From an uncultured Clostridia bacterium (GTDB lineage Bacteria > Bacillota > Clostridia > Oscillospirales > Acutalibacteraceae): a stretch of 64,000 nt of DNA. The notes beneath the pieces were generated by a model, which did no database searches, had not been told where the DNA came from, and saw only the letters and a list, made by a program, of their open reading frames with translations. Position numbers and translations under genes: made by a program. Where the stretch lies: assembly GCA_947598155.1 (NCBI GenBank), contig CANQFC010000005.1:1-64000 (forward strand). Direction: 5' to 3'. Positions within the stretch are counted from its first letter, which is position 1; every line of letters starts with the position of its first letter. Shown in pieces: positions 1-64,000 of the stretch.

Positions 1-6
1 TAATAT

Positions 7-47
7 CCCCCTCTTGATATATATTCTACATCAACAGGGGGCTTTTT
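7..47 (+). terminator. Rho-independent terminator of an upstream gene
   Basis: A hairpin pairs CCCCCT-c-TTGAT with ATCAA-c-AGGGGG across an 11-base loop and is followed by CTTTTTT. The T-run lies on the right, so it ends a plus-strand transcript that starts before the window. It may also slow convergent sigG transcription. Confidence 0.75.
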
Positions 48-99
48 TCTATTGTCCATTTTTTACGGACTTGTTCAAAATATATCGGCGGCTGTTCTT

Positions 100-867
100 T
101 TATGACTCTTTAATTTTTTTCAACGCTCCCTTTTCAAGACGGCTAACCTGCGCCTGCGATATGCCTATTTCCTCCGCAACTTCCATCTGCGTTTTTCCCT
201 GCATAAAACGCAAAGTCAGTATTTGTTTTTCACGTTCTCCAAGGTGCTTAATTGTCTCTCTGATTGAAATTTCATTTAGCCAATCGTCGTCGTTTTCCGC
301 TCCGCCTACTTGGTCCATAACGTAAATCGTATCCCCGCCGTCCGAGTACACCGGTTCGTAAAGCGAAAGCGGCTCAACTATCGCCTCAAGCGCAAGCACA
401 ACGTCTGTCGGTTTAATTTCAAGTTCTTTTGCTATTTCTTCCACAGTGGCGTCTCTGCCGAGGGCGTTTTGTATTCGCTCCTTTGCCTGCATTGCGTGGT
501 ATGCGGTGTCACGAAGCGAACGGCTTACCCGAATGGGGTTGTAATCCCGTAAATAACGCCGTATTTCACCGATAATCATCGGCACGGCATAGGTAGAAAA
601 TTTTACGTTTTGGGTAATATCAAAGTTGTCAATAGATTTAATAAGCCCTATGCACCCTACTTGAAAAAGGTCGTCGGGATTTTCTCCCCGACCGCTGAAT
701 TTCTGAACGACGGACAGTACAAGGCGTAAATTTCCCTCAATCAGCTTTTGCCTTGAGTAGGCGTCGCCTTCTTTTGCTTTTATCAGGAGCTCGTTTTTTT
801 CTTTTTCGGTTAAAACTTTGAGTTTAGACGTATTTATTCCGCAGATTTCCACCTTGTTATATTGCAC
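100..867 (-). CDS. sigG: RNA polymerase forespore sigma factor SigG
   Basis: Sporulation sigma factor that directs late forespore transcription after engulfment. The N-terminus 'NKVEICG' followed by 'TSKL' is the hallmark SigG leader. Region 2 ('NLRLVLSVVQKF', 'DLFQVGCIGL', 'KFSTYAVPMIIGEIRRYLRD'), region 3 and the region 4 helix-turn-helix ('TQMEVAEEIGISQAQVSRLE') follow in order, and the length matches the family. The ORF track starts at a TTG (897). I prefer the GTG at 867, because AAAGGAAG lies six bases upstream and known SigG proteins start just before NKVEICG. Its presence implies an endospore former. No spoIIG genes are visible next to it; the left neighbour is outside the window. Confidence 0.93.
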   Translation of the reverse strand: MQYNKVEICGINTSKLKVLTEKEKNELLIKAKEGDAYSRQKLIEGNLRLVLSVVQKFSGRGENPDDLFQVGCIGLIKSIDNFDITQNVKFSTYAVPMIIGEIRRYLRDYNPIRVSRSLRDTAYHAMQAKERIQNALGRDATVEEIAKELEIKPTDVVLALEAIVEPLSLYEPVYSDGGDTIYVMDQVGGAENDDDWLNEISIRETIKHLGEREKQILTLRFMQGKTQMEVAEEIGISQAQVSRLEKGALKKIKES

Positions 868-904
868 ACAAATCTTCCTTTGCTGTTTTATGTACAAAAT
901 TTAA

Positions 905-1040
905 CAAGCGAAGCTCCGTCATTAAACGAGGCAAGGCACAGTAACAGCCGCACGGGAAAATCGGAGTAGACCAAATCCTCTCTTATTACGAAACGGAACA
1001 TATCAAATATAGAGACGGGGAATATGTTGCCTAAGTTATT
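905..1040 (-). repeat. Dispersed border repeat, copy R1 (divergent full form)
   Basis: In reverse orientation this matches the long form at 21193-21337 in order: 'GCCTAAGTTAT' at the right end, 'GACGGGGA', 'AACGGAAC', 'AGACCAAA', 'GGCAAGGC' near the left. It fills the interval between glmS and sigG and is one of the more diverged copies. Confidence 0.6.
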
Positions 1041-1074
1041 ATGGACGTTCTTTGGCTCATTTAATCATACGAAC

Positions 1075-1101
1075 ATAAAAATAAGCGGCAAATTCGCCGC
1101 T
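1075..1101 (-). terminator. Terminator downstream of glmS
   Basis: On the minus strand, stem AGCGGC/GCCGCT is followed by TATTTTTATG, just after the glmS stop codon. Confidence 0.75.
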
Positions 1102-1113
1102 CATTTTCAAACC

Positions 1114-2931
1114 TTATTCTACTGTAACGGATTTTGCGAGGTTGCGCGGTTTGTCGACGTCAAACCCTTTTAATACCGTTGTGTGATATGCCAAAAGCTG
1201 GAGCGGCACAACCGTTACCGACGGCGTCAGGTACCTTGAAACGCTCGGAACATATATTACCCTATCGGCGACCTCATCAATGCCCTTTGTGCCCTCTTTA
1301 ACTATTGCGATAACGTACGCGCCTCTTGCGCGAACCTCTTTAATATTTGAAATCATTTTACCGAGCAACGCGTCGTCTGTGCCGATTGCGACTACTGCGG
1401 TGCCGTTTTCAATAAGCGAGATTGTTCCGTGTTTAAGCTCGCCGGCGCCGTAGCCCTCGGAGTGGATATACGATATTTCTTTGAGTTTCAGCGACCCTTC
1501 AAGACAAAGCGGGTAATCAATTCCTCTGCCGATAAAGAACATACTCTGATGGTCCTTAATATGCTCTGCAATCTCTTTTGTAATGTCGGATGTGTTAAGC
1601 GCTCTCTCAATTTTTTCGGGAACGGCAAGCACTTCTTCCGTAAACTGGCGGAGAATATCGTCGCCCATAAGTCCTTTTTCATGGGCGAGAAACGCCGCTA
1701 AAATATAGCAAACGCCGAGCTGTGCCATAAGCGCTTTCGTGGTGGCAACGGCTATTTCAGCGCCCGCGTTAGTGTAAATTACACCGTCGGATTCTCTCGC
1801 GATAGTGCTGTAAAGCACGTTAACTATTGATAAAGTGAATGCGCCCCTCGCCTTAGATTCCCGAAGAGACGCCAAAGTGTCCGCCGTTTCGCCTGATTGG
1901 CTTACGAAAATGCACAGGTCGTTTTCGTTTAAAATGGGGTTTCTGTACCTAAATTCGCTCGCAATATCGACAATAACGGGAATCCTCGCCATATCCTCAA
2001 TAATGTATTTTGCCGTCATACCTACATGGTAAGCACTTCCGCAGGCGACAATGTGGATTCTGCTGAGATTTTTCGTGAACCCTTTCGGAAATTCAAACGG
2101 CAGTGAGACAGAACCGTCTTTTATAAGCGGCGAAACGGTGTCGCGGAATGCTTTGGGCTGTTCGTAAATTTCTTTTTCCATAAAATAGTCGTGGCCGTTT
2201 TTCTGCGCGGCGTCCACGCTCATATTTATGCTGTTGATTTCTATTTCCTTCTCATTTCCGTCAATGTCGTAAACGGTAAAGCCGTCTTTGGTCAGCTCTA
2301 CAAAATCGTTGTCCTTTACGATATAGCAATCTTTTGTATAGGGCAGAATGGCAGGTATATCGGACGCTATGAAATTTTCGCCGTTACCTCTGCCGATTAT
2401 CATAGGATTATCTTTTTTCATAGTAAAGACTCTGTCGGGAAAGCCCTTTACAATCATAGCCACCGCATATGAGCCCTCAAGACGGGACGCGGTTTTTATC
2501 ATTGTTTCGACCGCGTTGCCGTTAAAAACACTGTCAAAAAGTTGAGCTATTACTTCGGTGTCGGTATCGGATTTAAAGGTATAGCCTTTTGCAATCAGTT
2601 CGTTTTTTATTTCAATATAGTTTTCGATTATTCCGTTGTGCACAAGCGTAACAATTCCGTTCATGGACGAATGCGGGTGCGCGTTGATGTTGTCAGGGAT
2701 TCCGTGCGTCGCCCACCTTGTGTGGCCTATGCCTACCGTGCCTACCGGATAAACTTTGTCAATTTCGGCTTTGAGATTGTCAATTCTGCCCTTTTCCTTT
2801 ACAACGGTAACTTTTTCCCCTGCTATGGCAATGCCTGCCGAGTCATAACCCCTGTATTCAAGCTTTCTCAAACCGTCAACAAGGATTGGCGCCGCCTGTT
2901 TTTCACCGATATAGCCTACTATTCCGCACAT
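1114..2931 (-). CDS. glmS: Glutamine--fructose-6-phosphate aminotransferase (isomerizing)
   Basis: Cytosolic enzyme making glucosamine-6-phosphate from fructose-6-phosphate and glutamine, the first step toward UDP-GlcNAc for peptidoglycan. The mature N-terminal nucleophile is Cys2 ('MCGIVGYIG'). The glutaminase domain covers about residues 1-220 ('HTRWATHG', 'HPHSSMNG'), followed by two SIS sugar-binding domains ('SQSGETADT', 'IHSEGYGAGELKHG') and the conserved C-terminal 'NLAKSVTVE'. At 605 residues it is full length. GGAGG lies about eight bases upstream of the ATG. The short divergent leader leaves no room for the glmS ribozyme found in many Firmicutes, so GlcN6P feedback by that route is unlikely here. 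Confidence 0.96.
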   Translation of the reverse strand: MCGIVGYIGEKQAAPILVDGLRKLEYRGYDSAGIAIAGEKVTVVKEKGRIDNLKAEIDKVYPVGTVGIGHTRWATHGIPDNINAHPHSSMNGIVTLVHNGIIENYIEIKNELIAKGYTFKSDTDTEVIAQLFDSVFNGNAVETMIKTASRLEGSYAVAMIVKGFPDRVFTMKKDNPMIIGRGNGENFIASDIPAILPYTKDCYIVKDNDFVELTKDGFTVYDIDGNEKEIEINSINMSVDAAQKNGHDYFMEKEIYEQPKAFRDTVSPLIKDGSVSLPFEFPKGFTKNLSRIHIVACGSAYHVGMTAKYIIEDMARIPVIVDIASEFRYRNPILNENDLCIFVSQSGETADTLASLRESKARGAFTLSIVNVLYSTIARESDGVIYTNAGAEIAVATTKALMAQLGVCYILAAFLAHEKGLMGDDILRQFTEEVLAVPEKIERALNTSDITKEIAEHIKDHQSMFFIGRGIDYPLCLEGSLKLKEISYIHSEGYGAGELKHGTISLIENGTAVVAIGTDDALLGKMISNIKEVRARGAYVIAIVKEGTKGIDEVADRVIYVPSVSRYLTPSVTVVPLQLLAYHTTVLKGFDVDKPRNLAKSVTVE

Positions 2932-3002
2932 AAATTTTCCTCCGTTAAAAATTTTTGTATTTAATAAAAAAACGATGTTAATAATATTTGCGAGGTGATT
3001 TA

Positions 3003-3776
3003 ATGATGTATATTAAAATTAAGGCTCAAAAAATGCTTATGGGAAACAATAAAAAATCGCTGTTTGTGAGTTTAATGCCGTTTTTTATGACGGCGCCGCT
3101 TTTATTTCTTAACTATTATTTGCTGATTTTTTTAAAAAACAACGGTGAAACAGCCATGATTTTTAAAATTTTAATTGCCGTATTTTCATCGGCGGTATCG
3201 CTGTTTATGATAAACGCCGCCTCGTTTATATGCGAAAATTTTTTTTACAGGAAAGCAACCGATTCATTCGCTCCCGTGGAACTGAGCGGACTTTTCTGCT
3301 CGTTTGCAGTAAAAATACTGAAAACATTACTTTTCTTCTCATGGTCGGCTGTTTTCTTTTCTCCGAGCGCCGTATTGGCGTTTTGCACTTATTTTGCAAA
3401 GACAAACAGCTATTCCCGTGAAATAACGGCAACGCTTGCCGTGTCGGCAGGCATAACCGCTTTAGTAGGGTTTGGTTGCTTTTTCATTTTGTTCGGGCGG
3501 TATTCAAAATGCAGTTATGTACAGTTTGCGACGGGGGAATCCAACCCCGTAAAGGTACTTGCCAAAAGCGCCGAGCTTACGGAAGAAAATCAGATAAAAT
3601 ATTCGCTGTTCCGCCTGTCGTTTTTGGGGTGGGATTTGCTGTGTATTCTTCTTTTCCCCATTATATATGTTTTGCCGTACCGAAATTGCGCAAAATACGT
3701 ATTTTTCAGCGAAAGCCAAAAGAAAAAACAGCCCGAGGCGCTCAGCGGCAAGCCGATAGTGTTTATTTTCGGATAA
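3003..3776 (+). CDS. Multipass membrane protein of unknown function
   Basis: I do not recognise a family. The protein has about five or six hydrophobic segments, including 'SLMPFFMTAPLLFLNYYLLIF', a segment near residues 50-75 and a C-terminal 'WDLLCILLFPIIYVLP', with a basic tail. The ORF track begins at TTG 2988. ATG 3003 is a better start because GAGGTG sits five bases upstream. It is divergent from glmS and ends against a shared terminator with pduL, so it is monocistronic. Lysine- and phenylalanine-rich loops suggest a cytoplasmic membrane location, but no function can be assigned. Confidence 0.7.
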   Translation: MMYIKIKAQKMLMGNNKKSLFVSLMPFFMTAPLLFLNYYLLIFLKNNGETAMIFKILIAVFSSAVSLFMINAASFICENFFYRKATDSFAPVELSGLFCSFAVKILKTLLFFSWSAVFFSPSAVLAFCTYFAKTNSYSREITATLAVSAGITALVGFGCFFILFGRYSKCSYVQFATGESNPVKVLAKSAELTEENQIKYSLFRLSFLGWDLLCILLFPIIYVLPYRNCAKYVFFSESQKKKQPEALSGKPIVFIFG

Positions 3777-3780
3777 AGAC

Positions 3781-3812
3781 AAGACCGAGATAGTATTATC
3801 CCGGTCTTTTAA
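3781..3812. terminator. Bidirectional terminator between convergent genes
   Basis: Stem AAGACCG-a-GATA / TATC-c-CGGTCTT closes a four-base loop. T-rich sequence follows on the plus strand and the hairpin is preceded by A-rich sequence, so it can serve both the membrane gene and pduL. Confidence 0.8.
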
Positions 3813-3815
3813 TTA

Positions 3816-4385
3816 TTAAAGGATTATGCCAAGCTCGCCGTTGGGAAGGGCGGCATTTGACTCGTCGGTGTCAATGTGCATGGCAAGCTTAAATTTTTCG
3901 CTTACTCTGACAACAACGTCGCCGAAAATAAGCTCTCTGCCGTTTGAAGGGATTTTTACACTTACGATTTGCTTGTCTGAAAGGCCGTAATTTGCGGCGT
4001 CCTCAGGCGTCATATGTATGTGCCTTTTCGCGACGATAACGCCCTCGCTTATTTCAATTTCGCCTTTAGGCCCTACAAGCTTGCAGCCGGGAGTGCCGGC
4101 AATATCGCCTGATTCGCGTACAACTGCGGCAACGCCTATTGCGCGCGCGTCCGAAGCGGAAATCTCAACCTGATTTGCCGGTCTTACGGGGCCGAGGATT
4201 GAAACCGCCGGAAACTGACCTTTAGGGCCGATAACCGCGATTCTTTCTTCGCAGGCAAACTGGCCGGGCTGTGAAAGGTCTTTTTTCTTTGTGAGCTCAT
4301 AACCGTCGCCGAAAAGTACCGCGAGGGCCTCTTTGGTTACGTGAACGTGTCTTGCGGATGTTTCGATTAAAACTGTTTTTTCCAT
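3816..4385 (-). CDS. pduL: Phosphate propanoyltransferase / PduL-type phosphotransacylase
   Basis: Exchanges CoA and phosphate on short acyl groups (propionyl- or acetyl-CoA to acyl phosphate), allowing ATP formation with an acetate kinase. Two PduL half-barrels are visible, each with its metal-binding histidine motif: 'SARHVHVT' near the start and 'AKRHIHMTPEDA' in the middle, with 'MHIDTDESNA' near the C-terminus. The ORF track start at 4451 is too early. ATG 4385 has AGAAGGAAG upstream and gives about 189 residues, typical of cytosolic, non-microcompartment PduL. No microcompartment shell genes are nearby, so a general acetate/propionate role is inferred. Confidence 0.88.
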   Translation of the reverse strand: MEKTVLIETSARHVHVTKEALAVLFGDGYELTKKKDLSQPGQFACEERIAVIGPKGQFPAVSILGPVRPANQVEISASDARAIGVAAVVRESGDIAGTPGCKLVGPKGEIEISEGVIVAKRHIHMTPEDAANYGLSDKQIVSVKIPSNGRELIFGDVVVRVSEKFKLAMHIDTDESNAALPNGELGIIL

Positions 4386-4475
4386 ATACAATACTTCCTT
4401 CTGTCTATTTAATAAGGGGTTTACCCCGTCATTATAATACTCCAATTTCATTCGTTTGTAAAGTGCAAAGAAAAA

Positions 4476-5123
4476 TCACAAAAGCTCCTCAAATGAATAA
4501 ATGCTTTTGTCAGCGATTTTACACATCTCATCCCAGTCGCCGCGCGAGGATTCGTCATACACTGCGATAACGGTAAAGCCGGCGCTTTTAGCGCTTTTAA
4601 GCCCTATGAGTATGTCCTCCGCGACAAGGCATTTTGAGGGCGGAACGCCGATTTTTTGAGATGCCAAAAGGTACACGTCGGGGTGGGTTTTGTCTTTGCC
4701 GGATTCGTGTACATATGTTTTTGAGTCAAACAGATGTAGAACGCCGTTATTTTGCAGTACGGCTTTGCATAAAGCGTCGTCGGAGGCCGTGGCATATGAT
4801 GTTTTCAGCCCGTTTTTTCTGCAATATTCGATGAATTTTGCCGCCCCGCTTTTAAGCGATACCGTTGTTCTGTATTGCTCAATGCAAAGGCTGTGCCACT
4901 CGTCGATTATGCTTTCCTCGGAGTCGGGCAGATTAAACGCTTTTTTTGTGTATTCGGCGGCGGAAACAAAATGCATCGTCTTGATTTTTTCCTTGTAATC
5001 AGGCGGCATTTCAATACCGCGTCTTTTAAAGAACTCAATATCTACATAGTCCCAAACGCTCATAGAGTCAATAAGGGTTCCGTCAAGGTCAAATATTATT
5101 CCGTCAAATTTTTTTATGTCCAT
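4476..5123 (-). CDS. HAD superfamily phosphatase, beta-phosphoglucomutase-like
   Basis: Subfamily IA haloacid dehalogenase. Motif I is 'FDLDGTLIDS' with nucleophile Asp and acid/base Asp two residues later. A helical cap follows, then motif II-like 'YATAS', a lysine near 'HPDVYLLAS', and motif III/IV 'LVAEDILIGLKSA'. The substrate is likely a small sugar phosphate but cannot be named. ATG 5123 lies one base after the stop codon of the upstream HAD gene, so the two are translationally coupled. The ORF track's earlier start would overlap that gene by 38 bases. Confidence 0.85.
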   Translation of the reverse strand: MDIKKFDGIIFDLDGTLIDSMSVWDYVDIEFFKRRGIEMPPDYKEKIKTMHFVSAAEYTKKAFNLPDSEESIIDEWHSLCIEQYRTTVSLKSGAAKFIEYCRKNGLKTSYATASDDALCKAVLQNNGVLHLFDSKTYVHESGKDKTHPDVYLLASQKIGVPPSKCLVAEDILIGLKSAKSAGFTVIAVYDESSRGDWDEMCKIADKSIYSFEELL

Positions 5124-5124
5124 A

Positions 5125-5955
5125 TTATTTTCCGTTGCTTTCCAGATATTTTTCAATTTCAACCGCCACGCCGTCCGCCTCGTTTGAGAGTGTTACGCAT
5201 TTTGCCGCCGCCTTTGCCTCGGCCCAAGCGTTGTCCGTGGCGAATGAATACCCGGCTGTTTTAAGCATTTCGCAGTCGTTTCCGCTGTCGCCGAACGCCA
5301 TTACTTCCGATTCTTTTATATTAAGAATTTTGCACAGGGCGAAGAGCGCGTGGCCTTTGTTTGCGTCAATGTTATTCATTTCAAGATTTTCGGGGATAGA
5401 TGAAGTAATGTAAATACCGCCTATGTCAAGAATTGATTTTTTGACCTGCTCAAGCTCATTTCCGGAAACGCGCATTATGTTGATTTTTTCCACTCCGCGG
5501 TCGCCGATATATTCCGGCAAATTTCGCACCACGTTGGCCTTATCCTTTAAGACTTTTAAGTAATGCGCCGAAATGTTGCCGTAGTTGTAGAGGCTCGCCG
5601 AATACCCGTCAAGAAAACATTCGCCTTCAAAATAGATTTCATACGTTAGCGAGCGGGACTCTATTACCTCAAACACTTTTTTCGATTTCTCCGCGCTTAA
5701 AAGAAACGATGCGGCTATTTTTTCCGTTTTTGCGTCGTAAATTACCGCGCCGTTGGAGGTGATTATGTAGTCTGCGAACGGGACCTGAGACACGGCGTCA
5801 AAAATCAGAGATTTTGTTCTCCCTGTCGCAATGCAGATTTTAATTCCGCTGTCTTTGGCGCGTTTGAGCGCATTTATATTGCGCTGAGAAATGGTTTCGT
5901 GGTCGTTTTTAAAAAGAGTGCCGTCCAAATCCGTCATAATAAGTTTAACTGCCAT
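5125..5955 (-). CDS. Cof-type HAD-IIB family phosphatase
   Basis: Type IIB HAD hydrolase related to Cof/YidA. It has motif I 'TDLDGTLF' at the N-terminus, motif II 'ATGR', the C2 cap in the middle, and the C-terminal 'GDSGNDCEMLKTAGYSFA' motif IV that binds magnesium. At 276 residues it is full length. These enzymes hydrolyse sugar phosphates, pyridoxal phosphate or related metabolites. It forms a two-gene operon with the downstream HAD gene. Confidence 0.87.
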   Translation of the reverse strand: MAVKLIMTDLDGTLFKNDHETISQRNINALKRAKDSGIKICIATGRTKSLIFDAVSQVPFADYIITSNGAVIYDAKTEKIAASFLLSAEKSKKVFEVIESRSLTYEIYFEGECFLDGYSASLYNYGNISAHYLKVLKDKANVVRNLPEYIGDRGVEKINIMRVSGNELEQVKKSILDIGGIYITSSIPENLEMNNIDANKGHALFALCKILNIKESEVMAFGDSGNDCEMLKTAGYSFATDNAWAEAKAAAKCVTLSNEADGVAVEIEKYLESNGK

Positions 5956-6002
5956 ATTGTTCTCCGTTATTTACAATTTGTTTTTTTATGATAGAATATA
6001 AC

Positions 6003-6029
6003 TTTATAAGGGGCTTGCCTAAGTTGTAT
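6003..6029 (-). repeat. Dispersed border repeat, minimal copy R2
   Basis: Reads 'GGGGCTTGCCTAAGTTGTAT' on the plus strand. On the minus strand this is the left end (ACTTAGGCAAG) joined directly to the right end (GCCCCTTAT) with the whole interior missing. It starts just after the FkbM gene stop. Confidence 0.7.
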
Positions 6030-6031
6030 AT

Positions 6032-7099
6032 TTATTTGCAGTAAAGATTAGTGTCCCACAGTGAAATATGCCGGTGGTGGCGCAAATAAATTTTGTATTC
6101 GGGATTTATTTCGGCAATTCGGTTTACAAGTTCAAATATGTCACCACTTCGGTGATAGGCGGCGATATTGAGCTTTGGACGCGATTTAAGCGTGTTTACG
6201 GCGCCGCTTAGCATTTTCATCTCTTCGCCCTCAATATCTGCCTTAATATATGTAAAATCACCGTTCAGCGAGTCTACCGTAACTGTCGTGATTTTAGTTC
6301 CCGTATTATTAAGTCCCGAACCTCTGCCCTTGTTTCCGCCGAAAGTCCTAACGCCGGGCAGGTCGGACGCCGCCGCGTTTAAAAGCGTTGTGTTTCGCAA
6401 ATTTTCACAGTGCGTACAGAGCTTTTTAAAAGAACGTATATCCGGCTCAAGCGCCGTAATTTTGCCGTATCCTCCCGCAAAATTTATAAGCTCGTCAACG
6501 GTATCTCCTCTGTACGCGCCGAGGTCAAGGCAGTTTTCGCCGTCTGTTATGCCCAAAAGAGAAAAAGATTCGCTCTTATCCGTTTCGCAGGAAAACATCA
6601 AATTAAGGTCGCCCGTAATCTGAAATTCAATGATATTCGCAAAAACCTCTTTCGATTTTTTGTCGGCAAGGCTTTCATAAGCTCGGTTTATTTCGCTCAA
6701 ATGCTCGGATAAGTACTCTTTATTGAAAATCTCGTTGCCGTAAACGGGTACGGACGGCATAATAACATTGTGCCTTTCGGAAAGCCTTTTAATATTTTCA
6801 ATCACCTCTCCGCGGGAGCTTGCAAAGCAAAGCGCAAATGTAAGACGCGGCTCCTGTCTTTCAAGAACGCTCAGCGGAATAACCTTATATCCGCGAAATG
6901 TGCGTTCCCGCGCAAACGAATCGCTTGCGGCGACGTACCGCGGCGTTATACTGAGACGGTCAAATTCGGCGAATACCTTGTCCGCGCCGTTGCCTGTGCC
7001 GTAAACCGCGACGGGAAACTGCGAGTTTTTTATTTTGTCCCAAGATGACTGCGATTTAAGTAAATATGAGAACACATTTTCACCGACTTTAAAATTCAT
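6032..7099 (-). CDS. FkbM-family SAM-dependent methyltransferase
   Basis: The C-terminal half (about residues 185-330) is a Rossmann methyltransferase: 'NCLDLGAYRGDTVDEL' is the SAM-binding loop, 'ALEPD' the acidic ribose-binding position, and 'YIKADIEGEE' the FkbM signature. The N-terminal 170 residues contain 'VAVYGTGNGADKVFAEF', a second nucleotide-binding-like segment seen in sugar or polysaccharide-modifying FkbM proteins. An O-methyl transfer to a glycan is plausible, but no glycan cluster is adjacent. It is monocistronic, with a minimal border repeat just downstream. Confidence 0.75.
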   Translation of the reverse strand: MNFKVGENVFSYLLKSQSSWDKIKNSQFPVAVYGTGNGADKVFAEFDRLSITPRYVAASDSFARERTFRGYKVIPLSVLERQEPRLTFALCFASSRGEVIENIKRLSERHNVIMPSVPVYGNEIFNKEYLSEHLSEINRAYESLADKKSKEVFANIIEFQITGDLNLMFSCETDKSESFSLLGITDGENCLDLGAYRGDTVDELINFAGGYGKITALEPDIRSFKKLCTHCENLRNTTLLNAAASDLPGVRTFGGNKGRGSGLNNTGTKITTVTVDSLNGDFTYIKADIEGEEMKMLSGAVNTLKSRPKLNIAAYHRSGDIFELVNRIAEINPEYKIYLRHHRHISLWDTNLYCK

Positions 7100-7210
7100 T
7101 TATGAAAATTTATTTTAACATATTATTCGGTAAAAATCTATAATCTTCGCTTATTTAGGACAAAATAATCAAAGAAAGCGATTAAATAAAAACAAACAGG
7201 AGCTGATAAA

Positions 7211-8194
7211 ATGAAAATAGCCTTTTTTGACAGCAAGCCTTACGACATTTCCTCTTTTGAAAAGGCGTCAAAGGGTAAAAACCTGAACATTAAATTTTAC
7301 GAATCAAAGCTGAATTCGGACACGGCGGAGCTTGCAAAGGGCTCGGAGTGCGTCTGCGCTTTTGTGAATGATACGCTTGACAAAGAAACGGTTGAAAAGC
7401 TTTTGAATTTGGGAGTTAAGCTGATAGCTATGCGATGCGCGGGTTACAATAACGTCGATTTGGATTTCTGCAAGGGTAAAATTCCCGTTGTGCGTGTGCC
7501 TGCGTATTCGCCTTATTCCGTCGCGGAGCACGCAATAGCTATGCTTATGACGTCAATACGGCGGATTCACAAGGCATATATACGCACCAAGGATTTCAAC
7601 TTTTCGCTCAACGGGCTTACGGGCTTTGACCTGCACGGCAAAACTGTCGGCGTTATAGGCACAGGAAAAATCGGCCGATGCTTTATTAACATTTGCGGCG
7701 GTTTCGGAATGAATATTTTGTGTTATGACAAATTTCCCGCAAAGGACAGCGGGCTTAATTACGTTTCTCTGGACGAAATTTGGGAGAAGAGCGACGTTAT
7801 TTCTTTCCACTGCCCGTTAACAGATGAAACATATCACATTCTTAACGATGAAGTTGTCGGAAAACTGAAAAAAGGCGTCGTGATAATCAACACTTCGCGG
7901 GGCGCCCTGATTGACGCCGAGGCGCTTCTTGACGGAATTAAAACAAGAAAAATAGGCGCTGCGTGCCTTGACGTTTACGAGGAAGAATCGGAGCTTTTCT
8001 TCAGAGACGTTTCAGGCCATATCCTTGAGGACGATGTTCTTGCAAGGCTCATTTCAATGCCGAACGTCATCCTTACGTCGCATCAGGCGTTTTTGACGGA
8101 GGAGGCGCTTGAGGGGATAGCTACCACAACCGTGGACAATATTTTGACCTATTTTGAAACGGGAAAATGCGAAAATGAGGTTTGCGTTGGCTGA
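7211..8194 (+). CDS. D-isomer-specific 2-hydroxyacid dehydrogenase (D-lactate dehydrogenase-like)
   Basis: NADH-dependent reduction of a 2-keto acid, most likely pyruvate to D-lactate. The Rossmann motif is 'GVIGTGKIGRCF' at about residue 148. The catalytic triad is visible as Arg in 'NTSRGALID', Glu in 'DVYEEESELFF' and His in 'LTSHQAFLTEEAL'. The 'EEESELFFRD' loop and 327-residue length match D-LDH rather than glycerate dehydrogenase. The start has an AGGAGC ribosome binding site. It is monocistronic, with its own terminator. Confidence 0.88.
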   Translation: MKIAFFDSKPYDISSFEKASKGKNLNIKFYESKLNSDTAELAKGSECVCAFVNDTLDKETVEKLLNLGVKLIAMRCAGYNNVDLDFCKGKIPVVRVPAYSPYSVAEHAIAMLMTSIRRIHKAYIRTKDFNFSLNGLTGFDLHGKTVGVIGTGKIGRCFINICGGFGMNILCYDKFPAKDSGLNYVSLDEIWEKSDVISFHCPLTDETYHILNDEVVGKLKKGVVIINTSRGALIDAEALLDGIKTRKIGAACLDVYEEESELFFRDVSGHILEDDVLARLISMPNVILTSHQAFLTEEALEGIATTTVDNILTYFETGKCENEVCVG

Positions 8195-8214
8195 GTACAG
8201 CGGGAAGAAAACCA

Positions 8215-8245
8215 CCGGGCAGATTTTTTAATCTGCCCGGCTTTT
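8215..8245 (+). terminator. Terminator of the D-2-hydroxyacid dehydrogenase gene
   Basis: Perfect stem CCGGGCAGATT / AATCTGCCCGG followed by CTTTTA, 20 bases after the stop codon. Confidence 0.85.
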
Positions 8246-8321
8246 ATCTATATCAAATAAAACAATGGCGCCAGCTTTCCGACGCTGAAAATTATTTCAA
8301 TAAACTGATTTTACAGTCACG

Positions 8322-9923
8322 TTATCTGTCCCATTTGTCGCAGAGAGCGTTAATTTGGTCGGCAAATTTTGCGAGGTCCTTGTTGGCACCGCCGCGGTTG
8401 TGTTCAATAACCGCAAGCAGACGCTTGCCTGAGTCAATAAGCCTGCGGAATACCGTGTTTGCGCGGCTCTCCTTGGGTTTAAATTTAGTAATTCTCTCAC
8501 GGTTGCCCTCAATCAGCAATTTACCTGTGCTAAGGTCGTAGACGGCCTCGTTGTACGGGGCTTCTGCGGGAATGTTCAGTTTTTCGGAAACAAGAGAGGC
8601 AAAGCTGTCGCAAACCGTGTCCTGCCCGTGATTTACATATACCTTTTGAGGCTTAGGAGAAATGTTTTCAAGCCATCCTAAGAGCATATCCCTGTCGGCA
8701 TGGCCGCTTATGCCCTCCATCTGCGCGATTTCGGCGTTGACCGCAACCGTTTCGCCGAAAAGTTTTATCTCGGCCGCGCCATCAATCAGCTTAGCGCCGA
8801 GCGTTCCCTCAGACTGATAGCCTACAAAAAGAACGGTGCATTCTCTCCGCCAAAGGTTGTGCTTGAGGTGGTGCCTTATACGCCCGGCCTCGCACATTCC
8901 TGAGGCGGAAAGGATAATTTTAGGCTGAGGGTCGGAATTTATAAATTTTGAATCGTCGCTCGTAATTGAGAGATTGAGATTGGGAAAATGAATTGGATTT
9001 ATTCCGCTGTCGAGCAAATCAAGCGTTTCACGGTCAAAAAATTCAACCAAATCCTCGCTGTAAATCCCCGTTGCCTCTACGGCAAGGGGGCTGTCTACCC
9101 ATACGGGGAAATTATCGTGATTTTTAATGAGCCTGTCGTTTTTTATTTGGCGGATAAGGTAAAGCATTTCCTGAGTTCTGCCTACGGCAAAGCAGGGTAT
9201 AACAACGTTGCCGCCTCTGTCAAAGGTACGCTGAATAATAGACGTAAGCTGGCTTATGTAATCGGGTCTTTCACCGTGAAGACGGTCGCCGTAGGTTGAT
9301 TCAATAACGACGACGTCTGCGGTTTTGGGCTTTTGCGGGTCGCGGATAAGCGGGCGGTCAATGTTGCCCACGTCTCCCGAAAAAAGAACGGTCTTTTTTT
9401 CTCCGCTTTCTGTTAAAGTCAGCTCAATGCTTGCCGAGCCCAAAAGGTGGCCTGCGTCAATAAATTTAACCGAAATGCAGTCGCAAATCTCATAGTCAAG
9501 GTTATAGTGGCAGGGTTTAAACAGAGGCATCATTTTCATTACGTCGTCTCGGGTGTAAACGGGCTCATATTCCTCATCGCCGCTTCGCTTGGCCTTCCTG
9601 TTCCGCCATTCCGCTTCAAATTCCTGAATGTGAGCGGAGTCCAAAAGCATTATCCGGCAAAGCTTTTCCGTTGCAAAGGTGGTGTAAATTGAACCCGAAA
9701 ATCCGTTTTTTACGAGCTTAGGTATCATACCCGAGTGGTCAATATGCGCGTGCGTTAAGAAAATGAAGTCAATATCGGCGGGAGCTACCGGCAAAGGGCC
9801 GTTCGCGTAAATGTCAATTCCCTGTTCCATTCCGTAATCGACAAGTATTTTTTTGTTCTCAACCGTTATGAGCGTTGCGGAGCCCGTAACCTCATGCGCG
9901 GCGCCTAAAAATTGTATTTTCAT
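8322..9923 (-). CDS. Beta-CASP metallo-beta-lactamase-fold RNA nuclease
   Basis: Zinc-dependent RNA-processing enzyme of the CPSF73/YsiG type. The metallo-beta-lactamase motif 'LTHAHIDHSG' is near residue 65. The beta-CASP insert carries 'IESTYGDRLHG', and the later motifs 'SASGMCEAGRIRHHLK', 'GISGHADR' and 'YVNHGQ' are all intact. The start at 9923 follows AGGTGA by seven bases; the track's Met at 9947 would overlap that site. The last 40 residues form a basic tail ('KFKPKESRANTVFRR'). Endo- or exoribonuclease activity is inferred from the family. Confidence 0.87.
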   Translation of the reverse strand: MKIQFLGAAHEVTGSATLITVENKKILVDYGMEQGIDIYANGPLPVAPADIDFIFLTHAHIDHSGMIPKLVKNGFSGSIYTTFATEKLCRIMLLDSAHIQEFEAEWRNRKAKRSGDEEYEPVYTRDDVMKMMPLFKPCHYNLDYEICDCISVKFIDAGHLLGSASIELTLTESGEKKTVLFSGDVGNIDRPLIRDPQKPKTADVVVIESTYGDRLHGERPDYISQLTSIIQRTFDRGGNVVIPCFAVGRTQEMLYLIRQIKNDRLIKNHDNFPVWVDSPLAVEATGIYSEDLVEFFDRETLDLLDSGINPIHFPNLNLSITSDDSKFINSDPQPKIILSASGMCEAGRIRHHLKHNLWRRECTVLFVGYQSEGTLGAKLIDGAAEIKLFGETVAVNAEIAQMEGISGHADRDMLLGWLENISPKPQKVYVNHGQDTVCDSFASLVSEKLNIPAEAPYNEAVYDLSTGKLLIEGNRERITKFKPKESRANTVFRRLIDSGKRLLAVIEHNRGGANKDLAKFADQINALCDKWDR

Positions 9924-10086
9924 TAAAATCACCTGTCCTTTTAACAACTTGATGTATGTGAATTCGGCGCGCTGACGTAAATTTTCGGAAAATTTTTGCC
10001 GCGCCCGTATTTCATTTAGCTTGTCTGATTTTTCCTCCTATATTGAATTTATCACTTATTCGCCTCAAAGTCAATGAATTATTTAC

Positions 10087-10115
10087 TTGAAAAATATATA
10101 AATATATAGTAAAAT
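10087..10115 (+). promoter_or_regulatory. SigA-type promoter for the PAP2 gene
   Basis: TTGAAA, a 17-base AT-rich spacer, then TAAAAT, placed 33 bases before the phosphatase start codon. Confidence 0.55.
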
Positions 10116-10147
10116 AAATAAAACTTAATAAGAAAGGAGAAATCAGA

Positions 10148-10795
10148 ATGAATTTTGATTTTTCGGTATTCGATAATTTCGACTGGAAAATTTACGAGCT
10201 TTTCGGTTCGCTTCACAGCACTGTAATGAATTACGTCGCCGAATTTTTCACGCTCTTCGGAGAGGGCGCGTTTGTTATTCCGCTCGCTCTTTTCGCGATT
10301 TTCTGTTTGTCGACAAAGAAACTGCGCAAAACAGGCGGCACCCTTTTGCTGGCGATTGTTTTCGGTACGGTAATGACGAACGGAATTTTTAAGCCGCTTT
10401 TCGGCAGACCCCGTCCGTACATATACTACAAAGACAATGCGCAGTATATGAGCTGGTACACGCAGGCGGGCTCGCACGTTGAGAGCGACAAATCATTTCC
10501 CTCGGGCCACACTACGCTCGCATTTGAAACGGCGGTTGCGCTTTTCTCAACGCTTAACAAAAAGTTCAGTTGGGTATTCCTTGTAATGGCGGTCGGAACG
10601 GGACTTTCAAGAATTTACCTCGCGGTGCATTACCCCACGGACGTTATCGGAGGATTTTTTATCGGAGTCGTTGCGGGAATCCTCGGCTATCTTGTAGCAA
10701 GAGCAATTCTTAAATATGCCGAAGAAACGGAAAATCCGCTTATCAAAAAGCTGAATAATTTTGATTTGCTTGACAAATTTGCGAAAAAACAATAA
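10148..10795 (+). CDS. PAP2 (type 2 phosphatidic acid) family membrane phosphatase
   Basis: Integral membrane phosphatase acting on lipid pyrophosphates, such as undecaprenyl pyrophosphate, or on phosphatidic acid. All three signature blocks are present: 'KPLFGRPRPY' near residue 78, 'FPSGHTT' near 118 and 'SRIYLAVHYPTDVIGG' near 155. Four or five membrane helices surround them. AAAGGAG precedes the ATG, and a promoter lies just upstream. Being next to a penicillin-binding protein favours a lipid-carrier recycling role, but this is inference. Confidence 0.9.
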   Translation: MNFDFSVFDNFDWKIYELFGSLHSTVMNYVAEFFTLFGEGAFVIPLALFAIFCLSTKKLRKTGGTLLLAIVFGTVMTNGIFKPLFGRPRPYIYYKDNAQYMSWYTQAGSHVESDKSFPSGHTTLAFETAVALFSTLNKKFSWVFLVMAVGTGLSRIYLAVHYPTDVIGGFFIGVVAGILGYLVARAILKYAEETENPLIKKLNNFDLLDKFAKKQ

Positions 10796-10876
10796 TTTAT
10801 ATTAAAACATATCACCCGCGTCAATAATGATAATGAAATGTTTTCAGTCATTTAATGCGAACGGGTGGTATTTTTT

Positions 10877-12475
10877 ATGTATAAACGGACGGCGGTTTCA
10901 TTTTTCGCGCTTATGGTCGTATTCGGTATGCTTATAGTTAATCTTTCGTATGTGCTTGTGCAAAATACGCAGGCGGCGGATTCGGCGGGCACTAAATCCG
11001 AAACAGTCGCCGTTTCAAGAGGCGGAATATACGACAGAAATTTAAAACCGCTTACTAATACCGAAAAAAGATATATATGCTATGCTCTGCCAAGCACGCA
11101 GGCGCTTAAAAAACTTGAGCCTTTCCTTGAAAAAAGCGCTCTGTCCGATATTTATTCGGAAATGTCAAACGGTAAAATTATTAAATTTAACTGTAACCAT
11201 ATTTTTCACGAAAACGAGATAGTATCGGTCGGCACTGTAAAAAGATACAGCGGCGAAAATCTTTGCCGGCATTTAATCGGCTATCTTGACGGCGACGGAA
11301 ACGGCGTTGCGGGACTTGAAAAAAATTATGACAGTTATTTAAAATTGACGGGCGGAAAGGTCACCGTTTCGTGGAGCTCCGACGCGCAAAACCGCGTTTT
11401 ACTCGGCGAAAAAATAAATGTGACAGAAAAAAATTATCCCGACGCGGGCGGAATTGCGCTGACGATTGACAGGGATTTTCAGTCTGCCCTTCAGAAAATA
11501 ATGAATAAATCCGACATTGGTGTTGGCGCCGCGGTAATAATGGACAGCGAAAATTCAGAGATTTTGGCGTCCTGCTCTCTGCCGTCGTTTGACCCTGAAA
11601 ATGTTGCCGCGTATCTTAACAAAAAAGACGCTCCGTTAATCAACCGCGCGGATACCGCTTTCAGCGTGGGGTCGGTTTTCAAAGCGTTTGTCGCCGCCGC
11701 GGCGATTGAGAACGGGATAGAATCGGAACATTACTGCAACGGCACTATTCACATAGGCAATACGGATTTTCGGTGCAATAACGGCATTTCTCACGGTAAA
11801 ACGGATATAGCCCTTGCTATGGAAAAATCCTGCAACACGTTTTTTATTTCTTTGGGGCAAAAGGTGGGCGCGGAAAAACTGCTCAATATCTGCGAGGGGC
11901 TGGGCCTCGGCAAAAGCTTTGAGTATGAAGACGGAGTTTATTCAAATAAGGGAACACTTCCGGATATATCCGATTTGGCCTCACCGTCCGCGCTTGCAAA
12001 TTTGTCGTTCGGTCAGGGCACGCTTTTGGCAACGCCGTGGCAGATGGCGGCGGCATATTCGGCAATAGCAAACGGGGGCGTTTACCATACGCCCGTTTTA
12101 ATGAACGCTGTTTTGGGAGAAAATCAAGAGGTGATTCAGCGCCTTATGCCGGATGAGGGCGTGCGCGTTATAAGCAAAGAAACGGCGCGCCGCCTTGACG
12201 AAATTTTGCGGGGCGTTGTTGAAAAAGGCACGGCAAAATCGGGGTACAGCGAAAAGGCGAGAGGGTGCGGCAAAACCGCGACGGCGCAGAGCGGCTGGAT
12301 AAAAGACGGCAGAGAAATTCTGCACACATGGTTCTGCGGATATTTCACATACGGTGACAAAACTTATACTGTTGTAATTTTGAAAGAGGACGGCACTTCG
12401 GGAGCCAAAGACTGCGCGCCTGTTTTTAAAACGGTAACGGAAGAAATCTGTGAAATAATAGATGAGAGGAAATAA
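10877..12475 (+). CDS. Class B penicillin-binding protein (peptidoglycan transpeptidase)
   Basis: Membrane-anchored D,D-transpeptidase that crosslinks peptidoglycan. A single N-terminal membrane helix ('FFALMVVFGMLIVNLSYVLV') is followed by the 'SRGGIYDRN' dimerisation-domain motif. In the transpeptidase domain the catalytic serine is in 'SVGSVFKAF' (SxxK, about residue 265), SxN is 'KSCNTF', and the third motif is 'KTATAQSG' instead of KTG. There is no PASTA domain, so it resembles PbpA/PBP2-like proteins more than SpoVD. I choose ATG 10877, eight bases after GGGTGG, over the upstream GTG. It ends with its own terminator. Confidence 0.88.
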   Translation: MYKRTAVSFFALMVVFGMLIVNLSYVLVQNTQAADSAGTKSETVAVSRGGIYDRNLKPLTNTEKRYICYALPSTQALKKLEPFLEKSALSDIYSEMSNGKIIKFNCNHIFHENEIVSVGTVKRYSGENLCRHLIGYLDGDGNGVAGLEKNYDSYLKLTGGKVTVSWSSDAQNRVLLGEKINVTEKNYPDAGGIALTIDRDFQSALQKIMNKSDIGVGAAVIMDSENSEILASCSLPSFDPENVAAYLNKKDAPLINRADTAFSVGSVFKAFVAAAAIENGIESEHYCNGTIHIGNTDFRCNNGISHGKTDIALAMEKSCNTFFISLGQKVGAEKLLNICEGLGLGKSFEYEDGVYSNKGTLPDISDLASPSALANLSFGQGTLLATPWQMAAAYSAIANGGVYHTPVLMNAVLGENQEVIQRLMPDEGVRVISKETARRLDEILRGVVEKGTAKSGYSEKARGCGKTATAQSGWIKDGREILHTWFCGYFTYGDKTYTVVILKEDGTSGAKDCAPVFKTVTEEICEIIDERK

Positions 12476-12477
12476 TA

Positions 12478-12503
12478 AAAGCGCTCAAAAGAGCGCTTTT
12501 TGC
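12478..12503 (+). terminator. Terminator of the penicillin-binding protein gene
   Basis: Stem AAAGCGCTC / GAGCGCTTT with an AAAA loop, followed by a T-run; it lies immediately after the stop codon. Confidence 0.88.
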
Positions 12504-12582
12504 GTTATCCGCTGTATTTTTTCTTTGAAGTTAATTTTGTTAAAATCCGTTACAATGTGCTTGAGCATAAACCCGCTGTTTT

Positions 12583-13350
12583 CTACTTAATATTAAATAA
12601 TGTTTTGGCGTTTTCGGCGGTTAAATCGAGAATTTCCTGCGCAGTAGTTTCTCTGATTTCGGCAATTTTCTGCGCCGTATATGGAATAAGCGATGAATCG
12701 TTCCGCTTGCCTCTGAACGGTACGGGAGTCATATACGGGCAGTCTGTTTCAATAAGCAATCTGTCAGACGGAACATATTTTGCGACTTGGGCGGGCTTTA
12801 CGGCGTTTTTAAATGTTACCGCGCCGCCGAGCCCGATATACATACCGAGCTTGACGATTTCTTTCGCCGTTTCAACACTGCCCGAAAAGCAGTGCACAAC
12901 GCCTTTCGGTTTGTGCTTTTTCAGAAGATTTAAGGTGTCCTCGTGTGACTCCCTGTCGTGAAATATAACGGGAAGAGCAAGTTCGTTTGCAAGGATAATC
13001 TGCTTTTCCGCAAGCTCTAATTGCTCATGGCGACTTTCTTTTTCATAATGATAATCAAGACCAATTTCCCCTATGGCAACGACTTTTTCATCTTTGCAAA
13101 GCTCTTTTATTATTTCAAGGTCGCCGTCCTTATAATCGGAGAGATTCAGCGGATGAAACCCGACTGCCGAGTAAATATAGCCGTATTGATGCGCTGTTTC
13201 TACCGAAAATTTGCTTGTCGGAATATTCACTCCGCAGAAAACTACGCCTGAAACGCCTTTGCCCTCTAAAGAGGCGAGCAATTCGTTTCGGTCGGAATCA
13301 AATTGCCCGTCATCATAATGCGCGTGTGAATCAAATATATTATTCATCAT
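12583..13350 (-). CDS. tatD: TatD-family metal-dependent hydrolase / DNase
   Basis: TIM-barrel amidohydrolase-fold nuclease. Metal ligands appear as 'DSHAHYDD' at the N-terminus, 'IGEIGLDYHY' near residue 95, 'PVIFHDRESHED', 'VVHCFSGS' and 'LIETDCPYM'. At 255 residues it is typical. Its start overlaps the metG stop by four bases (ATGA-type coupling), a conserved Firmicute arrangement in which metG and tatD share a transcript. The exact cellular substrate of TatD proteins is not settled; 3'-5' DNase activity is the usual assignment. Confidence 0.93.
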   Translation of the reverse strand: MMNNIFDSHAHYDDGQFDSDRNELLASLEGKGVSGVVFCGVNIPTSKFSVETAHQYGYIYSAVGFHPLNLSDYKDGDLEIIKELCKDEKVVAIGEIGLDYHYEKESRHEQLELAEKQIILANELALPVIFHDRESHEDTLNLLKKHKPKGVVHCFSGSVETAKEIVKLGMYIGLGGAVTFKNAVKPAQVAKYVPSDRLLIETDCPYMTPVPFRGKRNDSSLIPYTAQKIAEIRETTAQEILDLTAENAKTLFNIK

Positions 13351-15290
13351 CTTATTTTTGAACCGTTGGGAACAGAGCTGTCAAGGAAAAGCACCTTAAC
13401 GTCCGTTTCAGAGCAGTCTGCCGCCAAAATCATTCCGTTGCTCTCTACTCCGCAAAGCACAGCGGGTTTAAGATTGGAAACCACAACCACTTTTTTGCCG
13501 ACCAAGTCCTCGGGAGCGTACCACTTTGAGATGCCGCTTGCAACCGTTCTCGGCGTTCCCGAACCGTCGTCAAGAGTTAGCTTTAATAGCTTTTTCGCTT
13601 TTGGAACGGCCTCGCACGCGGTAACCTCGGCGGCTTTAAGCTCAACCTTGGCAAAATCGTCTATTCCTATTTGAGCTACGCCCTGTGCCTTTTCCTGTTT
13701 CTGAGATTCTTTTATTTTCTCTTCCTGCTTTGAAAGAAGGTCGGAGAGGAGCTTTTCCGCGTCAATTCTGTTAAACAGAGGAACTGCCGCGCCAACCTTT
13801 TCGCCTGCTTTTAAGCTGTTAAAATCCGAAAGAGAATTGTATTCGATAGTGGAGGCGCAAAGCTGTGCGTTGATTTTTTCCGATGTTTCGGGCATAAACG
13901 GGGAGAGAAGAGCCGAAAGAATGTGAATTGACTCCAAAAGATTGTAAAGCACGGTGCCGAGCCTTTCTTTCTGAGTTTCATCTTTGGCTAACGCCCAAGG
14001 CATTGTTTCATCAATGTATTTGTTGCAGCGGCGCGCAAAGAGCATTACGGATTCAACCGCGTCGCTGATTTTGTATTCTGAGAAATTTTTGTCAACGTCA
14101 AGGATGGTTTTTTTGGCGGCGGATTTTAAATCTTCGTCAACCACGTCCGGCTTAACGGGCGGCTGAATAATGCCGTCAAAGTACTTGTTCTGCATCGCTA
14201 CTGTACGGTTTACAAGGTTGCCGAGCGTATTTGCTAGGTCGGAATTAAAGCGTTCTATCATAGCCTCGTAAGTTATTGAGCCGTCGTTTGCGTGGGGCAT
14301 TTCTGCCAGAAGATAATACCTTACCGCGTCAACGCCGAAAATTTCGGTAAGCTCATCGGCATATATCACGTTCCCCCGCGATTTAGACATCTTGTCCTCG
14401 CCGAACAAAAGCCACGGGTGGCCGTAAACCTGCTTTGGCAGCGGCTCGCCGAGCGCCATAAGCATAATCGGCCAATATATAGTGTGAAATCTTACAATAT
14501 CCTTTCCTATAATGTGAACGTCCGCGGGCCAGTATTTTTTGTAAAGAGCGCCCTTTTCGTCGGGGTCATAGCCGAGCGCGGTAATATAGTTTGAAAGAGC
14601 GTCTATCCAAACGTAAATAACGTGATTCTCGTCAAACGTAACGGGAATGCCCCATTTGAATGAAGTTCTTGAAACGCAAAGGTCCTGAAGACCCGGTTTA
14701 ATAAAGTTGTTAAGCATTTCTTTTTTGCGCGCCTCGGGGTAAATAAAGCTGTCGTTTGACTCAATGTATTCCTCGAGCTGTTTTTGATATTTTGAAAGCT
14801 TTAAGAAATACGCCTCCTCTTTAGCAGGCTTAACCTCTCTGCCGCAGTCGGGGCATTTGCCGTCTACAAGCTGGCTTTCCGTCCAAAAAGATTCGCACGG
14901 AGTGCAGTAAAGTCCCTCATACTCGCTTTTGTAAATATCGCCCTGCTCATAAAGCTTTTTAAATATTTTCTGGACGGCCTTTTCGTGATAGCCGTCGGTA
15001 GTGCGGATAAACTTGTCGTAGGTCGTGTTTAAAAGGTCGCAAATACCTTTGATTTCGCCTGCGACCTTGTCAACATACTCTTTCGGAGTAACGCCCGCGT
15101 TTTTTGCGTATTCCTCAATTTTTTGTCCGTGCTCGTCTGTACCTGTCAGAAAGAAAACATCATAGCCCTGCATTCGCTTGTACCTCGCTATTGCGTCGGT
15201 CAGCACAATTTCGTAGCTGTTGCCGATGTGAGGCTTACGCGAAGTGTAAGCAATGGCTGTTGTGATGTAAAACTTTGGCTTTTCACACAT
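13347..15290 (-). CDS. metG: Methionyl-tRNA synthetase
   Basis: Charges tRNA-Met with methionine. Class I signatures are 'KPHIGNSYEI' (HIGH motif) near the N-terminus and 'DKMSKSRGN' (KMSKS) near residue 300. A zinc knuckle is formed by 'CTPC' and 'CPDC'. The C-terminal 110 residues are an EMAP/Arc1p-like tRNA-binding domain ('DDFAKVELKAAEVTACE', 'SNLKPAVLCG'), giving the full 647-residue architecture. AGAAAGGGGCG precedes the ATG. It heads the metG-tatD operon. Confidence 0.96.
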   Translation of the reverse strand: MCEKPKFYITTAIAYTSRKPHIGNSYEIVLTDAIARYKRMQGYDVFFLTGTDEHGQKIEEYAKNAGVTPKEYVDKVAGEIKGICDLLNTTYDKFIRTTDGYHEKAVQKIFKKLYEQGDIYKSEYEGLYCTPCESFWTESQLVDGKCPDCGREVKPAKEEAYFLKLSKYQKQLEEYIESNDSFIYPEARKKEMLNNFIKPGLQDLCVSRTSFKWGIPVTFDENHVIYVWIDALSNYITALGYDPDEKGALYKKYWPADVHIIGKDIVRFHTIYWPIMLMALGEPLPKQVYGHPWLLFGEDKMSKSRGNVIYADELTEIFGVDAVRYYLLAEMPHANDGSITYEAMIERFNSDLANTLGNLVNRTVAMQNKYFDGIIQPPVKPDVVDEDLKSAAKKTILDVDKNFSEYKISDAVESVMLFARRCNKYIDETMPWALAKDETQKERLGTVLYNLLESIHILSALLSPFMPETSEKINAQLCASTIEYNSLSDFNSLKAGEKVGAAVPLFNRIDAEKLLSDLLSKQEEKIKESQKQEKAQGVAQIGIDDFAKVELKAAEVTACEAVPKAKKLLKLTLDDGSGTPRTVASGISKWYAPEDLVGKKVVVVSNLKPAVLCGVESNGMILAADCSETDVKVLFLDSSVPNGSKIR

Positions 15291-15355
15291 AGAAAACGCC
15301 CCTTTCTGAAATGATATTTGCAGTCATAATATATTTTGACCGCATAATTTAAAAT

Positions 15356-15384
15356 ATTATACTAAATATTTAATCTTATTTCAA
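15356..15384 (-). promoter_or_regulatory. Likely promoter of metG-tatD
   Basis: On the minus strand TTGAAA, a 17-base spacer, then TAATAT, about 65 bases before the metG ATG. The -10 matches four of six consensus positions. Confidence 0.45.
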
Positions 15385-15446
15385 TAAGTTAGCGGAAAAT
15401 AAATAAAATAAGCGCCCGTTTTCCTTAATAATTAGATACAGTATAT

Positions 15447-15473
15447 ATAACTTAGGCAAGCCCATTATTGAAT
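15447..15473 (+). repeat. Dispersed border repeat, minimal copy R3
   Basis: Left end ATAACTTAGGCAAG fused directly to right end CCCATTATTGAAT. Only one GGCAAG is present where full copies have two flanking the interior. Confidence 0.75.
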
Positions 15474-15592
15474 AATTTATTTTTAACGCGTATCAATTTG
15501 ATTGCTGTTGCATAAATATTGATTGTGTAAACAAAAGCTTTAATAAAAAATTTTATAAATTTCATAAAAAACAAAAAAATTTCAAAAAAGTG

Positions 15593-15621
15593 TTGACATC
15601 CTCATTTTTTTATGGTATTTT
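15593..15621 (+). promoter_or_regulatory. Promoter of the tRNA array
   Basis: TTGACA (perfect -35), 17-base spacer, TATTTT (-10), 37 bases before the first tRNA. Confidence 0.8.
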
Positions 15622-15657
15622 ATATGAGCCGTTGAAACATAGCGGCAAGCAAAGCGT

Positions 15658-15733
15658 GGGAGCATAGCTCAGCTGGGAGAGCATCTGCCTTACAAGCAGA
15701 GGGTCACAGGTTCGAGCCCTGTTGTTCCCACCA
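15658..15733 (+). tRNA. tRNA-Val (anticodon TAC)
   Basis: 76 bases with encoded CCA. The acceptor GGGAGCA pairs with TGTTCCC (one G-T). The anticodon stem TCTGC/GCAGA encloses CTTACAA, giving TAC. The T-arm is ACAGG-TTCGAGC-CCTGT. Confidence 0.97.
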
Positions 15734-15738
15734 TTTTT

Positions 15739-15815
15739 GGCCCGGTAGTTCAGTTGGTTAGAACGCTAGCCTGTCACGCTAGAGGTCGACGGTTCGAGCC
15801 CGTTCCGGGTCGCCA
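15739..15815 (+). tRNA. tRNA-Asp (anticodon GTC)
   Basis: 77 bases with encoded CCA and discriminator G. The acceptor GGCCCGG pairs with CCGGGTC. The anticodon stem CTAGC/GCTAG encloses CTGTCAC. Confidence 0.97.
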
Positions 15816-15821
15816 TTTTTT

Positions 15822-15897
<76 letters not shown>

Positions 15898-15904
15898 TTT
15901 TTAT

Positions 15905-15980
15905 GCGGATGTAGCTCATCTGGTAGAGCGCCACCTTGCCAAGGTGGAGGTAGCGAGTTCGAGCCTCGTCATCCGCTCCA
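15905..15980 (+). tRNA. tRNA-Gly (anticodon GCC)
   Basis: 76 bases with encoded CCA. The acceptor begins GCGGATG and pairs with CATCCGC. The anticodon stem CCACC/GGTGG encloses TTGCCAA. Confidence 0.97.
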
Positions 15981-15984
15981 TTTG

Positions 15985-16012
15985 AGGACACGGGTTTGAG
16001 TGTCCTTTTTTT
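15985..16012 (+). terminator. Terminator inside the tRNA array, before tRNA-Cys
   Basis: Stem AGGACAC / GTGTCCT with an eight-base loop, then seven or more T. It lies between tRNA-Gly and tRNA-Cys. Confidence 0.7.
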
Positions 16013-16024
16013 ACAAGCGTGCAC

Positions 16025-16098
16025 GGCGACATAGCCAAGTGGTAAGGCGTGGGTCTGCAAAACCCTGATCCCCAGTTCAAGTCTGGGTGTCGCCTCCA
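16025..16098 (+). tRNA. tRNA-Cys (anticodon GCA)
   Basis: 74 bases with encoded CCA and discriminator T. The acceptor GGCGACA pairs with TGTCGCC. The anticodon loop is CTGCAAA, with four good stem pairs plus an outer T-T mismatch. It sits after an internal terminator, so read-through or a separate promoter is needed. Confidence 0.95.
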
Positions 16099-16123
16099 AA
16101 ATTGCCTTAGAAGGCAAAACAGT

Positions 16124-16156
16124 AAAATCCCTTGATTTCTCAAGGGATTTTTGCTT
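16124..16156 (+). terminator. Terminator of the tRNA array
   Basis: Stem AAATCCCTTGA / TCAAGGGATTT followed by TTGCTTTTT. Confidence 0.85.
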
Positions 16157-16189
16157 TTTACGGGCTTTTTATTTAGCGGTTTCAACAAT

Positions 16190-16232
16190 CGGCTTGCCGC
16201 GCCGCTTGACGGGGCAAGCTCCTTATTGAATA
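16190..16232 (+). repeat. Dispersed border repeat, right-end copy R4
   Basis: Carries only the right part of the element: GGCTTGCCGCGCCGCTTGAC, GGGGCAAGC, CTTATTGAAT. Its last ten bases overlap the 3' end of the minus-strand hydrolase and supply its ATT-CAA-TAA terminus. Confidence 0.8.
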
Positions 16233-17197
16233 TATTTACCGATAAATTCTTTTGCCTTTTCCCCGTACTTTTCCGGGTCGGCAAAGAACGACTGAGCGTG
16301 TATAGCGTTTTCGACTATGAGCAAATCCTTTTCGGCCGGGCACGCGTCGTAAAGCTCATAAACCATTTTTGTCGGAACAAAATCGTCCGCCCCGCCGTGA
16401 ATGAAAAGCATAGGAGCTTTGGCTTTTTTTACCGATGAAACGGGGCTTGCCTCTTTAAAGGAGTACCCCGCGTTTTTTAAATTTACCGCGTCGGCTATTG
16501 CGCGGAAAGGCTGAGAAGGAATGTGCGCATAATGGGGCAGGCAGTATTTAAACTCATCGTCGGCGCTCGTATAAGCGCAGTCGGAAATTATACAGGCGAC
16601 ATTTTCGGGAAGCTCATCGTTCCCTGCCGCTATGCAAACGGTTGCACCGCCCATGGAAATGCCGGCTAATACAAATTTAATGTTATTGCCGAATTTTTCG
16701 GTGTAGAATTTTATCCATTCAATTAAATCCTGCGCCTCAAAATACCCAAAGCCTATGTATTGCCCCTCGCTTTTCCCTTGAGCGCGCTGGTCGATAAGAA
16801 TTACGTTGTATCCGAGCGAGTGGTAAAACTTAGCTTGAGCGCCGAAATCGCCGTAACGCGTGCCCCTGTAACCGTGGGCGCACAAAACGTAAACGTTACT
16901 GTCCTGCTCCGAAGGAATCAAATAGCTGTATAGCTTTGCGCCGTCTTTAGCCGTCATTTCAAATTCCTTAGCGTTTTGCGACGCGCACCAAGCGTCGTAT
17001 TCAAGGTATTTTTCTTTTGAATATTCATGGCTGTAATCGTTGTCCGCTGAGCCGTCAGGAGAAAACAGGGCGAATAATTTCGGCAGAATCAGCGGGCTTT
17101 TTGAAACTACTTCCCGAGAAAGCAAAGCGGCCGTTCCGATATAGCCTAAAGCGGCGCCGCCCAAAAAAGAAACGCCGATTTTTGTCATTTTCTTCAT
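16223..17197 (-). CDS. Alpha/beta hydrolase with N-terminal membrane segment
   Basis: Serine hydrolase of the S9/BAAT-like group. A hydrophobic N-terminal stretch ('FLGGAALGYIGTAALL') suggests membrane anchoring or export. The nucleophile elbow is 'LAGISMGGAT' (Ser), an oxyanion-side motif is 'CAHGYRGT', the acid is probably Asp in 'IHGGADDFVP', and the catalytic His is in 'VENAIHAQSF'. At 324 residues it matches clostridial alpha/beta hydrolases usually annotated as lysophospholipase-like or peptidase-like; the substrate is unknown. AGGAGG precedes the ATG. Its stop codon is provided by the end of repeat R4, so the original C-terminus may have been altered. Confidence 0.85.
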   Translation of the reverse strand: MKKMTKIGVSFLGGAALGYIGTAALLSREVVSKSPLILPKLFALFSPDGSADNDYSHEYSKEKYLEYDAWCASQNAKEFEMTAKDGAKLYSYLIPSEQDSNVYVLCAHGYRGTRYGDFGAQAKFYHSLGYNVILIDQRAQGKSEGQYIGFGYFEAQDLIEWIKFYTEKFGNNIKFVLAGISMGGATVCIAAGNDELPENVACIISDCAYTSADDEFKYCLPHYAHIPSQPFRAIADAVNLKNAGYSFKEASPVSSVKKAKAPMLFIHGGADDFVPTKMVYELYDACPAEKDLLIVENAIHAQSFFADPEKYGEKAKEFIGKYIQ

Positions 17198-17363
17198 AAT
17201 TATTCCTCCTAAGATATTTTATTTATTTAATTTTACTGTTTTTACGCTGAAAAATCAAGGAATTTATGCGGTTAAGCGTTAATTATTAAATTTTTTCGGT
17301 CTTGACGGGATTTTGAGGTAAAATTTTTGTTCGCTATGGACTTTTTATGTAAAATTGTGTAAA

Positions 17364-17455
17364 ATAACTTAGGCAAGAGGTGTCCCCGCCTCCTGAGGCG
17401 GGTTACGTTTTCGGAACAGCGGGGATTTTGTCTTCCTCTGAATTGGATTTTATTA
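17364..17455 (+). repeat. Dispersed border repeat, left-part copy R5
   Basis: Starts ATAACTTAGGCAAG and keeps the CCCGCCTC/GAGGCGGG hairpin, the 'TTCGGAA' block, 'CAGCGGGGATTTTGTCTT' and 'CTCTGAATT'. The right end is missing. It forms most of the leader of the following gene. Confidence 0.75.
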
Positions 17456-17472
17456 CGTGCGAGGTGATAAAA

Positions 17473-18984
17473 ATGAAAAAGGCGATGCGATATGCTGTTT
17501 CTCTTTTCACCGTGATTGCGGTTGCTTTGCCGATTATGTGCTGCCCGGTCAGCGCGGCAGATAATTTCAATATCATTACAATGCGTCCCGGCGTTAACAA
17601 TAACAGCTTTGACAACAGTGAAAGCGATTTTATAGGGGAAAACGAGAAAAGCAAGTACTATGTTACGGCTATTGAGATGAATAGGCTGACCGAAGGTGAA
17701 AGCGAGGACGTAAAAAACCTTATACTTTCGCAGGCCCTTTCAAAGTTTGACGGGGCAGGTTACGGGATTTCGGCTACGATGGCGCTTGCATATACGGGCA
17801 GAATTGACATTTCACAATCAAATTACTACTCGGTAAATCTCAAAGAGGACTCCTTTTTTAAGAAGAGAATAAATTATTATCAGCTCGCTCAGTACTGTGA
17901 AAATAAAGCTCCCGCCGTAACAAAGGCGGTATCGGACGGAAAAATATCAGAGGATTCTCTGAAACAGATAGTCGAATATGCAAAAAGGGGAACGCCTTAT
18001 CTTATTACCTTCAGAACGAAAAATATTACTCATACATTGGTTGTCTGCGGATATGAATTCGGAAACGGCGGCACGCACATAGTTCATCTTTTGGACTGCG
18101 ATAAAAAAGACGGCTTTCTGTATTTGTGCGTGTCGGCAGGGTATAATTCGTGGCATTTTGAAAATTCGCCTTACGAGGCGAAGGAAATTACCGATTTGTA
18201 TTTTTCAACGTTGGACGCTTTTTCGCCTTTTAGCTTTAAAGAAGAAAACGACGCCGTTTATTCAACAGTAAGCAGCTCCTCGGCAGTCGATACCGTTTGC
18301 GCCGGTATGTCCTCAAGCTTTACGCTTACAAATTCGGAGGGCAAAACTCTGACGTTTGACAATGGCGAAATTACGGGCGATATTGACGCCGATATTCTCA
18401 AATATACATCGTATTCAAGCGAAACGCTCAGCTCCAAGGTCGTTTTCACAATAGAGGACTCTGACGAATACACTGTTCAAAATAACGATGAGGAAATTGA
18501 TTTGACGGTAGCGGGCGATAACGGACTTTTTTTCACGGCGCAGGGCAAAAATATTAAAACGGTACTCGCTCAGGAGGGCGTTACAACGATTGAGGGCGAA
18601 AATATGGAATATTCGGTCAACGTCCTTTCCGATGAAGAAAACGTAGATATGTTAAACGTCTGCGGCACGGACCAAAACAAAGTTACGTTTACCGTAAAAG
18701 AAGGAGTCACGCTGTCGGACGCGGACAGCGGTAAGATACACGCCTCAATAATTTCTTACGGTCAGATGTATGAAACCGATTTTGAAATAAATCACGGCGA
18801 CTTCAGCGTTTATTATTCGGACGTAGTTAAGACGAACATTGTCAGCGGCAAAGGCTCTCCCGTGGCTAAAGGCGTTATTTTGGCTTTTACGGCGGCCGTA
18901 TTTACCGCAACGGTCGTTTATACCGTTAAAAAGCGCGTAAATAAGGGCGGTTCATCAAAAAAAGGCGGTGAAAAAAATGGGTAA
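17473..18984 (+). CDS. Secreted, membrane-anchored papain-like (C39-like) protein lacking the catalytic cysteine
   Basis: The start at 17473 follows GAGGTG by seven bases; the track's upstream extension is repeat R5 sequence. A signal peptide ends near 'CPVSAAD', and a C-terminal helix ('GVILAFTAAVFTATVVYTV') with a KKR tail anchors it. Residues about 85-210 resemble a papain-like C39-type fold: 'GAGYGISATMALAYTG' sits where relatives have a Gly-Ser-Cys-Tyr-Gly motif, 'INYYQLAQY' follows, then 'ITHTLVVCGYEF' (His) and 'HLLDCDK' (Asp). The Cys position is Gly here. The later half, about 250 residues, is a beta-rich extracellular region. It is translationally coupled to murT. The fold assignment is from motif memory. 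Confidence 0.6.
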   Translation: MKKAMRYAVSLFTVIAVALPIMCCPVSAADNFNIITMRPGVNNNSFDNSESDFIGENEKSKYYVTAIEMNRLTEGESEDVKNLILSQALSKFDGAGYGISATMALAYTGRIDISQSNYYSVNLKEDSFFKKRINYYQLAQYCENKAPAVTKAVSDGKISEDSLKQIVEYAKRGTPYLITFRTKNITHTLVVCGYEFGNGGTHIVHLLDCDKKDGFLYLCVSAGYNSWHFENSPYEAKEITDLYFSTLDAFSPFSFKEENDAVYSTVSSSSAVDTVCAGMSSSFTLTNSEGKTLTFDNGEITGDIDADILKYTSYSSETLSSKVVFTIEDSDEYTVQNNDEEIDLTVAGDNGLFFTAQGKNIKTVLAQEGVTTIEGENMEYSVNVLSDEENVDMLNVCGTDQNKVTFTVKEGVTLSDADSGKIHASIISYGQMYETDFEINHGDFSVYYSDVVKTNIVSGKGSPVAKGVILAFTAAVFTATVVYTVKKRVNKGGSSKKGGEKNG

Positions 18985-20368
18985 ATTGCGTTTTTTGATT
19001 TCAATAATAGTCGGAAAAATTGTTTACGCAATCGGCAAGCCGTTCGGCAAATCTACAAATTTGCCGGGAATTATTATGCTTAAAATTTGTCCCGATGCGC
19101 TTGCCCGCTTTAAAATGCCCGAAAAAACCGTTTGCGTAACGGGCACTAACGGAAAAACGGGTACGTCTAACCTGTTGACGCATATTATTCGGAGCAGCGG
19201 CAAAACGGTGCTTAACAATTCAAAGGGGTCGAATATGGCGCCGGGGCTTGTTTCGGCGCTTGTAACGGATTCGGATTTTTCGGGGAAAATTAAGTCGGAC
19301 GTCGCTGTCCTGGAGGTGGACGAGCGTTCGTCTCAGTTTATCTATACACGCTTTACTCCCGACATTATTCTCTGCACAAACCTTTTCAGGGATTCAATAA
19401 TGAGGAACGGTCACAGTGAATTTATATTTGACAAAATAAACGATTACCTTTCAAAAGATACGACGCTCGTTTTGAACGGAAACGACGGCATATCGGGGCT
19501 TTTAGGCGAAAATGTGTGCGAAAGAGTGTTCTTTTCCGTTGAAAGGACAGAACGCAGTACGGAAAAGTGCGAGGACACGGTATGCGATTTAATTGCCTGC
19601 CCCAAATGCCACAAAAAACTTGATTACGAGTATTATCATTATAACCACATAGGCCGCCCCGTGTGCAAAGAGTGCGGCTTTGCACTGCCCGAAAGCAGTT
19701 TTACCGCGACCGACGTTGATTTTGAAAACGGCACGTTCCGAGTAATCGGAAAGAACGGCGAAAATATGATTCTCCCGTTCCAAAAGGGCAATTTTTTCAA
19801 TGTGTTCAATATCACGGGCGCAGTTGCCGTTTGCCGTCTTTTAGGCGTAAGCGAGGAGGTTATCGCGGGCAGTACGCAGGACCTTTCCTCAAAAACGGGC
19901 AGGTTTGACGATGAAAAATTCGGCGGCGCCGAGATAATTTCTATGCTTTCAAAAAATCAAAATCCCATTTCCTGTTCACAGAGCCTTAAATATCTTGACG
20001 GAGCGGACGGCGAAAAGGACGTTGTATTGCTTATAACCGACTCGAACGACGCCGTTCACGGCCATGAGGACATTTCGTGGCTTTATGATACTGATTTTTC
20101 ACCGCTTAAAAGTGAAAGCGTTAAAAACATTTACATCGGCGGCTCCCGCTGTTACGATACCGCCGCCTGTCTTGAAATTAAAGGGGTAGACGTAAATAAG
20201 CTAAAGCTGTTTACCGATTATTCACATCTCTGCCGCGACCTATGCGAAAATGTTTCCGAAAACAGAAAAACAGTCGTTTATTTTGAACTTTACGCGACGA
20301 GAATCGTGAAAATGATTAAAGAAAATATGACGGAAAGGGCGGTAAAAATCGGTGAAAATCGTAATTGA
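18977..20368 (+). CDS. murT: Lipid II isoglutaminyl synthase, MurT subunit (Mur-ligase family)
   Basis: ATP-dependent Mur-ligase-like subunit that, with GatD, amidates D-glutamate of lipid II to D-isoglutamine. The P-loop is 'VTGTNGKTGTSNLL' near residue 55. A Cys4 zinc ribbon ('CPKCHKKL' ... 'CKECG') is inserted near residues 205-235, as in MurT. The C-terminal domain has the MurT-specific 'DISWLYDTDF' block with the Asp that assists the amidotransferase. ATG 18977 is preferred (GGCGGTG seven bases upstream) over GTG 18968. It overlaps both neighbours, forming an operon with gatD. Confidence 0.9.
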   Translation: MGKLRFLISIIVGKIVYAIGKPFGKSTNLPGIIMLKICPDALARFKMPEKTVCVTGTNGKTGTSNLLTHIIRSSGKTVLNNSKGSNMAPGLVSALVTDSDFSGKIKSDVAVLEVDERSSQFIYTRFTPDIILCTNLFRDSIMRNGHSEFIFDKINDYLSKDTTLVLNGNDGISGLLGENVCERVFFSVERTERSTEKCEDTVCDLIACPKCHKKLDYEYYHYNHIGRPVCKECGFALPESSFTATDVDFENGTFRVIGKNGENMILPFQKGNFFNVFNITGAVAVCRLLGVSEEVIAGSTQDLSSKTGRFDDEKFGGAEIISMLSKNQNPISCSQSLKYLDGADGEKDVVLLITDSNDAVHGHEDISWLYDTDFSPLKSESVKNIYIGGSRCYDTAACLEIKGVDVNKLKLFTDYSHLCRDLCENVSENRKTVVYFELYATRIVKMIKENMTERAVKIGENRN

Positions 20369-21056
20369 AATTCTTTATCCCGAATTTAACAATCTTTTCG
20401 GCGACAGGGGAAATGCGGAATACCTAAAAGCAAGGCTCGAAAGGGCGGGCAGAGAGGCGGAAATAATCGAAACATATATGTTTTCGGAGCCGAATTTTGT
20501 AAACGGAAAGGCCGATATTTTGCTTATAGGTCCCTGCACGGAAAAATCACAGCTGACAGAGCTTTCGGAGCTTAAAAAATATGCCGAGGCTTTAAAGAGC
20601 CGAATTGAAAACGGCGGCGTTACTTTGGCGACAGGAAACGCTTTTGAGCTTTTCGGAAAATATATTGAGAATCCCAAAGGCGAAAAAACGGAGTGTCTGG
20701 GCTTTTTTCCGTATTACGCAAAGCAGTTTTCGCGTCTTCGTTTTAACGATAACGCGGTCGGCGACTTTAACGGAATGAAAATAACGGGCTTTAAAAATCT
20801 GTTAAGCCACTCATACGGGGAAAATCCATATCCTTTTCTTGAAATGCAAAAGGGAATAGGTATGAATAAGGAGACGAAGGCGGAGGGAGTCCATAAAAAC
20901 AATTTCTTTGCTACCTATCACACCGGGCCCATTCTTCCTTTGAATCCCGATTTTACGTCATATTTGATAAAACTGTGCGACGAAAGCTTTGACGGCGAGC
21001 CGTTATCTTTTGAAAAAACGGCATACGATATGCGGATTAAAGAGCTTTTGGGCTGA
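20352..21056 (+). CDS. gatD: GatD-like glutamine amidotransferase subunit, catalytic residues replaced
   Basis: Class I amidotransferase-like partner of MurT; the GTG start overlaps murT by 17 bases. Homology to GatD is clear: 'LFGDRGNAEYL' at the N-terminus, 'LLIGPCTEKSQ', 'ITGFKN' and 'TYHTGPILP' near the C-terminus. Compared with S. aureus GatD from memory, the nucleophile elbow that reads 'ICGGYQFLGK' there reads 'ATGNAFELFGK' here, putting Gly where the catalytic Cys94 belongs. 'TYLHGPILP' reads 'TYHTGPILP', so the catalytic His position is Thr with a His one residue earlier. Glutaminase activity is therefore doubtful. Family membership is secure; activity is not. Confidence 0.8.
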   Translation: MKIVIEILYPEFNNLFGDRGNAEYLKARLERAGREAEIIETYMFSEPNFVNGKADILLIGPCTEKSQLTELSELKKYAEALKSRIENGGVTLATGNAFELFGKYIENPKGEKTECLGFFPYYAKQFSRLRFNDNAVGDFNGMKITGFKNLLSHSYGENPYPFLEMQKGIGMNKETKAEGVHKNNFFATYHTGPILPLNPDFTSYLIKLCDESFDGEPLSFEKTAYDMRIKELLG

Positions 21057-21070
21057 TTCAGGTAAAAAGG

Positions 21071-21103
21071 CGCGGACGTACTCGGTATGTCCGCTTTTTT
21101 GTA
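21071..21103 (+). terminator. Terminator of murT-gatD
   Basis: Stem GCGGAC-g-TAC / GTA-t-GTCCGC with a short loop, followed by TTTTTTG. Confidence 0.82.
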
Positions 21104-21143
21104 AATTTACGGGTGTAAAACCACAATATATTGTGAATTACTA

Positions 21144-21172
21144 TTGCAAAACGAACGTCGGTTTGCTATAAT
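21144..21172 (+). promoter_or_regulatory. Promoter of the rlmB operon
   Basis: TTGCAA, 17-base spacer, perfect TATAAT. The transcript would start near 21180 and run through repeat R6 before rlmB. Confidence 0.65.
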
Positions 21173-21192
21173 AAGATGTTAAATATATGGTA

Positions 21193-21337
21193 ATTCAATA
21201 AGGGCTTGCCCCGTCAAGCGGCGCGGCAAGGCGCGCTGTAAACCGCGCTGAGGAATCAGCAAAGACCAAACACCTCGCTGATTCCGAAAACGGAACCCGC
21301 CGTATATAGATGCGGGGACGCCTTGCCTAAGTTATAT
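21193..21337 (-). repeat. Dispersed border repeat, full-length copy R6
   Basis: The best full-length copy, in reverse orientation. On the minus strand it runs ATATAACTTAGGCAAG, CCCCGC, GGCGGGTTCCG, TTCGGAATCAGCG, TTTGGTCTTTG, CTCAGCGCGGTTTAC, GCCTTGCCGCGCCGCTTGAC, GGGGCAAGCCC, TTATTGAAT. R7 at 30.9 kb matches it nearly throughout. Confidence 0.85.
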
Positions 21338-21361
21338 CTTTTCGGAGAAAATGAGAAAATT

Positions 21362-22129
21362 ATGTATAAAGAAAAAAACGCGGATAAATTTGCGCAGGAG
21401 CGGCAAAGGGATTTAATTGTCGGGCGAAATGCCGTAGCGGAGCTTATAAAATCCGGACGCGAGATTGACGCTCTTTTTGTTGCCCGCGGCGAAAAAGGCG
21501 GAACAGTCGGAAAAATTATTGCTGAATGCAAAGAAAAAGGCGCCGTAGTGAAAGAAGTCGACCGTAAAAAGCTGGATTTTATGTGCGGCCATGCCAATCA
21601 TCAGGGAGTTGCCGCAACATGCGCGGCTCACGAATATTCCACTGTTGAGGAAATTTTGGAAACTGCAAAGGAACGGGGCGAGGCGCCGTTTATCGTCGCT
21701 TGCGACGGAATTGAGGACCCGCACAATTTGGGCGCGATAATTCGCACCGCAGAGGCGGCGGGCGTACACGGGATAATAATTCCGAAAAGGCGGAGCGTTT
21801 CCGTTAACTACACGGTGGGCAAAACAAGCGCCGGAGCGCTTGAATATATAAAAATCGCCCGTGTCCCGAATTTGGCGTCGACGCTTGAAGACCTTAAAAA
21901 GCGGGGACTTTGGGTTTACGGAGCCGATATGGACGGCGAGGATGTCAAACGTGTAGATACGTCCGGCGCGGCAGTTCTTGTTATAGGCTCCGAGGGAAGC
22001 GGCATAAGCCGAATTGTCCGTGAAAAATGCGATTTTATTATATCGCTGAAAATGAAAGGAAAAATAAATTCGCTTAACGCTTCCGTTGCGGGCGGAGTGC
22101 TTATGTATGAATTTGCTTATAAAAGATAA
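21362..22129 (+). CDS. rlmB: 23S rRNA 2'-O-methyltransferase, RlmB/TrmH (SpoU) family
   Basis: Ribose methyltransferase of the SPOUT fold; RlmB modifies the 23S rRNA guanosine in the peptidyl-transferase region (G2251 in E. coli). The N-terminal L30-like substrate-binding domain begins 'LIVGRNAVAELIKSG'. SpoU motif 1 is 'DGIEDPHNLGAIIRTAEAAG' and motif 3 'SLNASVAGGVLMYEF', forming the trefoil knot, with 'VIGSEGSGI' between. ATG 21362 fits the family start and avoids the repeat; the track's start lies inside R6-derived sequence. It heads the operon ending in rsmI. Confidence 0.92.
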   Translation: MYKEKNADKFAQERQRDLIVGRNAVAELIKSGREIDALFVARGEKGGTVGKIIAECKEKGAVVKEVDRKKLDFMCGHANHQGVAATCAAHEYSTVEEILETAKERGEAPFIVACDGIEDPHNLGAIIRTAEAAGVHGIIIPKRRSVSVNYTVGKTSAGALEYIKIARVPNLASTLEDLKKRGLWVYGADMDGEDVKRVDTSGAAVLVIGSEGSGISRIVREKCDFIISLKMKGKINSLNASVAGGVLMYEFAYKR

Positions 22130-22165
22130 AACGCTGAATAATTAAATTTTCGGGGGATTTTTATT

Positions 22166-25036
22166 ATGGCAGAAAAAATACCTGATTCACTTATCGACGA
22201 TATTATTGAATCTGCAAAAACATATTCATCGGGCGAAAAAGCGGCGGAAATGCCGTTAGACGACATTGACGCATTGCTCATTTCTCTTGGAATAGACGAG
22301 CTTGCAGAAACAAAAGAGCAGAGCGAATTTTCAGAGAGCGAGACGGACGGTTCCACCGCGGAGCAACCGGCGGAGATTGCGCCTGAGGAAGAGCAGATTG
22401 CGGCCGATAAAAGTCCGGCAGAAACCGACAAATCAAACGGAGAAGGTTTGGTATCGTTCGCTAAATACGCCGAAAAGCGCGAAAAGAAAGCCTCAAGCAT
22501 ATTGGATTTTACAAAAAGGTTAAATAAGATTGTAGTTAATTCCTCTGAAAAATCCAAGGGAAACGCCGAAAACGTAAGCGTTTCCGAATCAAAAGACGGG
22601 CAAATGGAGCTTCAGGTCGGCGGAGAGGAGATAAGTTCTGCCGAAGAGATACCCGATAAAGAAGAAAAAGAGGCGCAGGCGCCGTCGGTCAGCGGTCAGA
22701 TTTCAATAGAAAAGACAAGGCTTTTCAATGAAGTTAAAATTCACGGCGAATATAATCCCAACATTTCGCATAATCTCGGGAACAGGGTAGTTCGCACTAC
22801 AAAGGGCGAGGGCGAGGCGGTCTCTACTCCCGTTATGGGCGAGGAAAAATACAGAAAGCATTTTATGAACAAGCCGGTTCAAAATATTGAAAAGACGCAG
22901 GAACACATTGATATGATTTCGTCTCTTCCGCCCAAAACGCTCGAAACGCCCGGCATCATTGTAAAGAAAAATAAATACGCGGCTGTAAATACCGACGGCA
23001 TTGAGCCGATTCCTACAATAGTTCCCGCCGAATCGGAAATTCAGGGGGACATATATTCGCACTCCGACGAAATTCCGGACGGGCAGATTATGCTTGACGG
23101 CTTTAAAGAGGAAGACGCGGTAGAGAGCACAAGCGAAGAAGAGGCGGAGGCAAAACTTCTTGAAACGCGAAAAGAAGTAGTAAAGGATTTTGTAGATAAT
23201 GTTGATTTTAAAGATGAAATTAACGGCGAAGAGGGCGAAGAATACGCCGAACAGCGCGACCGTGGCGCCCAAAAGCGTCATGAGCGAAAAAAGAGCTCAA
23301 TAAAGCGCGAATTTTTCGGCCCTAAAGATACCCAAGCTGTTATAAACGAATTTTTAATTGAAAAGCGTAAACTTACGGTAAAGCTGGTCGTTCTCTCGGT
23401 TATATGCGCCGCGATGGCTGTAATCTCTTTGATTGCGTCTTCGGGCAGGGGAAGTTTTGACTATTTCGGAGGCGATGGAAGAGCTTATATAGTGACGGAG
23501 CTGTTGCTTTTTGCCGTCTGCTGTCTTATAAACCGTAAATCGTTTGGCGAAGTCTTGAAAAATTTTAAACCGAGTACGGATTTGGCCGTTGTAATATCAG
23601 CCGCCGCAGGGCTTTTACAGGCGGCAATCTCTTTAGGATTTACGGACAGCGTTGAATCCTCCGCGCATATGTTTACCGCGGCAGCGGTGATTCCGATGAT
23701 TTTTAAGGCCGCGGGCGAGCTGATTGCCTGCCGAAACAACCTTGAAAATTTCTATATCGTTTCAAATACGGAAAACTGCGGTTATACCGTTGAAAATATT
23801 GAGGATGAGGATTCTGCGGCGGAAATCGCGAGGGGGCTTATGCTCGGCGACCCGGAAATAAAATATTCGGCAAAAATCGGTTTCCCCTCACGCTTTGTCG
23901 AGCATTCAAAAGAATCGGATATTGCGCCGGTAATCCTTAAATACTCGCTTTTCGGAGTTACTGCGGCGTCCTTTATAATCGGAATAGTTACGCTTATTAT
24001 GCAAAAGGATATATTTGTCGCCGTTTCTTCCTTTACAGGCGCACTTTTAATGGGGATTCCGTCTGCCGCAGGCGTAATTTCGGCATCAAGCCTTGCATAT
24101 ACAAACAAAAAACTGCGCGGCGACAATACGGTCATAAACGGTTATTCGGCGGTTGAAAGCGCCGTAAATTCAAACGGAATCATCATAGATTCGGCGGACG
24201 CGTTTAAGAGCGGCGGCTGTAATATTGAGGGAATTAAGCTTTACCATAAAATGAGGATTGACGAGGCCATTCTTTATACGGCCTCGGTGGTAATAGCCTC
24301 GGGCGGAGTGCTCTCTGAAATTTTCGACGGCGTTATTGAGGGCAAACGGGAGCTTTTGCTTCCCGTTGAAACGCTCGCTTACGAAGAAAAACTCGGTTGC
24401 TCCTGCTGGATACATAATCACAGAGTCTTAGTCGGAAATAAAGAGCTTTTAAAGCATCATAACGTCGATCTTCCCGATGACGGTCTTGAAGAAAAATTCA
24501 GAGACGCGGGCAAAAATACGCTTTACCTTGCGATAGAAGGCAAAATTGCCGCAATGTTTATCGTAGTTTACAGAGCGGACGAAACGACCGCGCACTATAT
24601 ACGGATGCTTGAAAAAGACGGTATGTCAATACTTTTCCGCACGTCTGACGCAAATATTACGGAAAGTTTTCTTGAACACGAATTTGGCCTTCCCAAAAAT
24701 GTCGTTAAAATTATAAATCCCGTCGCGGGCGAAATGTTCACGAAAATTAAGAACGAGGAAAAACCTCAAAGCGACGCGCTTATAGTTCACGACGGCAGCG
24801 TCGTCACAATGCTTAAAGCGCTTCACCTGTCGTTCGGAACGATTCAGTCGGTTAACGCTTCAAAAACCGCGCAGATTATAGCGTCGGTTATCGGCGTTCT
24901 GCTTGCGGCGGTTCTCTGCTTTATGTCGGCGGTAAATCAAATTTCAGTTTGGCAGATAATATTTTATCATATTATTTGGGGCATTGTATTTTATTTAATT
25001 CCCACAATTAAAAAACCGAGCGGAAGTATTAAATAG
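22166..25036 (+). CDS. Degenerate P-type-ATPase-like membrane protein with long acidic N-terminus
   Basis: 956 residues. About the first 395 form an acidic, low-complexity, probably disordered cytoplasmic region ('EKEAQAPSVSG', 'SEEEAEAKLLETRKEV'). The remainder has the layout of a P-type ATPase of the P1B kind: four helices (about 402-520), two more (590-645) ending in 'MGIPSAAGVISASSLAY' where P1B pumps have the CPC helix, then 'IIIDSADAFKSGG' where the phosphorylation loop DKTGTLTxG is expected. After it come an N-domain-like 'HNHRVLVGNKELL', 'FRTSDANITESF' in place of the TGDN motif, and two C-terminal helices. The actuator TGE motif and the GDGxND hinge are absent. Only the presumed aspartate remains, so transport ATPase activity is unlikely. 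The role is unknown, possibly regulatory or structural. It ends with TAG. Confidence 0.7.
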   Translation: MAEKIPDSLIDDIIESAKTYSSGEKAAEMPLDDIDALLISLGIDELAETKEQSEFSESETDGSTAEQPAEIAPEEEQIAADKSPAETDKSNGEGLVSFAKYAEKREKKASSILDFTKRLNKIVVNSSEKSKGNAENVSVSESKDGQMELQVGGEEISSAEEIPDKEEKEAQAPSVSGQISIEKTRLFNEVKIHGEYNPNISHNLGNRVVRTTKGEGEAVSTPVMGEEKYRKHFMNKPVQNIEKTQEHIDMISSLPPKTLETPGIIVKKNKYAAVNTDGIEPIPTIVPAESEIQGDIYSHSDEIPDGQIMLDGFKEEDAVESTSEEEAEAKLLETRKEVVKDFVDNVDFKDEINGEEGEEYAEQRDRGAQKRHERKKSSIKREFFGPKDTQAVINEFLIEKRKLTVKLVVLSVICAAMAVISLIASSGRGSFDYFGGDGRAYIVTELLLFAVCCLINRKSFGEVLKNFKPSTDLAVVISAAAGLLQAAISLGFTDSVESSAHMFTAAAVIPMIFKAAGELIACRNNLENFYIVSNTENCGYTVENIEDEDSAAEIARGLMLGDPEIKYSAKIGFPSRFVEHSKESDIAPVILKYSLFGVTAASFIIGIVTLIMQKDIFVAVSSFTGALLMGIPSAAGVISASSLAYTNKKLRGDNTVINGYSAVESAVNSNGIIIDSADAFKSGGCNIEGIKLYHKMRIDEAILYTASVVIASGGVLSEIFDGVIEGKRELLLPVETLAYEEKLGCSCWIHNHRVLVGNKELLKHHNVDLPDDGLEEKFRDAGKNTLYLAIEGKIAAMFIVVYRADETTAHYIRMLEKDGMSILFRTSDANITESFLEHEFGLPKNVVKIINPVAGEMFTKIKNEEKPQSDALIVHDGSVVTMLKALHLSFGTIQSVNASKTAQIIASVIGVLLAAVLCFMSAVNQISVWQIIFYHIIWGIVFYLIPTIKKPSGSIK

Positions 25037-25128
25037 ATTTACATTAAAATAAATTGAAAGGAAAACGGTACCCTCCGCAAAGCCCCGTTGCACGGGAAAA
25101 GCGGATTTTGTACCGCGGGGCGGTTAAT

Positions 25129-25866
25129 ATGGCTTTTTTTGATACGATAAAAACAGCTGCGCAGTGGATTTGGGAAATAGAACCTGTCCGTGAAATTCTT
25201 GACGCGTTTCTCCGAATATTGCTTGCGGCGCTTTTAAGCGGAATAATCGGCTATGAGCGCGAGCACTCGCACAGACCCGCGGGATTTCGCACGCATATTC
25301 TCGTTGCAATCGGCTCAACGCTTGTAATGCTTACGGCGGTATATATGAATAAATCCGCGCCGAACGCCACTCTTGATGTATCCCGAATGAGCGCGTCTGT
25401 TATTACGGGAATAGGGTTTCTCGGCGCAGGCACGATTCTTCGCGAGGGATTTTCCGTTAAAGGGCTTACAACGGCGGCGTCGCTCTGGGCAGTCGCCTGC
25501 ATAGGTACGGCCGTGGGCGGCGGATACACGACGGGCGCGGTAGTGGCGACGGTGGTTATTTACTTCACCTTGAACTCGCTCAAACATTTTATCATCAACG
25601 GTTCTGTCGGAAAAACGATTTACGTTGAGGTTGAGAGCATAGAGGATTCGCTCCCTTCAATTACGTCGCTTATTAAGGATAAATTTAATTCGCCCATTCA
25701 CTCTGCCGAAATCGTCTATACAACGGGCTCCGATAAAAAATACAAGCACAATAAAAACAACTCCGTAATTAAAATTTTGGCTTTCCCGAAGAATAACAAG
25801 GTGCTTTCGGAAATAATTTCTTCGCTTAAAGAGCTGGACGGTGTAGAGGACGTTTATGTTGACTGA
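25129..25866 (+). CDS. MgtC/SapB family membrane protein
   Basis: Polytopic inner-membrane protein of the MgtC family. The signature 'LRILLAALLSGIIGYEREHSHRPAGFRTH' is near residue 25, followed by 'ASVITGIGFLGAGTIL' and 'GLTTAASLWAVACIG'. After four or five helices there is a soluble C-terminal domain of about 70 residues, ACT-like in character. MgtC proteins are linked to magnesium limitation and F-ATPase control in pathogens, but in commensal Clostridia their role is unclear. ATG 25129 is chosen; the track's TTG at 25054 has no ribosome binding site and would translate a GC-rich hairpin leader. It overlaps the next gene by 11 bases. Confidence 0.87.
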   Translation: MAFFDTIKTAAQWIWEIEPVREILDAFLRILLAALLSGIIGYEREHSHRPAGFRTHILVAIGSTLVMLTAVYMNKSAPNATLDVSRMSASVITGIGFLGAGTILREGFSVKGLTTAASLWAVACIGTAVGGGYTTGAVVATVVIYFTLNSLKHFIINGSVGKTIYVEVESIEDSLPSITSLIKDKFNSPIHSAEIVYTTGSDKKYKHNKNNSVIKILAFPKNNKVLSEIISSLKELDGVEDVYVD

Positions 25867-26605
25867 TATTTTACTGTCGGAGGGGGAGCATATTGAGGAT
25901 TTGGGCGAGGGCGTTCATCTCCTTGTGTCGAAATCGCACACCTTCGGAACCGACGCACTGTTGTTGAACAGCTTCGCGTATGTAAAGGCGGGCGATAAGG
26001 CGTTTGACCTCGGCACGGGGTGCGGAATAATACCATTTTTGTGGCTGAGAGATAAAAAGGCGCAAAAATACAGAGGCGCCGCAGAAATACAGAGCAATGC
26101 CTGCATACAGTTCAAAAAATCCCAAAAGATGAATAACGATGATTCGATAAAATTGTTTGAGGGCGATTTAAAGGACAAAAATTTGATTACTCAGCGCGAA
26201 TATTTTGACGTCGTGACTATGAACCCGCCTTATAAAGCCGAAAATTCAGGTATAAAAAACGGCGACGAAAGCGCGAAACTCGCGCGTCACGAAATCGCCT
26301 GCAATATTGACGATATAACCGAATGCGCGGCAAGAATTTTGCGGTTCGGCGGCAGGCTCTGCATATGCCATCGTCCCGAAAGATTGTCGGACGCAATTTT
26401 TTCAATGAAAAAGAACGGGATTGAACCCAAAAGGATGCGCTTTGTCCAAAAAAACGGCGAATCGGCTCCGTGGCTTGTGCTGATTGACGGGCGAAAGGGC
26501 GGCGCGTCGGGGCTGCGCGTGGAAAAACCGCTCTTGATGCAGACCTCTTTGGGCGAACCGACAGACGAAATTTTGAAAATTACAGAAAAATACCGAAAGA
26601 TATAG
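25856..26605 (+). CDS. TrmN6-type tRNA(Val) adenine-N6 methyltransferase (YfiC family)
   Basis: SAM-dependent N6-adenine methyltransferase. The SAM loop is 'DLGTGCGIIPF' near residue 50 and the catalytic motif IV is 'TMNPPYK' near 120. The N-terminal 'SKSHTFGTDALLLNSF' is typical of the YfiC/TrmN6 group, which methylates A37 of tRNA1(Val) in E. coli. At 249 residues it is full length. It lies directly before rsmI, a common Firmicute arrangement, and a tRNA-Val(TAC) gene occurs in this window. Confidence 0.87.
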   Translation: MLTDILLSEGEHIEDLGEGVHLLVSKSHTFGTDALLLNSFAYVKAGDKAFDLGTGCGIIPFLWLRDKKAQKYRGAAEIQSNACIQFKKSQKMNNDDSIKLFEGDLKDKNLITQREYFDVVTMNPPYKAENSGIKNGDESAKLARHEIACNIDDITECAARILRFGGRLCICHRPERLSDAIFSMKKNGIEPKRMRFVQKNGESAPWLVLIDGRKGGASGLRVEKPLLMQTSLGEPTDEILKITEKYRKI

Positions 26606-26672
26606 TAAAAACGAAAGGAACGGTCGGTGCAAAAGAACCTTTAAGCTCTGCTTGCACGGCGCGGCAGATGAA

Positions 26673-27494
26673 ATGTCAGGAAAGCTTTATGTTGTGGGCA
26701 CTCCGATAGGCAATCTCTCCGATATTTCCCCAAGGGGAGTCAAAACGCTCGGAGAAGTTGATTTTATTGCGGCGGAGGACACCCGTGTTACGGCGAAATT
26801 ACTCAATCATTTTGACATAAAAAAACCGCTTGTCAGCTACTATGAGCACAACAAGCGTGAAAAGGGCGCGGTTATAACCGGCCGAATACTGTCAGGCGAA
26901 AACTGCGCGATAGTGACGGACGCCGGTATGCCGTGTATCTCAGACCCCGGAGAGGACTTGATACGCGACTGTTTGAATCTCGGTATTCCCGTTGAGTCCG
27001 TGCCGGGACCTACTGCGTTTGCCACCGCCCTTGCGATAAGCGGAATGGAAACGGGCAGATTTACGTTTGAAGGGTTTTTAAGCGTGAATAAGCCGAGCAG
27101 AAAAGAGCGTCTTGAAGAGCTTAAAGACGAAAAACGCACTATGGTTTTTTACGAGGCTCCCCACAAACTGCGAAATACTTTAAAGGATTTATACTCATAT
27201 TTCGGCGACCGTGAAATCGCGATAGTAAAAGAGCTTACGAAAATTCACGAAACAGTTTTAAGGACGACTCTTAAAGGCGCCGTCGAATATTTTGAAACTG
27301 AAATTCCCAAAGGCGAATACGTTTTAATCGTAAAAGGAAAATCGGAAACGGAAAAACGGCCCGTCACTTTAGAGCAGGCCGTTGAGAATGCGAAAGAGCT
27401 CATTAAAAAGGGCGCAAGCGTAAACGAGGCGGCTAAAACAACCGCGGCCGAAACGGGGCTTAAAAAAAGCGATATTTACAAATCACTTCTCTGA
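26673..27494 (+). CDS. rsmI: 16S rRNA cytidine-1402 2'-O-methyltransferase
   Basis: Ribose methylation of C1402 in the ribosomal P site. It has a tetrapyrrole-methylase fold, with 'LYVVGTPIGNLSDISPR' at the N-terminus, 'AAEDTRVT', 'DAGMPCISDPGE' and 'VPGPTAFATALAISG' as signatures, plus a short C-terminal helical domain. ATG 26673 is preferred over the track's TTG at 26652, because conserved sequence starts three residues later. The local ribosome binding site is weak. Its last 12 bases overlap the 3' end of the convergent XRE gene, with no terminator between. Confidence 0.93.
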   Translation: MSGKLYVVGTPIGNLSDISPRGVKTLGEVDFIAAEDTRVTAKLLNHFDIKKPLVSYYEHNKREKGAVITGRILSGENCAIVTDAGMPCISDPGEDLIRDCLNLGIPVESVPGPTAFATALAISGMETGRFTFEGFLSVNKPSRKERLEELKDEKRTMVFYEAPHKLRNTLKDLYSYFGDREIAIVKELTKIHETVLRTTLKGAVEYFETEIPKGEYVLIVKGKSETEKRPVTLEQAVENAKELIKKGASVNEAAKTTAAETGLKKSDIYKSLL

Positions 27495-28097
27495 CGGTTT
27501 AAAAGCCCGTTCATATTGGCGTTTAATTATCTGTACCGCCTCCTTGGAAACAGTTTCAACGCATACGGGCAGTCTGTCGTTCTTTTTATGCTTTTGAGGT
27601 TCCTTGACCGTAATGGTTGAGAGGATTGAGTCAATAGTACCCGAGGACAGAAAAGAGCCCATTTCAAGAGTCGCGTATTCGTTTGAGGGCATTATTCCCA
27701 AAGACACCGCGCGCAGATACAGCGCGTAGACCGTAAGAATGTAAATAGCGCGGCATTTGTCGCCGTGGGCGTTTCCGACATTTCCCATTCGCTCGTAAAT
27801 TACGGCGGCGGCCCGTAAAACCGTATTCGTTTTTATTTCCGAATCCTGAGGTATATCGGTGAGGTCAAAGCCTGAGTCCGGCGAAATTCTTGTTTCGGAC
27901 AAGCCAAGTAAATAGTCTGTGCTCACATCATAAAAAACAGACGCTTTACACAGAAAGTCAAGTCCGCATTCACGTATTCCCTTTTCATAGTGTGAAAGAA
28001 GAGCCTGTGAAACCCCGAGAGATTCCGCGGCCTCCTTTTGGCTCAGTTCTTTTTCCTTGCGGAGCTTTACAAGCCTTTGTGAAATTGACGCGCTCAT
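27483..28097 (-). CDS. XRE-family helix-turn-helix transcriptional regulator
   Basis: Residues about 8-62 form a Cro/CI-type HTH ('RLVKLRKEKELSQKEAAESLGVSQALLSHYEKG' region, then 'DYLLGLSE'). The remaining 140 residues are helical with no domain I recognise and may sense a ligand or mediate dimerisation. It is divergent from the phosphatase-uxuA gene set, and an inverted repeat TATACGC/GCGTATA lies between them, so autoregulation or control of the neighbouring operon is possible. Confidence 0.85.
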   Translation of the reverse strand: MSASISQRLVKLRKEKELSQKEAAESLGVSQALLSHYEKGIRECGLDFLCKASVFYDVSTDYLLGLSETRISPDSGFDLTDIPQDSEIKTNTVLRAAAVIYERMGNVGNAHGDKCRAIYILTVYALYLRAVSLGIMPSNEYATLEMGSFLSSGTIDSILSTITVKEPQKHKKNDRLPVCVETVSKEAVQIIKRQYERAFKPSEK

Positions 28098-28120
28098 TTT
28101 ACTTCACCTCATCTAAAAAA

Positions 28121-28147
28121 TATACGCTTAAATCTACTGCGCGTATA
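28121..28147. promoter_or_regulatory. Candidate operator: inverted repeat TATACGC-N13-GCGTATA
   Basis: A perfect 7-base inverted repeat in the 115-base divergent interval between the XRE regulator and the phosphatase gene, 24 bases from the regulator start codon. Binding by the XRE protein is inferred from position only. Confidence 0.4.
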
Positions 28148-28212
28148 AAATTATATATTTTATTTTACAAATTGTATATTGATTTAATTGATAAATTAAC
28201 GGGAGTATTTTT

Positions 28213-28932
28213 ATGCAGACGTACCAAATCCATTTAATAAGACACGCCCTTACAAAAGGGAACTTAGAGGGAAAATATATCGGTCACACTGACGAGCCGA
28301 TATGCGAAGAAGGTATGAAACAGCTTGAGGCTACAATAAAAGATTTCGGTCCGTATCCGCAGGTCGACGCCGTATTTTCAAGCCCTCTTAAAAGGTGTAC
28401 GGAAACGGCGAAAAAGATTTATCCCGAAAAAGAGCCGATTATTATGAACGATTTAATCGAATACGATTTCGGTGAATTTGAGAATAAAACGGCGGAAGAG
28501 CTTAGTAACGATGATGATTTTGCCGAATGGCTTGCCGGTACAAATCCCAATAAGGCCGCCCCTTTCGGAGACAGTCAGGTGCGGTTTAATTACAGAGTGT
28601 GCAGTTGTTTTGAAAAAATAGTTGACAGTATTTTGCGCTCAGGCGCCAAAAATGTCGCGATTATTACACACGGCGGTGTTATAATGTCAATAATGCAGAC
28701 ATATGCTCTGCCGCAGGCGCCAATGCACGAATGGCTGACCCCCAACTGCTGCGGATATACCGTGCGGGTTGACCCGTCAATCTGGACGCGCGGAATGAAA
28801 GTTGAGGCCGTTTCCGAATGCCCCGTTCCGCCAAAAGAATTTGAGCACGAGCTCTGGGACGTTTACGACCCTGAAAAAGATGAATATGACGTTGCCTATT
28901 GGGAAAACGACGCAAATTTTCCCGAAGAGTAA
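28213..28932 (+). CDS. Histidine phosphatase (phosphoglycerate-mutase-like) family protein
   Basis: The phosphohistidine motif is 'IHLIRHALTKGN' at the N-terminus, the second catalytic arginine is in 'SSPLKRCTETA', the acid is in 'IEYDFGEFE', and the second His is in 'IITHGGVIMS'. It resembles broad-specificity phosphatases such as CobC/PhoE rather than glycolytic mutase. The C-terminal tail of about 45 acidic residues ('YDPEKDEYDVAYWE') is unusual. It sits 36 bases before uxuA, so a sugar-phosphate housekeeping role in that operon is plausible. Confidence 0.85.
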   Translation: MQTYQIHLIRHALTKGNLEGKYIGHTDEPICEEGMKQLEATIKDFGPYPQVDAVFSSPLKRCTETAKKIYPEKEPIIMNDLIEYDFGEFENKTAEELSNDDDFAEWLAGTNPNKAAPFGDSQVRFNYRVCSCFEKIVDSILRSGAKNVAIITHGGVIMSIMQTYALPQAPMHEWLTPNCCGYTVRVDPSIWTRGMKVEAVSECPVPPKEFEHELWDVYDPEKDEYDVAYWENDANFPEE

Positions 28933-28967
28933 ATAAAAACGCAATAAATTTATGAGGAGGAAAACAG

Positions 28968-30038
28968 ATGCAAATGACTTTTCGATGGTTCGGCTCCGAT
29001 AAAGATACCGTAACCTTAGAGCAGATTAAACAAATTCCCAACGTTGCGGGCGTTGTCCCCGCTTTGCATTATCTTCCGGCAGGCGAAACCTGGAGCGAGG
29101 AAGACGTTTTCAAAATGAAAAGAGAAATTGAAAGCGCCGGTCTTACAATGGAGTGCATTGAGAGCGTTAATGTCCATGAGGACATTAAAATCGGTCTGCC
29201 GACGCGGGAGAAATATATTGAAAATTACAAAACGAGCATAAGAAATCTCGCAAAAGCGGGCGTTAAGGTGATATGCTATAACTTTATGCCGGTTTTTGAC
29301 TGGACAAGAACAGACCTCGCCATGGATATGGGCGACGGCGCTACCTGCCTTTCTTATGACGGGGTTCAGATTGAGGGCAAAAGCCCCGAGGATATGTTCA
29401 AGGAGATTGACGACAATTCAAACGGTTACGCAATGCCGGGCTGGGAAACCGAAAGAATGCCCGAAATCAAGGAATTATTTGAAAAATACAAGAATGTTAC
29501 GGCGGACGACCTTTGGAACAATCTTAAATATTTTCTTGAGAGCATAATGCCTGTTTGCGAGGAATGCGACGTCAAAATGGCGATACACCCCGATGATCCG
29601 CCATGGGACATTTTCGGACTTCCGAGAATTATCAAAGACAGGGACAGCCTAAAAAAACTGCTTGATATGGTGCCGTCAAAGTATAACGGACTAACTTTTT
29701 GTACGGGTTCGCTGGGCGCAAGCAGTAAAAACGACCTGCCCTCTATGATTAGGGAGTTCGGCGACAGAATTTATTTTGCTCACTTAAGAAATGTCAAGGT
29801 TATTGACAATCACTTTAACGAAACGGCGCATGAGAGCAATACAGGCTCGCTTGATATGTATGAAATCGTAAAGGCTTTGCAGGACGTAGGCTTTGACGGC
29901 TACATTCGCCCCGACCACGGCAGAATGATTTGGGGAGAGGTTGCGCGCCCCGGATACGGTCTTTTTGACAGAGCTTTGGGCGTAGCTTACATTAACGGGC
30001 TTTGGGAGGCCGTAAAGAAAGGCAGGGAGAGAAAATAA
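28968..30038 (+). CDS. uxuA: Mannonate dehydratase
   Basis: Converts D-mannonate to 2-keto-3-deoxy-D-gluconate in hexuronate catabolism, as a metal-dependent TIM barrel. Signatures are 'MTFRWFGSDKDTV' at the N-terminus, 'VICYNFMPVFDWTRTDL', 'MAIHPDDPPWDIFGLPRI' (metal-binding His) and 'YIRPDHGRMIWGE' near the C-terminus. At 356 residues it is full length. A strong AGGAGG precedes the ATG. The mannonate oxidoreductase gene starts two bases after its stop. Confidence 0.95.
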   Translation: MQMTFRWFGSDKDTVTLEQIKQIPNVAGVVPALHYLPAGETWSEEDVFKMKREIESAGLTMECIESVNVHEDIKIGLPTREKYIENYKTSIRNLAKAGVKVICYNFMPVFDWTRTDLAMDMGDGATCLSYDGVQIEGKSPEDMFKEIDDNSNGYAMPGWETERMPEIKELFEKYKNVTADDLWNNLKYFLESIMPVCEECDVKMAIHPDDPPWDIFGLPRIIKDRDSLKKLLDMVPSKYNGLTFCTGSLGASSKNDLPSMIREFGDRIYFAHLRNVKVIDNHFNETAHESNTGSLDMYEIVKALQDVGFDGYIRPDHGRMIWGEVARPGYGLFDRALGVAYINGLWEAVKKGRERK

Positions 30039-30039
30039 T

Positions 30040-30900
30040 ATGAAATACAATATGGTACACGAAAATCTTAAAGGCAGAGTGGCGGTAGTAACCGGCGGCG
30101 GCGGAGTTCTTTGCGCGGGCTTTGCAAAAACGCTCGCTAAGCAGGGCGTTAAGGTAGCTGTTCTTGATTTGAATGAAGAGGCGGCAAAAAAGGTCGCCGA
30201 TGAAATAACTGCGGAGGGAGGCACCGCCATAGCGGTCGGCTGTAACGTGCTTGAACCTGAGAGTATGCAAAAGGCAAGGGAAACCGTCAACAAAACCTTA
30301 GGCACCTGCGACATACTTTTAAACGGAGCCGGCGGCAACAATCCCAAGGGCACGACAACAAAAGAAACGCTTGAAAAAATTGACCTTGCCGAAAAGGACG
30401 AGAGCGTTAAAACATTTTTTGACCTTGACCCTCAGGGCATTTCGTTTGTATTCAACCTTAACTTCCTCGGAACGCTTATACCCACGCAGGTTTTTGCGGC
30501 GGATATGGCTAACAAGGAAAACGGCTGTATAGTAATGATAACGTCAATGAACGCGTACCGTCCGCTCACAAAAATCCCGGCATATTCGGCGGCAAAGGCG
30601 GCGGTTAAGAATTTTACCGAGTTTATGGCGGTTCACTTTGCCGAGGTTGGAATCCGCGTAAATGCAATCGCTCCCGGATTTTTCTCGACCAATCAAAATA
30701 AGACGCTTCTTTGGAATGAAGACGGCACTCCTACCCCAAGAACAGGCAAAATACTTGCGGCAACGCCGATGAAAAGATTCGGCGTGCCCGAAGAGCTTTC
30801 AGGCGCTCTGCTGTTTCTGTGCGACGAAACCTATTCCGGATTCATAACGGGAACAAGTATTTGCGTCGACGGCGGTTTTTCGGCATATTCGGGCGTATAA
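30040..30900 (+). CDS. Short-chain dehydrogenase, D-mannonate oxidoreductase (YjmF/UxuB-like)
   Basis: NAD(H)-dependent reduction of fructuronate to D-mannonate. The Rossmann motif is 'VVTGGGGVLCAGFAK'. The catalytic set is Ser in 'MITSMNAY' and Tyr/Lys in 'YSAAKAAVKNF', followed by 'NAIAPGFF'. The C-terminus 'FITGTSICVDGGFSAYSGV' is typical. Being directly after uxuA supports the assignment, since B. subtilis uses the SDR-type YjmF for this step. The TAA stop overlaps the first bases of repeat R7 ('GTATAAC'). Confidence 0.87.
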   Translation: MKYNMVHENLKGRVAVVTGGGGVLCAGFAKTLAKQGVKVAVLDLNEEAAKKVADEITAEGGTAIAVGCNVLEPESMQKARETVNKTLGTCDILLNGAGGNNPKGTTTKETLEKIDLAEKDESVKTFFDLDPQGISFVFNLNFLGTLIPTQVFAADMANKENGCIVMITSMNAYRPLTKIPAYSAAKAAVKNFTEFMAVHFAEVGIRVNAIAPGFFSTNQNKTLLWNEDGTPTPRTGKILAATPMKRFGVPEELSGALLFLCDETYSGFITGTSICVDGGFSAYSGV

Positions 30901-31043
30901 CGGAAGGCAAGAGATGTTCTTAGTCTTCATAGGCGGCGGGTTCCGCTTTCGGAATCAGCGGGGATTTGGTCTTAACAAATTTCTCAGCGCGGTTTACACT
31001 GCGCCTTGCCGCGCCGCTTGACGGTGCAGACCCCTTTATTGAA
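30897..31043 (+). repeat. Dispersed border repeat, full-length copy R7
   Basis: In the same order as R6: TATAAC, AGGCAAG, GGCGGGTTCCG, TTCGGAATCAGCGGGG, ATTTGGTCTTA, CTCAGCGCGGTTTAC, GCGCCTTGCCGCGCCGCTTG, GCAGACCCCTTTATTGAA. The left hairpin arm is degenerate. It separates the SDR gene from the small membrane gene. Confidence 0.85.
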
Positions 31044-31062
31044 CGGAAGGATGTGAGTCTAT

Positions 31063-31257
31063 ATGAAATATTTATTTGCGGCGCTTTTGGCTTTCGCGGC
31101 GGGGCTTATTCTTGCGATATATTCGTCCTTAAAATACTTAAAGGCTAAAAAGGAAACAGGCGGCGAACCGCCGATTAAACCCCACGCAATAAGATTCGGT
31201 ATAGTATTTTTGCTTTTTATAATAGCGCAGGTTCTTCTGATAATATATAGGCATTAA
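31063..31257 (+). CDS. Small two-helix membrane protein, unknown function
   Basis: 64 residues with two predicted membrane helices ('LFAALLAFAAGLILAIYSSL' and 'FGIVFLLFIIAQVLLIIY') joined by a charged loop ('KAKKETGGEPPIKPH'). A GGAAGG lies 14 bases upstream, partly overlapping the end of repeat R7, so spacing is not ideal. It sits between uxuA-SDR and the KDG kinase on the same strand. Codon use is like its neighbours, which supports real coding. No family is recognised. Confidence 0.6.
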   Translation: MKYLFAALLAFAAGLILAIYSSLKYLKAKKETGGEPPIKPHAIRFGIVFLLFIIAQVLLIIYRH

Positions 31258-31338
31258 GCAAATTTTTTACATAAATCTCAGGAAAGGAGAGGTGCGTCCG
31301 CGTAAATTTATTTGCCCGGCGTATCTGTGTATAAATCA

Positions 31339-32436
31339 ATGGACTTAAAATTAAGAAATAAAAACGAGTGCGCGTTTGATATGATTTCACTCGGCGAAAT
31401 AATGCTTCGCCTTGACCCTGGCGACGGCAGAATAAAAACCGCCCGTTCCTTTAGAGCGTGGGAAGGCGGCGGCGAGTACAATGTTGCGAGGGGCCTTAGG
31501 CGCTGTTTCGGGCTTAAAACCGCCGCGGTTACAGCGCTTGCCGATAATGAAGTGGGCAGGCTTGTTGAGGACTTTATGCTTCAGGGCGGCGTTGACACTT
31601 CGCTTATTAAATGGGTCAAATATGACGGAATCGGCAGAACCGTCCGCAACGGCCTTAACTTTACCGAAAGAGGCTACGGAATAAGGGGCGCAGTCGGGGT
31701 ATCCGACAGGGGAAACACCGCCGTTTCACAGCTTAAATCGGGCGATATTGACTGGGATTATATCTTCGGTACTTTGGGCGTTCGCTGGCTGCACACGGGC
31801 GGAATTTTTGCCGCTCTTTCCGAAACGACCTCGCAGGTAGTTATTGACGCCGTTAAAGCCGCCAAAAAGTACGGTACGGTCGTATCCTATGACCTTAATT
31901 ACCGTCCCTCGCTTTGGAACGACATCGGCGGCAAGGCAAAGGCGCAGGAGGTCAACAAAGAAATCGCAAAGTACATTGACGTTATGATAGGCAACGAGGA
32001 GGACTTCACGGCATGCCTCGGCTTTGAAATCGAGGGCAACGACGAAAACCTTAAATCCCTTAATATTGAGGGCTACAAAAAGATGCTCGGCGAGGTTTGC
32101 AGGGCTTATCCCAATTTCAAGGTTATCGCAACAACATTGCGTACCGTTAAAACGGCTACGGTAAACGACTGGAGCGCCATCTGCTATGCGGACGGCAGAG
32201 TTTACAACGGGCTTTCACTGCCCGGGCTTGAAATTTACGACCGCGTAGGCGGCGGCGACAGCTTTGCATCGGGGCTTATTTACGGGCTTATCACGACGGG
32301 CGACCCGCAGACTGCCGTAAATTACGGCGTGGCTCACGGCGCTCTTGCGATGACAACTCCGGGCGACACCTCAATGGCCTCTCTTAAAGAGGTTGAAAAG
32401 ATAGTTTCCGGCGCAGGCGCAAGGGTTGACAGATAA
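31339..32436 (+). CDS. kdgK: 2-keto-3-deoxygluconate kinase (PfkB family)
   Basis: Phosphorylates KDG to KDPG, the step between UxuA and the KDPG aldolase here. PfkB features are 'FDMISLGEIMLRLDPGDG' at the N-terminus, 'GGEYNVARGLRRCFG' (substrate and first signature) and 'DRVGGGDSFASGLIYG' (second signature with catalytic Asp). ATG 31339 is chosen over the track's TTG. A very strong AAAGGAGAGG 46 bases upstream would instead serve a short GTG-initiated leader frame that ends by overlapping this ATG. The long insert 'EDFTACLGFEIEGNDENLKSLN' is seen in clostridial KdgK-like kinases. Specificity is inferred from context. Confidence 0.88.
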   Translation: MDLKLRNKNECAFDMISLGEIMLRLDPGDGRIKTARSFRAWEGGGEYNVARGLRRCFGLKTAAVTALADNEVGRLVEDFMLQGGVDTSLIKWVKYDGIGRTVRNGLNFTERGYGIRGAVGVSDRGNTAVSQLKSGDIDWDYIFGTLGVRWLHTGGIFAALSETTSQVVIDAVKAAKKYGTVVSYDLNYRPSLWNDIGGKAKAQEVNKEIAKYIDVMIGNEEDFTACLGFEIEGNDENLKSLNIEGYKKMLGEVCRAYPNFKVIATTLRTVKTATVNDWSAICYADGRVYNGLSLPGLEIYDRVGGGDSFASGLIYGLITTGDPQTAVNYGVAHGALAMTTPGDTSMASLKEVEKIVSGAGARVDR

Positions 32437-32466
32437 AATATTATTTTCGTTTAGGAGATATACAAA

Positions 32467-32919
32467 ATGGACGGCATACACAAGCTCGACCCCTCCGATT
32501 TTAAAAAATGCTCCGAGATTTGGGATATGAAAAAGCAAAGGGAGCTTGCAAAACAGTTTTACGGAGAAATCGTCAGCGGCGTGCGTGAAACGTTCGTACT
32601 TGAACGCGGCGGAAAATTCATCGGTGAAATAAGCGTTGTTTATGAAAACGGCGACGCGGACTATACCATTCCCTTAAAACGTGTGTATTTTTCAAGACTT
32701 ATCGTTAAAAAGGAGCTTAGGCGTCAGGGCATCGGCGAAAGGCTATGCGAATATTTGATAAAATATGTGACGGAGAAGGGCTATAACGAGATGTCAATCG
32801 GCGTGGACACCGACAATTTCCCTGCGATATGCCTTTATCAAAAAATGGGCTTTGACAAAATTATTTTCGTCGGCGAGGACGGCGGCGGTAAATATTTTAA
32901 ACTGTTAAAAACAATCTGA
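32467..32919 (+). CDS. GNAT-family N-acetyltransferase
   Basis: 150-residue GCN5-related acetyltransferase. The acetyl-CoA loop is 'LRRQGIGERLCEYLI' near residue 85, and the downstream 'VDTDNFPAICLYQKMGF' is typical. AGGAGA precedes the ATG. It lies within the kdgK-eda operon, but no acceptor can be named. Confidence 0.87.
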   Translation: MDGIHKLDPSDFKKCSEIWDMKKQRELAKQFYGEIVSGVRETFVLERGGKFIGEISVVYENGDADYTIPLKRVYFSRLIVKKELRRQGIGERLCEYLIKYVTEKGYNEMSIGVDTDNFPAICLYQKMGFDKIIFVGEDGGGKYFKLLKTI

Positions 32920-32936
32920 TTTTGGAGATGTATAAA

Positions 32937-33593
32937 ATGGACAAAGAAAAAATTATTACAAAAATTCAGGACTGCGGTATAGTAGCGGTCGTAAGGGCTG
33001 AATCCGTAGATAAGGCGATACGCATTACGGACGCCTGCATTGAGGGCGGCGTTGCCGCTATTGAGCTCACGTTCACAGTTCCCCACGCAGACAAGGTTAT
33101 TGAGGAGCTCGCCAAACGCTATACCCCCGAGCAGATAATTCTCGGCGCGGGCACGGTGCTTGACGCGCCTACCGCAAGAATAGCTATGCTTTCGGGCGCT
33201 CAATACATTGTAAGCCCCGCTCTTGACCTTGACACGCTTCATATTTGCAACCGTTACAGAGTTCCCATGATGCCCGGTATTATGACCGTAACCGAGGGTC
33301 TTACCGCTATGGAGAACGGCGCAGATATTTTAAAGGTGTTCCCGGCGGACCTCTTTGGGCCTAAGATAATCAAGGACATCAGGGGGCCGATACCTTACGC
33401 AAAAATTATGCCCACAGGCGGCGTAGACGCCGACAATGTAGGCGAATGGATAAAGGCGGGCGCAGTTGCGGTAGGCGCGGGTTCATCACTTACGGCAGGC
33501 GCAAAAACAGGCGATTACAAAAAAATTACCGAAACGGGCAAACGCTTTATCGAAAATATTAAGCTCGCGAGAGCTGAATTAGCGGGAAAATAA
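32937..33593 (+). CDS. eda: KDPG/KHG aldolase (2-keto-3-deoxy-6-phosphogluconate aldolase)
   Basis: Cleaves KDPG to pyruvate and glyceraldehyde-3-phosphate, finishing the hexuronate branch. It is a class I aldolase with the Schiff-base lysine in 'DILKVFPADLFGPKII' near residue 130, the active-site 'VVRAES' near the N-terminus and 'IELTFTVPHA'. ATG 32937 follows GGAGATG by about five bases; the track's TTG lies inside that site. About 219 residues is the usual size. Confidence 0.94.
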   Translation: MDKEKIITKIQDCGIVAVVRAESVDKAIRITDACIEGGVAAIELTFTVPHADKVIEELAKRYTPEQIILGAGTVLDAPTARIAMLSGAQYIVSPALDLDTLHICNRYRVPMMPGIMTVTEGLTAMENGADILKVFPADLFGPKIIKDIRGPIPYAKIMPTGGVDADNVGEWIKAGAVAVGAGSSLTAGAKTGDYKKITETGKRFIENIKLARAELAGK

Positions 33594-33655
33594 TGACAGC
33601 GTTTACTGCGTAATTATCTTAGCGCATAACTTTACGGAAGGGCAAGCTTAAATAT

Positions 33656-35068
33656 ATGAGAGTTCTTGAAAATATTGAGCCGAAGAAAGTGTTTGAATAT
33701 TTTGAGGATTTGTGCGCCGTTCCGCACGGTTCGGGCAATACAAAGGGTATAAGCGATTACTGTGTAAATTTTGCCGAAACGCACGGACTTTCATATACCC
33801 AAGACGAGCTTAATAACGTTATTATAAGAAAAAAAGCGAGTAAGGGCTATGAAAACAGCCCGACTGTTATTTTGCAGGGGCATTTGGATATGGTGTGCGA
33901 GAAAGACAAAACCTCTTCGCACGATTTTAGAAAAGACGGTCTGTCGCTCTTGTTAGACGGCGATTTTGTGTCGGCAAACGGAACGACCTTAGGCGGTGAT
34001 GACGGAATTGCCGTTGCAATGGCGCTCAGCATTCTAAGTGATGCAAACGCTTTGCATCCGCCGCTGGAGGCGCTTTTCACTACCGATGAAGAAACCGGAA
34101 TGTACGGCGCGGCAGGGCTTGACGTTTCAAAATTACAGGGCAGGATTCTAATAAACATCGACTCCGAAAACGAAGGCGTCTTAACCGCCGGATGCGCAGG
34201 CGGAGCGCGGGCGCATATAAAGAAACCGATATTTTTCGGTGAATCGGCAAAAACGCGGAAAATAGTTATATCCGGGCTTAAAGGCGGCCATTCCGGCGTT
34301 GAAATCCATAAAAACAGACATAATGCAAACGTTTTGATGGCAGAGCTTTTAACAAAAATACCGAATTTTCGTTTGGCAGGCATTTGCGGCGGAGATAAAG
34401 ACAACGTTATCCCTAATACGTGTGAATGTTTGATTTTCTCCGACTGCGATTTAACGGAAATTACCGAAACTTTTGTCAAAGATAAATATAATTCCGCCGA
34501 CCCTAATCTGAAAATTTCAGTAACAGACGGGGATTTTCTGCCTCTTATGAGCGAAAAAGACTCAAAGGAAACAGCAAATATGATTTGCGCTTTTCCGAAC
34601 GGAGTGCAAAAAATGAGCGCTCAAATTCCCTCTCTCGTTCAGACTTCTCTTAACCTTGGCTCGGTAAAAATTGAAGATAACGATTTGATTTGCACTTTTT
34701 CCGTAAGGAGTTCGGTGAATTCCGAAAAATACGAGCTTTTAAGAACGCTGAAAAGCATTGCCGATGATTTCGGCGCTCGCTTTGGCGACAGCGGCCATTA
34801 CCCCGCTTGGGAGTACAGGGAAAATTCACGCCTCAGGCGCGTGATGATTAAAACATTTGAGGAGCTTTACGGCAGAAAACCTGCTGAGGTTGACGTTATC
34901 CACGCGGGGCTTGAATGCGGCATATTCTGCGATAAAATCGACGGACTTGACGCGGTTTCTTTTGGACCCGATTTGTTCGATATTCACACTCCCTGTGAGC
35001 GCCTTTCAGTTTCGTCTGTTCGCAGAACCTACAAATTCCTCTGCGAAACTCTTAAAGCTTTAAGGTGA
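33656..35068 (+). CDS. pepD: Aminoacyl-histidine dipeptidase (M20 peptidase, PepD type)
   Basis: Zinc metallodipeptidase of family M20C that hydrolyses Xaa-His and other dipeptides in the cytosol. Metal-site motifs are 'ILQGHLDMVCEKD', 'LGGDDGIAVAMAL' and 'FTTDEETGMYGA', with the later 'IHAGLECGIF' and 'HTPCERL'. At 470 residues it is near the usual 480. It is followed after four bases by pepT, making a peptide-utilisation operon that ends at a strong terminator. Confidence 0.93.
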   Translation: MRVLENIEPKKVFEYFEDLCAVPHGSGNTKGISDYCVNFAETHGLSYTQDELNNVIIRKKASKGYENSPTVILQGHLDMVCEKDKTSSHDFRKDGLSLLLDGDFVSANGTTLGGDDGIAVAMALSILSDANALHPPLEALFTTDEETGMYGAAGLDVSKLQGRILINIDSENEGVLTAGCAGGARAHIKKPIFFGESAKTRKIVISGLKGGHSGVEIHKNRHNANVLMAELLTKIPNFRLAGICGGDKDNVIPNTCECLIFSDCDLTEITETFVKDKYNSADPNLKISVTDGDFLPLMSEKDSKETANMICAFPNGVQKMSAQIPSLVQTSLNLGSVKIEDNDLICTFSVRSSVNSEKYELLRTLKSIADDFGARFGDSGHYPAWEYRENSRLRRVMIKTFEELYGRKPAEVDVIHAGLECGIFCDKIDGLDAVSFGPDLFDIHTPCERLSVSSVRRTYKFLCETLKALR

Positions 35069-35072
35069 GAAA

Positions 35073-36272
35073 ATGAACATTAAAGACAGATTTTTAAAAT
35101 ATGTTTCATTTGAAACAACTTCAAGCGAGGCGGGTGAAAGCTCTCCGTCAACAGACGGGCAAAAAGTATTTGCGGAATACCTTAAAAATGAGCTTGAAGA
35201 AATCGGGCTTAAAGACGTTTGCTTAGATGAGAACGGCTATCTTTACGCTTTTTTGCCCGCGAACAACGGCTCTGAAAACTCAATCGGATTTATTGCTCAT
35301 ATGGATACTTCGCCGTCGGTTTCGGGTAAGGAAATCAAGCCGGAATCCGTGTTATACACAGGCGGCGCCATAAAACTAAAAAAATGCGGTGAAATCAGCG
35401 CGGCGGTTTATCCGTTCCTGCAGGATTTTGTCGGTCAGGAGCTTATTGTTACAGACGGGACAACTTTGCTCGGAGCGGACGATAAGGCCGGAATTGCCGA
35501 AATTGTCACGGCGTGCGGCTATCTTTTAACGCACCCGGAAATTAAGCACAAGGGTATAGCGCTCTGCATAACGCCCGATGAGGAAATCGGCAGGGGAGCG
35601 GACAGATTTAATTTTGAAAAATTTCACGCAAAATGCGCCTATACCGTGGACGGCGGACTCTTGGGCGAAATCGAATATGAAAATTTTAACGCCGCTTCTG
35701 CCGTCTTTACAGTTAACGGAATAAACATTCACCCGGGCGACGCAAAAAATAAAATGAAAAACGCAATCCTTATTGCGTTGGAATTGATGGCCCTTTTCCC
35801 AAAGGCGGAAACGCCCGCGCATACGGAAAAGTATGAGGGATTTTACCATATTTGCAAAATTTCAGGCGATGAAACCGAAACAACGGTTGAAATGATAATC
35901 CGCGACCACGACAGAAAATTGTTTGAAAAGAGGAAGAGCTTTGCCGAAAACGCCGTTTCTTATATAAATTCGGTTTACGGCGACGGAACGGTCGATGTAA
36001 AGATAAAAGACAGCTATTACAATATGAAACCCAAGATTTTGCCTCATATTGAGCTTATAAGAAACGCTCAAACCGCGATGAAAAATGTCGGCGTTACGCC
36101 TAAAACCGTTCCGATACGGGGCGGCACGGACGGAGCGAGGCTCTCTTACGAAGGGCTTCCCTGCCCGAATCTCTCAACGGGCGGCGCCAATTTTCACAGC
36201 GTTCACGAATTTGTGTCGGTGGATTCAATGGTAAAAATGACCGAGGTGCTGATTGAGCTTTCCAAAATGTGA
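35073..36272 (+). CDS. pepT: Peptidase T (tripeptide aminopeptidase)
   Basis: M20B zinc aminopeptidase that removes the N-terminal residue of tripeptides. Motifs are 'GFIAHMDTSPSVSG' (first zinc), 'LLGADDKAGIAEIV' (bridging Asp), 'TPDEEIGRGADRF' (general base Glu) and 'VPIRGGTDGARLSYEG' near the C-terminus. At 399 residues it is slightly short but complete. GGTGAG precedes the ATG, and it is co-transcribed with pepD. Confidence 0.95.
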   Translation: MNIKDRFLKYVSFETTSSEAGESSPSTDGQKVFAEYLKNELEEIGLKDVCLDENGYLYAFLPANNGSENSIGFIAHMDTSPSVSGKEIKPESVLYTGGAIKLKKCGEISAAVYPFLQDFVGQELIVTDGTTLLGADDKAGIAEIVTACGYLLTHPEIKHKGIALCITPDEEIGRGADRFNFEKFHAKCAYTVDGGLLGEIEYENFNAASAVFTVNGINIHPGDAKNKMKNAILIALELMALFPKAETPAHTEKYEGFYHICKISGDETETTVEMIIRDHDRKLFEKRKSFAENAVSYINSVYGDGTVDVKIKDSYYNMKPKILPHIELIRNAQTAMKNVGVTPKTVPIRGGTDGARLSYEGLPCPNLSTGGANFHSVHEFVSVDSMVKMTEVLIELSKM

Positions 36273-36285
36273 ATAGGCAACAAAC

Positions 36286-36319
36286 AAAAGGCCGAGTCTG
36301 AGCTCGGCCTTTTTATTTT
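36286..36319 (+). terminator. Terminator of pepD-pepT
   Basis: Stem AAGGCCGAG / CTCGGCCTT with a six-base loop and a long T-run. Confidence 0.9.
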
Positions 36320-36453
36320 TTGAAGAAGAGAGTATATTTTTTGCAGGAATGTATTTTTTGCATTGCCGCGCCATTCGGCGGCGCAGGCCTATTACTTAAA
36401 AATAAACGCAAATAAAAATTACTGAAACCGCGTTTTATCTTATTCTCGTAATA

Positions 36454-37287
36454 TTATATTTCAATTCCGTTTTCGTCCGCGATAAATTTTACCACGCTGT
36501 CGCCGTTGTTTTCGCCTATTATTATGTCGGCGACCGCTTTTACTTGCGGCGCCGCGTTGTTAACCGCAACGGCGCGGTCGGCAGTCCTCAACATAGGTAT
36601 GTCGTTAAGGTTATCGCCGAAAGCGACTGTTTCGTCTGCGTTTGCATATTCTTTCAAAAAATTTACGGCGTTTGCCTTAGAGGCGGTATCCGCGAAAATT
36701 TCAATAAGCCAGCCGTCTGTGTAGCTGTCGGGGTAAAACGCGAAATTTACGCCCTGCGTGTTTTCAAGTTCTTCCACTGCGGGTAAAAGCATTTCTTTCG
36801 GCGCGAAGAAATTAAAATATACGGGATTTTGATTTTCGGGCAGTTCGTACAGCGATTCAATCTTATAAAATCTGCCGTCAAGCATTTTTTTGCGCGTTTC
36901 AAAGAACCACTGCATTGCCGGCGTATCAATATCCGAACACCAAATTGAAAGCTTTTCGCCGTCAAATGAAAAGACGTTCGGGTGAAGAGAATGTTTTTTA
37001 AAAATGTCAAGCGTGTTTTTATAAGGAGCATTCTTTATTTTGCAGTATTTGATTACACGGTTATCAGTAAAATCATAGATAAAAACTCCGTTCATAAGCA
37101 CGGCGGGCGCAGAAAGAGGAACGTTTTTTAAAAGTTGTCCGCCAGTTATCATACTCCGCGCGGTTGCAACGGTAAAAAGTACTCCTTTTTCGTAAAATTG
37201 TTTTATTTTTGCCGTTTCGTATTCCGAAAGGGAGGCGTCGGAATGAAGCAAAGTTCCGTCAAGATCGGTTACATATAATGTTTTCAT
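36454..37287 (-). CDS. Cof-type HAD-IIB family phosphatase
   Basis: A second IIB HAD in the window: 'VTDLDGTLLHSD' (motif I), 'TVATAR' (motif II), the C2 cap, and 'VAFGDNLNDIPMLRTADRAVAV' (motif III/IV). 277 residues. GGGGGAAAAT precedes the ATG. It is only a distant paralogue of the gene at 5125-5955. Monocistronic; the substrate is unknown. Confidence 0.88.
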   Translation of the reverse strand: MKTLYVTDLDGTLLHSDASLSEYETAKIKQFYEKGVLFTVATARSMITGGQLLKNVPLSAPAVLMNGVFIYDFTDNRVIKYCKIKNAPYKNTLDIFKKHSLHPNVFSFDGEKLSIWCSDIDTPAMQWFFETRKKMLDGRFYKIESLYELPENQNPVYFNFFAPKEMLLPAVEELENTQGVNFAFYPDSYTDGWLIEIFADTASKANAVNFLKEYANADETVAFGDNLNDIPMLRTADRAVAVNNAAPQVKAVADIIIGENNGDSVVKFIADENGIEI

Positions 37288-37383
37288 ATTTTCCCCCTTA
37301 TGTTTTTAACGTTATTTTACAGTACGGTTTAAAAATTGTCAAACGGTATTGCTTTTGTTGCAGAAAAATGTTTTAATATATTT

Positions 37384-37433
37384 TAAGCAAGATGTCCCCG
37401 CCTCTTCAATAAGGGGCAGACCCATTATTGAAT
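37384..37433 (+). repeat. Dispersed border repeat, internally deleted copy R8
   Basis: Left part (AAGCAAGATGTCCCCGCCTC) joined to a right part (AATAAGGGGCAGACCCATTATTGAAT). The middle is missing. It ends seven bases before the ribosome binding site of the next gene. Confidence 0.7.
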
Positions 37434-37449
37434 AAAAAGGAGTGGTTTT

Positions 37450-38211
37450 ATGGACTTTAAAACAGGCCCGTTAATGTATTGCCTTGCGGCAGGGGTAATA
37501 ATTTTTGTTATTGTTCAGTCCGTATTTTTTATGGCAAAAGCGTGGAAACGGGGTAAGGAAATCGGTATAGAAAGCGAAAAAATGAAACAGACCGTAATTT
37601 CAAGCGTGCTTTTTACGATTGCTCCCGCAATATCGATTTTGGCAACTGTTTTGGCGCTCGCGTCCGCGCTTGGAATAGTCCTTCCGTGGATTCGCCTTTC
37701 CGTTATCGGAAACCTTGCCTATGAAACCGTAGCGGCTGAGAGCGCAGTCGGCGTTTTCGGTTCGTCGCTTGCAAATGAAATCAAAGACCCGAGGCAGTTT
37801 TCAACTATCGCGTGGACTATGACTATCGGCTCATGCTTTCCGCTTATTCTTCTGCCGATACTCTGTAAAAAAATACATAAGGCGACTCGTAAAATAACAT
37901 CAAAAAGCAACTCTTCAAACGCGCTCGGGGATATTCTCGGAGCGGCGGCGTTTATAGGAATTATTGCCGCTTTTATTTCGCGGGCAGTGGCGGGGGTTCC
38001 GTCCGACGGCCCTTCGGCAGGTTTTATGTCGGTATCGGTTCTTCTTTCGGCAATGATTTTCACAATAGCGCTCGACTATTTGTGCAGAAAGAAAAATTTG
38101 ACCAAGCTCGACCCGTTTGTACTGCCGCTCGCGATGTTCGGCGCAATGGGCATAGCGATTTTGTTTACTCAGGTTTTGCCCTCGGGTATTACCGAGTTTA
38201 CTTGGAGATAG
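37450..38211 (+). CDS. DUF5058-like multipass membrane protein
   Basis: 253 residues with about six or seven membrane helices. 'FKTGPLMYCLAAGVIIFVIVQSVFFMAKAW' at the N-terminus and 'SILATVLALASALGIVLPWIRLSVIGNLAYE' fit the DUF5058 family as I remember it. The family is thought to be transport-related, but no substrate is established. AAAGGAG precedes the ATG. It is followed after six bases by another membrane gene, so the two probably form a heteromeric membrane complex, near but separately transcribed from pepD-pepT. Confidence 0.7.
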   Translation: MDFKTGPLMYCLAAGVIIFVIVQSVFFMAKAWKRGKEIGIESEKMKQTVISSVLFTIAPAISILATVLALASALGIVLPWIRLSVIGNLAYETVAAESAVGVFGSSLANEIKDPRQFSTIAWTMTIGSCFPLILLPILCKKIHKATRKITSKSNSSNALGDILGAAAFIGIIAAFISRAVAGVPSDGPSAGFMSVSVLLSAMIFTIALDYLCRKKNLTKLDPFVLPLAMFGAMGIAILFTQVLPSGITEFTWR

Positions 38212-38226
38212 TGTGGGGTGAACATT

Positions 38227-38889
38227 ATGAAAAAAGAGAGAACTTATATTGACAAAATACACGTTTGGGGCGCCGTATGGTCTGTCGCGGCGCTGTTGGT
38301 ACTTTTTTCCGTTCCGTTTATTTTTTCGCTCCGCTATGACGCGTTCCCTGAACTGCGCATACTGTTAAAGGCGCTTTCAACCGTTATTACGGTCTATTGG
38401 ACTACCGCAATAATTGAGGTCTTGACTTATACGCCTATGCTCGGCGCAGGCGGAACATACCTTTCGTTTCTTTCGGGAAATATCACTAATTTAAAAATGC
38501 CGTGCGCTATGAACGCTATGGAGAGGGCGAATGTCAGGGCAAACAGTGAAGAGGGCGAGATAATTTCAACAATATCAATAGCCGCGTCGTCGATAACAAC
38601 AACGGTTATTATTGCGGCAGGCGTGCTTTTGTTTGCGCCGGTTTTGCCCAAAATTTTAGCCGAAGGCTCCGTTATTAAGCCGGCGTTTGAATATGTTGTG
38701 CCTGCCCTGTTCGGGGCGCTGGGCGCTTCATATTTCGCAAAATATTGGCGCATTTCAATTCTGCCCATTGCGGTTGGAATTCTCGTCTACATTTTCGCTC
38801 CGTCTATGGCTGTGGGAACAATGATTTTTATTACGATAGTCGTAAGTATATTGGGCGCGCTGGGAATGTATAAGGCGAAACTTATTTGA
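38227..38889 (+). CDS. Multipass membrane protein, partner of the DUF5058-like protein
   Basis: About 221 residues with five or six helices. The conserved-looking central loop 'MLGAGGTYLSFLSGNITNLKMPCAMNAME' resembles a re-entrant or substrate-binding segment. I choose ATG 38227 because GGGGTG lies six bases upstream; the track's GTG 38218 overlaps that site. It is immediately downstream of the DUF5058-like gene and ends at a terminator, forming a two-gene operon. Transporter function is inferred only. Confidence 0.68.
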   Translation: MKKERTYIDKIHVWGAVWSVAALLVLFSVPFIFSLRYDAFPELRILLKALSTVITVYWTTAIIEVLTYTPMLGAGGTYLSFLSGNITNLKMPCAMNAMERANVRANSEEGEIISTISIAASSITTTVIIAAGVLLFAPVLPKILAEGSVIKPAFEYVVPALFGALGASYFAKYWRISILPIAVGILVYIFAPSMAVGTMIFITIVVSILGALGMYKAKLI

Positions 38890-38926
38890 CGGATTTATCG
38901 GGATTTGCCGACTTAAATTAAGAGTT

Positions 38927-38961
38927 AACGGGCCGCAAAGCTTGCGGTCCGTTATATTTTT
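38927..38961 (+). terminator. Terminator of the two-gene membrane operon
   Basis: Stem AACGG-g-CCGCAA / TTGCGG-t-CCGTT followed by ATATTTTT. Confidence 0.83.
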
Positions 38962-38993
38962 ACTTGATTTTTTCCGTTTGCAGTAATAATTTT

Positions 38994-39020
38994 AAGTGAA
39001 AAATTTAATTAAAATCACTT
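38994..39020. promoter_or_regulatory. Candidate operator upstream of the iol operon
   Basis: Inverted repeat AAGTGA-N15-TCACTT just upstream of the iol promoter. A third AAGTGA half-site (39045-39050) lies directly before the -10 box. The arrangement suits a repressor, but no regulator gene is in the cluster. Confidence 0.5.
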
Positions 39021-39027
39021 GTAAATA

Positions 39028-39056
39028 TTGTATTTTAAAGTATTAAGTGATACAAT
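39028..39056 (+). promoter_or_regulatory. Promoter of the iol operon
   Basis: TTGTAT, 17-base spacer, TACAAT, 38 bases before the iolJ start. It overlaps the AAGTGA half-site, which is consistent with repression. Confidence 0.6.
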
Positions 39057-39094
39057 ACTACCGATTAAATTATTTTACGGGGAGGTATGCCCTA

Positions 39095-39934
39095 ATGTCG
39101 CTTGTACCTATGAAAGCTCTGCTGTCTGAGGCCGAAGAAAGAAATGCTGCGGTAGGCGCGTTTTCGGTCGGCAATATGGAAATGGTTATCGGCGCGGTTG
39201 CCGCCGCGGAGGAGCTTAATACGCCAATAATTCTTCAAATTGCCGAGGTACGTCTGAAAAACTCTCCCTTGGAGCTTATGGGGCCGATGATGATTTCGGC
39301 GGCAAAAAACGCGAAAGTGCAAATAGCCGTTCATCTTGACCATGGTCTTAATTTTGAGACGGTGCAAAAAGCCCTTGGCTTGGGATTTACGTCCGTTATG
39401 TTTGACGGTTCTCTGCTCCCGCTTGAAAAAAATATTCAGGCGGTAAAAAAGGTTTGCGCCGAGGCCGCGAAATACGGCGCTACCGTTGAGGCAGAGCTCG
39501 GAGTTGTAGGCGGCAATGAGGGCGAGGGCAAACAACACGAAATCCTTTGCACTAACCCCGACGACGCAAAAATTTTCTGCGATGAAACGGGAGTAGACGC
39601 TTTGGCGGTGGCAATAGGCAACGCTCACGGCAATTATCCGGTTTTGCCGTCTCTCAGGTTCGACGTTCTTGACGATATAAATAAAACGGTGGACACTCCG
39701 CTTGTCCTTCACGGCGGTTCGGGAATTACCGATGAAATGTTCCGTCAGGCAATAATGCTTGGCGTAAGAAAGGTAAATATCGCTACGGCCTCTTTTAACC
39801 GATTGGCGGAATCCGCAAAGGAATATTGCGATACTCACGAACAGGTAAACTACTTTGACCTTTCAAAAGCGGAGGCCGAGGGAGTTTACGAAAACGTTAA
39901 ACGTCATATAAAAGTATTCAGCTTTATAGATTAA
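39095..39934 (+). CDS. iolJ: Class II aldolase, 5-dehydro-2-deoxyphosphogluconate aldolase (IolJ)
   Basis: Zinc-dependent class II FBA-family aldolase that splits DKG-phosphate into DHAP and malonate semialdehyde. Motifs are 'GAFSVGNMEM', 'VAVHLDHGL'-type 'IAVHLDHGLNFE' (zinc His), 'SVMFDGS', 'VEAELGVVGG', 'ALAVAIGNAHGNY' and 'LVLHGGSGI'. ATG 39095 follows GGGGAGG by eight bases; the track's ATT start reads through the promoter. It is first in the iol operon, so IolJ is favoured over a glycolytic FBP or tagatose aldolase. Confidence 0.9.
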   Translation: MSLVPMKALLSEAEERNAAVGAFSVGNMEMVIGAVAAAEELNTPIILQIAEVRLKNSPLELMGPMMISAAKNAKVQIAVHLDHGLNFETVQKALGLGFTSVMFDGSLLPLEKNIQAVKKVCAEAAKYGATVEAELGVVGGNEGEGKQHEILCTNPDDAKIFCDETGVDALAVAIGNAHGNYPVLPSLRFDVLDDINKTVDTPLVLHGGSGITDEMFRQAIMLGVRKVNIATASFNRLAESAKEYCDTHEQVNYFDLSKAEAEGVYENVKRHIKVFSFID

Positions 39935-39945
39935 GGAGATAAAAA

Positions 39946-40962
39946 ATGAAATACATTGAATTTGACAATTCTAAGGAATTTGACTTAATTCTTTTGGGCA
40001 GAGTCGCGGTAGACCTCAATCCCGTGGATTATTACTGCCCTCTTAACGAAAGCACAACCTTTAAAAGGTACCTCGGGGGCTCGCCGGCAAATATCGCAGT
40101 AGGTCTTGCAAGGCTCGGCAAAAAGGTCGGCTTTTTCGCCCGCGTTTCCGACGACCAGTTAGGCAAATTTGTAACCGATTACTTTGAAAATGAGGGAATT
40201 GACACGTCTCACATCAAAAAATGCACAAACGGCGAAAAAATCGGCCTTACATTTACGGAAATCAAATCGGAGACGGAGAGCTCGATTGTAATGTACCGCA
40301 ACGAGGCCGCAGATTTAAAGCTGGAGGTTTCGGACATTGACGAGGATTACATAAAAAGGGGCAAGGCTCTGCTCATTTCGGGTACGGCGCTTTGCGAAAG
40401 CCCGTCAAGAGAGGCGGCGTTAAAAGCGGTTATGCTCGCCAAAAGGAACAATATCCCGGTTATTTTCGACATTGATTACCGCGCGTATAATTGGAAAAAC
40501 GATGATGAAATATCAATTTATTATTCTTCCGTTGCCCGTGAGGCGGATATTATTCTCGGTTCAAGAGAAGAGTACGATCTTACCGAAAAGCTGATTAAGC
40601 CCGGTATGACCGATAAAGAAACCGCCGCTTACTGGCATAATCAGAACGCTAAAATCGTAGTAATTAAGCATGGCAAGAAAGGCTCTACGGCTTATACAAA
40701 CGACGGCGAAAGCTACAATATTAAGCCTTTCCCGATTAAATTGCTCAAATCCTTCGGCGGAGGGGACGGCTACGCCTCATCTTTCCTTTACGGACTGCTT
40801 GAGGGCTTTGAGATAATCGACGCCCTTGAATTCGGCTCCGCCTCCGCCTCACTGCTTGTCGCCTCCCACGCCTGCTCTCAGGATATGCCCACGGCAGGGG
40901 CGGTAAAGGACTTTATTAAAAAGGAAAAAGAAGAGTACGGGGAAATGATAGCCAGAGGTTAA
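39946..40962 (+). CDS. iolC: 5-dehydro-2-deoxygluconokinase
   Basis: Phosphorylates 2-deoxy-5-keto-gluconate (DKG) in inositol catabolism. It is a PfkB kinase with 'LGRVAVDLNPVDYYCPL' and 'YLGGSPANIAVGLARLG' (first signature), 'IDYRAYNW', and 'KSFGGGDGYASSFLYG' (second signature; the GGGDGYAS form is typical of IolC). At 338 residues it is full length. AAGGAGA precedes the ATG, 11 bases after iolJ. Confidence 0.94.
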   Translation: MKYIEFDNSKEFDLILLGRVAVDLNPVDYYCPLNESTTFKRYLGGSPANIAVGLARLGKKVGFFARVSDDQLGKFVTDYFENEGIDTSHIKKCTNGEKIGLTFTEIKSETESSIVMYRNEAADLKLEVSDIDEDYIKRGKALLISGTALCESPSREAALKAVMLAKRNNIPVIFDIDYRAYNWKNDDEISIYYSSVAREADIILGSREEYDLTEKLIKPGMTDKETAAYWHNQNAKIVVIKHGKKGSTAYTNDGESYNIKPFPIKLLKSFGGGDGYASSFLYGLLEGFEIIDALEFGSASASLLVASHACSQDMPTAGAVKDFIKKEKEEYGEMIARG

Positions 40963-40977
40963 TAACGGTGGAGCGTT

Positions 40978-41670
40978 ATGATAAAGGGACTGTATAAAAG
41001 TAAAAGGTTAAAAATAATTATAAGTGTTTTTATGTGCGTTTGTTTATTTCTTGCAGGCTTTTTTATAGGCATTAACGCATATGTCATTTCTTACGCCAAA
41101 GACTTTATTATAAAAACAGACGCTCTTTCTTCGCATAACTTTGACTGTATAATGGTACTCGGCGCAGGGCTTTGGGACGGCGAACCGTCGCCTATGCTTA
41201 AAGAAAGGCTTGATTTCGGACTTGAAGCGTATAACACCGGGTGCAGTGAAAAATTACTTATGTCGGGCGACCACGGAAAAGCCGACTACGACGAAGTAAA
41301 TGCTATGAAGGATTATGTTATAAACGAGGGTGTGGATAAGGAAAGCGTATTCCTTGACCACGCGGGCTTTTCAACATATGAGTCTATGTACCGCGCGAGG
41401 GATATTTTTAAGACCGAAAAAATGCTTATTGTTACCCAAAAATATCATCTTTACCGCGCGGTGTACATTGCAAGGAAGCTCGGTATTGACGCTTACGGAT
41501 TTGACAGGGAAGAGCTTAAATACCCGCTTTATAACGATTTAAGGGAATCGGCGGCAAGGTTCAAGGATTTTTTCTGGTGTCTTTTTAAGCCGGAGCCGAC
41601 TTACCTTGGCGAGTCTGTTCCCATACAGTCTTCAAGCGGTTCATTAACTGACGACAAGGTCAGGGTATAA
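40978..41670 (+). CDS. DUF218 (SanA/YdcF-like) membrane protein inserted in the iol operon
   Basis: An N-terminal membrane helix ('IIISVFMCVCLFLAGFFIGINAYVI') is followed by a DUF218 domain: 'CIMVLGAGLWDGEPSPMLKERLDFG', 'LLMSGDHG', 'HAGFSTYESMYRARDIF' and 'IVTQKYHLYRAVYIARKLG'. SanA-type proteins affect envelope barrier function, and their biochemical activity is uncertain. GGTGGAG precedes the ATG, and gene gaps are 15 and 23 bases, so it is transcribed with iolC and iolB. It has no known step in inositol degradation. Confidence 0.85.
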   Translation: MIKGLYKSKRLKIIISVFMCVCLFLAGFFIGINAYVISYAKDFIIKTDALSSHNFDCIMVLGAGLWDGEPSPMLKERLDFGLEAYNTGCSEKLLMSGDHGKADYDEVNAMKDYVINEGVDKESVFLDHAGFSTYESMYRARDIFKTEKMLIVTQKYHLYRAVYIARKLGIDAYGFDREELKYPLYNDLRESAARFKDFFWCLFKPEPTYLGESVPIQSSSGSLTDDKVRV

Positions 41671-41693
41671 TATATAAAAAATGAGGGAAAACG

Positions 41694-42464
41694 ATGTACG
41701 AAAATCCTAAGTATAACGAAAACAACGAAAAAATACTGTGCCAAAGGAACGGCAAAAACGCCGATATGCTTATGGACATCAGGGTAAAGCTCCTGAAAAA
41801 GGGCGAGAGTATGACTGTTTGCGAAAAGGAGGACGAAACCGCCATACTTTTGATGGCGGGCGATGTTGATTTTATTTTCGACGGCAAAAGCGAAAACGCC
41901 TCCCGCAGAAGTCCTTTTCTTGATACCGCAACTGCAATACACTTTGCGAGGGGAAACAGCGTTACCATAAGGGCGAACGCCGATTCAAGGCTTGTAATTG
42001 AGCAGACCGACAACGCAAACGAGTTCGGTATCCATTTTTATAAGGGCGGCGATATGACCGTTCAGCATTTCGGCGCGGACCAGTGGGGCGGAGCGGCCGA
42101 CAGAAAGGTTCTTACGGTTTTCGATTACGAGAACGCTCCGTATTCAAATCTTGTGTTGGGCGAGGTGTTCCACAAGCCCGGCTGTTGGACCAGCTATCCT
42201 CCGCATTATCATCCTCAGCCCGAGGTATATTATTATGAATTTGATAAGCCGCAGGGTTTCGGCGTGGGCTTTAACGGAGACGACTGCTATAAGGTAGGCG
42301 ACGGGGGCTGTCTGTGCATTACTCCTATGAGAACGCACCAGCAGGCGTCGGCTCCGGGCTATAATATGTGCTATGTTTGGATGATTCGCCACCTTGACGG
42401 CGACCCTTGGGTAAAAACAAGAATAGACGCGCCCGAACACAAATGGCTTTTAGACGCAGAGTAA
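41694..42464 (+). CDS. iolB: 5-deoxy-glucuronate isomerase
   Basis: Isomerises 5-deoxyglucuronate to DKG. It is a bicupin with the metal-binding 'SYPPHYHPQPEVYYYEF' near residue 165 and 'HQQASAPGYNMCYVWMIRH' near 215, as in IolB. 'FGVGFNGDDCYKVGDG' lies between. At 256 residues it is slightly shorter than B. subtilis IolB but complete. GAGGG precedes the ATG. Confidence 0.93.
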   Translation: MYENPKYNENNEKILCQRNGKNADMLMDIRVKLLKKGESMTVCEKEDETAILLMAGDVDFIFDGKSENASRRSPFLDTATAIHFARGNSVTIRANADSRLVIEQTDNANEFGIHFYKGGDMTVQHFGADQWGGAADRKVLTVFDYENAPYSNLVLGEVFHKPGCWTSYPPHYHPQPEVYYYEFDKPQGFGVGFNGDDCYKVGDGGCLCITPMRTHQQASAPGYNMCYVWMIRHLDGDPWVKTRIDAPEHKWLLDAE

Positions 42465-42564
42465 TAACGGGCTCTGATTAAATCAAAATTTTTATCACGC
42501 CTTGTCGGCTACAACAGGGGTTACGTGATTTTATATTTGTAGTCGGAAAGGCTATGTGATTATT

Positions 42565-44481
42565 ATGGCATATATGACAACGGCGCAGGCGCTTGTTAAA
42601 TTTCTCGATAATCAGTATGTTTCATTTGACGGCAAGGAGACAAAGTTCGTCGACGGCATTTTTACGATTTTCGGCCACGGCATAGTTTGCGGCCTCGGTG
42701 AGGCTTTGGACTCCGACCGCGGCGGCCTTACCGTTTATCAGGGCAAGAACGAGCAGGGTATGGCACATACGGCGGCATCTTTTGCCAAGCAGAACAACCG
42801 CAGGAAAATTATCGCCTGCTCTTCATCAATAGGGCCCGGCGCCGCAAATATGATTACTGCGGCGGCAACGGCAACCGTAAACCATATTCCGCTCCTCTTA
42901 ATTCCGGCAGACGCATTTTCTACCCGTCAGCCCGACCCCGTTCTTCAGCAGTTTGAACAGGTAAATTCGCTCTCAATAACCACAAACGACGCTTACAAGG
43001 CGGTTACAAGGTATTGGGACAGAATTGCGCGCCCCGAACAGCTTATGACCGCTATGATAAACGCTATGAGAGTGCTTACCGATACGGCGGAGACGGGCGC
43101 GGTATGTATTGCAATGCCGCAGGACGTTGAGGGCGAAAGCTATGATTTCCCCGATGAATTTTTACAAAAGAGAGTGCATAAAATTACAAGAATTGCCCCG
43201 TCCTCGGACGAGGTAGAGGAGATTGCCGAGATACTTCTCGGCGCAAAAAAACCGCTTGTTATATGCGGCGGCGGCGTCAGATATTCCGAGGCAGGCGATG
43301 CTCTTGAGAGCTTTTGCAGGGAGTTTAACATTCCCTTTGCCGAAACCCAGTCGGGTAAAACCGCCTGCCGGTCAAACAACGAATACAATCTCGGCGGCTT
43401 AGGCGTAACGGGAAATTCCGCAGGCAACGAAATAGCCAAAAAAGCCGATGTAATACTCGGCGTAGGCACAAGGTTTTCGGACTTTACAACGGGTTCAAAA
43501 TCGCTTTTCAGAAATGACGCCAAGGTGCTTACGATAAACACCTCCCGCTTTGACGCATATAAGCTCGGCGCAAAAAAGCTTGTCTGCGACGCAAAGCTCG
43601 GAATACTCGCAGTAGGCGATTATTTGAGGGCAAACTCGTATAAATCCGCTTACACAACCGAAATTGCCGACGCAAGAAAAGGCTGGGCAGAGGAAATGGC
43701 GAGGCTTGCCTCATATAAATATGACGAAAATTTTGAACCCCTTATAAAGGCAAGGGACGAGAGAACAATTCCCGAATTTGCCGAAAAAATGGGTACAATC
43801 ACACAGACTGCGGCAGTTGCCAAGGTTCGCGAGCTTATAGCAGACGACGCTATCTGCGTAGGCGCGGCAGGTTCGCTCCCCGGCGACCTTCAAAGAATGT
43901 GGACCTCCGACAGCCTTTACTCATACAATATGGAATACGGCTATTCCTGTATGGGCTATGAAATTGCCGGCGCTTTGGGCTCAAAGCTTGCAAGACCCGA
44001 TAAGGAGGTTTACGCAATGTGCGGAGACGGAAGTTATTTAATGCTCCACTCCGAGCTTGTAACCTCCGTTCAGGAGAAGAAAAAAATAAATGTTCTTCTT
44101 TTTGACAACAGCGGATTCGGCTGTATAAACAATCTTGAAATGTCAAACGGAATAGGAAACCTCGCAACGGAATTCCGTTTCCGTGACGGCAACAACGAAC
44201 TTTTGGGCGACCTTGTTCCCATCGACTTTGCAAAATGCGCGAGCGGATACGGCGTTAAAACCTATACCGCGAGGACTATGGATGAGCTTGAATTTGCTTT
44301 GAACGACTCTAAAAAGCAGACCGTTTCAACTCTTATAGACATCAAGGTTTTGCCAAAGTCAATGACCGACGGCTACGGCGCATGGTGGAATGTAGGCGTC
44401 GCAAGCACTTCGCAGAACGAAGCCGTTAAAAAGGCTTATCTGAATAAAAAAGAAAACGAAGAGAAAGCGAGAAAGTATTGA
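42565..44481 (+). CDS. iolD: 3D-(3,5/4)-trihydroxycyclohexane-1,2-dione acylhydrolase
   Basis: Thiamine-diphosphate enzyme that opens the inositol ring to give 5-deoxyglucuronate. The PYR-domain Glu is in '[15 protein letters not shown]', with '[15 protein letters not shown]' following. The TPP/magnesium motif in the C-terminal domain is '[12 protein letters not shown]' with '[19 protein letters not shown]'. It starts '[15 protein letters not shown]' like known IolD. GTG 42556 has AAAGG closer (four bases) and could be used instead of ATG 42565. About 638 residues. Confidence 0.94.
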
Positions 44482-44482
44482 T

Positions 44483-45379
44483 ATGCTTGACAAAAACAAA
44501 GTAAAATTAGGAATTGCGCCTATTGCTTGGACAAACGACGATATGCCGGATTTAGGCGCAGAAAACACATTTGAACAGTGCATTTCCGAGATGGCTCTTG
44601 CAGGCTTTACTGGCTGTGAGGTCGGCAACAAATATCCCAGAAATGACATACCCGCTCTCAAAAAGGCCCTCGCACTTCGCAATATGCAGATTTGCAATGC
44701 GTGGTTCTCCTCATTCCTTACAACAAAGCCCTATGAGGAGGTTGAAAAGGACTTTATTGAGCATATTACATTTTTAAAGGAAATGGGCGCAAAGGTTGTC
44801 GGCATTTCCGAACAGGGCCATTCCATTCAGGGTACGGATAAGTCTATTTTTGACGATAAGTACATAATGAACGATGAGGAATGGGATTTGCTTTGCACGG
44901 GCATAAACAAGCTCGGCAGGGTAGCTAAAGATATGGGCATTAAGCTTTGCCTGCATCACCATATGGGAACGGTTATTCAGACAGAGGCCGAAATTGACAG
45001 ACTTATGGCAAATACAGACCCCGAGGTTTTCGGGCTCCTGTTCGATTCCGGTCACCTTGCATACTGCGGCGAGGACTATATGTCTGTTCTCAACAAATAT
45101 GCGGACAGAATATATCACGTTCACCTTAAAGATATACGCCCCGAAATGGTTAAAAAGGTTAAAGACGAGCATTTGAGCTTTTTGCAGGGCGTAAGGCTCG
45201 GCGCCTTTACAGTACCGGGAGACGGAGCAATCGACTTTAAGCCGATTTTCGACGTGCTTGAAAAAACAGGCTATGAGGGCTATGTGCTTGTTGAGGCCGA
45301 GCAGGACCCTGCGGTTGCAAACCCGTTTGAGTACGCCCTTAAAGCAAGAAAGTATATAAAAGAAGTCGCAGGACTTTAA
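44483..45379 (+). CDS. iolE: Myo-inosose-2 dehydratase
   Basis: Removes water from 2-keto-myo-inositol to form the trihydroxycyclohexanedione substrate of IolD. It is a xylose-isomerase-like TIM barrel: '[16 protein letters not shown]' at the N-terminus, '[12 protein letters not shown]', '[18 protein letters not shown]' and 'LFDSGHLAY' (metal ligands), and '[10 protein letters not shown]' at the end. At 298 residues it is full length. Its start is one base after the iolD stop. Confidence 0.95.
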
Positions 45380-45389
45380 TTAAAATAAA

Positions 45390-45411
45390 AACGGGCGGTT
45401 TTAAACCGCCT
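45390..45411 (+). other. Intercistronic hairpin between iolE and iolA
   Basis: Perfect stem GGCGGTTT / AAACCGCC with almost no loop. No T-run follows (TGTAAAG), so a simple terminator is unlikely. It may be an mRNA processing or stability element separating iolE from iolA. Confidence 0.5.
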
Positions 45412-45446
45412 GTAAAGCTAAACAAATACTGTAAAGGAGTAAAAAT

Positions 45447-46955
45447 ATGGCAGTTGAAAAATTAAAGTATTTTGTAAACGGTGAATTCCGTGACTCAAAA
45501 ACAGATACGTGGTATGACCTTCACAACCCGTCAACAGGCGAGGTAACGGGACAGGCTCCCTGCTGTACCAACGAGGAAGTGCTTGAGGCTATCGCGGCGG
45601 CAAAAGCGGCATACCCCGGCTGGAGAGCGGTTCCCGCTATAAAGCGCGCGCAGATTCTCTATAAAATCCGCGACCTTATCATAGAAAATATGGAAGAGCT
45701 CACTATGTCCGTTGCAAAGGAAAACGGCAAGGTGTGGGGCGAGGCCGAGGGCGACGTGCTTAAAGCCAAGGAGGGCACAGAGCTTGCAACGCAGGTTCCC
45801 TCGCTTATGATGGGCGAGAGCATTATGGACGCGTCAAGAGGCTACGATACCGTTAAATACCGCGAGCCTCTCGGCGTTTTTGCGGGTATAGTTCCCGTAA
45901 ACTTCCCTGCGATGATTCCTTTCGGCTGGATGGCTCCCACCTGTATTGCCTGCGGTAATACCATGGTATTAAAGGCCGCCTCGCTTACGCCCAAGACGGC
46001 TATGCTCTTTGCCAAGATTTATAAAGAGGCGGGTGTACCCGACGGCGTTATCAATATCGTTACCTGCTCAAGAAACGAGATAAACACTATACTCGACCAC
46101 CCCGACGTTAAGGGTATTACATTTGTAGGTTCAACGCCCGTAGGTCTTAAAATATATCAGAGAGCCGCCGCGGCAGGCAAACGCTGTCAGGCTCTTTGCC
46201 AGGCAAAGAACCATGCGCTTGTTATGGCGGACTGCGCGCTTGAGAGAACTGTTGCAGGCGTTATAAATTCGGCTTACGGCTGTGCAGGCCAGCGCTGTAT
46301 GGCTCTTTCCTGCTGTGTAGTTGAGGAGGCTATTGCCGATAAATTTGTTGCAGAGCTTAAAAAGCAGGCTCAAAATATTAAAGTCGGCCCGTCTTGGGAT
46401 AAGACCTCAAAGCTCGGCCCGATAACCTATGAAAAGCATTATAAAGAAGTTATTGCCGACATAGACAAGGGCGTTGCAGAGGGTGCAGAGCTTGTACTTG
46501 ACGGCAGAAACTGCGTAGTTGAGGGCTATGAGGACGGCTATTTTGTAGGCCCGACAATCTTTGACCATGTTACAGAGGATATGACCATAGGCAGAGACGA
46601 GGTATTCGGCCCTGTGCTTTGCATTAAGCGTTGCAAGAACTTTGAAGAGGGGCTTAAAATTATGAACTCCAACCCCTATGCAAACGGTTCGGTAATTTAT
46701 ACCCAGAGCGGCTATTTCGCAAGGCAGTTTGCCCGTTACACCGACGGCGGCCAGGTAGGCATAAATGTAGGTATTCCCGTACCCGTAGGTTTCTTCCCGT
46801 TCTCAGGTCATAAGCAGTCGTTCTTCGGCGATTTGCATTGCCTCGGCAAGGACGCATACCGTTTCTTCACTGAGTCAAAAGCCGTTACAACGCACTGGTT
46901 CGACGAAGAAGAGGCGACAAGCACAAATGTTTCAACGTGGGACGGCACCATCTGA
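45447..46955 (+). CDS. iolA: Methylmalonate/malonate-semialdehyde dehydrogenase (CoA-acylating)
   Basis: Converts malonate semialdehyde plus CoA and NAD to acetyl-CoA and CO2, the last step of the pathway. It is an ALDH-superfamily MMSDH: 'YREPLGVFAGIVPVNFPAMIPFGW' near residue 135, 'GITFVGSTPVG', and the catalytic cysteine in 'YGCAGQRCMALS' (the GQRCMA form is typical of MMSDH). 'GQVGINVGIPVPVGFFPFSG' is near the C-terminus. At 502 residues it is full length, with a strong AAAGGAG. Confidence 0.95.
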   Translation: MAVEKLKYFVNGEFRDSKTDTWYDLHNPSTGEVTGQAPCCTNEEVLEAIAAAKAAYPGWRAVPAIKRAQILYKIRDLIIENMEELTMSVAKENGKVWGEAEGDVLKAKEGTELATQVPSLMMGESIMDASRGYDTVKYREPLGVFAGIVPVNFPAMIPFGWMAPTCIACGNTMVLKAASLTPKTAMLFAKIYKEAGVPDGVINIVTCSRNEINTILDHPDVKGITFVGSTPVGLKIYQRAAAAGKRCQALCQAKNHALVMADCALERTVAGVINSAYGCAGQRCMALSCCVVEEAIADKFVAELKKQAQNIKVGPSWDKTSKLGPITYEKHYKEVIADIDKGVAEGAELVLDGRNCVVEGYEDGYFVGPTIFDHVTEDMTIGRDEVFGPVLCIKRCKNFEEGLKIMNSNPYANGSVIYTQSGYFARQFARYTDGGQVGINVGIPVPVGFFPFSGHKQSFFGDLHCLGKDAYRFFTESKAVTTHWFDEEEATSTNVSTWDGTI

Positions 46956-47006
46956 TTTAAACAGTAAATTTCCGTATTAAAATAAAATATAACACAGGAG
47001 AAAATT

Positions 47007-48014
47007 ATGTTAAAAGTAGGTATTATAGGCGCCGGCCGCATCGGCAAGGTGCATCTTGAATCAATTTCTTATCACGTTAAAAACGCCGAAGTAATTGCTA
47101 TGGCAGACCCTTTTATGAACGATGAAACAAAAGCTTTCATTGAAAGCTTCGGGGTTAAAAAAATCTATAAGGATTACAAAGAAATAATCAACGACCCCGA
47201 AATAGACGCGGTTCTCGTCTGCTCTTCGACCGATACTCACGCCCCTATTTCAATAGAGGCCATAAATGCGGGCAAGCACGTTTTCTGTGAAAAGCCGCTC
47301 GCGAATACCGTTGATAAAATTCTTGAAATAGCGAACGCTCTTAAAGCCCATCCTGAAGTAAAATTCCAGGTAGGTTTCAACCGCCGCTTTGACCATAACT
47401 TTGCGGCAATCCGCAAGGCTTACGACGAGGGCAAAATAGGCGACGCTCAAATTCTTAAAATCACTTCAAGAGACCCGCAGGCTCCGCCGGTAGGTTACTG
47501 CGCCGCAAGCATTTTCCTTGATATGACTATTCACGATTTTGATATGGCGTGTTTCCTTACCGACAGCGACGTAGAAGAACTCTATGTTTATGCCGACGCT
47601 CTTATCAATCCGTCAATTCGTGAGTACGGCGACTTTGATACCGCTATCATTTCGCTTAAAATGGCAAACGGCGCTTTAGCCGTTATCGACAATTCCCGTC
47701 AGGCAATGTACGGTTATGACCAAAGGGCGGAGCTTTTCGGCTCAAAAGGTATGGTAGTAACCTCAAACGACACGCTTTCATCTGCGGTAATTTCGACTGC
47801 CGACGGCGTAACTGGTGAAAAACCTCTCTATTTCTTCCTTGAAAGATATATGGAAAGCTTTTCCGAAGAGGTAAGGCAGTTTGTTGCCGCTGTTGAGAAC
47901 AACACAGACACACCGGTAGGTATCCACGCGGGCTTGCAGTCTGTTAAAATTGCCCTTGCCGCCGAAAAATCGGCAAACGAGGGACGACCTGTTAAACTTT
48001 TGGAGATTAACTGA
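47007..48014 (+). CDS. iolG: Inositol 2-dehydrogenase
   Basis: NAD-dependent oxidation of myo-inositol to 2-keto-myo-inositol, the entry step. It is a GFO/IDH/MocA-family protein with Rossmann motif 'VGIIGAGRIGKVHLE', catalytic lysine in 'FCEKPLANTV', 'VGFNRRFDHNF', and 'IHDFDMACFL' containing the active-site His/Asp. At 335 residues it is full length. ACAGGAG precedes the ATG. It is last in the operon, before a very strong terminator. Confidence 0.95.
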   Translation: MLKVGIIGAGRIGKVHLESISYHVKNAEVIAMADPFMNDETKAFIESFGVKKIYKDYKEIINDPEIDAVLVCSSTDTHAPISIEAINAGKHVFCEKPLANTVDKILEIANALKAHPEVKFQVGFNRRFDHNFAAIRKAYDEGKIGDAQILKITSRDPQAPPVGYCAASIFLDMTIHDFDMACFLTDSDVEELYVYADALINPSIREYGDFDTAIISLKMANGALAVIDNSRQAMYGYDQRAELFGSKGMVVTSNDTLSSAVISTADGVTGEKPLYFFLERYMESFSEEVRQFVAAVENNTDTPVGIHAGLQSVKIALAAEKSANEGRPVKLLEIN

Positions 48015-48049
48015 TTATTTCGCAAAATTTTCGCGGTCTCTTTTTAAGT

Positions 48050-48107
48050 AAAACGCACCCCAAGTAAGACTTTATAGCAAAGTGTCTTACTTTTGGGGTG
48101 CGTTTTA
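48050..48107 (+). terminator. Strong terminator of the iol operon
   Basis: Stem of roughly 20 base pairs (AAACGCACCCCAAGTAAGAC with GTCTTACTTTTGGGGTGCGTTT) ending in TTTTA. Confidence 0.9.
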
Positions 48108-48108
48108 T

Positions 48109-48134
48109 GATGACGGGGTAAGCCCTTATTGAAT
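48109..48134 (+). repeat. Dispersed border repeat, right-end copy R9
   Basis: Only the right end remains: TGACGGGGTAAGCCC followed by TTATTGAAT. It lies directly after the iol terminator. Confidence 0.7.
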
Positions 48135-48155
48135 GTTGGCTTTTTACCTGCTTTA

Positions 48156-49139
48156 TTAAATTTTTTCTATCTCTTTTATCGCATTATGCAGCACATTTTT
48201 AGCAAAAATTCTTGAACCGTAAAATTTGGGATTTAATTTAGACAATCTGTAATATGATTCAACATAAGCTATTAACCCGAGATAAATTCTCATTAAATAA
48301 AATCTAACCAGCTCCTCTTTATCAAACTTAACTTTTATTTCGCTGATTGAATTGTATCCGTCAATTAACTTTTTATTTTTATCAGGGTCAAATGCAGATA
48401 AATAATCGAGAGAAATAAACTCTCCCATTATATCCCCAAACATAGCCCTTTCACAGTCTATCAAAGCATACAGTTTATTGTCATTTATTATTATATTTCC
48501 AAACCATAAATCAAAATGAATTAAAAACGGCGTTTTAACTGAATCAAGGGCATATTTATTCTTTTCAATTACTTCTTTTATCTTATCTAAATAAGGAATT
48601 TTTGCCTGTTTGGATAATCCGTCTTCGACAATATTTTTGACCATATCAAAATACGCGTCTTTCCAAGTGCTTTTAAGTCCGTTTTGAATATATCCGAATC
48701 CGCTGTCATTTTGTATGGTGTGAATTTCCGCCATAGCTTTTCCCAAATCAAACATAACTTTATCATAGTCTGTTTGAGAGAGCTTGACTTTAGACATCAT
48801 ATCTCCGTCAATAAATTCCATTATCAGGTATTTGTACGGATAATTATTTTCCCAGTTGTACCCGTAAATTTTAGGAAACTTTATACCTTTGACTTGTTCC
48901 AGTAATTTGTATATATACACCTCGCTTTTGATTAACTGATGCTCATAAGTTAAAACTTGCGTATCGTCTTTTGTCGCAATTTTTATAGCGTATAAATTAT
49001 TGCTTGTTTTTACTTTAAGTACGGTATTGAAATTGCCGCCCGTCATAACTTTAATACTTGTGACTTTTCCAAGATTATGTCTGTTAAATATTTCCGAAAT
49101 AATATTTTCAGAAATATTCAGCTTAGTTTTACCGCGCAT
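48156..49139 (-). CDS. Aminoglycoside-phosphotransferase-like kinase (APH family)
   Basis: Eukaryotic-like kinase fold of the APH/choline kinase group. The glycine-rich loop is 'VMTGGNFNTVLKVK', the ATP-binding lysine is in 'YAIKIAT', the catalytic loop is 'LIHFDLWFGNIII' (HxDxxxxN), and 'ALIDCERAMFGD' stands for the DFG-like metal Asp. ATG 49139 follows GAGGGG by seven bases; the track's start overlaps the upstream gene. At 327 residues it is larger than classic APH enzymes. It could phosphorylate an antibiotic, a sugar or another small molecule; no resistance claim can be made. It is AT-richer than the iol genes. Confidence 0.8.
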   Translation of the reverse strand: MRGKTKLNISENIISEIFNRHNLGKVTSIKVMTGGNFNTVLKVKTSNNLYAIKIATKDDTQVLTYEHQLIKSEVYIYKLLEQVKGIKFPKIYGYNWENNYPYKYLIMEFIDGDMMSKVKLSQTDYDKVMFDLGKAMAEIHTIQNDSGFGYIQNGLKSTWKDAYFDMVKNIVEDGLSKQAKIPYLDKIKEVIEKNKYALDSVKTPFLIHFDLWFGNIIINDNKLYALIDCERAMFGDIMGEFISLDYLSAFDPDKNKKLIDGYNSISEIKVKFDKEELVRFYLMRIYLGLIAYVESYYRLSKLNPKFYGSRIFAKNVLHNAIKEIEKI

Positions 49140-49155
49140 ATTTTGTTCCCCTCTG

Positions 49156-51333
49156 TTATTTGTTCTTCTTTTTGCGCTTAACGACAATCGCCGCAATTAC
49201 GCCGGATAACGCCAAAGCTCCTGCGACAGCCAAGCCGACTATAAGGGGAATGTTGGGTTTGGTATCAGGTATTGACGATATATTTTCCGCCTCGGCTATA
49301 TTCAGGCTTTTAAACCTTGCCTGATATTCGTCCCCGGGGCCCGCGTTGTCGATTACTGATTGCGCGTCGTCATTCCATTTTGCGTCCGAAACGGTTATCG
49401 GCTCAATAATTTGAGTGCCAGATTCATATGTTTCGGTTGTTGTATATGATGAAGATGTGGAGTAATTGTGTTTCCATGTGTTTTCCCCTTTGTTGCCCCA
49501 GTCGCCGCAGTCTATACAGGCAAATTCAGGGTTAATATCAATTACATTTCTTTCGCCGTAAACATACTTTGTGCCCTCGTCAATATGTATGCCTCTGATA
49601 TGGTAGGCCGCCTTGATGCCGTCTGTGCCTATGGATTTAATATAGTTTTCGCTTATCACCGTATCGGGCATTTCGCTTAAAGTGTAAATTGCGCCGCCGT
49701 CCCCCAATGTTGTGATGCAGTTGAAAAAGCTGTTGTTTAATATCTTATTATTTTTGCAGACGATTGCGGCCTTGCCGGGAACTACGGAATCGGGACTGCC
49801 GTTAAAATTCCACCAGCCCCAGCCGAGGCTGAGCCCCGAATAAGGCGTATTTTCAATTTGATTGTATTGAAAATTCATATTATACACAGCGTGGAATATT
49901 ACGCCGGGATTTCCCCAGAAAAGACGGCTTGTATTTTTGAAAATATTGTTTGTAATATTAAGATTTTCACAAATTGCTTCCGTATCGGCGTCATAGCGCT
50001 CTTTTTCGCTGTGCCTGCCTATCCCGCTGTCTTTATCGCCGATATACTCATGCTGAATATGGCCTACAAGCATTGCCGTTCCGGCTGTGTCGTATATGGC
50101 GTTACCGTCAATTACCATATTCTGAACATCGTTAACAAGAGCTAAACCGTCGTTTCCCGTATGGCAAACAGAGTTATTTACAAAACTGATGCCGCTTGCC
50201 GAGCTTACGCATACCGCCGCAGGGTTTGAGTCATATTCACGGTAAATATTGCCGTGCCAATCCTGCTCTGCAAAAGCCTTTAAGCTCATAGCTCCCTGAT
50301 TTGTTGCCCTGCCGTGAGAACCGTCTACCTCGCACAAATTCCAATCGCTGTGCGCAAACGTCAAGCCCTCAAAAGAAATATCGTGAACCCGATTTTCTTT
50401 GTTCCTGCCCTGTATATCAATAATCTTTTCAAGCTCCGGGGCAATTACCTGAGCGCTGTTTAAATCCTCATTTTTTCTTGCAAAGTAATACAGCTTATGC
50501 TCGGTCTTGTCAAAATAAAATTCCCCGGCCTCGTCAAGCCACTCAAAAACATTAAAAATCATATTGTTCTTTTTAAACTGATATTCGTTGCCCCAGCCGA
50601 GCTGTTGAGCAAAAGCGGCATAGGGCATTTGCAGATTTGCAACCGTTGTAAAGCCCTTTTTCTCAAGGCTTTCTACACAGACAATCGTAGTGTTCCAACG
50701 AGTCTGCGTCATAAGCTCAATATCGTCCTGATTTCTTGTCTTTACGGGGAGCTTTCCGCCGCCGAATTTAACCCCCGTGTAAACTTCGCCGTCTGTCTAA
50801 GCCCAATCCGCCTGACCCTCATTGATAACGGTTTTGTTTACGCCTCCATGAGCCTTAGCGACATTGCTTGTCATAAAACAGCGGTTGCCGTTTACATATA
50901 GGGAACGCAGTTTTTCATCGCGGTTATATGAAATGCTGTATATCCCGTTGCCCTCGTCATTCCAAGAGCCCTCAATTTTCCTTCCGCCGCTGATTACAGG
51001 GTTCGCATTATCGCTTGCAACATAGCGAATTGTGCAGTTGTCTGTACCGCTGTCCGTTTCGTCAAATGTAAGGGTTTCGTCAAGATAATATGTGCCGTCG
51101 CCTATTTCAATTACTATATCGCCCTTTGATTTGTCAAGCGTTTTAACATATTCCTTTGCCTTTTTTAAGGTGGCAAAAGGATTTGAAACACTGCCGTCTC
51201 CCTCGTCATTGCCGTTGGCGCTTACATAAATACGGTATGATTCCGTTTTGCCGTTTTCCTCTGCGAAAGTCAGGATACTGCCGATATTTAAAAATAATAA
51301 GACAGATATAAGCGCGCTAATAATCTTTTTCAT
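49156..51333 (-). pseudogene. Exported parallel beta-helix surface protein interrupted by one in-frame TAG
   Basis: Two ORFs (51333-50797 and 50712-49156) share one frame. The 28 codons between them, translating 'TDGEVYTGVKFGGGK...', stay open, so a single TAG at 50797-50799 splits one gene of about 725 codons. A CAG-to-TAG change would restore Gln in 'DWAQTDGEV'. The N-terminus is a signal peptide followed by 'RIYVSANGNDEGDGSVSNPFATL', the start of many right-handed beta-helix proteins. The C-half has repeated 'ITNNIFKNT' and 'NKILNNSFFN' coil motifs, and the end carries a membrane helix plus 'KRKKKNK'. A role in glycan or pectin-like binding or cleavage is plausible. It could be a pseudogene, a sequencing error or read-through. 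Confidence 0.82.
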
Positions 51334-51375
51334 ATTTTCATTTCCCCCTCCAAAATTAAATAATATAAAATTTTT

Positions 51376-51488
51376 ATAACTTAGGCAAAATGTCCCGCCT
51401 CTATTGTCGGCGGGTTACATTTTCGGAATCAGCGGGGGATTTGCTCTCCACTGAATTCTCAATAACAGGACAAGCCCCCTCATTGAAT
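51376..51488 (+). repeat. Dispersed border repeat, short-form copy R10
   Basis: ATAACTTAGGCAAAATG, hairpin CCCGCC/GGCGGG, TTCGGAATCAGCGGGGG, ATTTGCTCTCCACTGA, TTCTCAATAACAGGACAAGCCCC, ATTGAAT. It lacks the GCGCGGTTTAC...GCGCCGCTTGAC block of the full form. Confidence 0.82.
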
Positions 51489-51609
51489 CAATTATATTAT
51501 ATATCTATTTTATATGCAAGACTTAATTCGTACCGCAAAAATTTGCTTATACAACAGAAAAGCCGAATAAGATTGATTTAACAAAATATTTTGTAAAGGA
51601 TTTATGTGC

Positions 51610-51690
51610 CAATATGCATAACACGGATTTACAATTTTTAGGGAACTTGTCGAATTGACAGTGCTATTGCTTTTTGTTACAATGAACTTA
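51610..51690 (+). repeat. Promoter block A (paralogous to block B)
   Basis: CAATATGCATAAC, CGGATTTACAATTTTTAGGG, AACTTGTCGAATTGACAG are shared almost base for base with 52565-52645. The first 45 bases form an open frame ending '...NLSN' stop. Confidence 0.8.
51655..51683 (+). promoter_or_regulatory. Near-consensus promoter A
   Basis: Perfect TTGACA, 17-base spacer, TACAAT; it drives the 255-residue membrane protein gene. Confidence 0.75.
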
Positions 51691-51776
51691 CAGGGTAATA
51701 GCTATAACAATATAACAAAATATTTTGCATATGATTTTATTTGCCGCCCCGCAATTTTTTTAAGGAGTGATTAAAT

Positions 51777-52544
51777 ATGTTGTCAAAACTTATGTATTTT
51801 TTGGAAAGTTTACATTCTATTAGAAGTTTAATTTCTATAATTGCCCTTATTGCAGGAATAGTTTTAGTTTTTATCTGGAAATTTAAAAGAAAAAAAGTTT
51901 CCGTTTTGATATGCTCTGTAATTTTGATGATAGTTCCGTGTATTGTGATAGCCCACGGCTGTTACAGCGCATATTTAAGACCTGCAAGTATGAAAGTTGA
52001 GCTTACCGAGCAGGAAATTAAGGATTTCAGCAAATATTTATTTGAGAACGACAGATTTTTAGATACAAAAAGCTTTCTGCCCAACAACGAAAAGAGTTTT
52101 TACTCCCACGGCGAAAACGGGAAAAAAGACCTGAACGATGAAACTCCGTACTATTATGACAGCACTGAACAGAGCGTTGTTTATCAGCCGAACAGCGAGA
52201 TATATTATTATCTGTTTAAATATGAAGATACAAAAACTGCTAAGAAAATCTTTAATCAGAATTATTTGCCCGATGTTAACAACGCAATTGAAATGGAAAA
52301 TAAAATTTATGTTGTTGATGAGGACTATTCAGTTTGTGCAATCCAGAATTTTAATTCAACTTTCTTTAATTTACACCAAGGTGAACACAATGTCACTAGC
52401 CTGACAGTTGTTATTCTTCATGAAAACTATATTATTTGGATTTCCGAAGTCACGGAAAGACATACTCCAAAGCTCTATTCCCTTATAAAAGAGGAAAAAC
52501 TGTTTGACAATAATTACAAATTAAAAACTTGGGTAAAAGTATAA
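51777..52544 (+). CDS. Membrane-anchored protein of unknown function (possible immunity-type protein)
   Basis: 255 residues. Two N-terminal membrane helices ('LISIIALIAGIVLVFIWKF' and 'VLICSVILMIVPCIVIAHGCY') precede a soluble domain of about 190 residues facing outside or inside. The domain is rich in Tyr, Asn and acidic residues ('YYYDSTEQSVVYQPNSEIYYYLF'). I recognise no family. AAGGAG precedes the ATG. It has its own promoter, which is a near copy of the one before the downstream ABC operon, suggesting joint regulation. Its 5' end and leader recur as a broken copy at 57.04-57.16 kb. Confidence 0.68.
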   Translation: MLSKLMYFLESLHSIRSLISIIALIAGIVLVFIWKFKRKKVSVLICSVILMIVPCIVIAHGCYSAYLRPASMKVELTEQEIKDFSKYLFENDRFLDTKSFLPNNEKSFYSHGENGKKDLNDETPYYYDSTEQSVVYQPNSEIYYYLFKYEDTKTAKKIFNQNYLPDVNNAIEMENKIYVVDEDYSVCAIQNFNSTFFNLHQGEHNVTSLTVVILHENYIIWISEVTERHTPKLYSLIKEEKLFDNNYKLKTWVKV

Positions 52545-52564
52545 ATAACTGCAACGTATGGCGT

Positions 52565-52645
52565 CAATATGCATAACGCGGATTTACAATTTTTAGGGAA
52601 CTTGTCGAATTGACAGAGCTTTTGTATTTTGCTACAATGAGCCTG
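52565..52645 (+). repeat. Promoter block B (paralogous to block A)
   Basis: Shares CAATATGCATAAC, CGGATTTACAATTTTTAGGG and AACTTGTCGAATTGACAG with block A, diverging inside the spacer and after the start site. Confidence 0.8.
52610..52638 (+). promoter_or_regulatory. Near-consensus promoter B
   Basis: Perfect TTGACA, 17-base spacer, TACAAT; it reads toward the ABC operon but meets a terminator about 70 bases later. Confidence 0.75.
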
Positions 52646-52707
52646 TGGGGTACTTGCAGAGTTTGAAAAACAGAAAATTTGATAAAGCATAACCTATATA
52701 ACTATGC

Positions 52708-52746
52708 GCCGCACTGTACCTTTACGACACAGTGCGGCTTTTCTTC
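52708..52746 (+). terminator. Terminator in the leader of the ABC operon (attenuator or small-RNA end)
   Basis: Perfect stem GCCGCACTGT / ACAGTGCGGC with an 11-base loop followed by TTTTCTTCT. It lies between promoter B and the first gene of the operon. Confidence 0.75.
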
Positions 52747-52823
52747 TGTACTGTATCTAAAGTAAAAAGCAACAAGCAAATTGCGGCATTATGTAATTTA
52801 CCGAAAGGAACAGTCTGTTATTG

Positions 52824-52892
52824 ATGATGATAAACTTAGAAGAAATTATTAAATTAGTAAATGCGGCAAAAGAATTTTGGGGGCTGGATTAA
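52824..52892 (+). CDS. Possible 22-residue leader peptide before the ABC permease
   Basis: ATG-ATG start, stop TAA one base before the permease ATG. GAAAGGAA lies about 13 bases upstream, a little far, so TTG 52821 may be used instead. The product 'MINLEEIIKLVNAAKEFWG' would be a short amphipathic helix. Tight spacing favours translational coupling to the permease. It could equally be chance; it is too short for the ORF track. Confidence 0.35.
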   Translation: MMINLEEIIKLVNAAKEFWGLD

Positions 52893-52893
52893 A

Positions 52894-54849
52894 ATGAAAA
52901 AAGTAAAATTTATCTTTTTGTTCTTTTTAATTTTACTTTCTTTTGTTTTCAGCGGAGAGTTTTTTCAAAATTACTTAAATTCATTTACATCGCAGTTTTA
53001 TTATATTGATATTTCAGATAATCAGTATTTCACTCAGCCTGAAATACAGGCTAAGGTATCGCAGGTTTCCGAAAAAAATAATATTGACTTTTTCGCTGTA
53101 CAAAAAATTAACGAGTCAAGCCATTCGTGCGTATCTACCGTATATTGCTCAAAGAAAGCGCAGGATAGGCTGAAAAAAGAATATGCCGTATCGGCAGGGG
53201 AGTACAATGCACTGTTATCCGGTACTACAAAAGTGAGCTTTGACAGTTTTTCGGGTAGAGATTATTTTCCCAAAACCGAACGCTACTATTTTTTTGGAGA
53301 CAATAGAGATGCACAGCTGATACGGGATAATATATCTGACGATTTTTCCTGCTCTTTTGTAAAAAAAGAGAGCGTACATTCGTACCGTTATCTTATTTTA
53401 CTGATTTGGTCGGTTATCGGCGTTTTGTTTTTAATTCTCACATGGCTTGATATTCACTTTCAAAAGAAAGAAAACTTTGTGCTGATTTCCTTAGGAAAGC
53501 CGATACATCAAATTATATTTAAAAACATATTGATTGATTTTTTTGCTTTCTCTGTGATATTTATTGGCCTTTACGCGTTAATCGGCAGGTTTATATATCT
53601 CGACTATGAAATGAGAAATATTATTCTGCTTTGCATAGCCGTACTGCTCCTTAACTCTTTACTTTATTTAACTTTATTTAAGATAAATTATAAAGAGGTT
53701 TTATACGGCGCAAATCTTAACGAGAGAATAATAGCCGACGGGTACGTTTTAAAAAGTATATCCATGATACTGACGGTTGTGGTTTTATCCTGCAACGCTT
53801 TGCTTATTTCAACGAACTTTAAAGAACTGAAAAAGAGCAAACAGCTTGAAAGCGTCGGAAATTACAGCTTTTTACAGCTAAATTACGTTTCGCTTTTGGA
53901 TTATGATGAAAACTTTGAGGAAAATCTACACAGTTTGATTTACTCAATATACAGCGAATTGCAAAGCAAAGGCTGCGCTTATTCGTTTTGCGGCTTAACG
54001 GGCAAAAACGATTATTGTATTGTAAATTCAAATTCAAGATTTTTGTTGAATAAATTTGACTGCAAACTCGAATCTGACAGCAACGTTGATTTATTTGTTT
54101 TAGTTCCCGAAAAGCCTGACGGTCCTGAAAATGTTGACGAAATAATTTCTGATTGCATAGAAATGTATTTTGGCTCTGATGAAGAATTAAACTGTAAAAA
54201 AGTTACTTATTCGGGCGGCGGAAAACTGCTTTTATATGATAATTCCGAAGGGATTACTTTAGGGGCTGAGCAGGTTGAAAATCCGATAATAATTTATGTT
54301 AATAACAGCGCAAAAGGGCTTGTTTGCGAGAAATCAACGCTTTCGAGTTTGTTTAACAATATGCTTTTCAACATAAGCGACAGCGATATAAAACAGCTCA
54401 GCGAAAAGTATTCGCTCGGGGAAAAAGGTTTTTATTTACAGCAGGTAAAAATGACTGATAAGCTTTTGTCTTATCAGTCCGTATTAAACAGGGTCTTGCT
54501 TTTAAATACGGTTATCAGCGCATTTTTATTGATTCTTGAGCTGTTCATAATTTCGGTAATTATTAAATCGGAATATAAGGTTAGCACCACGGAGCTTGCA
54601 ATTAAAAAGGTTTTAGGATATTCGGTTTTACAAAAGAATAAACAAATTTTTCTGCTGAACGCTTACGCAACATTCATTGCCGTTACCGCGTGCGTGGTAC
54701 TCTCGCTTATGTATAAGCTGTCGGTGTGGTATATTGTAATTGCAGTCGGCGTTTCGGTTTTGTGTCTTGAATACGTTATAATTGCGGTACTCATAACGCG
54801 TTTTGAAAAACAAAATGTTGCTAAAATTCTGAAAGGTGGCTGTTTATGA
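52894..54849 (+). CDS. ABC-exporter permease, bacteriocin-associated (DUF1430/FtsX-like)
   Basis: About 651 residues. A helix at the N-terminus ('FIFLFFLILLSFVFS') is followed by an extracellular domain, three or four helices near residues 165-290, a second large extracellular domain, and three C-terminal helices with 'STTELAIKKVLGYSVLQKN', a motif typical of FtsX/MacB permeases. The layout matches bacteriocin-associated membrane proteins of the DUF1430 group, linked to lactococcin-972-type systems. ATG 52894 ('MKKVKFIF') is chosen as start. It overlaps the ATPase gene by four bases. Export or immunity against a peptide is inferred; no bacteriocin gene is recognised nearby. Confidence 0.72.
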   Translation: MKKVKFIFLFFLILLSFVFSGEFFQNYLNSFTSQFYYIDISDNQYFTQPEIQAKVSQVSEKNNIDFFAVQKINESSHSCVSTVYCSKKAQDRLKKEYAVSAGEYNALLSGTTKVSFDSFSGRDYFPKTERYYFFGDNRDAQLIRDNISDDFSCSFVKKESVHSYRYLILLIWSVIGVLFLILTWLDIHFQKKENFVLISLGKPIHQIIFKNILIDFFAFSVIFIGLYALIGRFIYLDYEMRNIILLCIAVLLLNSLLYLTLFKINYKEVLYGANLNERIIADGYVLKSISMILTVVVLSCNALLISTNFKELKKSKQLESVGNYSFLQLNYVSLLDYDENFEENLHSLIYSIYSELQSKGCAYSFCGLTGKNDYCIVNSNSRFLLNKFDCKLESDSNVDLFVLVPEKPDGPENVDEIISDCIEMYFGSDEELNCKKVTYSGGGKLLLYDNSEGITLGAEQVENPIIIYVNNSAKGLVCEKSTLSSLFNNMLFNISDSDIKQLSEKYSLGEKGFYLQQVKMTDKLLSYQSVLNRVLLLNTVISAFLLILELFIISVIIKSEYKVSTTELAIKKVLGYSVLQKNKQIFLLNAYATFIAVTACVVLSLMYKLSVWYIVIAVGVSVLCLEYVIIAVLITRFEKQNVAKILKGGCL

Positions 54850-55463
54850 TTACGGTAAAGAATTTGTGCAAGAGTTTTGATGAAAATGTGATTTTCGATA
54901 ACTTTGATATTACAATAGAATCGGGCGATTTTGTCGTTTTTGCAGGGGACAGCGGATGCGGAAAAACAACGCTTTTGAACATAATCGGCGGTCTTGAAGC
55001 ACCCGACAAGGGCGAAATTCTTGTTGACGGCGAAAATATATTTAAAAGGAAAAACCGCAGAGAATATTTTATGCACAAGGTGGGCTTTCTGTTTCAGAAT
55101 TTTGCTTTGATTGAGAATAAAACAGTTCGTGAAAATCTGTTGCTTGTACCCAAAAATAACAGAACGGATTTAACGGTTAAGGATGCTCTGCAAACGGTGG
55201 GCATTCCCGATAAAGCCGACGAAAAGGTATATAAGCTTTCGGGAGGGGAGCAACAGCGTGTTGCACTTGCAAGGCTGCTTTTTAAAAAGTGCGATATAAT
55301 CCTTGCTGACGAGCCTACAGGGTCGCTTGATTCAAAAAATGCCGATGCCGTTTTGGATATTTTACATTCAATGAATGACAGCGGCAGAACAGTAATTGTT
55401 GTTACACATAACGAGAAGATTATAAAATCCGAAAAAAGAGTGGTGCTTTTGAATGAAAAATAA
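54846..55463 (+). CDS. ABC transporter ATPase, lactococcin-972-group export/immunity type
   Basis: 205-residue ATPase. Walker A is 'AGDSGCGKTT' (about 34-42), the Q-loop region is 'VGFLFQNFALIENKTVRENL', the signature is 'LSGGEQQRVALARLL', Walker B is 'DIILADEPTGSLDS', and the H-switch is 'VVTHNEK'. The 'LFQNFALIENKTVRENL' block is characteristic of ATPases paired with DUF1430 permeases. It is the energising subunit of the preceding permease. AAAGGTGG precedes the ATG, which overlaps the permease stop. Confidence 0.9.
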   Translation: MITVKNLCKSFDENVIFDNFDITIESGDFVVFAGDSGCGKTTLLNIIGGLEAPDKGEILVDGENIFKRKNRREYFMHKVGFLFQNFALIENKTVRENLLLVPKNNRTDLTVKDALQTVGIPDKADEKVYKLSGGEQQRVALARLLFKKCDIILADEPTGSLDSKNADAVLDILHSMNDSGRTVIVVTHNEKIIKSEKRVVLLNEK

Positions 55464-56463
55464 TGCGTTAAAAAAGCTTACTGTGCTCGCTCTTGTTATA
55501 ACTTTAATATTTGCGGGAATAAATATTTTTTGGCTAATTACTATGTATATACCCTATTGCGGATATTCGTACTCTCTTGCTCAATACGAAAGTGAGCATC
55601 CGGCAAACAAACAGGAAGAAAAATATTCTTTTGTAATTTCAAAAACGCCATATCTCGGATATGACGATTATATTAGTGTTGGAATTGAAGTAACAGACGA
55701 TATGAAAGGCATTGTTATAGGCGGAATATACATTTATCCGAATATTTGGGGCGATTATGAATATGCCGTAGGCTGCACGGAAAACGGCGACAGTTTCTTT
55801 ATGATGGAAATAGATGCTTTGGGCAATTTTATTCCCTTTGACGAAAACGATACGGAATTTAACGAAAAGGCACAGAAAATTTTGAATGACAAACAAGGTG
55901 AAATAACACAACTTATACAAAAGGCTAAGGACTGTTGGGGGTTAGAGGCAAAACATGATTTAAAAATGGGAATAAAGGGTTTAGTAAACGGTCAGCCGTT
56001 ATTCGCGCTTTTTGCCGTCGCTTTTATTATTGGTTTATTTTGCTTGATTATATCTGTATTCATTTGGCTGTTAAAATACAAATTCCCGTTTGAAAATAAA
56101 TTTACAAGCGAAATGAATGATACTTTTTACGGAAAGGCAGAGTACAGATTTAAACGAACTATCGGGGAATACGAGTTTTTTGCGTCAGAACCTCAGCTTT
56201 TAAGAAATAACCCATTTTTAGCAGTGAAAAAATTGCCGTATAAAGAGGAACCGTTGACTTTAGTAATTTTCCTTAACAATAAAAAGGAAAAAATGAAATA
56301 CTATGCCTTATTGACCGATTCGCAAACCGTAATACGAAAAGCGGAAAAGGTTGAATTTGAATATATTTGCGGCAAGGCGCTGAGCACAAATCAGTTCATA
56401 ATTGACCACAACGAAGAGATTGCCGATTTAGCCGCTCAGGCAAATCTGTTCTGGCCGATATAA
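55453..56463 (+). CDS. Membrane protein of unknown function, third gene of the ABC operon
   Basis: 336 residues; the start overlaps the ATPase gene by 11 bases, so co-expression is near certain. An N-terminal helix ('LTVLALVITLIFAGINIFWLITMYI'), an extracellular domain of about 150 residues ('YDDYISVGIEVTDDMKGIVIGG'), a second helix near 185-210 ('LFALFAVAFIIGLFCLIISVFIWLL'), then a cytoplasmic domain. No family is recognised. It may be an accessory or immunity subunit. Its stop codon lies in the first bases of repeat R11 ('CCGATATAACTTAG'). Confidence 0.7.
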   Translation: MKNNALKKLTVLALVITLIFAGINIFWLITMYIPYCGYSYSLAQYESEHPANKQEEKYSFVISKTPYLGYDDYISVGIEVTDDMKGIVIGGIYIYPNIWGDYEYAVGCTENGDSFFMMEIDALGNFIPFDENDTEFNEKAQKILNDKQGEITQLIQKAKDCWGLEAKHDLKMGIKGLVNGQPLFALFAVAFIIGLFCLIISVFIWLLKYKFPFENKFTSEMNDTFYGKAEYRFKRTIGEYEFFASEPQLLRNNPFLAVKKLPYKEEPLTLVIFLNNKKEKMKYYALLTDSQTVIRKAEKVEFEYICGKALSTNQFIIDHNEEIADLAAQANLFWPI

Positions 56464-56569
56464 CTTAGACAAAAAGGAACCCGCCTCTAAAGCGGCGGGT
56501 TTCGTTTCGGCATCAGCGGGGAATTTGCTCTCCACTGATTTCTCAATAACAGGGCAAGCCCTTATTGAA
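56459..56569 (+). repeat. Dispersed border repeat, short-form copy R11
   Basis: ATATAACTTAGACAAA, hairpin ACCCGCC/GGCGGGT, TTCGGCATCAGCGGGG, AATTTGCTCTCCACTGATT, TCTCAATAACAGGGCAAGCCC, TTATTGAAA. It is closest to R10. Confidence 0.83.
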
Positions 56570-56601
56570 AGAAGTTTTCACAGATAGGAGAGTACAAAAC
56601 T

Positions 56602-57042
56602 ATGCGGATTATAAATTTAATTAAAACTTTTCTTAGCAGTGTTTTATATATGATTTTTTATATATTTAATATATTTATTTTTTTACTATTAGTTGGTAAT
56701 AATTGTCCATATTTTGCTGTTTTTTCTTATATTGTTTTGTTCGTTCTAACCTCAATAATTCATTATTTTATGTCTAAGAAATATATGAATATAGTAATCA
56801 ATAAATTTGTAACGATTATTATATATACTTTATTTATTTGCGGACTGTTTGCAATATTATTTACTTGCGTTCCCGATTGCTTTACATTTTTTTTATTTGT
56901 TTATTACATTTTTTTTGAAATGTTCCATAATGAATTTATTGTAAACTTGATATTTATACAATTTATACTACCGATATTAGCATTTATATTGGGGTTGTCA
57001 GGCAAGCAAAATAAGCAATCAGAGGACGGTTCCTCGCCATGA
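56602..57042 (+). CDS. Small AT-rich multipass membrane protein, unknown
   Basis: 146 residues, almost entirely hydrophobic, with four helices ('VLYMIFYIFNIFIFLLLV', 'YIVLFVLTSIIHYF', 'FVTIIIYTLFICGLFAILF', 'LIFIQFILPILAFILGL'). ATAGGAGAG precedes the ATG. Base composition is much more AT-rich than the housekeeping genes and codons favour AT endings, which suggests horizontal origin. It lies just after R11. It might be an immunity-type protein, but no homology is recognised. Confidence 0.6.
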   Translation: MRIINLIKTFLSSVLYMIFYIFNIFIFLLLVGNNCPYFAVFSYIVLFVLTSIIHYFMSKKYMNIVINKFVTIIIYTLFICGLFAILFTCVPDCFTFFLFVYYIFFEMFHNEFIVNLIFIQFILPILAFILGLSGKQNKQSEDGSSP

Positions 57043-57160
57043 ACAAAAGCCTGATAAGATTGATATAACAAAATATTTTGCATATGATTTTATCTGCCGC
57101 CCTGCAATTTTTTAAGGAGTGATTAAATATGTTGTCAAAACTTATGTTTTTTTGGAAAGT
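57041..57160 (+). repeat. Deletion-type copy of the 51.55-51.80 kb leader region
   Basis: Matches AAAGCC..ATAAGATTGAT (51559-51577), one TAACAAAATATTTTG (57066-57080), then CATATGATTTTAT, TGCCGCCC, AAGGAGTGATTAAATATG and 'TTGTCAAAACTTATG' (51728-51795). The 134 bases between the two TAACAAAATATTTTG copies at 51.6-51.7 kb, including the promoter, are absent here. Confidence 0.8.
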
Positions 57161-57314
57161 TTACATTCTATTGAATTTTGTTAGGCTATTTAAAAATTCA
57201 AGTTGGAATACAGCGTGGGATATAGCTTCTTGCTTCTTCTCTGCAGGCTCTATGATTGCCGGATTTTTAGATTATATGGATGGTCGATTTGATGGAAAAT
57301 GTAAAGTATGGTAA
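57129..57314 (+). pseudogene. Truncated, frame-shifted copy of the 51777-52544 gene start
   Basis: The first seven codons ('MLSKLM' region) and the next 25 bases (TTTTTTGGAAAGTTTACATTCTATT) match the intact gene, but a one- or two-base difference shifts the frame ('FFWKVYILL' instead of 'FLESLHSI'). The remaining 45 codons are unrelated. The ribosome binding site is intact, so a short peptide may still be made. Confidence 0.65.
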
Positions 57315-58005
57315 TGTAGAATTTACCGTAAGCATACTTTCTGATTTCTCCTGCACATATATCGTTTCGGCAGATGGTGTGCAGCCTCTGAGTTGTACTC
57401 AAATAAAGCATGAGTATATCTACACATTTCTCTTGCCCCGAGGTCTGCATACCGTTAAAATAGAGAGTGTGCCGACGACTAAAAACGGGATAGGTAAATT
57501 AAGCGCTGAATTCCTTTCCGCATCGTCAAAGAAAAGACATCTAAACCATTTGATGGCGTTTCGATATTATATTGCTTGCTTTTCTATGACGCTAAAGCTT
57601 CGTATTCATAGAGATGCAAGTTTAAAATTGGGAATTAAACGGGAAAACTATACGAATTTTTTAAATGTTGACTGTACTTATCATTTGCCTTTTGTTTCCG
57701 GCTCTAAAAATATAAAGCAGGAGGACGCAAGTCTGCAAATTCTCGGTACGGCGCAGTTAAAGAAAAAATTTTTCCGTACACAGGCAGCCGTGTGGACAGC
57801 CTATTGCTTTTTACTGTTGATAATATTCGGCGCATTTGCCGTAACGGATATTTTATTTTGGAGTACAGACAGCGGTATTTCGGGTCATAACGGCGCTTCG
57901 CTGTTTTTTATCGGCAGCTTTCCTGTGATTATTTTAACAATTTTTATTATTTGCGTAATTTGTATGGGCAATATAAGGCTCATTCAATTTTTTAAACACA
58001 TTTAA
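57280..58005 (+). CDS. Membrane protein with N-terminal soluble domain, unknown
   Basis: 241 residues. The first 165 are soluble and beta-rich ('NVEFTVSILSDFSCTYIVSADG', 'YTFLLPRGLHTVKIES'), which reads like an immunoglobulin-like or PEGA-type module. The last 75 hold two helices ('AAVWTAYCFLLLIIFGAFAV', 'FFIGSFPVIILTIFIICVICMG'). No clear ribosome binding site precedes ATG 57280, and ATG 57292 is an alternative start. It overlaps the broken copy at 57129-57314 and could depend on it for translation. It sits 16 bases before the subtilase gene. Confidence 0.6.
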   Translation: MVDLMENVKYGNVEFTVSILSDFSCTYIVSADGVQPLSCTQIKHEYIYTFLLPRGLHTVKIESVPTTKNGIGKLSAEFLSASSKKRHLNHLMAFRYYIACFSMTLKLRIHRDASLKLGIKRENYTNFLNVDCTYHLPFVSGSKNIKQEDASLQILGTAQLKKKFFRTQAAVWTAYCFLLLIIFGAFAVTDILFWSTDSGISGHNGASLFFIGSFPVIILTIFIICVICMGNIRLIQFFKHI

Positions 58006-58021
58006 AAGGGGGTTAGGGATT

Positions 58022-61000
58022 ATGAAAAAGGTATTTTCGGTATTTTTGTCTTTAATACTTATACTTTTTATATTCAGTCCGTGCTTTAGCTCATTGGCGG
58101 CTGGGTTGGAATATAAAATGTATGAAAACAAGACGGAAGAGCTCAAAGAGTTTTCAAATGAATTGAGTGATTTGATTGATAAGTATGACAGCGGTTTAAG
58201 CAGCGCTGACACTGACTGCCGAATGAAATACAATGTTGTGAAACAAAACAGTGATTTGGCAGATACAAGTGATTTTCAAACGGCTCGTTTAATCGTATAT
58301 ACTGATGATGAGCTTAACGACTGCAATGCGGCAGTACATCTTTCGGGATATGAAGATTTACATATTCTTCAATACGAAACGCCCGAACAGGCGGAACAGG
58401 CCTATGAGCGTTACAGCGGCGATAAGCGCATTGACTCTGTCGAGCCGGATATTATACTCAAATTGGATGAAGACGATATTGTCGAAGATAATCAAACAAG
58501 TTTTAATTCCGATTATGATTACAGCGAAACGCCTGAAGAAAATGTCAAACATTCTTGGGGATATGATTATATCCAAACGCCTGACGCATTTCAATATATT
58601 TTAGGCCATATCTCCGTGCAGGAATTGCCGGAAGTCGTTGTTGCGGTTATTGACGGCGGTATCGGCAAGGGCGATGAGGAATTTAACAAAAGGTTGCTAA
58701 AGGCATACACTTTCTTAGGTAGTGATGCCGATCCGTACACTCCAAACAGTTCGCACGGTACATTGGCTGCCGCAGTTATTTATGAAAATACGCTGCCCAA
58801 TGTTAAATTTGTTTCTTATCAGGTATTTAATAAAGAGGGAAGCTCTACAACATCTCTCACAAACTTAGCCGAAGAACAGGCGGCTTTAGATAAGGTGGAT
58901 ATTATCAATTCAAGCTATGGCGGTCAAATCGTAGGCGCACCGCCTGTAAAATCGGGAACTGCGGCGGAGCGCATAGATAACAGTAAGCCTTTGCATATTG
59001 CATCGGCAGGCAATCATAAAACTACAAAACCTCAAACTCCCGCCTGTAGACCGGGCGTAATTTCAGTTGCAAATTTAACAAACCGCGAAATCCTTGCCGC
59101 TTCAAGCGGACGGGGCGTAAACTATGTAGATGTTGCCGCACCGGGAGAAGGTACTTTTGTATCGTACAAAAAGGGTGAGTATGCTCAATTCGGCGGTACT
59201 TCCTGTGCAGCGCCGTATGTGGTTGCAACAAGCGCCATGCTTATGTCGTATTATCCGGAGGCTTCCAATGCAGAGCTTGCACAAATTCTTTTTGATTCCT
59301 GTGATTCGGATTTAAAAACAGTGCGGTACGGCATTGTAAATATGTTTAAAGCGCTTACGCATAATGCGGACGATGCATATCAAACCGAAATGCCGCAATT
59401 CAGCTTGGAAAGCTCTCCTGCATCACAAAAATATTACGATAAAGTACAGTATCTTGAATTGACCTGTCAGGATAAAGATGCGGAAATTTATTATACGCTG
59501 AATAAGACTGTACCGAACAAAGAGGACGGTATCTTATACACAGAACCTATTGAACTCTCAAAAGCCACTACAGTTTATGCTGTTGCCTATTCAAAGAACG
59601 GCGCAAGAAGTGAAATCGCTAAAAGGACATTCAATATTCGGCTTATAGAAACTACCGAACCCGATGAGAACGGTTGGCTTATAAGAGAAAACGGTATGAT
59701 TTATGATTATATCGGATTGGAATCGGATTTGGTTGTACCCGAAACCGTGTTGGGAATTAAAGTAAAAGGGATTGAAGCAAAGGCGTTTCAGGGGCAGTCT
59801 TGGCTAACCTCCATAGTCATTCCGGAAAGCATAAGCACAATCGGAGAAAGAGCGTTTTCAAATTGTAATAATTTATCCAAAGTAACGGCTCCGGGCATAA
59901 CCTCTGTGCCGAAATATGCTTTTTCAAACTGCCTTTGCTTGGATGTAGTTGATATGCCGAAGCTTGAAAGGGTCAGTCCTTATGCGTTTTATCATACAGG
60001 AACTTTAGACGGGCTTCCTTTTGAAAAATTAAATTATATTTCTACAGATGCATTTGCCGGCTCAAATGTTGTTTATGTGCATTTGGACAGCGCCGAATCT
60101 GTCGCTGCAGGCGCATTCAGTTACTGTTATCAGCTTGTTGAGGCGTATTTGCCGAAAATCATAGCGGAAAATTGCGGATCTTATATATTCCAAAACTGCC
60201 TTTCTCTCGAAAAAGTTGTGCTAAACCCTGAAAACGACAGCTTGCCGGCATATATTTTCAGCGGAAGCGGTTTAGTTAAGGCTGACTTTTTCCCGGAAAT
60301 TATTTATTCCGATCCCGGAGCATTCGGATACTGCAGCAGCTTAACTTATGCGTATTTGCCGTCATTAGAAGAGGCAGGCGACGAGATGTTTTTCTCCTCT
60401 AAAAATTTAAGGACTGTTTTGCTGCCGAGTGCGCATGTGCTTTCCGATTATGTGTTCGGTGAGTGCGACAGCGTTACAACTGTAGAACTTTCCGATGATT
60501 TAACATATTTAGGCAGTAATTTATTTAGTAACTGTTTTTCATTAAAACATGTGAAATTGTACGGCGATTTTAAGATGCACCCAAATGCATTTTACGATTG
60601 TTGTTTAGAACGCATTGAAATGAACCGTGTGCGGATTTTAGAGGGTTTGCCAAGTACGCAAAATTGCATTATCGCCATGCCATCGACATTTGAAAAATGT
60701 AACGAGGATACGAAGGGCAGGAACTACAAGGTTTACGGCACAAAGGGAACATATGCCGAAACTTGGGCGAATGAAAACGGCCACGAATTTATTAATATTT
60801 CGCAAGATACTGCTATTTTGAAAGATGTTCCTATGGAATATACCGACAAAACGCAGACTCTTTCTCCCGATGTCATAGGCTTTAACCGTACATATCAATG
60901 GTACGCAAGCGACAAGCCGGACAACACCGCCGGAACGCCCATAGAGGGTGCAACGGACAGAGAATTTAACCCCGAAGATTACCCTGCGGCTAAGTATTAC

Positions 61001-62662
61001 TATTGTGTTGTCACCAGTACCGATGTAGGTTATGACCCAATAGAAATTCGCACAGGAGTTACCGAGAATACAACGCTCAACCCTGCCGATTATTCAAAAG
61101 TAGAAAAAGCTAAATCGGAAATCCCCGAGGACTTGTCCGTTTATACAGACGAAAGCGTTAAGGCGTTGCAGGATATATTAGATAACATAGACTACAGCTT
61201 GGACGAAACCGAGCAGAGCAAGGTTGACGATTACGCAAAAGCCATAGAAGAAGCCGTCAACTCCCTTAAATACAAACCTGCCGACTATACCGCATACAAT
61301 GCCGCAGTTGAAAAAGCAAATGCGATAGACCGTAGTCTATACAAAGATTTAACTGCACTTGATGAAGCCTTAAAAACCGATGTCAGCGGTAAAAACATAA
61401 CAGAGCAAGCGGTTATTGACAAGCAAGCAAAAGCGATTGAAGAAGCTATCAATTCCCTTGAGTACAAACCTGCGGATTATACCGAGTATAACAAGGCCGT
61501 CGAAAAGGCAAATGCCCTTGACCGCAGTTTGTATCAAGATTTAACTGCCCTTGATGAAGCTTTAAAGACCGATGTCAGTGGCAAGAACATAACGGAGCAA
61601 GCGGTTGTAGACAAGCAAGCAAAAGCGATTGAAGAAGCTATCAACGCCCTTGAATACAAGCCAGCGGACTACACAGAGTATAACAAAGCAGTTGAAAAGG
61701 CAGAATCTCTTGACCGCAATTTGTATCAGGATTTAACCGCACTTGATGAAGCTTTAAAGACCGATGTCAGCGGCAAGAACATAACAGAGCAATCGGTTGT
61801 TAACGAGCAAACAAAAGCGATAGAAGAAGCAATCAACGCCCTTGAATACAAGCCAGCTAACTATACCGAGTACAACAAAGCAGTCGAAAAGGCAAATGCC
61901 CTTGACCGCAATTTGTATCAAGACTTAACCGCACTTGATGAAGCTTTGAATGTCGATGTCAGCGGCAAGAACATAACCGAACAAGCAGTAGTTGACGAGC
62001 AGACAAAAGCGATTGAAGAAGCAATTAACTATCTTGAATACAAGCAAGCTGACTACACGGAATATAACAAAGCAGTTGAAAAAGCTAATGCCCTTGACCG
62101 CAGTTTGTATCAAGATTTAACTGCCCTTGATGAAGCTTTAAAGACCGATGTCAGCGGCAAGAACATAACGGAACAAACGGTTGTCGACAAGCAGACAAAG
62201 ACAATTGAAGAAGCTATTAACTCCCTTGAATACAAACCGGCGGACTACACAGAAGTCGAAAAGGCGATTGCGGCTATCCCCGATGACTTGTCCATATACA
62301 CGGACGAAAGCGTTAATACTTTAAATGAAGTTGTAAATGCTGTGGATTATTCTCTTAACATCACGCAACAGGCAACGGTAGACGGCTATGCACAGGCAAT
62401 TATAGATGCGGTTAATGCGTTGGAATTAAAGCCTGTAGAGCCGCCCGTCACAGAAGAACCGACTAAACCCGATGCGACCAAACCGGGCGTTTCAGAAGGG
62501 ACAACCAAGCCGAGCGTTCCCGAAGAGTCTACCACTTTACCGGACTCGCAAAAAACAGATATTCCGAAAACAGGCGGCGCTGCTTCCGTAAGCTACACAG
62601 TAGCATTGCTAACACTCTTGTCCGCTTGCATTTACATCACAAGCAGAAAAAGGAGATCATAA
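58022..62662 (+). CDS. Cell-wall-anchored subtilisin-like protease with BspA-type LRRs and FIVAR repeats
   Basis: 1546 residues. Signal peptide 'VFLSLILILFIFSPCFSSLAAG'. S8 subtilase domain about 175-440, with Asp in 'VAVIDGGIGKGDEEF', His in 'NSSHGTLAAAV', oxyanion Asn in 'ASAGNH' and Ser in 'GGTSCAAP' all present. Then a CHB_HEX_C-like module near 465-540 ('YYTLNKTVPNKEDGILYTEP'), BspA/LRR_5 repeats about 575-925 ('IVIPESISTIGERAFSNC' pattern), an Ig-like linker, seven FIVAR-like repeats about 1020-1470, a Pro/Thr-rich spacer and C-terminal 'IPKTGG' plus a helix and 'RKRRS', a sortase-type anchor with Ile in place of Leu. GGGGG precedes the ATG. Likely a surface protease or adhesin. Confidence 0.9.
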   Translation: MKKVFSVFLSLILILFIFSPCFSSLAAGLEYKMYENKTEELKEFSNELSDLIDKYDSGLSSADTDCRMKYNVVKQNSDLADTSDFQTARLIVYTDDELNDCNAAVHLSGYEDLHILQYETPEQAEQAYERYSGDKRIDSVEPDIILKLDEDDIVEDNQTSFNSDYDYSETPEENVKHSWGYDYIQTPDAFQYILGHISVQELPEVVVAVIDGGIGKGDEEFNKRLLKAYTFLGSDADPYTPNSSHGTLAAAVIYENTLPNVKFVSYQVFNKEGSSTTSLTNLAEEQAALDKVDIINSSYGGQIVGAPPVKSGTAAERIDNSKPLHIASAGNHKTTKPQTPACRPGVISVANLTNREILAASSGRGVNYVDVAAPGEGTFVSYKKGEYAQFGGTSCAAPYVVATSAMLMSYYPEASNAELAQILFDSCDSDLKTVRYGIVNMFKALTHNADDAYQTEMPQFSLESSPASQKYYDKVQYLELTCQDKDAEIYYTLNKTVPNKEDGILYTEPIELSKATTVYAVAYSKNGARSEIAKRTFNIRLIETTEPDENGWLIRENGMIYDYIGLESDLVVPETVLGIKVKGIEAKAFQGQSWLTSIVIPESISTIGERAFSNCNNLSKVTAPGITSVPKYAFSNCLCLDVVDMPKLERVSPYAFYHTGTLDGLPFEKLNYISTDAFAGSNVVYVHLDSAESVAAGAFSYCYQLVEAYLPKIIAENCGSYIFQNCLSLEKVVLNPENDSLPAYIFSGSGLVKADFFPEIIYSDPGAFGYCSSLTYAYLPSLEEAGDEMFFSSKNLRTVLLPSAHVLSDYVFGECDSVTTVELSDDLTYLGSNLFSNCFSLKHVKLYGDFKMHPNAFYDCCLERIEMNRVRILEGLPSTQNCIIAMPSTFEKCNEDTKGRNYKVYGTKGTYAETWANENGHEFINISQDTAILKDVPMEYTDKTQTLSPDVIGFNRTYQWYASDKPDNTAGTPIEGATDREFNPEDYPAAKYYYCVVTSTDVGYDPIEIRTGVTENTTLNPADYSKVEKAKSEIPEDLSVYTDESVKALQDILDNIDYSLDETEQSKVDDYAKAIEEAVNSLKYKPADYTAYNAAVEKANAIDRSLYKDLTALDEALKTDVSGKNITEQAVIDKQAKAIEEAINSLEYKPADYTEYNKAVEKANALDRSLYQDLTALDEALKTDVSGKNITEQAVVDKQAKAIEEAINALEYKPADYTEYNKAVEKAESLDRNLYQDLTALDEALKTDVSGKNITEQSVVNEQTKAIEEAINALEYKPANYTEYNKAVEKANALDRNLYQDLTALDEALNVDVSGKNITEQAVVDEQTKAIEEAINYLEYKQADYTEYNKAVEKANALDRSLYQDLTALDEALKTDVSGKNITEQTVVDKQTKTIEEAINSLEYKPADYTEVEKAIAAIPDDLSIYTDESVNTLNEVVNAVDYSLNITQQATVDGYAQAIIDAVNALELKPVEPPVTEEPTKPDATKPGVSEGTTKPSVPEESTTLPDSQKTDIPKTGGAASVSYTVALLTLLSACIYITSRKRRS
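61283..62242 (+). repeat. Five tandem 192-bp coding repeats (FIVAR modules)
   Basis: Exact 64-codon periods start at 61283, 61475, 61667, 61859 and 62051. The consensus includes 'YNKAVEKANALDR', 'LYQDLTALDEALKTDVSGKN' and 'ITEQAVVDKQAKAIEEAIN'. A divergent copy flanks each side, giving seven modules. High DNA identity suggests recent amplification. Confidence 0.92.
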
Positions 62663-62695
62663 AAGTAAAACTATTTGTTGGAAGGAGATTAAATA

Positions 62696-62872
62696 ATGTC
62701 TGCAGAATCTTATTTAAAATACGCATATGAACTTTTTAATAAAGCTATAGATGCAGAGGGAAGTACCAGACAGAACTATTTAAAGCAAGCAAAAAATGTT
62801 CTTGAAAATTTACCGTCTGATTATCCCGGGCGTTCTGATTTACTTAGTAAAATCAACAGTTTACTTTATTAA
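62696..62872 (+). CDS. 58-residue helical protein, not in the ORF track
   Basis: ATG 62696 has a strong GGAAGGAG eight bases upstream. The 58 codons give a charged, helical product ('ESYLKYAYELFNKAIDAEG', 'YLKQAKNVLENLPSDYPGR', 'SDLLSKINSLLY'), which reads like one TPR- or MIT-like helix hairpin. It lies 33 bases after the subtilase gene and before a terminator, so it probably belongs to the same transcript. Function unknown. Confidence 0.65.
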   Translation: MSAESYLKYAYELFNKAIDAEGSTRQNYLKQAKNVLENLPSDYPGRSDLLSKINSLLY

Positions 62873-63195
62873 TTTTTTCTGCTGTAACATATTTTCAAGT
62901 AGGTAGTTCACTTCACCTATCATCATGACAGGTGGCACCTGCCGCCGAGAAGGCACAGTCCTTTCTTGGCGGTGGGTGCTTTTTAATTTCGTTGCCTTTT
63001 ATCTTTTGGAGATTTTGTAAAACAAACTTCTCTTGCCGCATTTGGTTCGGCGGTGCTGAAATTATATGTTCCGTTTTTTAAACGTATAAATGACATTTTA
63101 TCCTCTCCTTAAAATTTTTGTAAAATTTTTCAACTTTTTGTCACATTTTCGTCTTTTTAGCTGTTGTATGTATATGAAGGGGTTAAATATATTGT
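62873..63195. other. 323-bp intergenic region before the recombinase gene
   Basis: Holds a strong plus-strand terminator. The rest, including AT-rich sequence around 63100-63190, shows no supportable ORF or clear attachment site. Confidence 0.7.
62935..62985 (+). terminator. Terminator after the subtilase / small-protein genes
   Basis: Long stem GCACC-t-GCCGCC-g-AGAAGG with CCTTTCT-t-GGCGG-t-GGGTGC, then TTTTT. Confidence 0.85.
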
Positions 63196-64000
63196 TTATA
63201 GGCTAAAGAACATCTTGTTCCTCGGGTGTTTTGACTCTAATATTTCACGGGTTTTGCCTGTGCTTATGTGCGTGTAAATCTGCGTGGTCGCAATGGAGCT
63301 GTGCCCGAGAAATTGCTGAATATACCGTATATCAACATCTTCATTGTGAAGTTCGGTTGCAAATGTGTGCCTGAACATATGCGGCGTAATGTGCAACGGC
63401 GCGCTGACAGCCTTCGCATAATCATTCACCATATACCGTATGGACTGTTCGGACAAGCGATTGCCCAATCTGTTTACAAGCAAATAGTTCAAATTGTATG
63501 AGCGAACGGACAGGTAATTGTTTATCATCTTACTCAAATCATTGCTTATGCACATAATGCGCTCCTTTGAGCCCTTGCCGAATATACGGATTGTGTTATC
63601 CCCGAGATTTATTGCTGAGATTTTTAAATTTGACACCTCAGATACCCTCATACCCGTTGAAAACAGCAATTCAAGGACAACTATATTGCGTAAGGTTACT
63701 TCCTTTTGAAATGCGGTAAGCGATACGGAATATTGCTTGTAGGCATAAGCGAGCATATCCTGAATACAGCTTAGCGGTATTGTCCTCGGCAGTTTAATAG
63801 GCTCTTTGTATTTGAGAATGATTTTATGAAACGGGTTGAAATCAATAATGTCCTCAATCTCCATATATCTGTAAAAGGCTTTAACGCAGGCAATCTTTCG
63901 CTTGGCGCTTTTGGGCTTGTACCGGCTGTGCAGAATATTGATATATGAATTGAGCTCGTTTTTATCAAAGCAGTCACGCCCGTTCATAAAGATGCAAAAC
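63196..64000 (-). CDS. Tyrosine recombinase / integrase (XerC/D-like), 5' end beyond the window
   Basis: Site-specific recombinase. The N-terminal SAM-like core-binding domain ('LHSRYKPKSAKRKIACVKAFYRYME') is followed by the catalytic domain: Arg in 'FSTGMRVSEVSNLK', Lys in 'FGKGSKERIM', 'HITPHMFRHTFAT' (HxxR), 'FLGHSSIATTQIYTH' with the last His and the tyrosine nucleophile. The track begins at ATG 63987, giving 263 residues. The frame stays open to the edge and related proteins have 30-60 more residues, so the true start is probably outside. No excisionase or phage gene is visible. Confidence 0.88.
   Translation of the reverse strand, partial: FCIFMNGRDCFDKNELNSYINILHSRYKPKSAKRKIACVKAFYRYMEIEDIIDFNPFHKIILKYKEPIKLPRTIPLSCIQDMLAYAYKQYSVSLTAFQKEVTLRNIVVLELLFSTGMRVSEVSNLKISAINLGDNTIRIFGKGSKERIMCISNDLSKMINNYLSVRSYNLNYLLVNRLGNRLSEQSIRYMVNDYAKAVSAPLHITPHMFRHTFATELHNEDVDIRYIQQFLGHSSIATTQIYTHISTGKTREILESKHPRNKMFFSL

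Follow-up and report, generated by a model that had tools for sequence, protein, structure and literature searches.

Introduction

What becomes of a MurT-GatD pair when its GatD subunit can no longer split glutamine? For several Gram-positive pathogens D-Glu amidation by MurT-GatD is essential, and it is a drug target; the question is raised by two neighbouring genes in the window, the 64,000-nucleotide stretch of clostridial DNA analysed here. These genes, termed murT* and gatD* below, resemble those of the lipid II isoglutaminyl synthases of S. aureus (6gs2), S. pneumoniae (6fqb) and S. pyogenes (9sq9) in gene order, fold and zinc ribbon, and share with them the ATP, Mg and acceptor residues of a Mur ligase and a GATase-like partner. 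However, the window pair lacks Cys94 and His189 of canonical GatD together with the surrounding Glu-Asn-His, and its MurT has two residues inserted into the KNP loop and an altered loop at residues 135-143. The S. aureus structure paper calls Cys94, His189 and MurT Asp349 highly conserved, and we found no paper in the open-access literature that describes a Cys-less MurT-GatD family.

The natural glutaminase-dead MurT-GatD variant described here is new, and it is widespread, more so than was stated in a preliminary description of this locus made from its letters. That description anticipated neither a large, old subfamily with diagnostic changes in MurT nor the connections with ectB and with a second murE that are reported below.

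The MurT-GatD pair of the window

Both reading frames are intact, and murT* lies directly upstream of gatD* with an overlap of 17 bp (Table 1). A phmmer comparison with solved structures matched the GatD* protein to S. aureus GatD over its full length (E = 3e-20) and also aligned it to the S. pneumoniae and S. pyogenes proteins (3e-20 to 4e-16 over the three species), bearing out the initial proposal that the frame aligns with GatD along its whole length. MurT* matches S. aureus MurT with an E value of 4e-50. Pfam families were assigned above their cut-offs in both proteins (PF07685 in GatD*, PF08353 and PF08245 in MurT*), and an AlphaFold model of GatD* (pLDDT 91.5) superposes, with a TM score of 0.88, on the GatD chain of the S. 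aureus GatD/MurT complex. Both proteins fall far below the cut-offs of the NCBIfam equivalog models, with GatD* scoring 77.5 bits (cut-off 450) and MurT* 188.6 bits (cut-off 800).

Table 1. Positions in the window of the two genes and of the protein features discussed in the text.
Feature	Coordinates	Strand	Basis
gatD*, GatD-like subunit (234 aa, GTG start, glutaminase residues lost)	20352..21056	+	S. aureus GatD alignment, PF07685, model
murT*, Mur-ligase-like subunit (466 aa, GTG start)	18968..20368	+	S. aureus MurT alignment, PF08353 and PF08245
Nucleophile-elbow motif ATGNAFELFGK (GatD* residues 93-103; Gly95 = S. aureus Cys94)	20628..20660	+	Alignments
Histidine-loop motif TYHTGPILP (GatD* residues 188-196; Thr191 = S. 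aureus His189)	20913..20939	+	Alignments
MurT* P-loop GTNGKT (K63 = S. pneumoniae K59)	19142..19159	+	K59 invariant in 175/175 MurTs of three classes
MurT* loop RDSIMRNGH (residues 141-149 = S. pneumoniae 135-143), GatD interface	19388..19414	+	Alignment; PMC6085368
MurT* four-Cys zinc ribbon (C211, C214, C233, C236)	19598..19675	+	Conserved in all classes
MurT* loop KNQNP (residues 329-333), two-residue insertion in canonical KNP	19952..19966	+	Alignment
MurT* Asp368 (= S. aureus D349, S. pneumoniae D355; canonical third triad residue)	20069..20071	+	Still Asp

A search of the organism's own genome found a single MurT and no further GatD or second MurT-GatD pair; its other GATase_3 match is a HisH-like protein. 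Redundancy with a canonical pair in the same genome is thus ruled out. The reading frame at 17380-18984, which shares 17 bp with the start of murT*, encodes a secreted or membrane-anchored protein for which neither Pfam (over cut-off) nor NCBIfam gave a match, and recurs upstream of murT in close relatives only.

Loss of the glutaminase site in GatD

In the phmmer alignment the S. aureus segments TICGGYQFLGK and TYLHGPILP are paired with ATGNAFELFGK and TYHTGPILP, respectively, which places Gly at Cys94 and Thr at His189, as first proposed; a wider alignment, of 199 distinct sequences in S. aureus numbering, places them identically. This alignment holds 68 canonical sequences, 114 with a TGN elbow and 14 with a TGT elbow. 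The search for a TGN subfamily among clostridial homologues that had been recommended therefore found one, with 114 distinct members that come from Clostridia and, in some cases, Bacilli.

Every canonical GatD carries Cys94, His189 and Glu147-Asn148-His149 (68/68 for each). By contrast, Cys94 and His189 are missing from all 114 members of the TGN set, where column 189 is occupied by Leu (64), Thr (23), Ile (23) or Ser (4), and Glu147-Asn148-His149 is absent as well. Other positions of the former active site are held nearly constant: Gly94 is found in 112/114, Asn95 and Glu63 in 114/114 each, Glu or Asp at position 98 in 113/114 and Arg128 in 111/114. The TGT set has lost Glu63, Glu98 and Arg128 in addition.

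It had been suggested that another Cys, such as that of the motif LIGPCTE, might occupy the active site, or that a different catalytic residue might be used. The LIGPCTE residue falls in the column of S. aureus Gly61, on the oxyanion strand, and is Cys in only 21 of the 114 relatives; as an unconserved residue it was rejected as the nucleophile. The wider proposal fares no better, given that this is the candidate Cys and that the canonical Glu147-Asn148-His149 is gone too. Loss of the glutaminase in gatD* is well supported. Judged by the defining residues Cys94 and His189, which were checked and are absent, gatD* should not be filed as a glutamine-hydrolysing isoglutaminyl synthase.

A separate case was seen in one genome (G071, locus L243), where a GatD of the canonical clade has lost its Cys (CIGGGYQ) and kept its His; this genome also has a canonical pair.

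An old and widespread subfamily under purifying selection

Among 59 related genomes, the genus of the window's organism yielded 13 GatDs, its own included, that are 65-100% identical to GatD*, and two more divergent ones that are about 41% identical. All 15 are without the Cys and the His, and the same TGN/SGN elbow is seen in distant GatDs from other families of the order. Comparison of gatD* with two relatives gave dN values of 0.08-0.10 and dS values of 1.5-2.2, for a dN/dS ratio of about 0.04-0.06. The gene is under strong purifying selection and is not decaying, since the ratio is about 0.06 and the trait is common to 114 TGN GatDs. A sequencing error is likewise discounted by this ratio and by the identical letters in genomes of the same genus.

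A scan of named genomes returned 319 relatives, of which 80 were kept. Nearly all are from metagenome assemblies of Clostridia, some are from Bacilli and Mollicutes, and the cultured Mogibacterium timidum and Neglectibacter timonensis are among those kept. In a sample of the class, MurT_C was present in 207 of 392 Clostridia genomes, and a Cys-less GatD in at least 45 of these 207 (45 of the 54 lowest-scoring, the ones checked further). A second form of Cys-less GatD occurs in Acetobacterium woodii. The murT gene is directly upstream of gatD in 86 of 90 loci, and no conserved third operon gene was found across the subfamily.

A MurT tree, built by a quick search with SH-aLRT support only and blind to the GatD letters, groups the partners according to GatD class. 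One clade (SH-aLRT 99) unites the partners of Cys-bearing GatDs, with two Cys-less exceptions inside it, another (100) holds most TGT partners, and TGN partners fall into two clades (99 and 94), the larger of which includes one TGT-like row. Because the partners are grouped in this way, the Cys-less trait is, as far as the tree can tell, old and stable.

Coupled changes in MurT

MurT had been described as intact, and its P-loop Lys, Asn85, Asp112/Glu113, four zinc Cys residues and Arg304 are indeed all present. Yet MurT* is not simply canonical, as it has the KNQNP insertion and an altered 135-143 loop. We compared 175 MurTs in S. pneumoniae numbering (61 canonical, 100 partners of TGN GatDs and 14 of TGT GatDs). 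The ATP, Mg and acceptor residues (K59, N85, D112, E113, D136, R140 and R304) and the zinc Cys residues are kept in every group. A two-residue insertion between K321 and N322, in the KNP loop, is found in 99/100 TGN partners and 14/14 TGT partners, as opposed to 0/61 canonical MurTs.

The loop at 135-143, situated at the interface with GatD and proposed to form the ammonia path (PMC6085368), changes from RDQLDRYGE in canonical proteins to RDSxxRN(G/A)H in TGN partners. D139 and E143 are present in 61/61 canonical MurTs, and N141 and H143 each in 95/100 TGN partners. The Mg-binding loop His of Mur ligases would correspond to Gln137 of MurT; this position differs from that of the TGN His143, for which we make no claim of such a role.

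Asp355, the counterpart of the S. aureus triad residue D349, whose change to Asn severely reduced activity (PMC6113224), is Asp in 61/61 canonical MurTs. Among TGN partners it is represented by Asn (44), Asp (33) and Glu (10), and among TGT partners by Asn (14). The negative gate of MurT is mostly kept in TGN partners, with D201 in 97/100 and Asp or Glu at position 361 in 98/100.

Links to ectB, to group-B walls and to a second murE

In eight loci from three lineages, the gene next after gatD* is ectB, for diaminobutyrate aminotransferase; NF006733 was matched over its cut-off, as was TIGR02407 in two of three tested. No ectoine genes were seen beside ectB in these eight loci. Only 8 of the 392 genomes in the class sample have ectB, and four of the eight have Cys-less pairs, while a fifth has a canonical MurT and a very divergent one (Fisher p = 0.009 or 0.001, uncorrected for kinship). 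In three of these genomes ectB adjoins a second murE (L226:5675-8432, L227:4347-7121 and L228:4384-7114), which suggests that 2,4-diaminobutyrate occupies stem position 3 in some Clostridia. A diamino acid is thus somehow connected to the Cys-less pairs, either on D-Glu or at stem position 3. As a general explanation ectB fails for the window, because the gene is absent from the organism's own genome.

Other genes were seen in this survey. Proteins of the ATPgrasp_ST family (PF14397), possibly a second wall ligase, lie near ectB or murT-gatD* (L225:8070-9086 and L228:10818-11852, family checked), and two further genes, at L229:3037-4080 and immediately ahead of murT in L106, are ATPgrasp_ST-like by resemblance. 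Two Clostridia genomes (L231, L232) have ectB-like genes, unrelated to MurT, between very large ORFs that look megasynthase-like by eye.

Two genomes with Cys-less pairs bear on the chemistry of the wall. The RnfC of genome G138 is identical at 432/432 residues to chain C of PDB 9eri, which we take to be the A. woodii Rnf complex and the genome hence to be A. woodii; G404 is presumably E. limosum. The walls of both species are of group B, in which the alpha-carboxyl of D-Glu2, the target of MurT-GatD, bears an amino acid. A Eubacterium wall is listed as B2alpha (PMC11382707). The Cys-less pairs of A. woodii and G404 adjoin an mnmA-like gene and glmM, and in A. woodii also glmS, and the MurE of each reads DNPA in place of DNPR. 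We found no paper that names an enzyme for the group-B branch step. The likeness to these branch formers lies in the shared alpha-carboxyl and the Cys-less pairs; unlike them, the window's organism has a main MurE of the mDAP type (DNPR).

Its genome also encodes a second, divergent murE without DNPR (contig C6, L279:7811-9319), outside the window and unlinked to murT*-gatD*, which by eye resembles the ectB-linked murE. Of 36 genomes in the genus, 14 combine the second murE with any MurT-GatD, 2 have the second murE alone, 2 have MurT-GatD alone, and 18 have neither (Fisher p = 4e-6, from draft genomes and uncorrected for kinship). Both genomes with gatD* and no second murE have ectB adjoining gatD*. 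This distribution suggests that MurT-GatD works on walls in which the third residue is an alternative one. One genome (G009) combines the second murE with a canonical pair, suggesting that Cys-less and canonical pairs are interchangeable in the genus, which would favour amidation there. As the canonical pair sits at a different locus, positional replacement was rejected and functional exchange alone is suggested.

Proposed function

Because the glutamine-splitting site is lost, the nitrogen, as ammonia or as a whole amino acid, must come from elsewhere. The pair is probably still an amide ligase for the alpha-carboxylate of lipid II. We propose that MurT* would bind ATP and Mg and convert the D-Glu2 alpha-carboxylate of the lipid-linked precursor of the wall into an activated acyl phosphate, open to attack by an amine, most likely free ammonia. 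GatD*, unable to hydrolyse glutamine, would be a required partner of MurT*, with its former active-site pocket (the invariant Glu63, Asn95 and Glu98 and the retained Arg128) acting as part of a structural subunit and taking in the amine from solution. With ammonia the product would be D-isoglutamine, as for canonical MurT-GatD. We infer complex formation, the lipid II substrate, the ammonia donor and the role of the pocket from the comparisons above and from the S. aureus work below. An ammonia-dependent lipid II amidase is the simplest reading, since ligase and partner are kept and the glutaminase is lost, and we consider that a glutaminase-dead pair making D-isoglutamine from free ammonia has about an even chance of being correct.

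Many members come from the rumen and the gut, which are rich in ammonia, and this was counted in favour of ammonia. So were the loss of Cys94 and His189 beside invariant ATP, Mg and acceptor residues in MurT, the purifying selection together with the superposition of the model on complexed GatD, the largely kept negative gate and the lack of a second GatD in the genome, and the canonical pair of G009 that accompanies the same second murE as if the two types were exchangeable. A laboratory mutant of S. aureus GatD, C94G, has the same substitution beside an intact ligase partner; it lost glutamine-dependent activity and kept NH3-dependent amidation at pH 8.5, with MurT still requiring GatD (PMC3266927). 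Free ammonia, one of the options raised by the preliminary description, is therefore the leading one. The mutant carries one engineered substitution, whereas the natural proteins combine many changes that go together across the two subunits. Because C94G was inactive with ammonia at pH 7.5 (PMC3266927), which counts against ammonia, the natural pair would need a better intake than the mutant, and GatD Glu63 and Glu98 with the MurT gate residues D201 and D361 could serve it.

The retained Arg128, which holds the glutamine carboxylate in the canonical enzyme, and the two new invariant acidic residues would fit an amino acid better than ammonia, and the eight ectB loci and the wall type of A. woodii suggest a diamino acid. 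The serious rival, possible if rather unlikely, is that MurT*-GatD* places an amino acid such as 2,4-diaminobutyrate, lysine, ornithine or glycine on the D-Glu2 alpha-carboxyl as a branch of the group-B type, in which case Arg128 would bind the carboxylate and Glu63 and Glu98 the amines. Of the options in the preliminary description, a task other than lipid II amidation would survive in this form. The Cys-less pairs of A. woodii and G404 with their DNPA-type MurE, the rarity of ectB and its enrichment with Cys-less pairs, and the MurT loop changes at the amine entry all agree with such a ligase. However, the window's genome has neither ectB nor a main MurE of another type than mDAP, G009 has a canonical pair in the same setting, and ectB beside the second murE may place diaminobutyrate at stem position 3 rather than on D-Glu; moreover, the TGT set has lost Glu63, Glu98 and Arg128, so one pocket model cannot serve both sets. 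For the Cys-less pairs as a whole, we regard as doubtful the view that an amidotransferase, through loss of its glutaminase and reshaping of the amine entry, gave rise to them as group-B branch ligases for 2,4-diaminobutyrate, ornithine or lysine.

A role outside lipid II, with the pair decaying or turned to a regulatory or scaffold function, would accord with its absence from 20 of the 36 genus genomes searched, which makes it dispensable in some. This is very improbable, because dN/dS is low, the frames are intact at almost every locus, the catalytic residues of MurT do not vary and conservation extends through the family. Disfavoured to much the same degree is a glutaminase restored through a different nucleophile in GatD*. 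Arg128, the glutamine-capturing residue, and the invariant new Glu63, Asn95 and Glu98 could be read in its support, but no Cys or Ser nucleophile is conserved, neither His189 nor Glu147-Asn148-His149 is kept, most MurT partners have a residue other than Asp at position 355, and C94S was inactive in S. aureus (PMC6113224).

Implications

Members of the Cys-less family, which is large and extends to dozens of anaerobic and gut bacteria, are likely annotated as isoglutaminyl synthases, although their use of glutamine should be impossible. Through their pattern of loss and retention, they separate the residues that serve the glutaminase from those that serve the ligase. The Cys-less pairs are also a candidate for how group-B walls acquire their branch.
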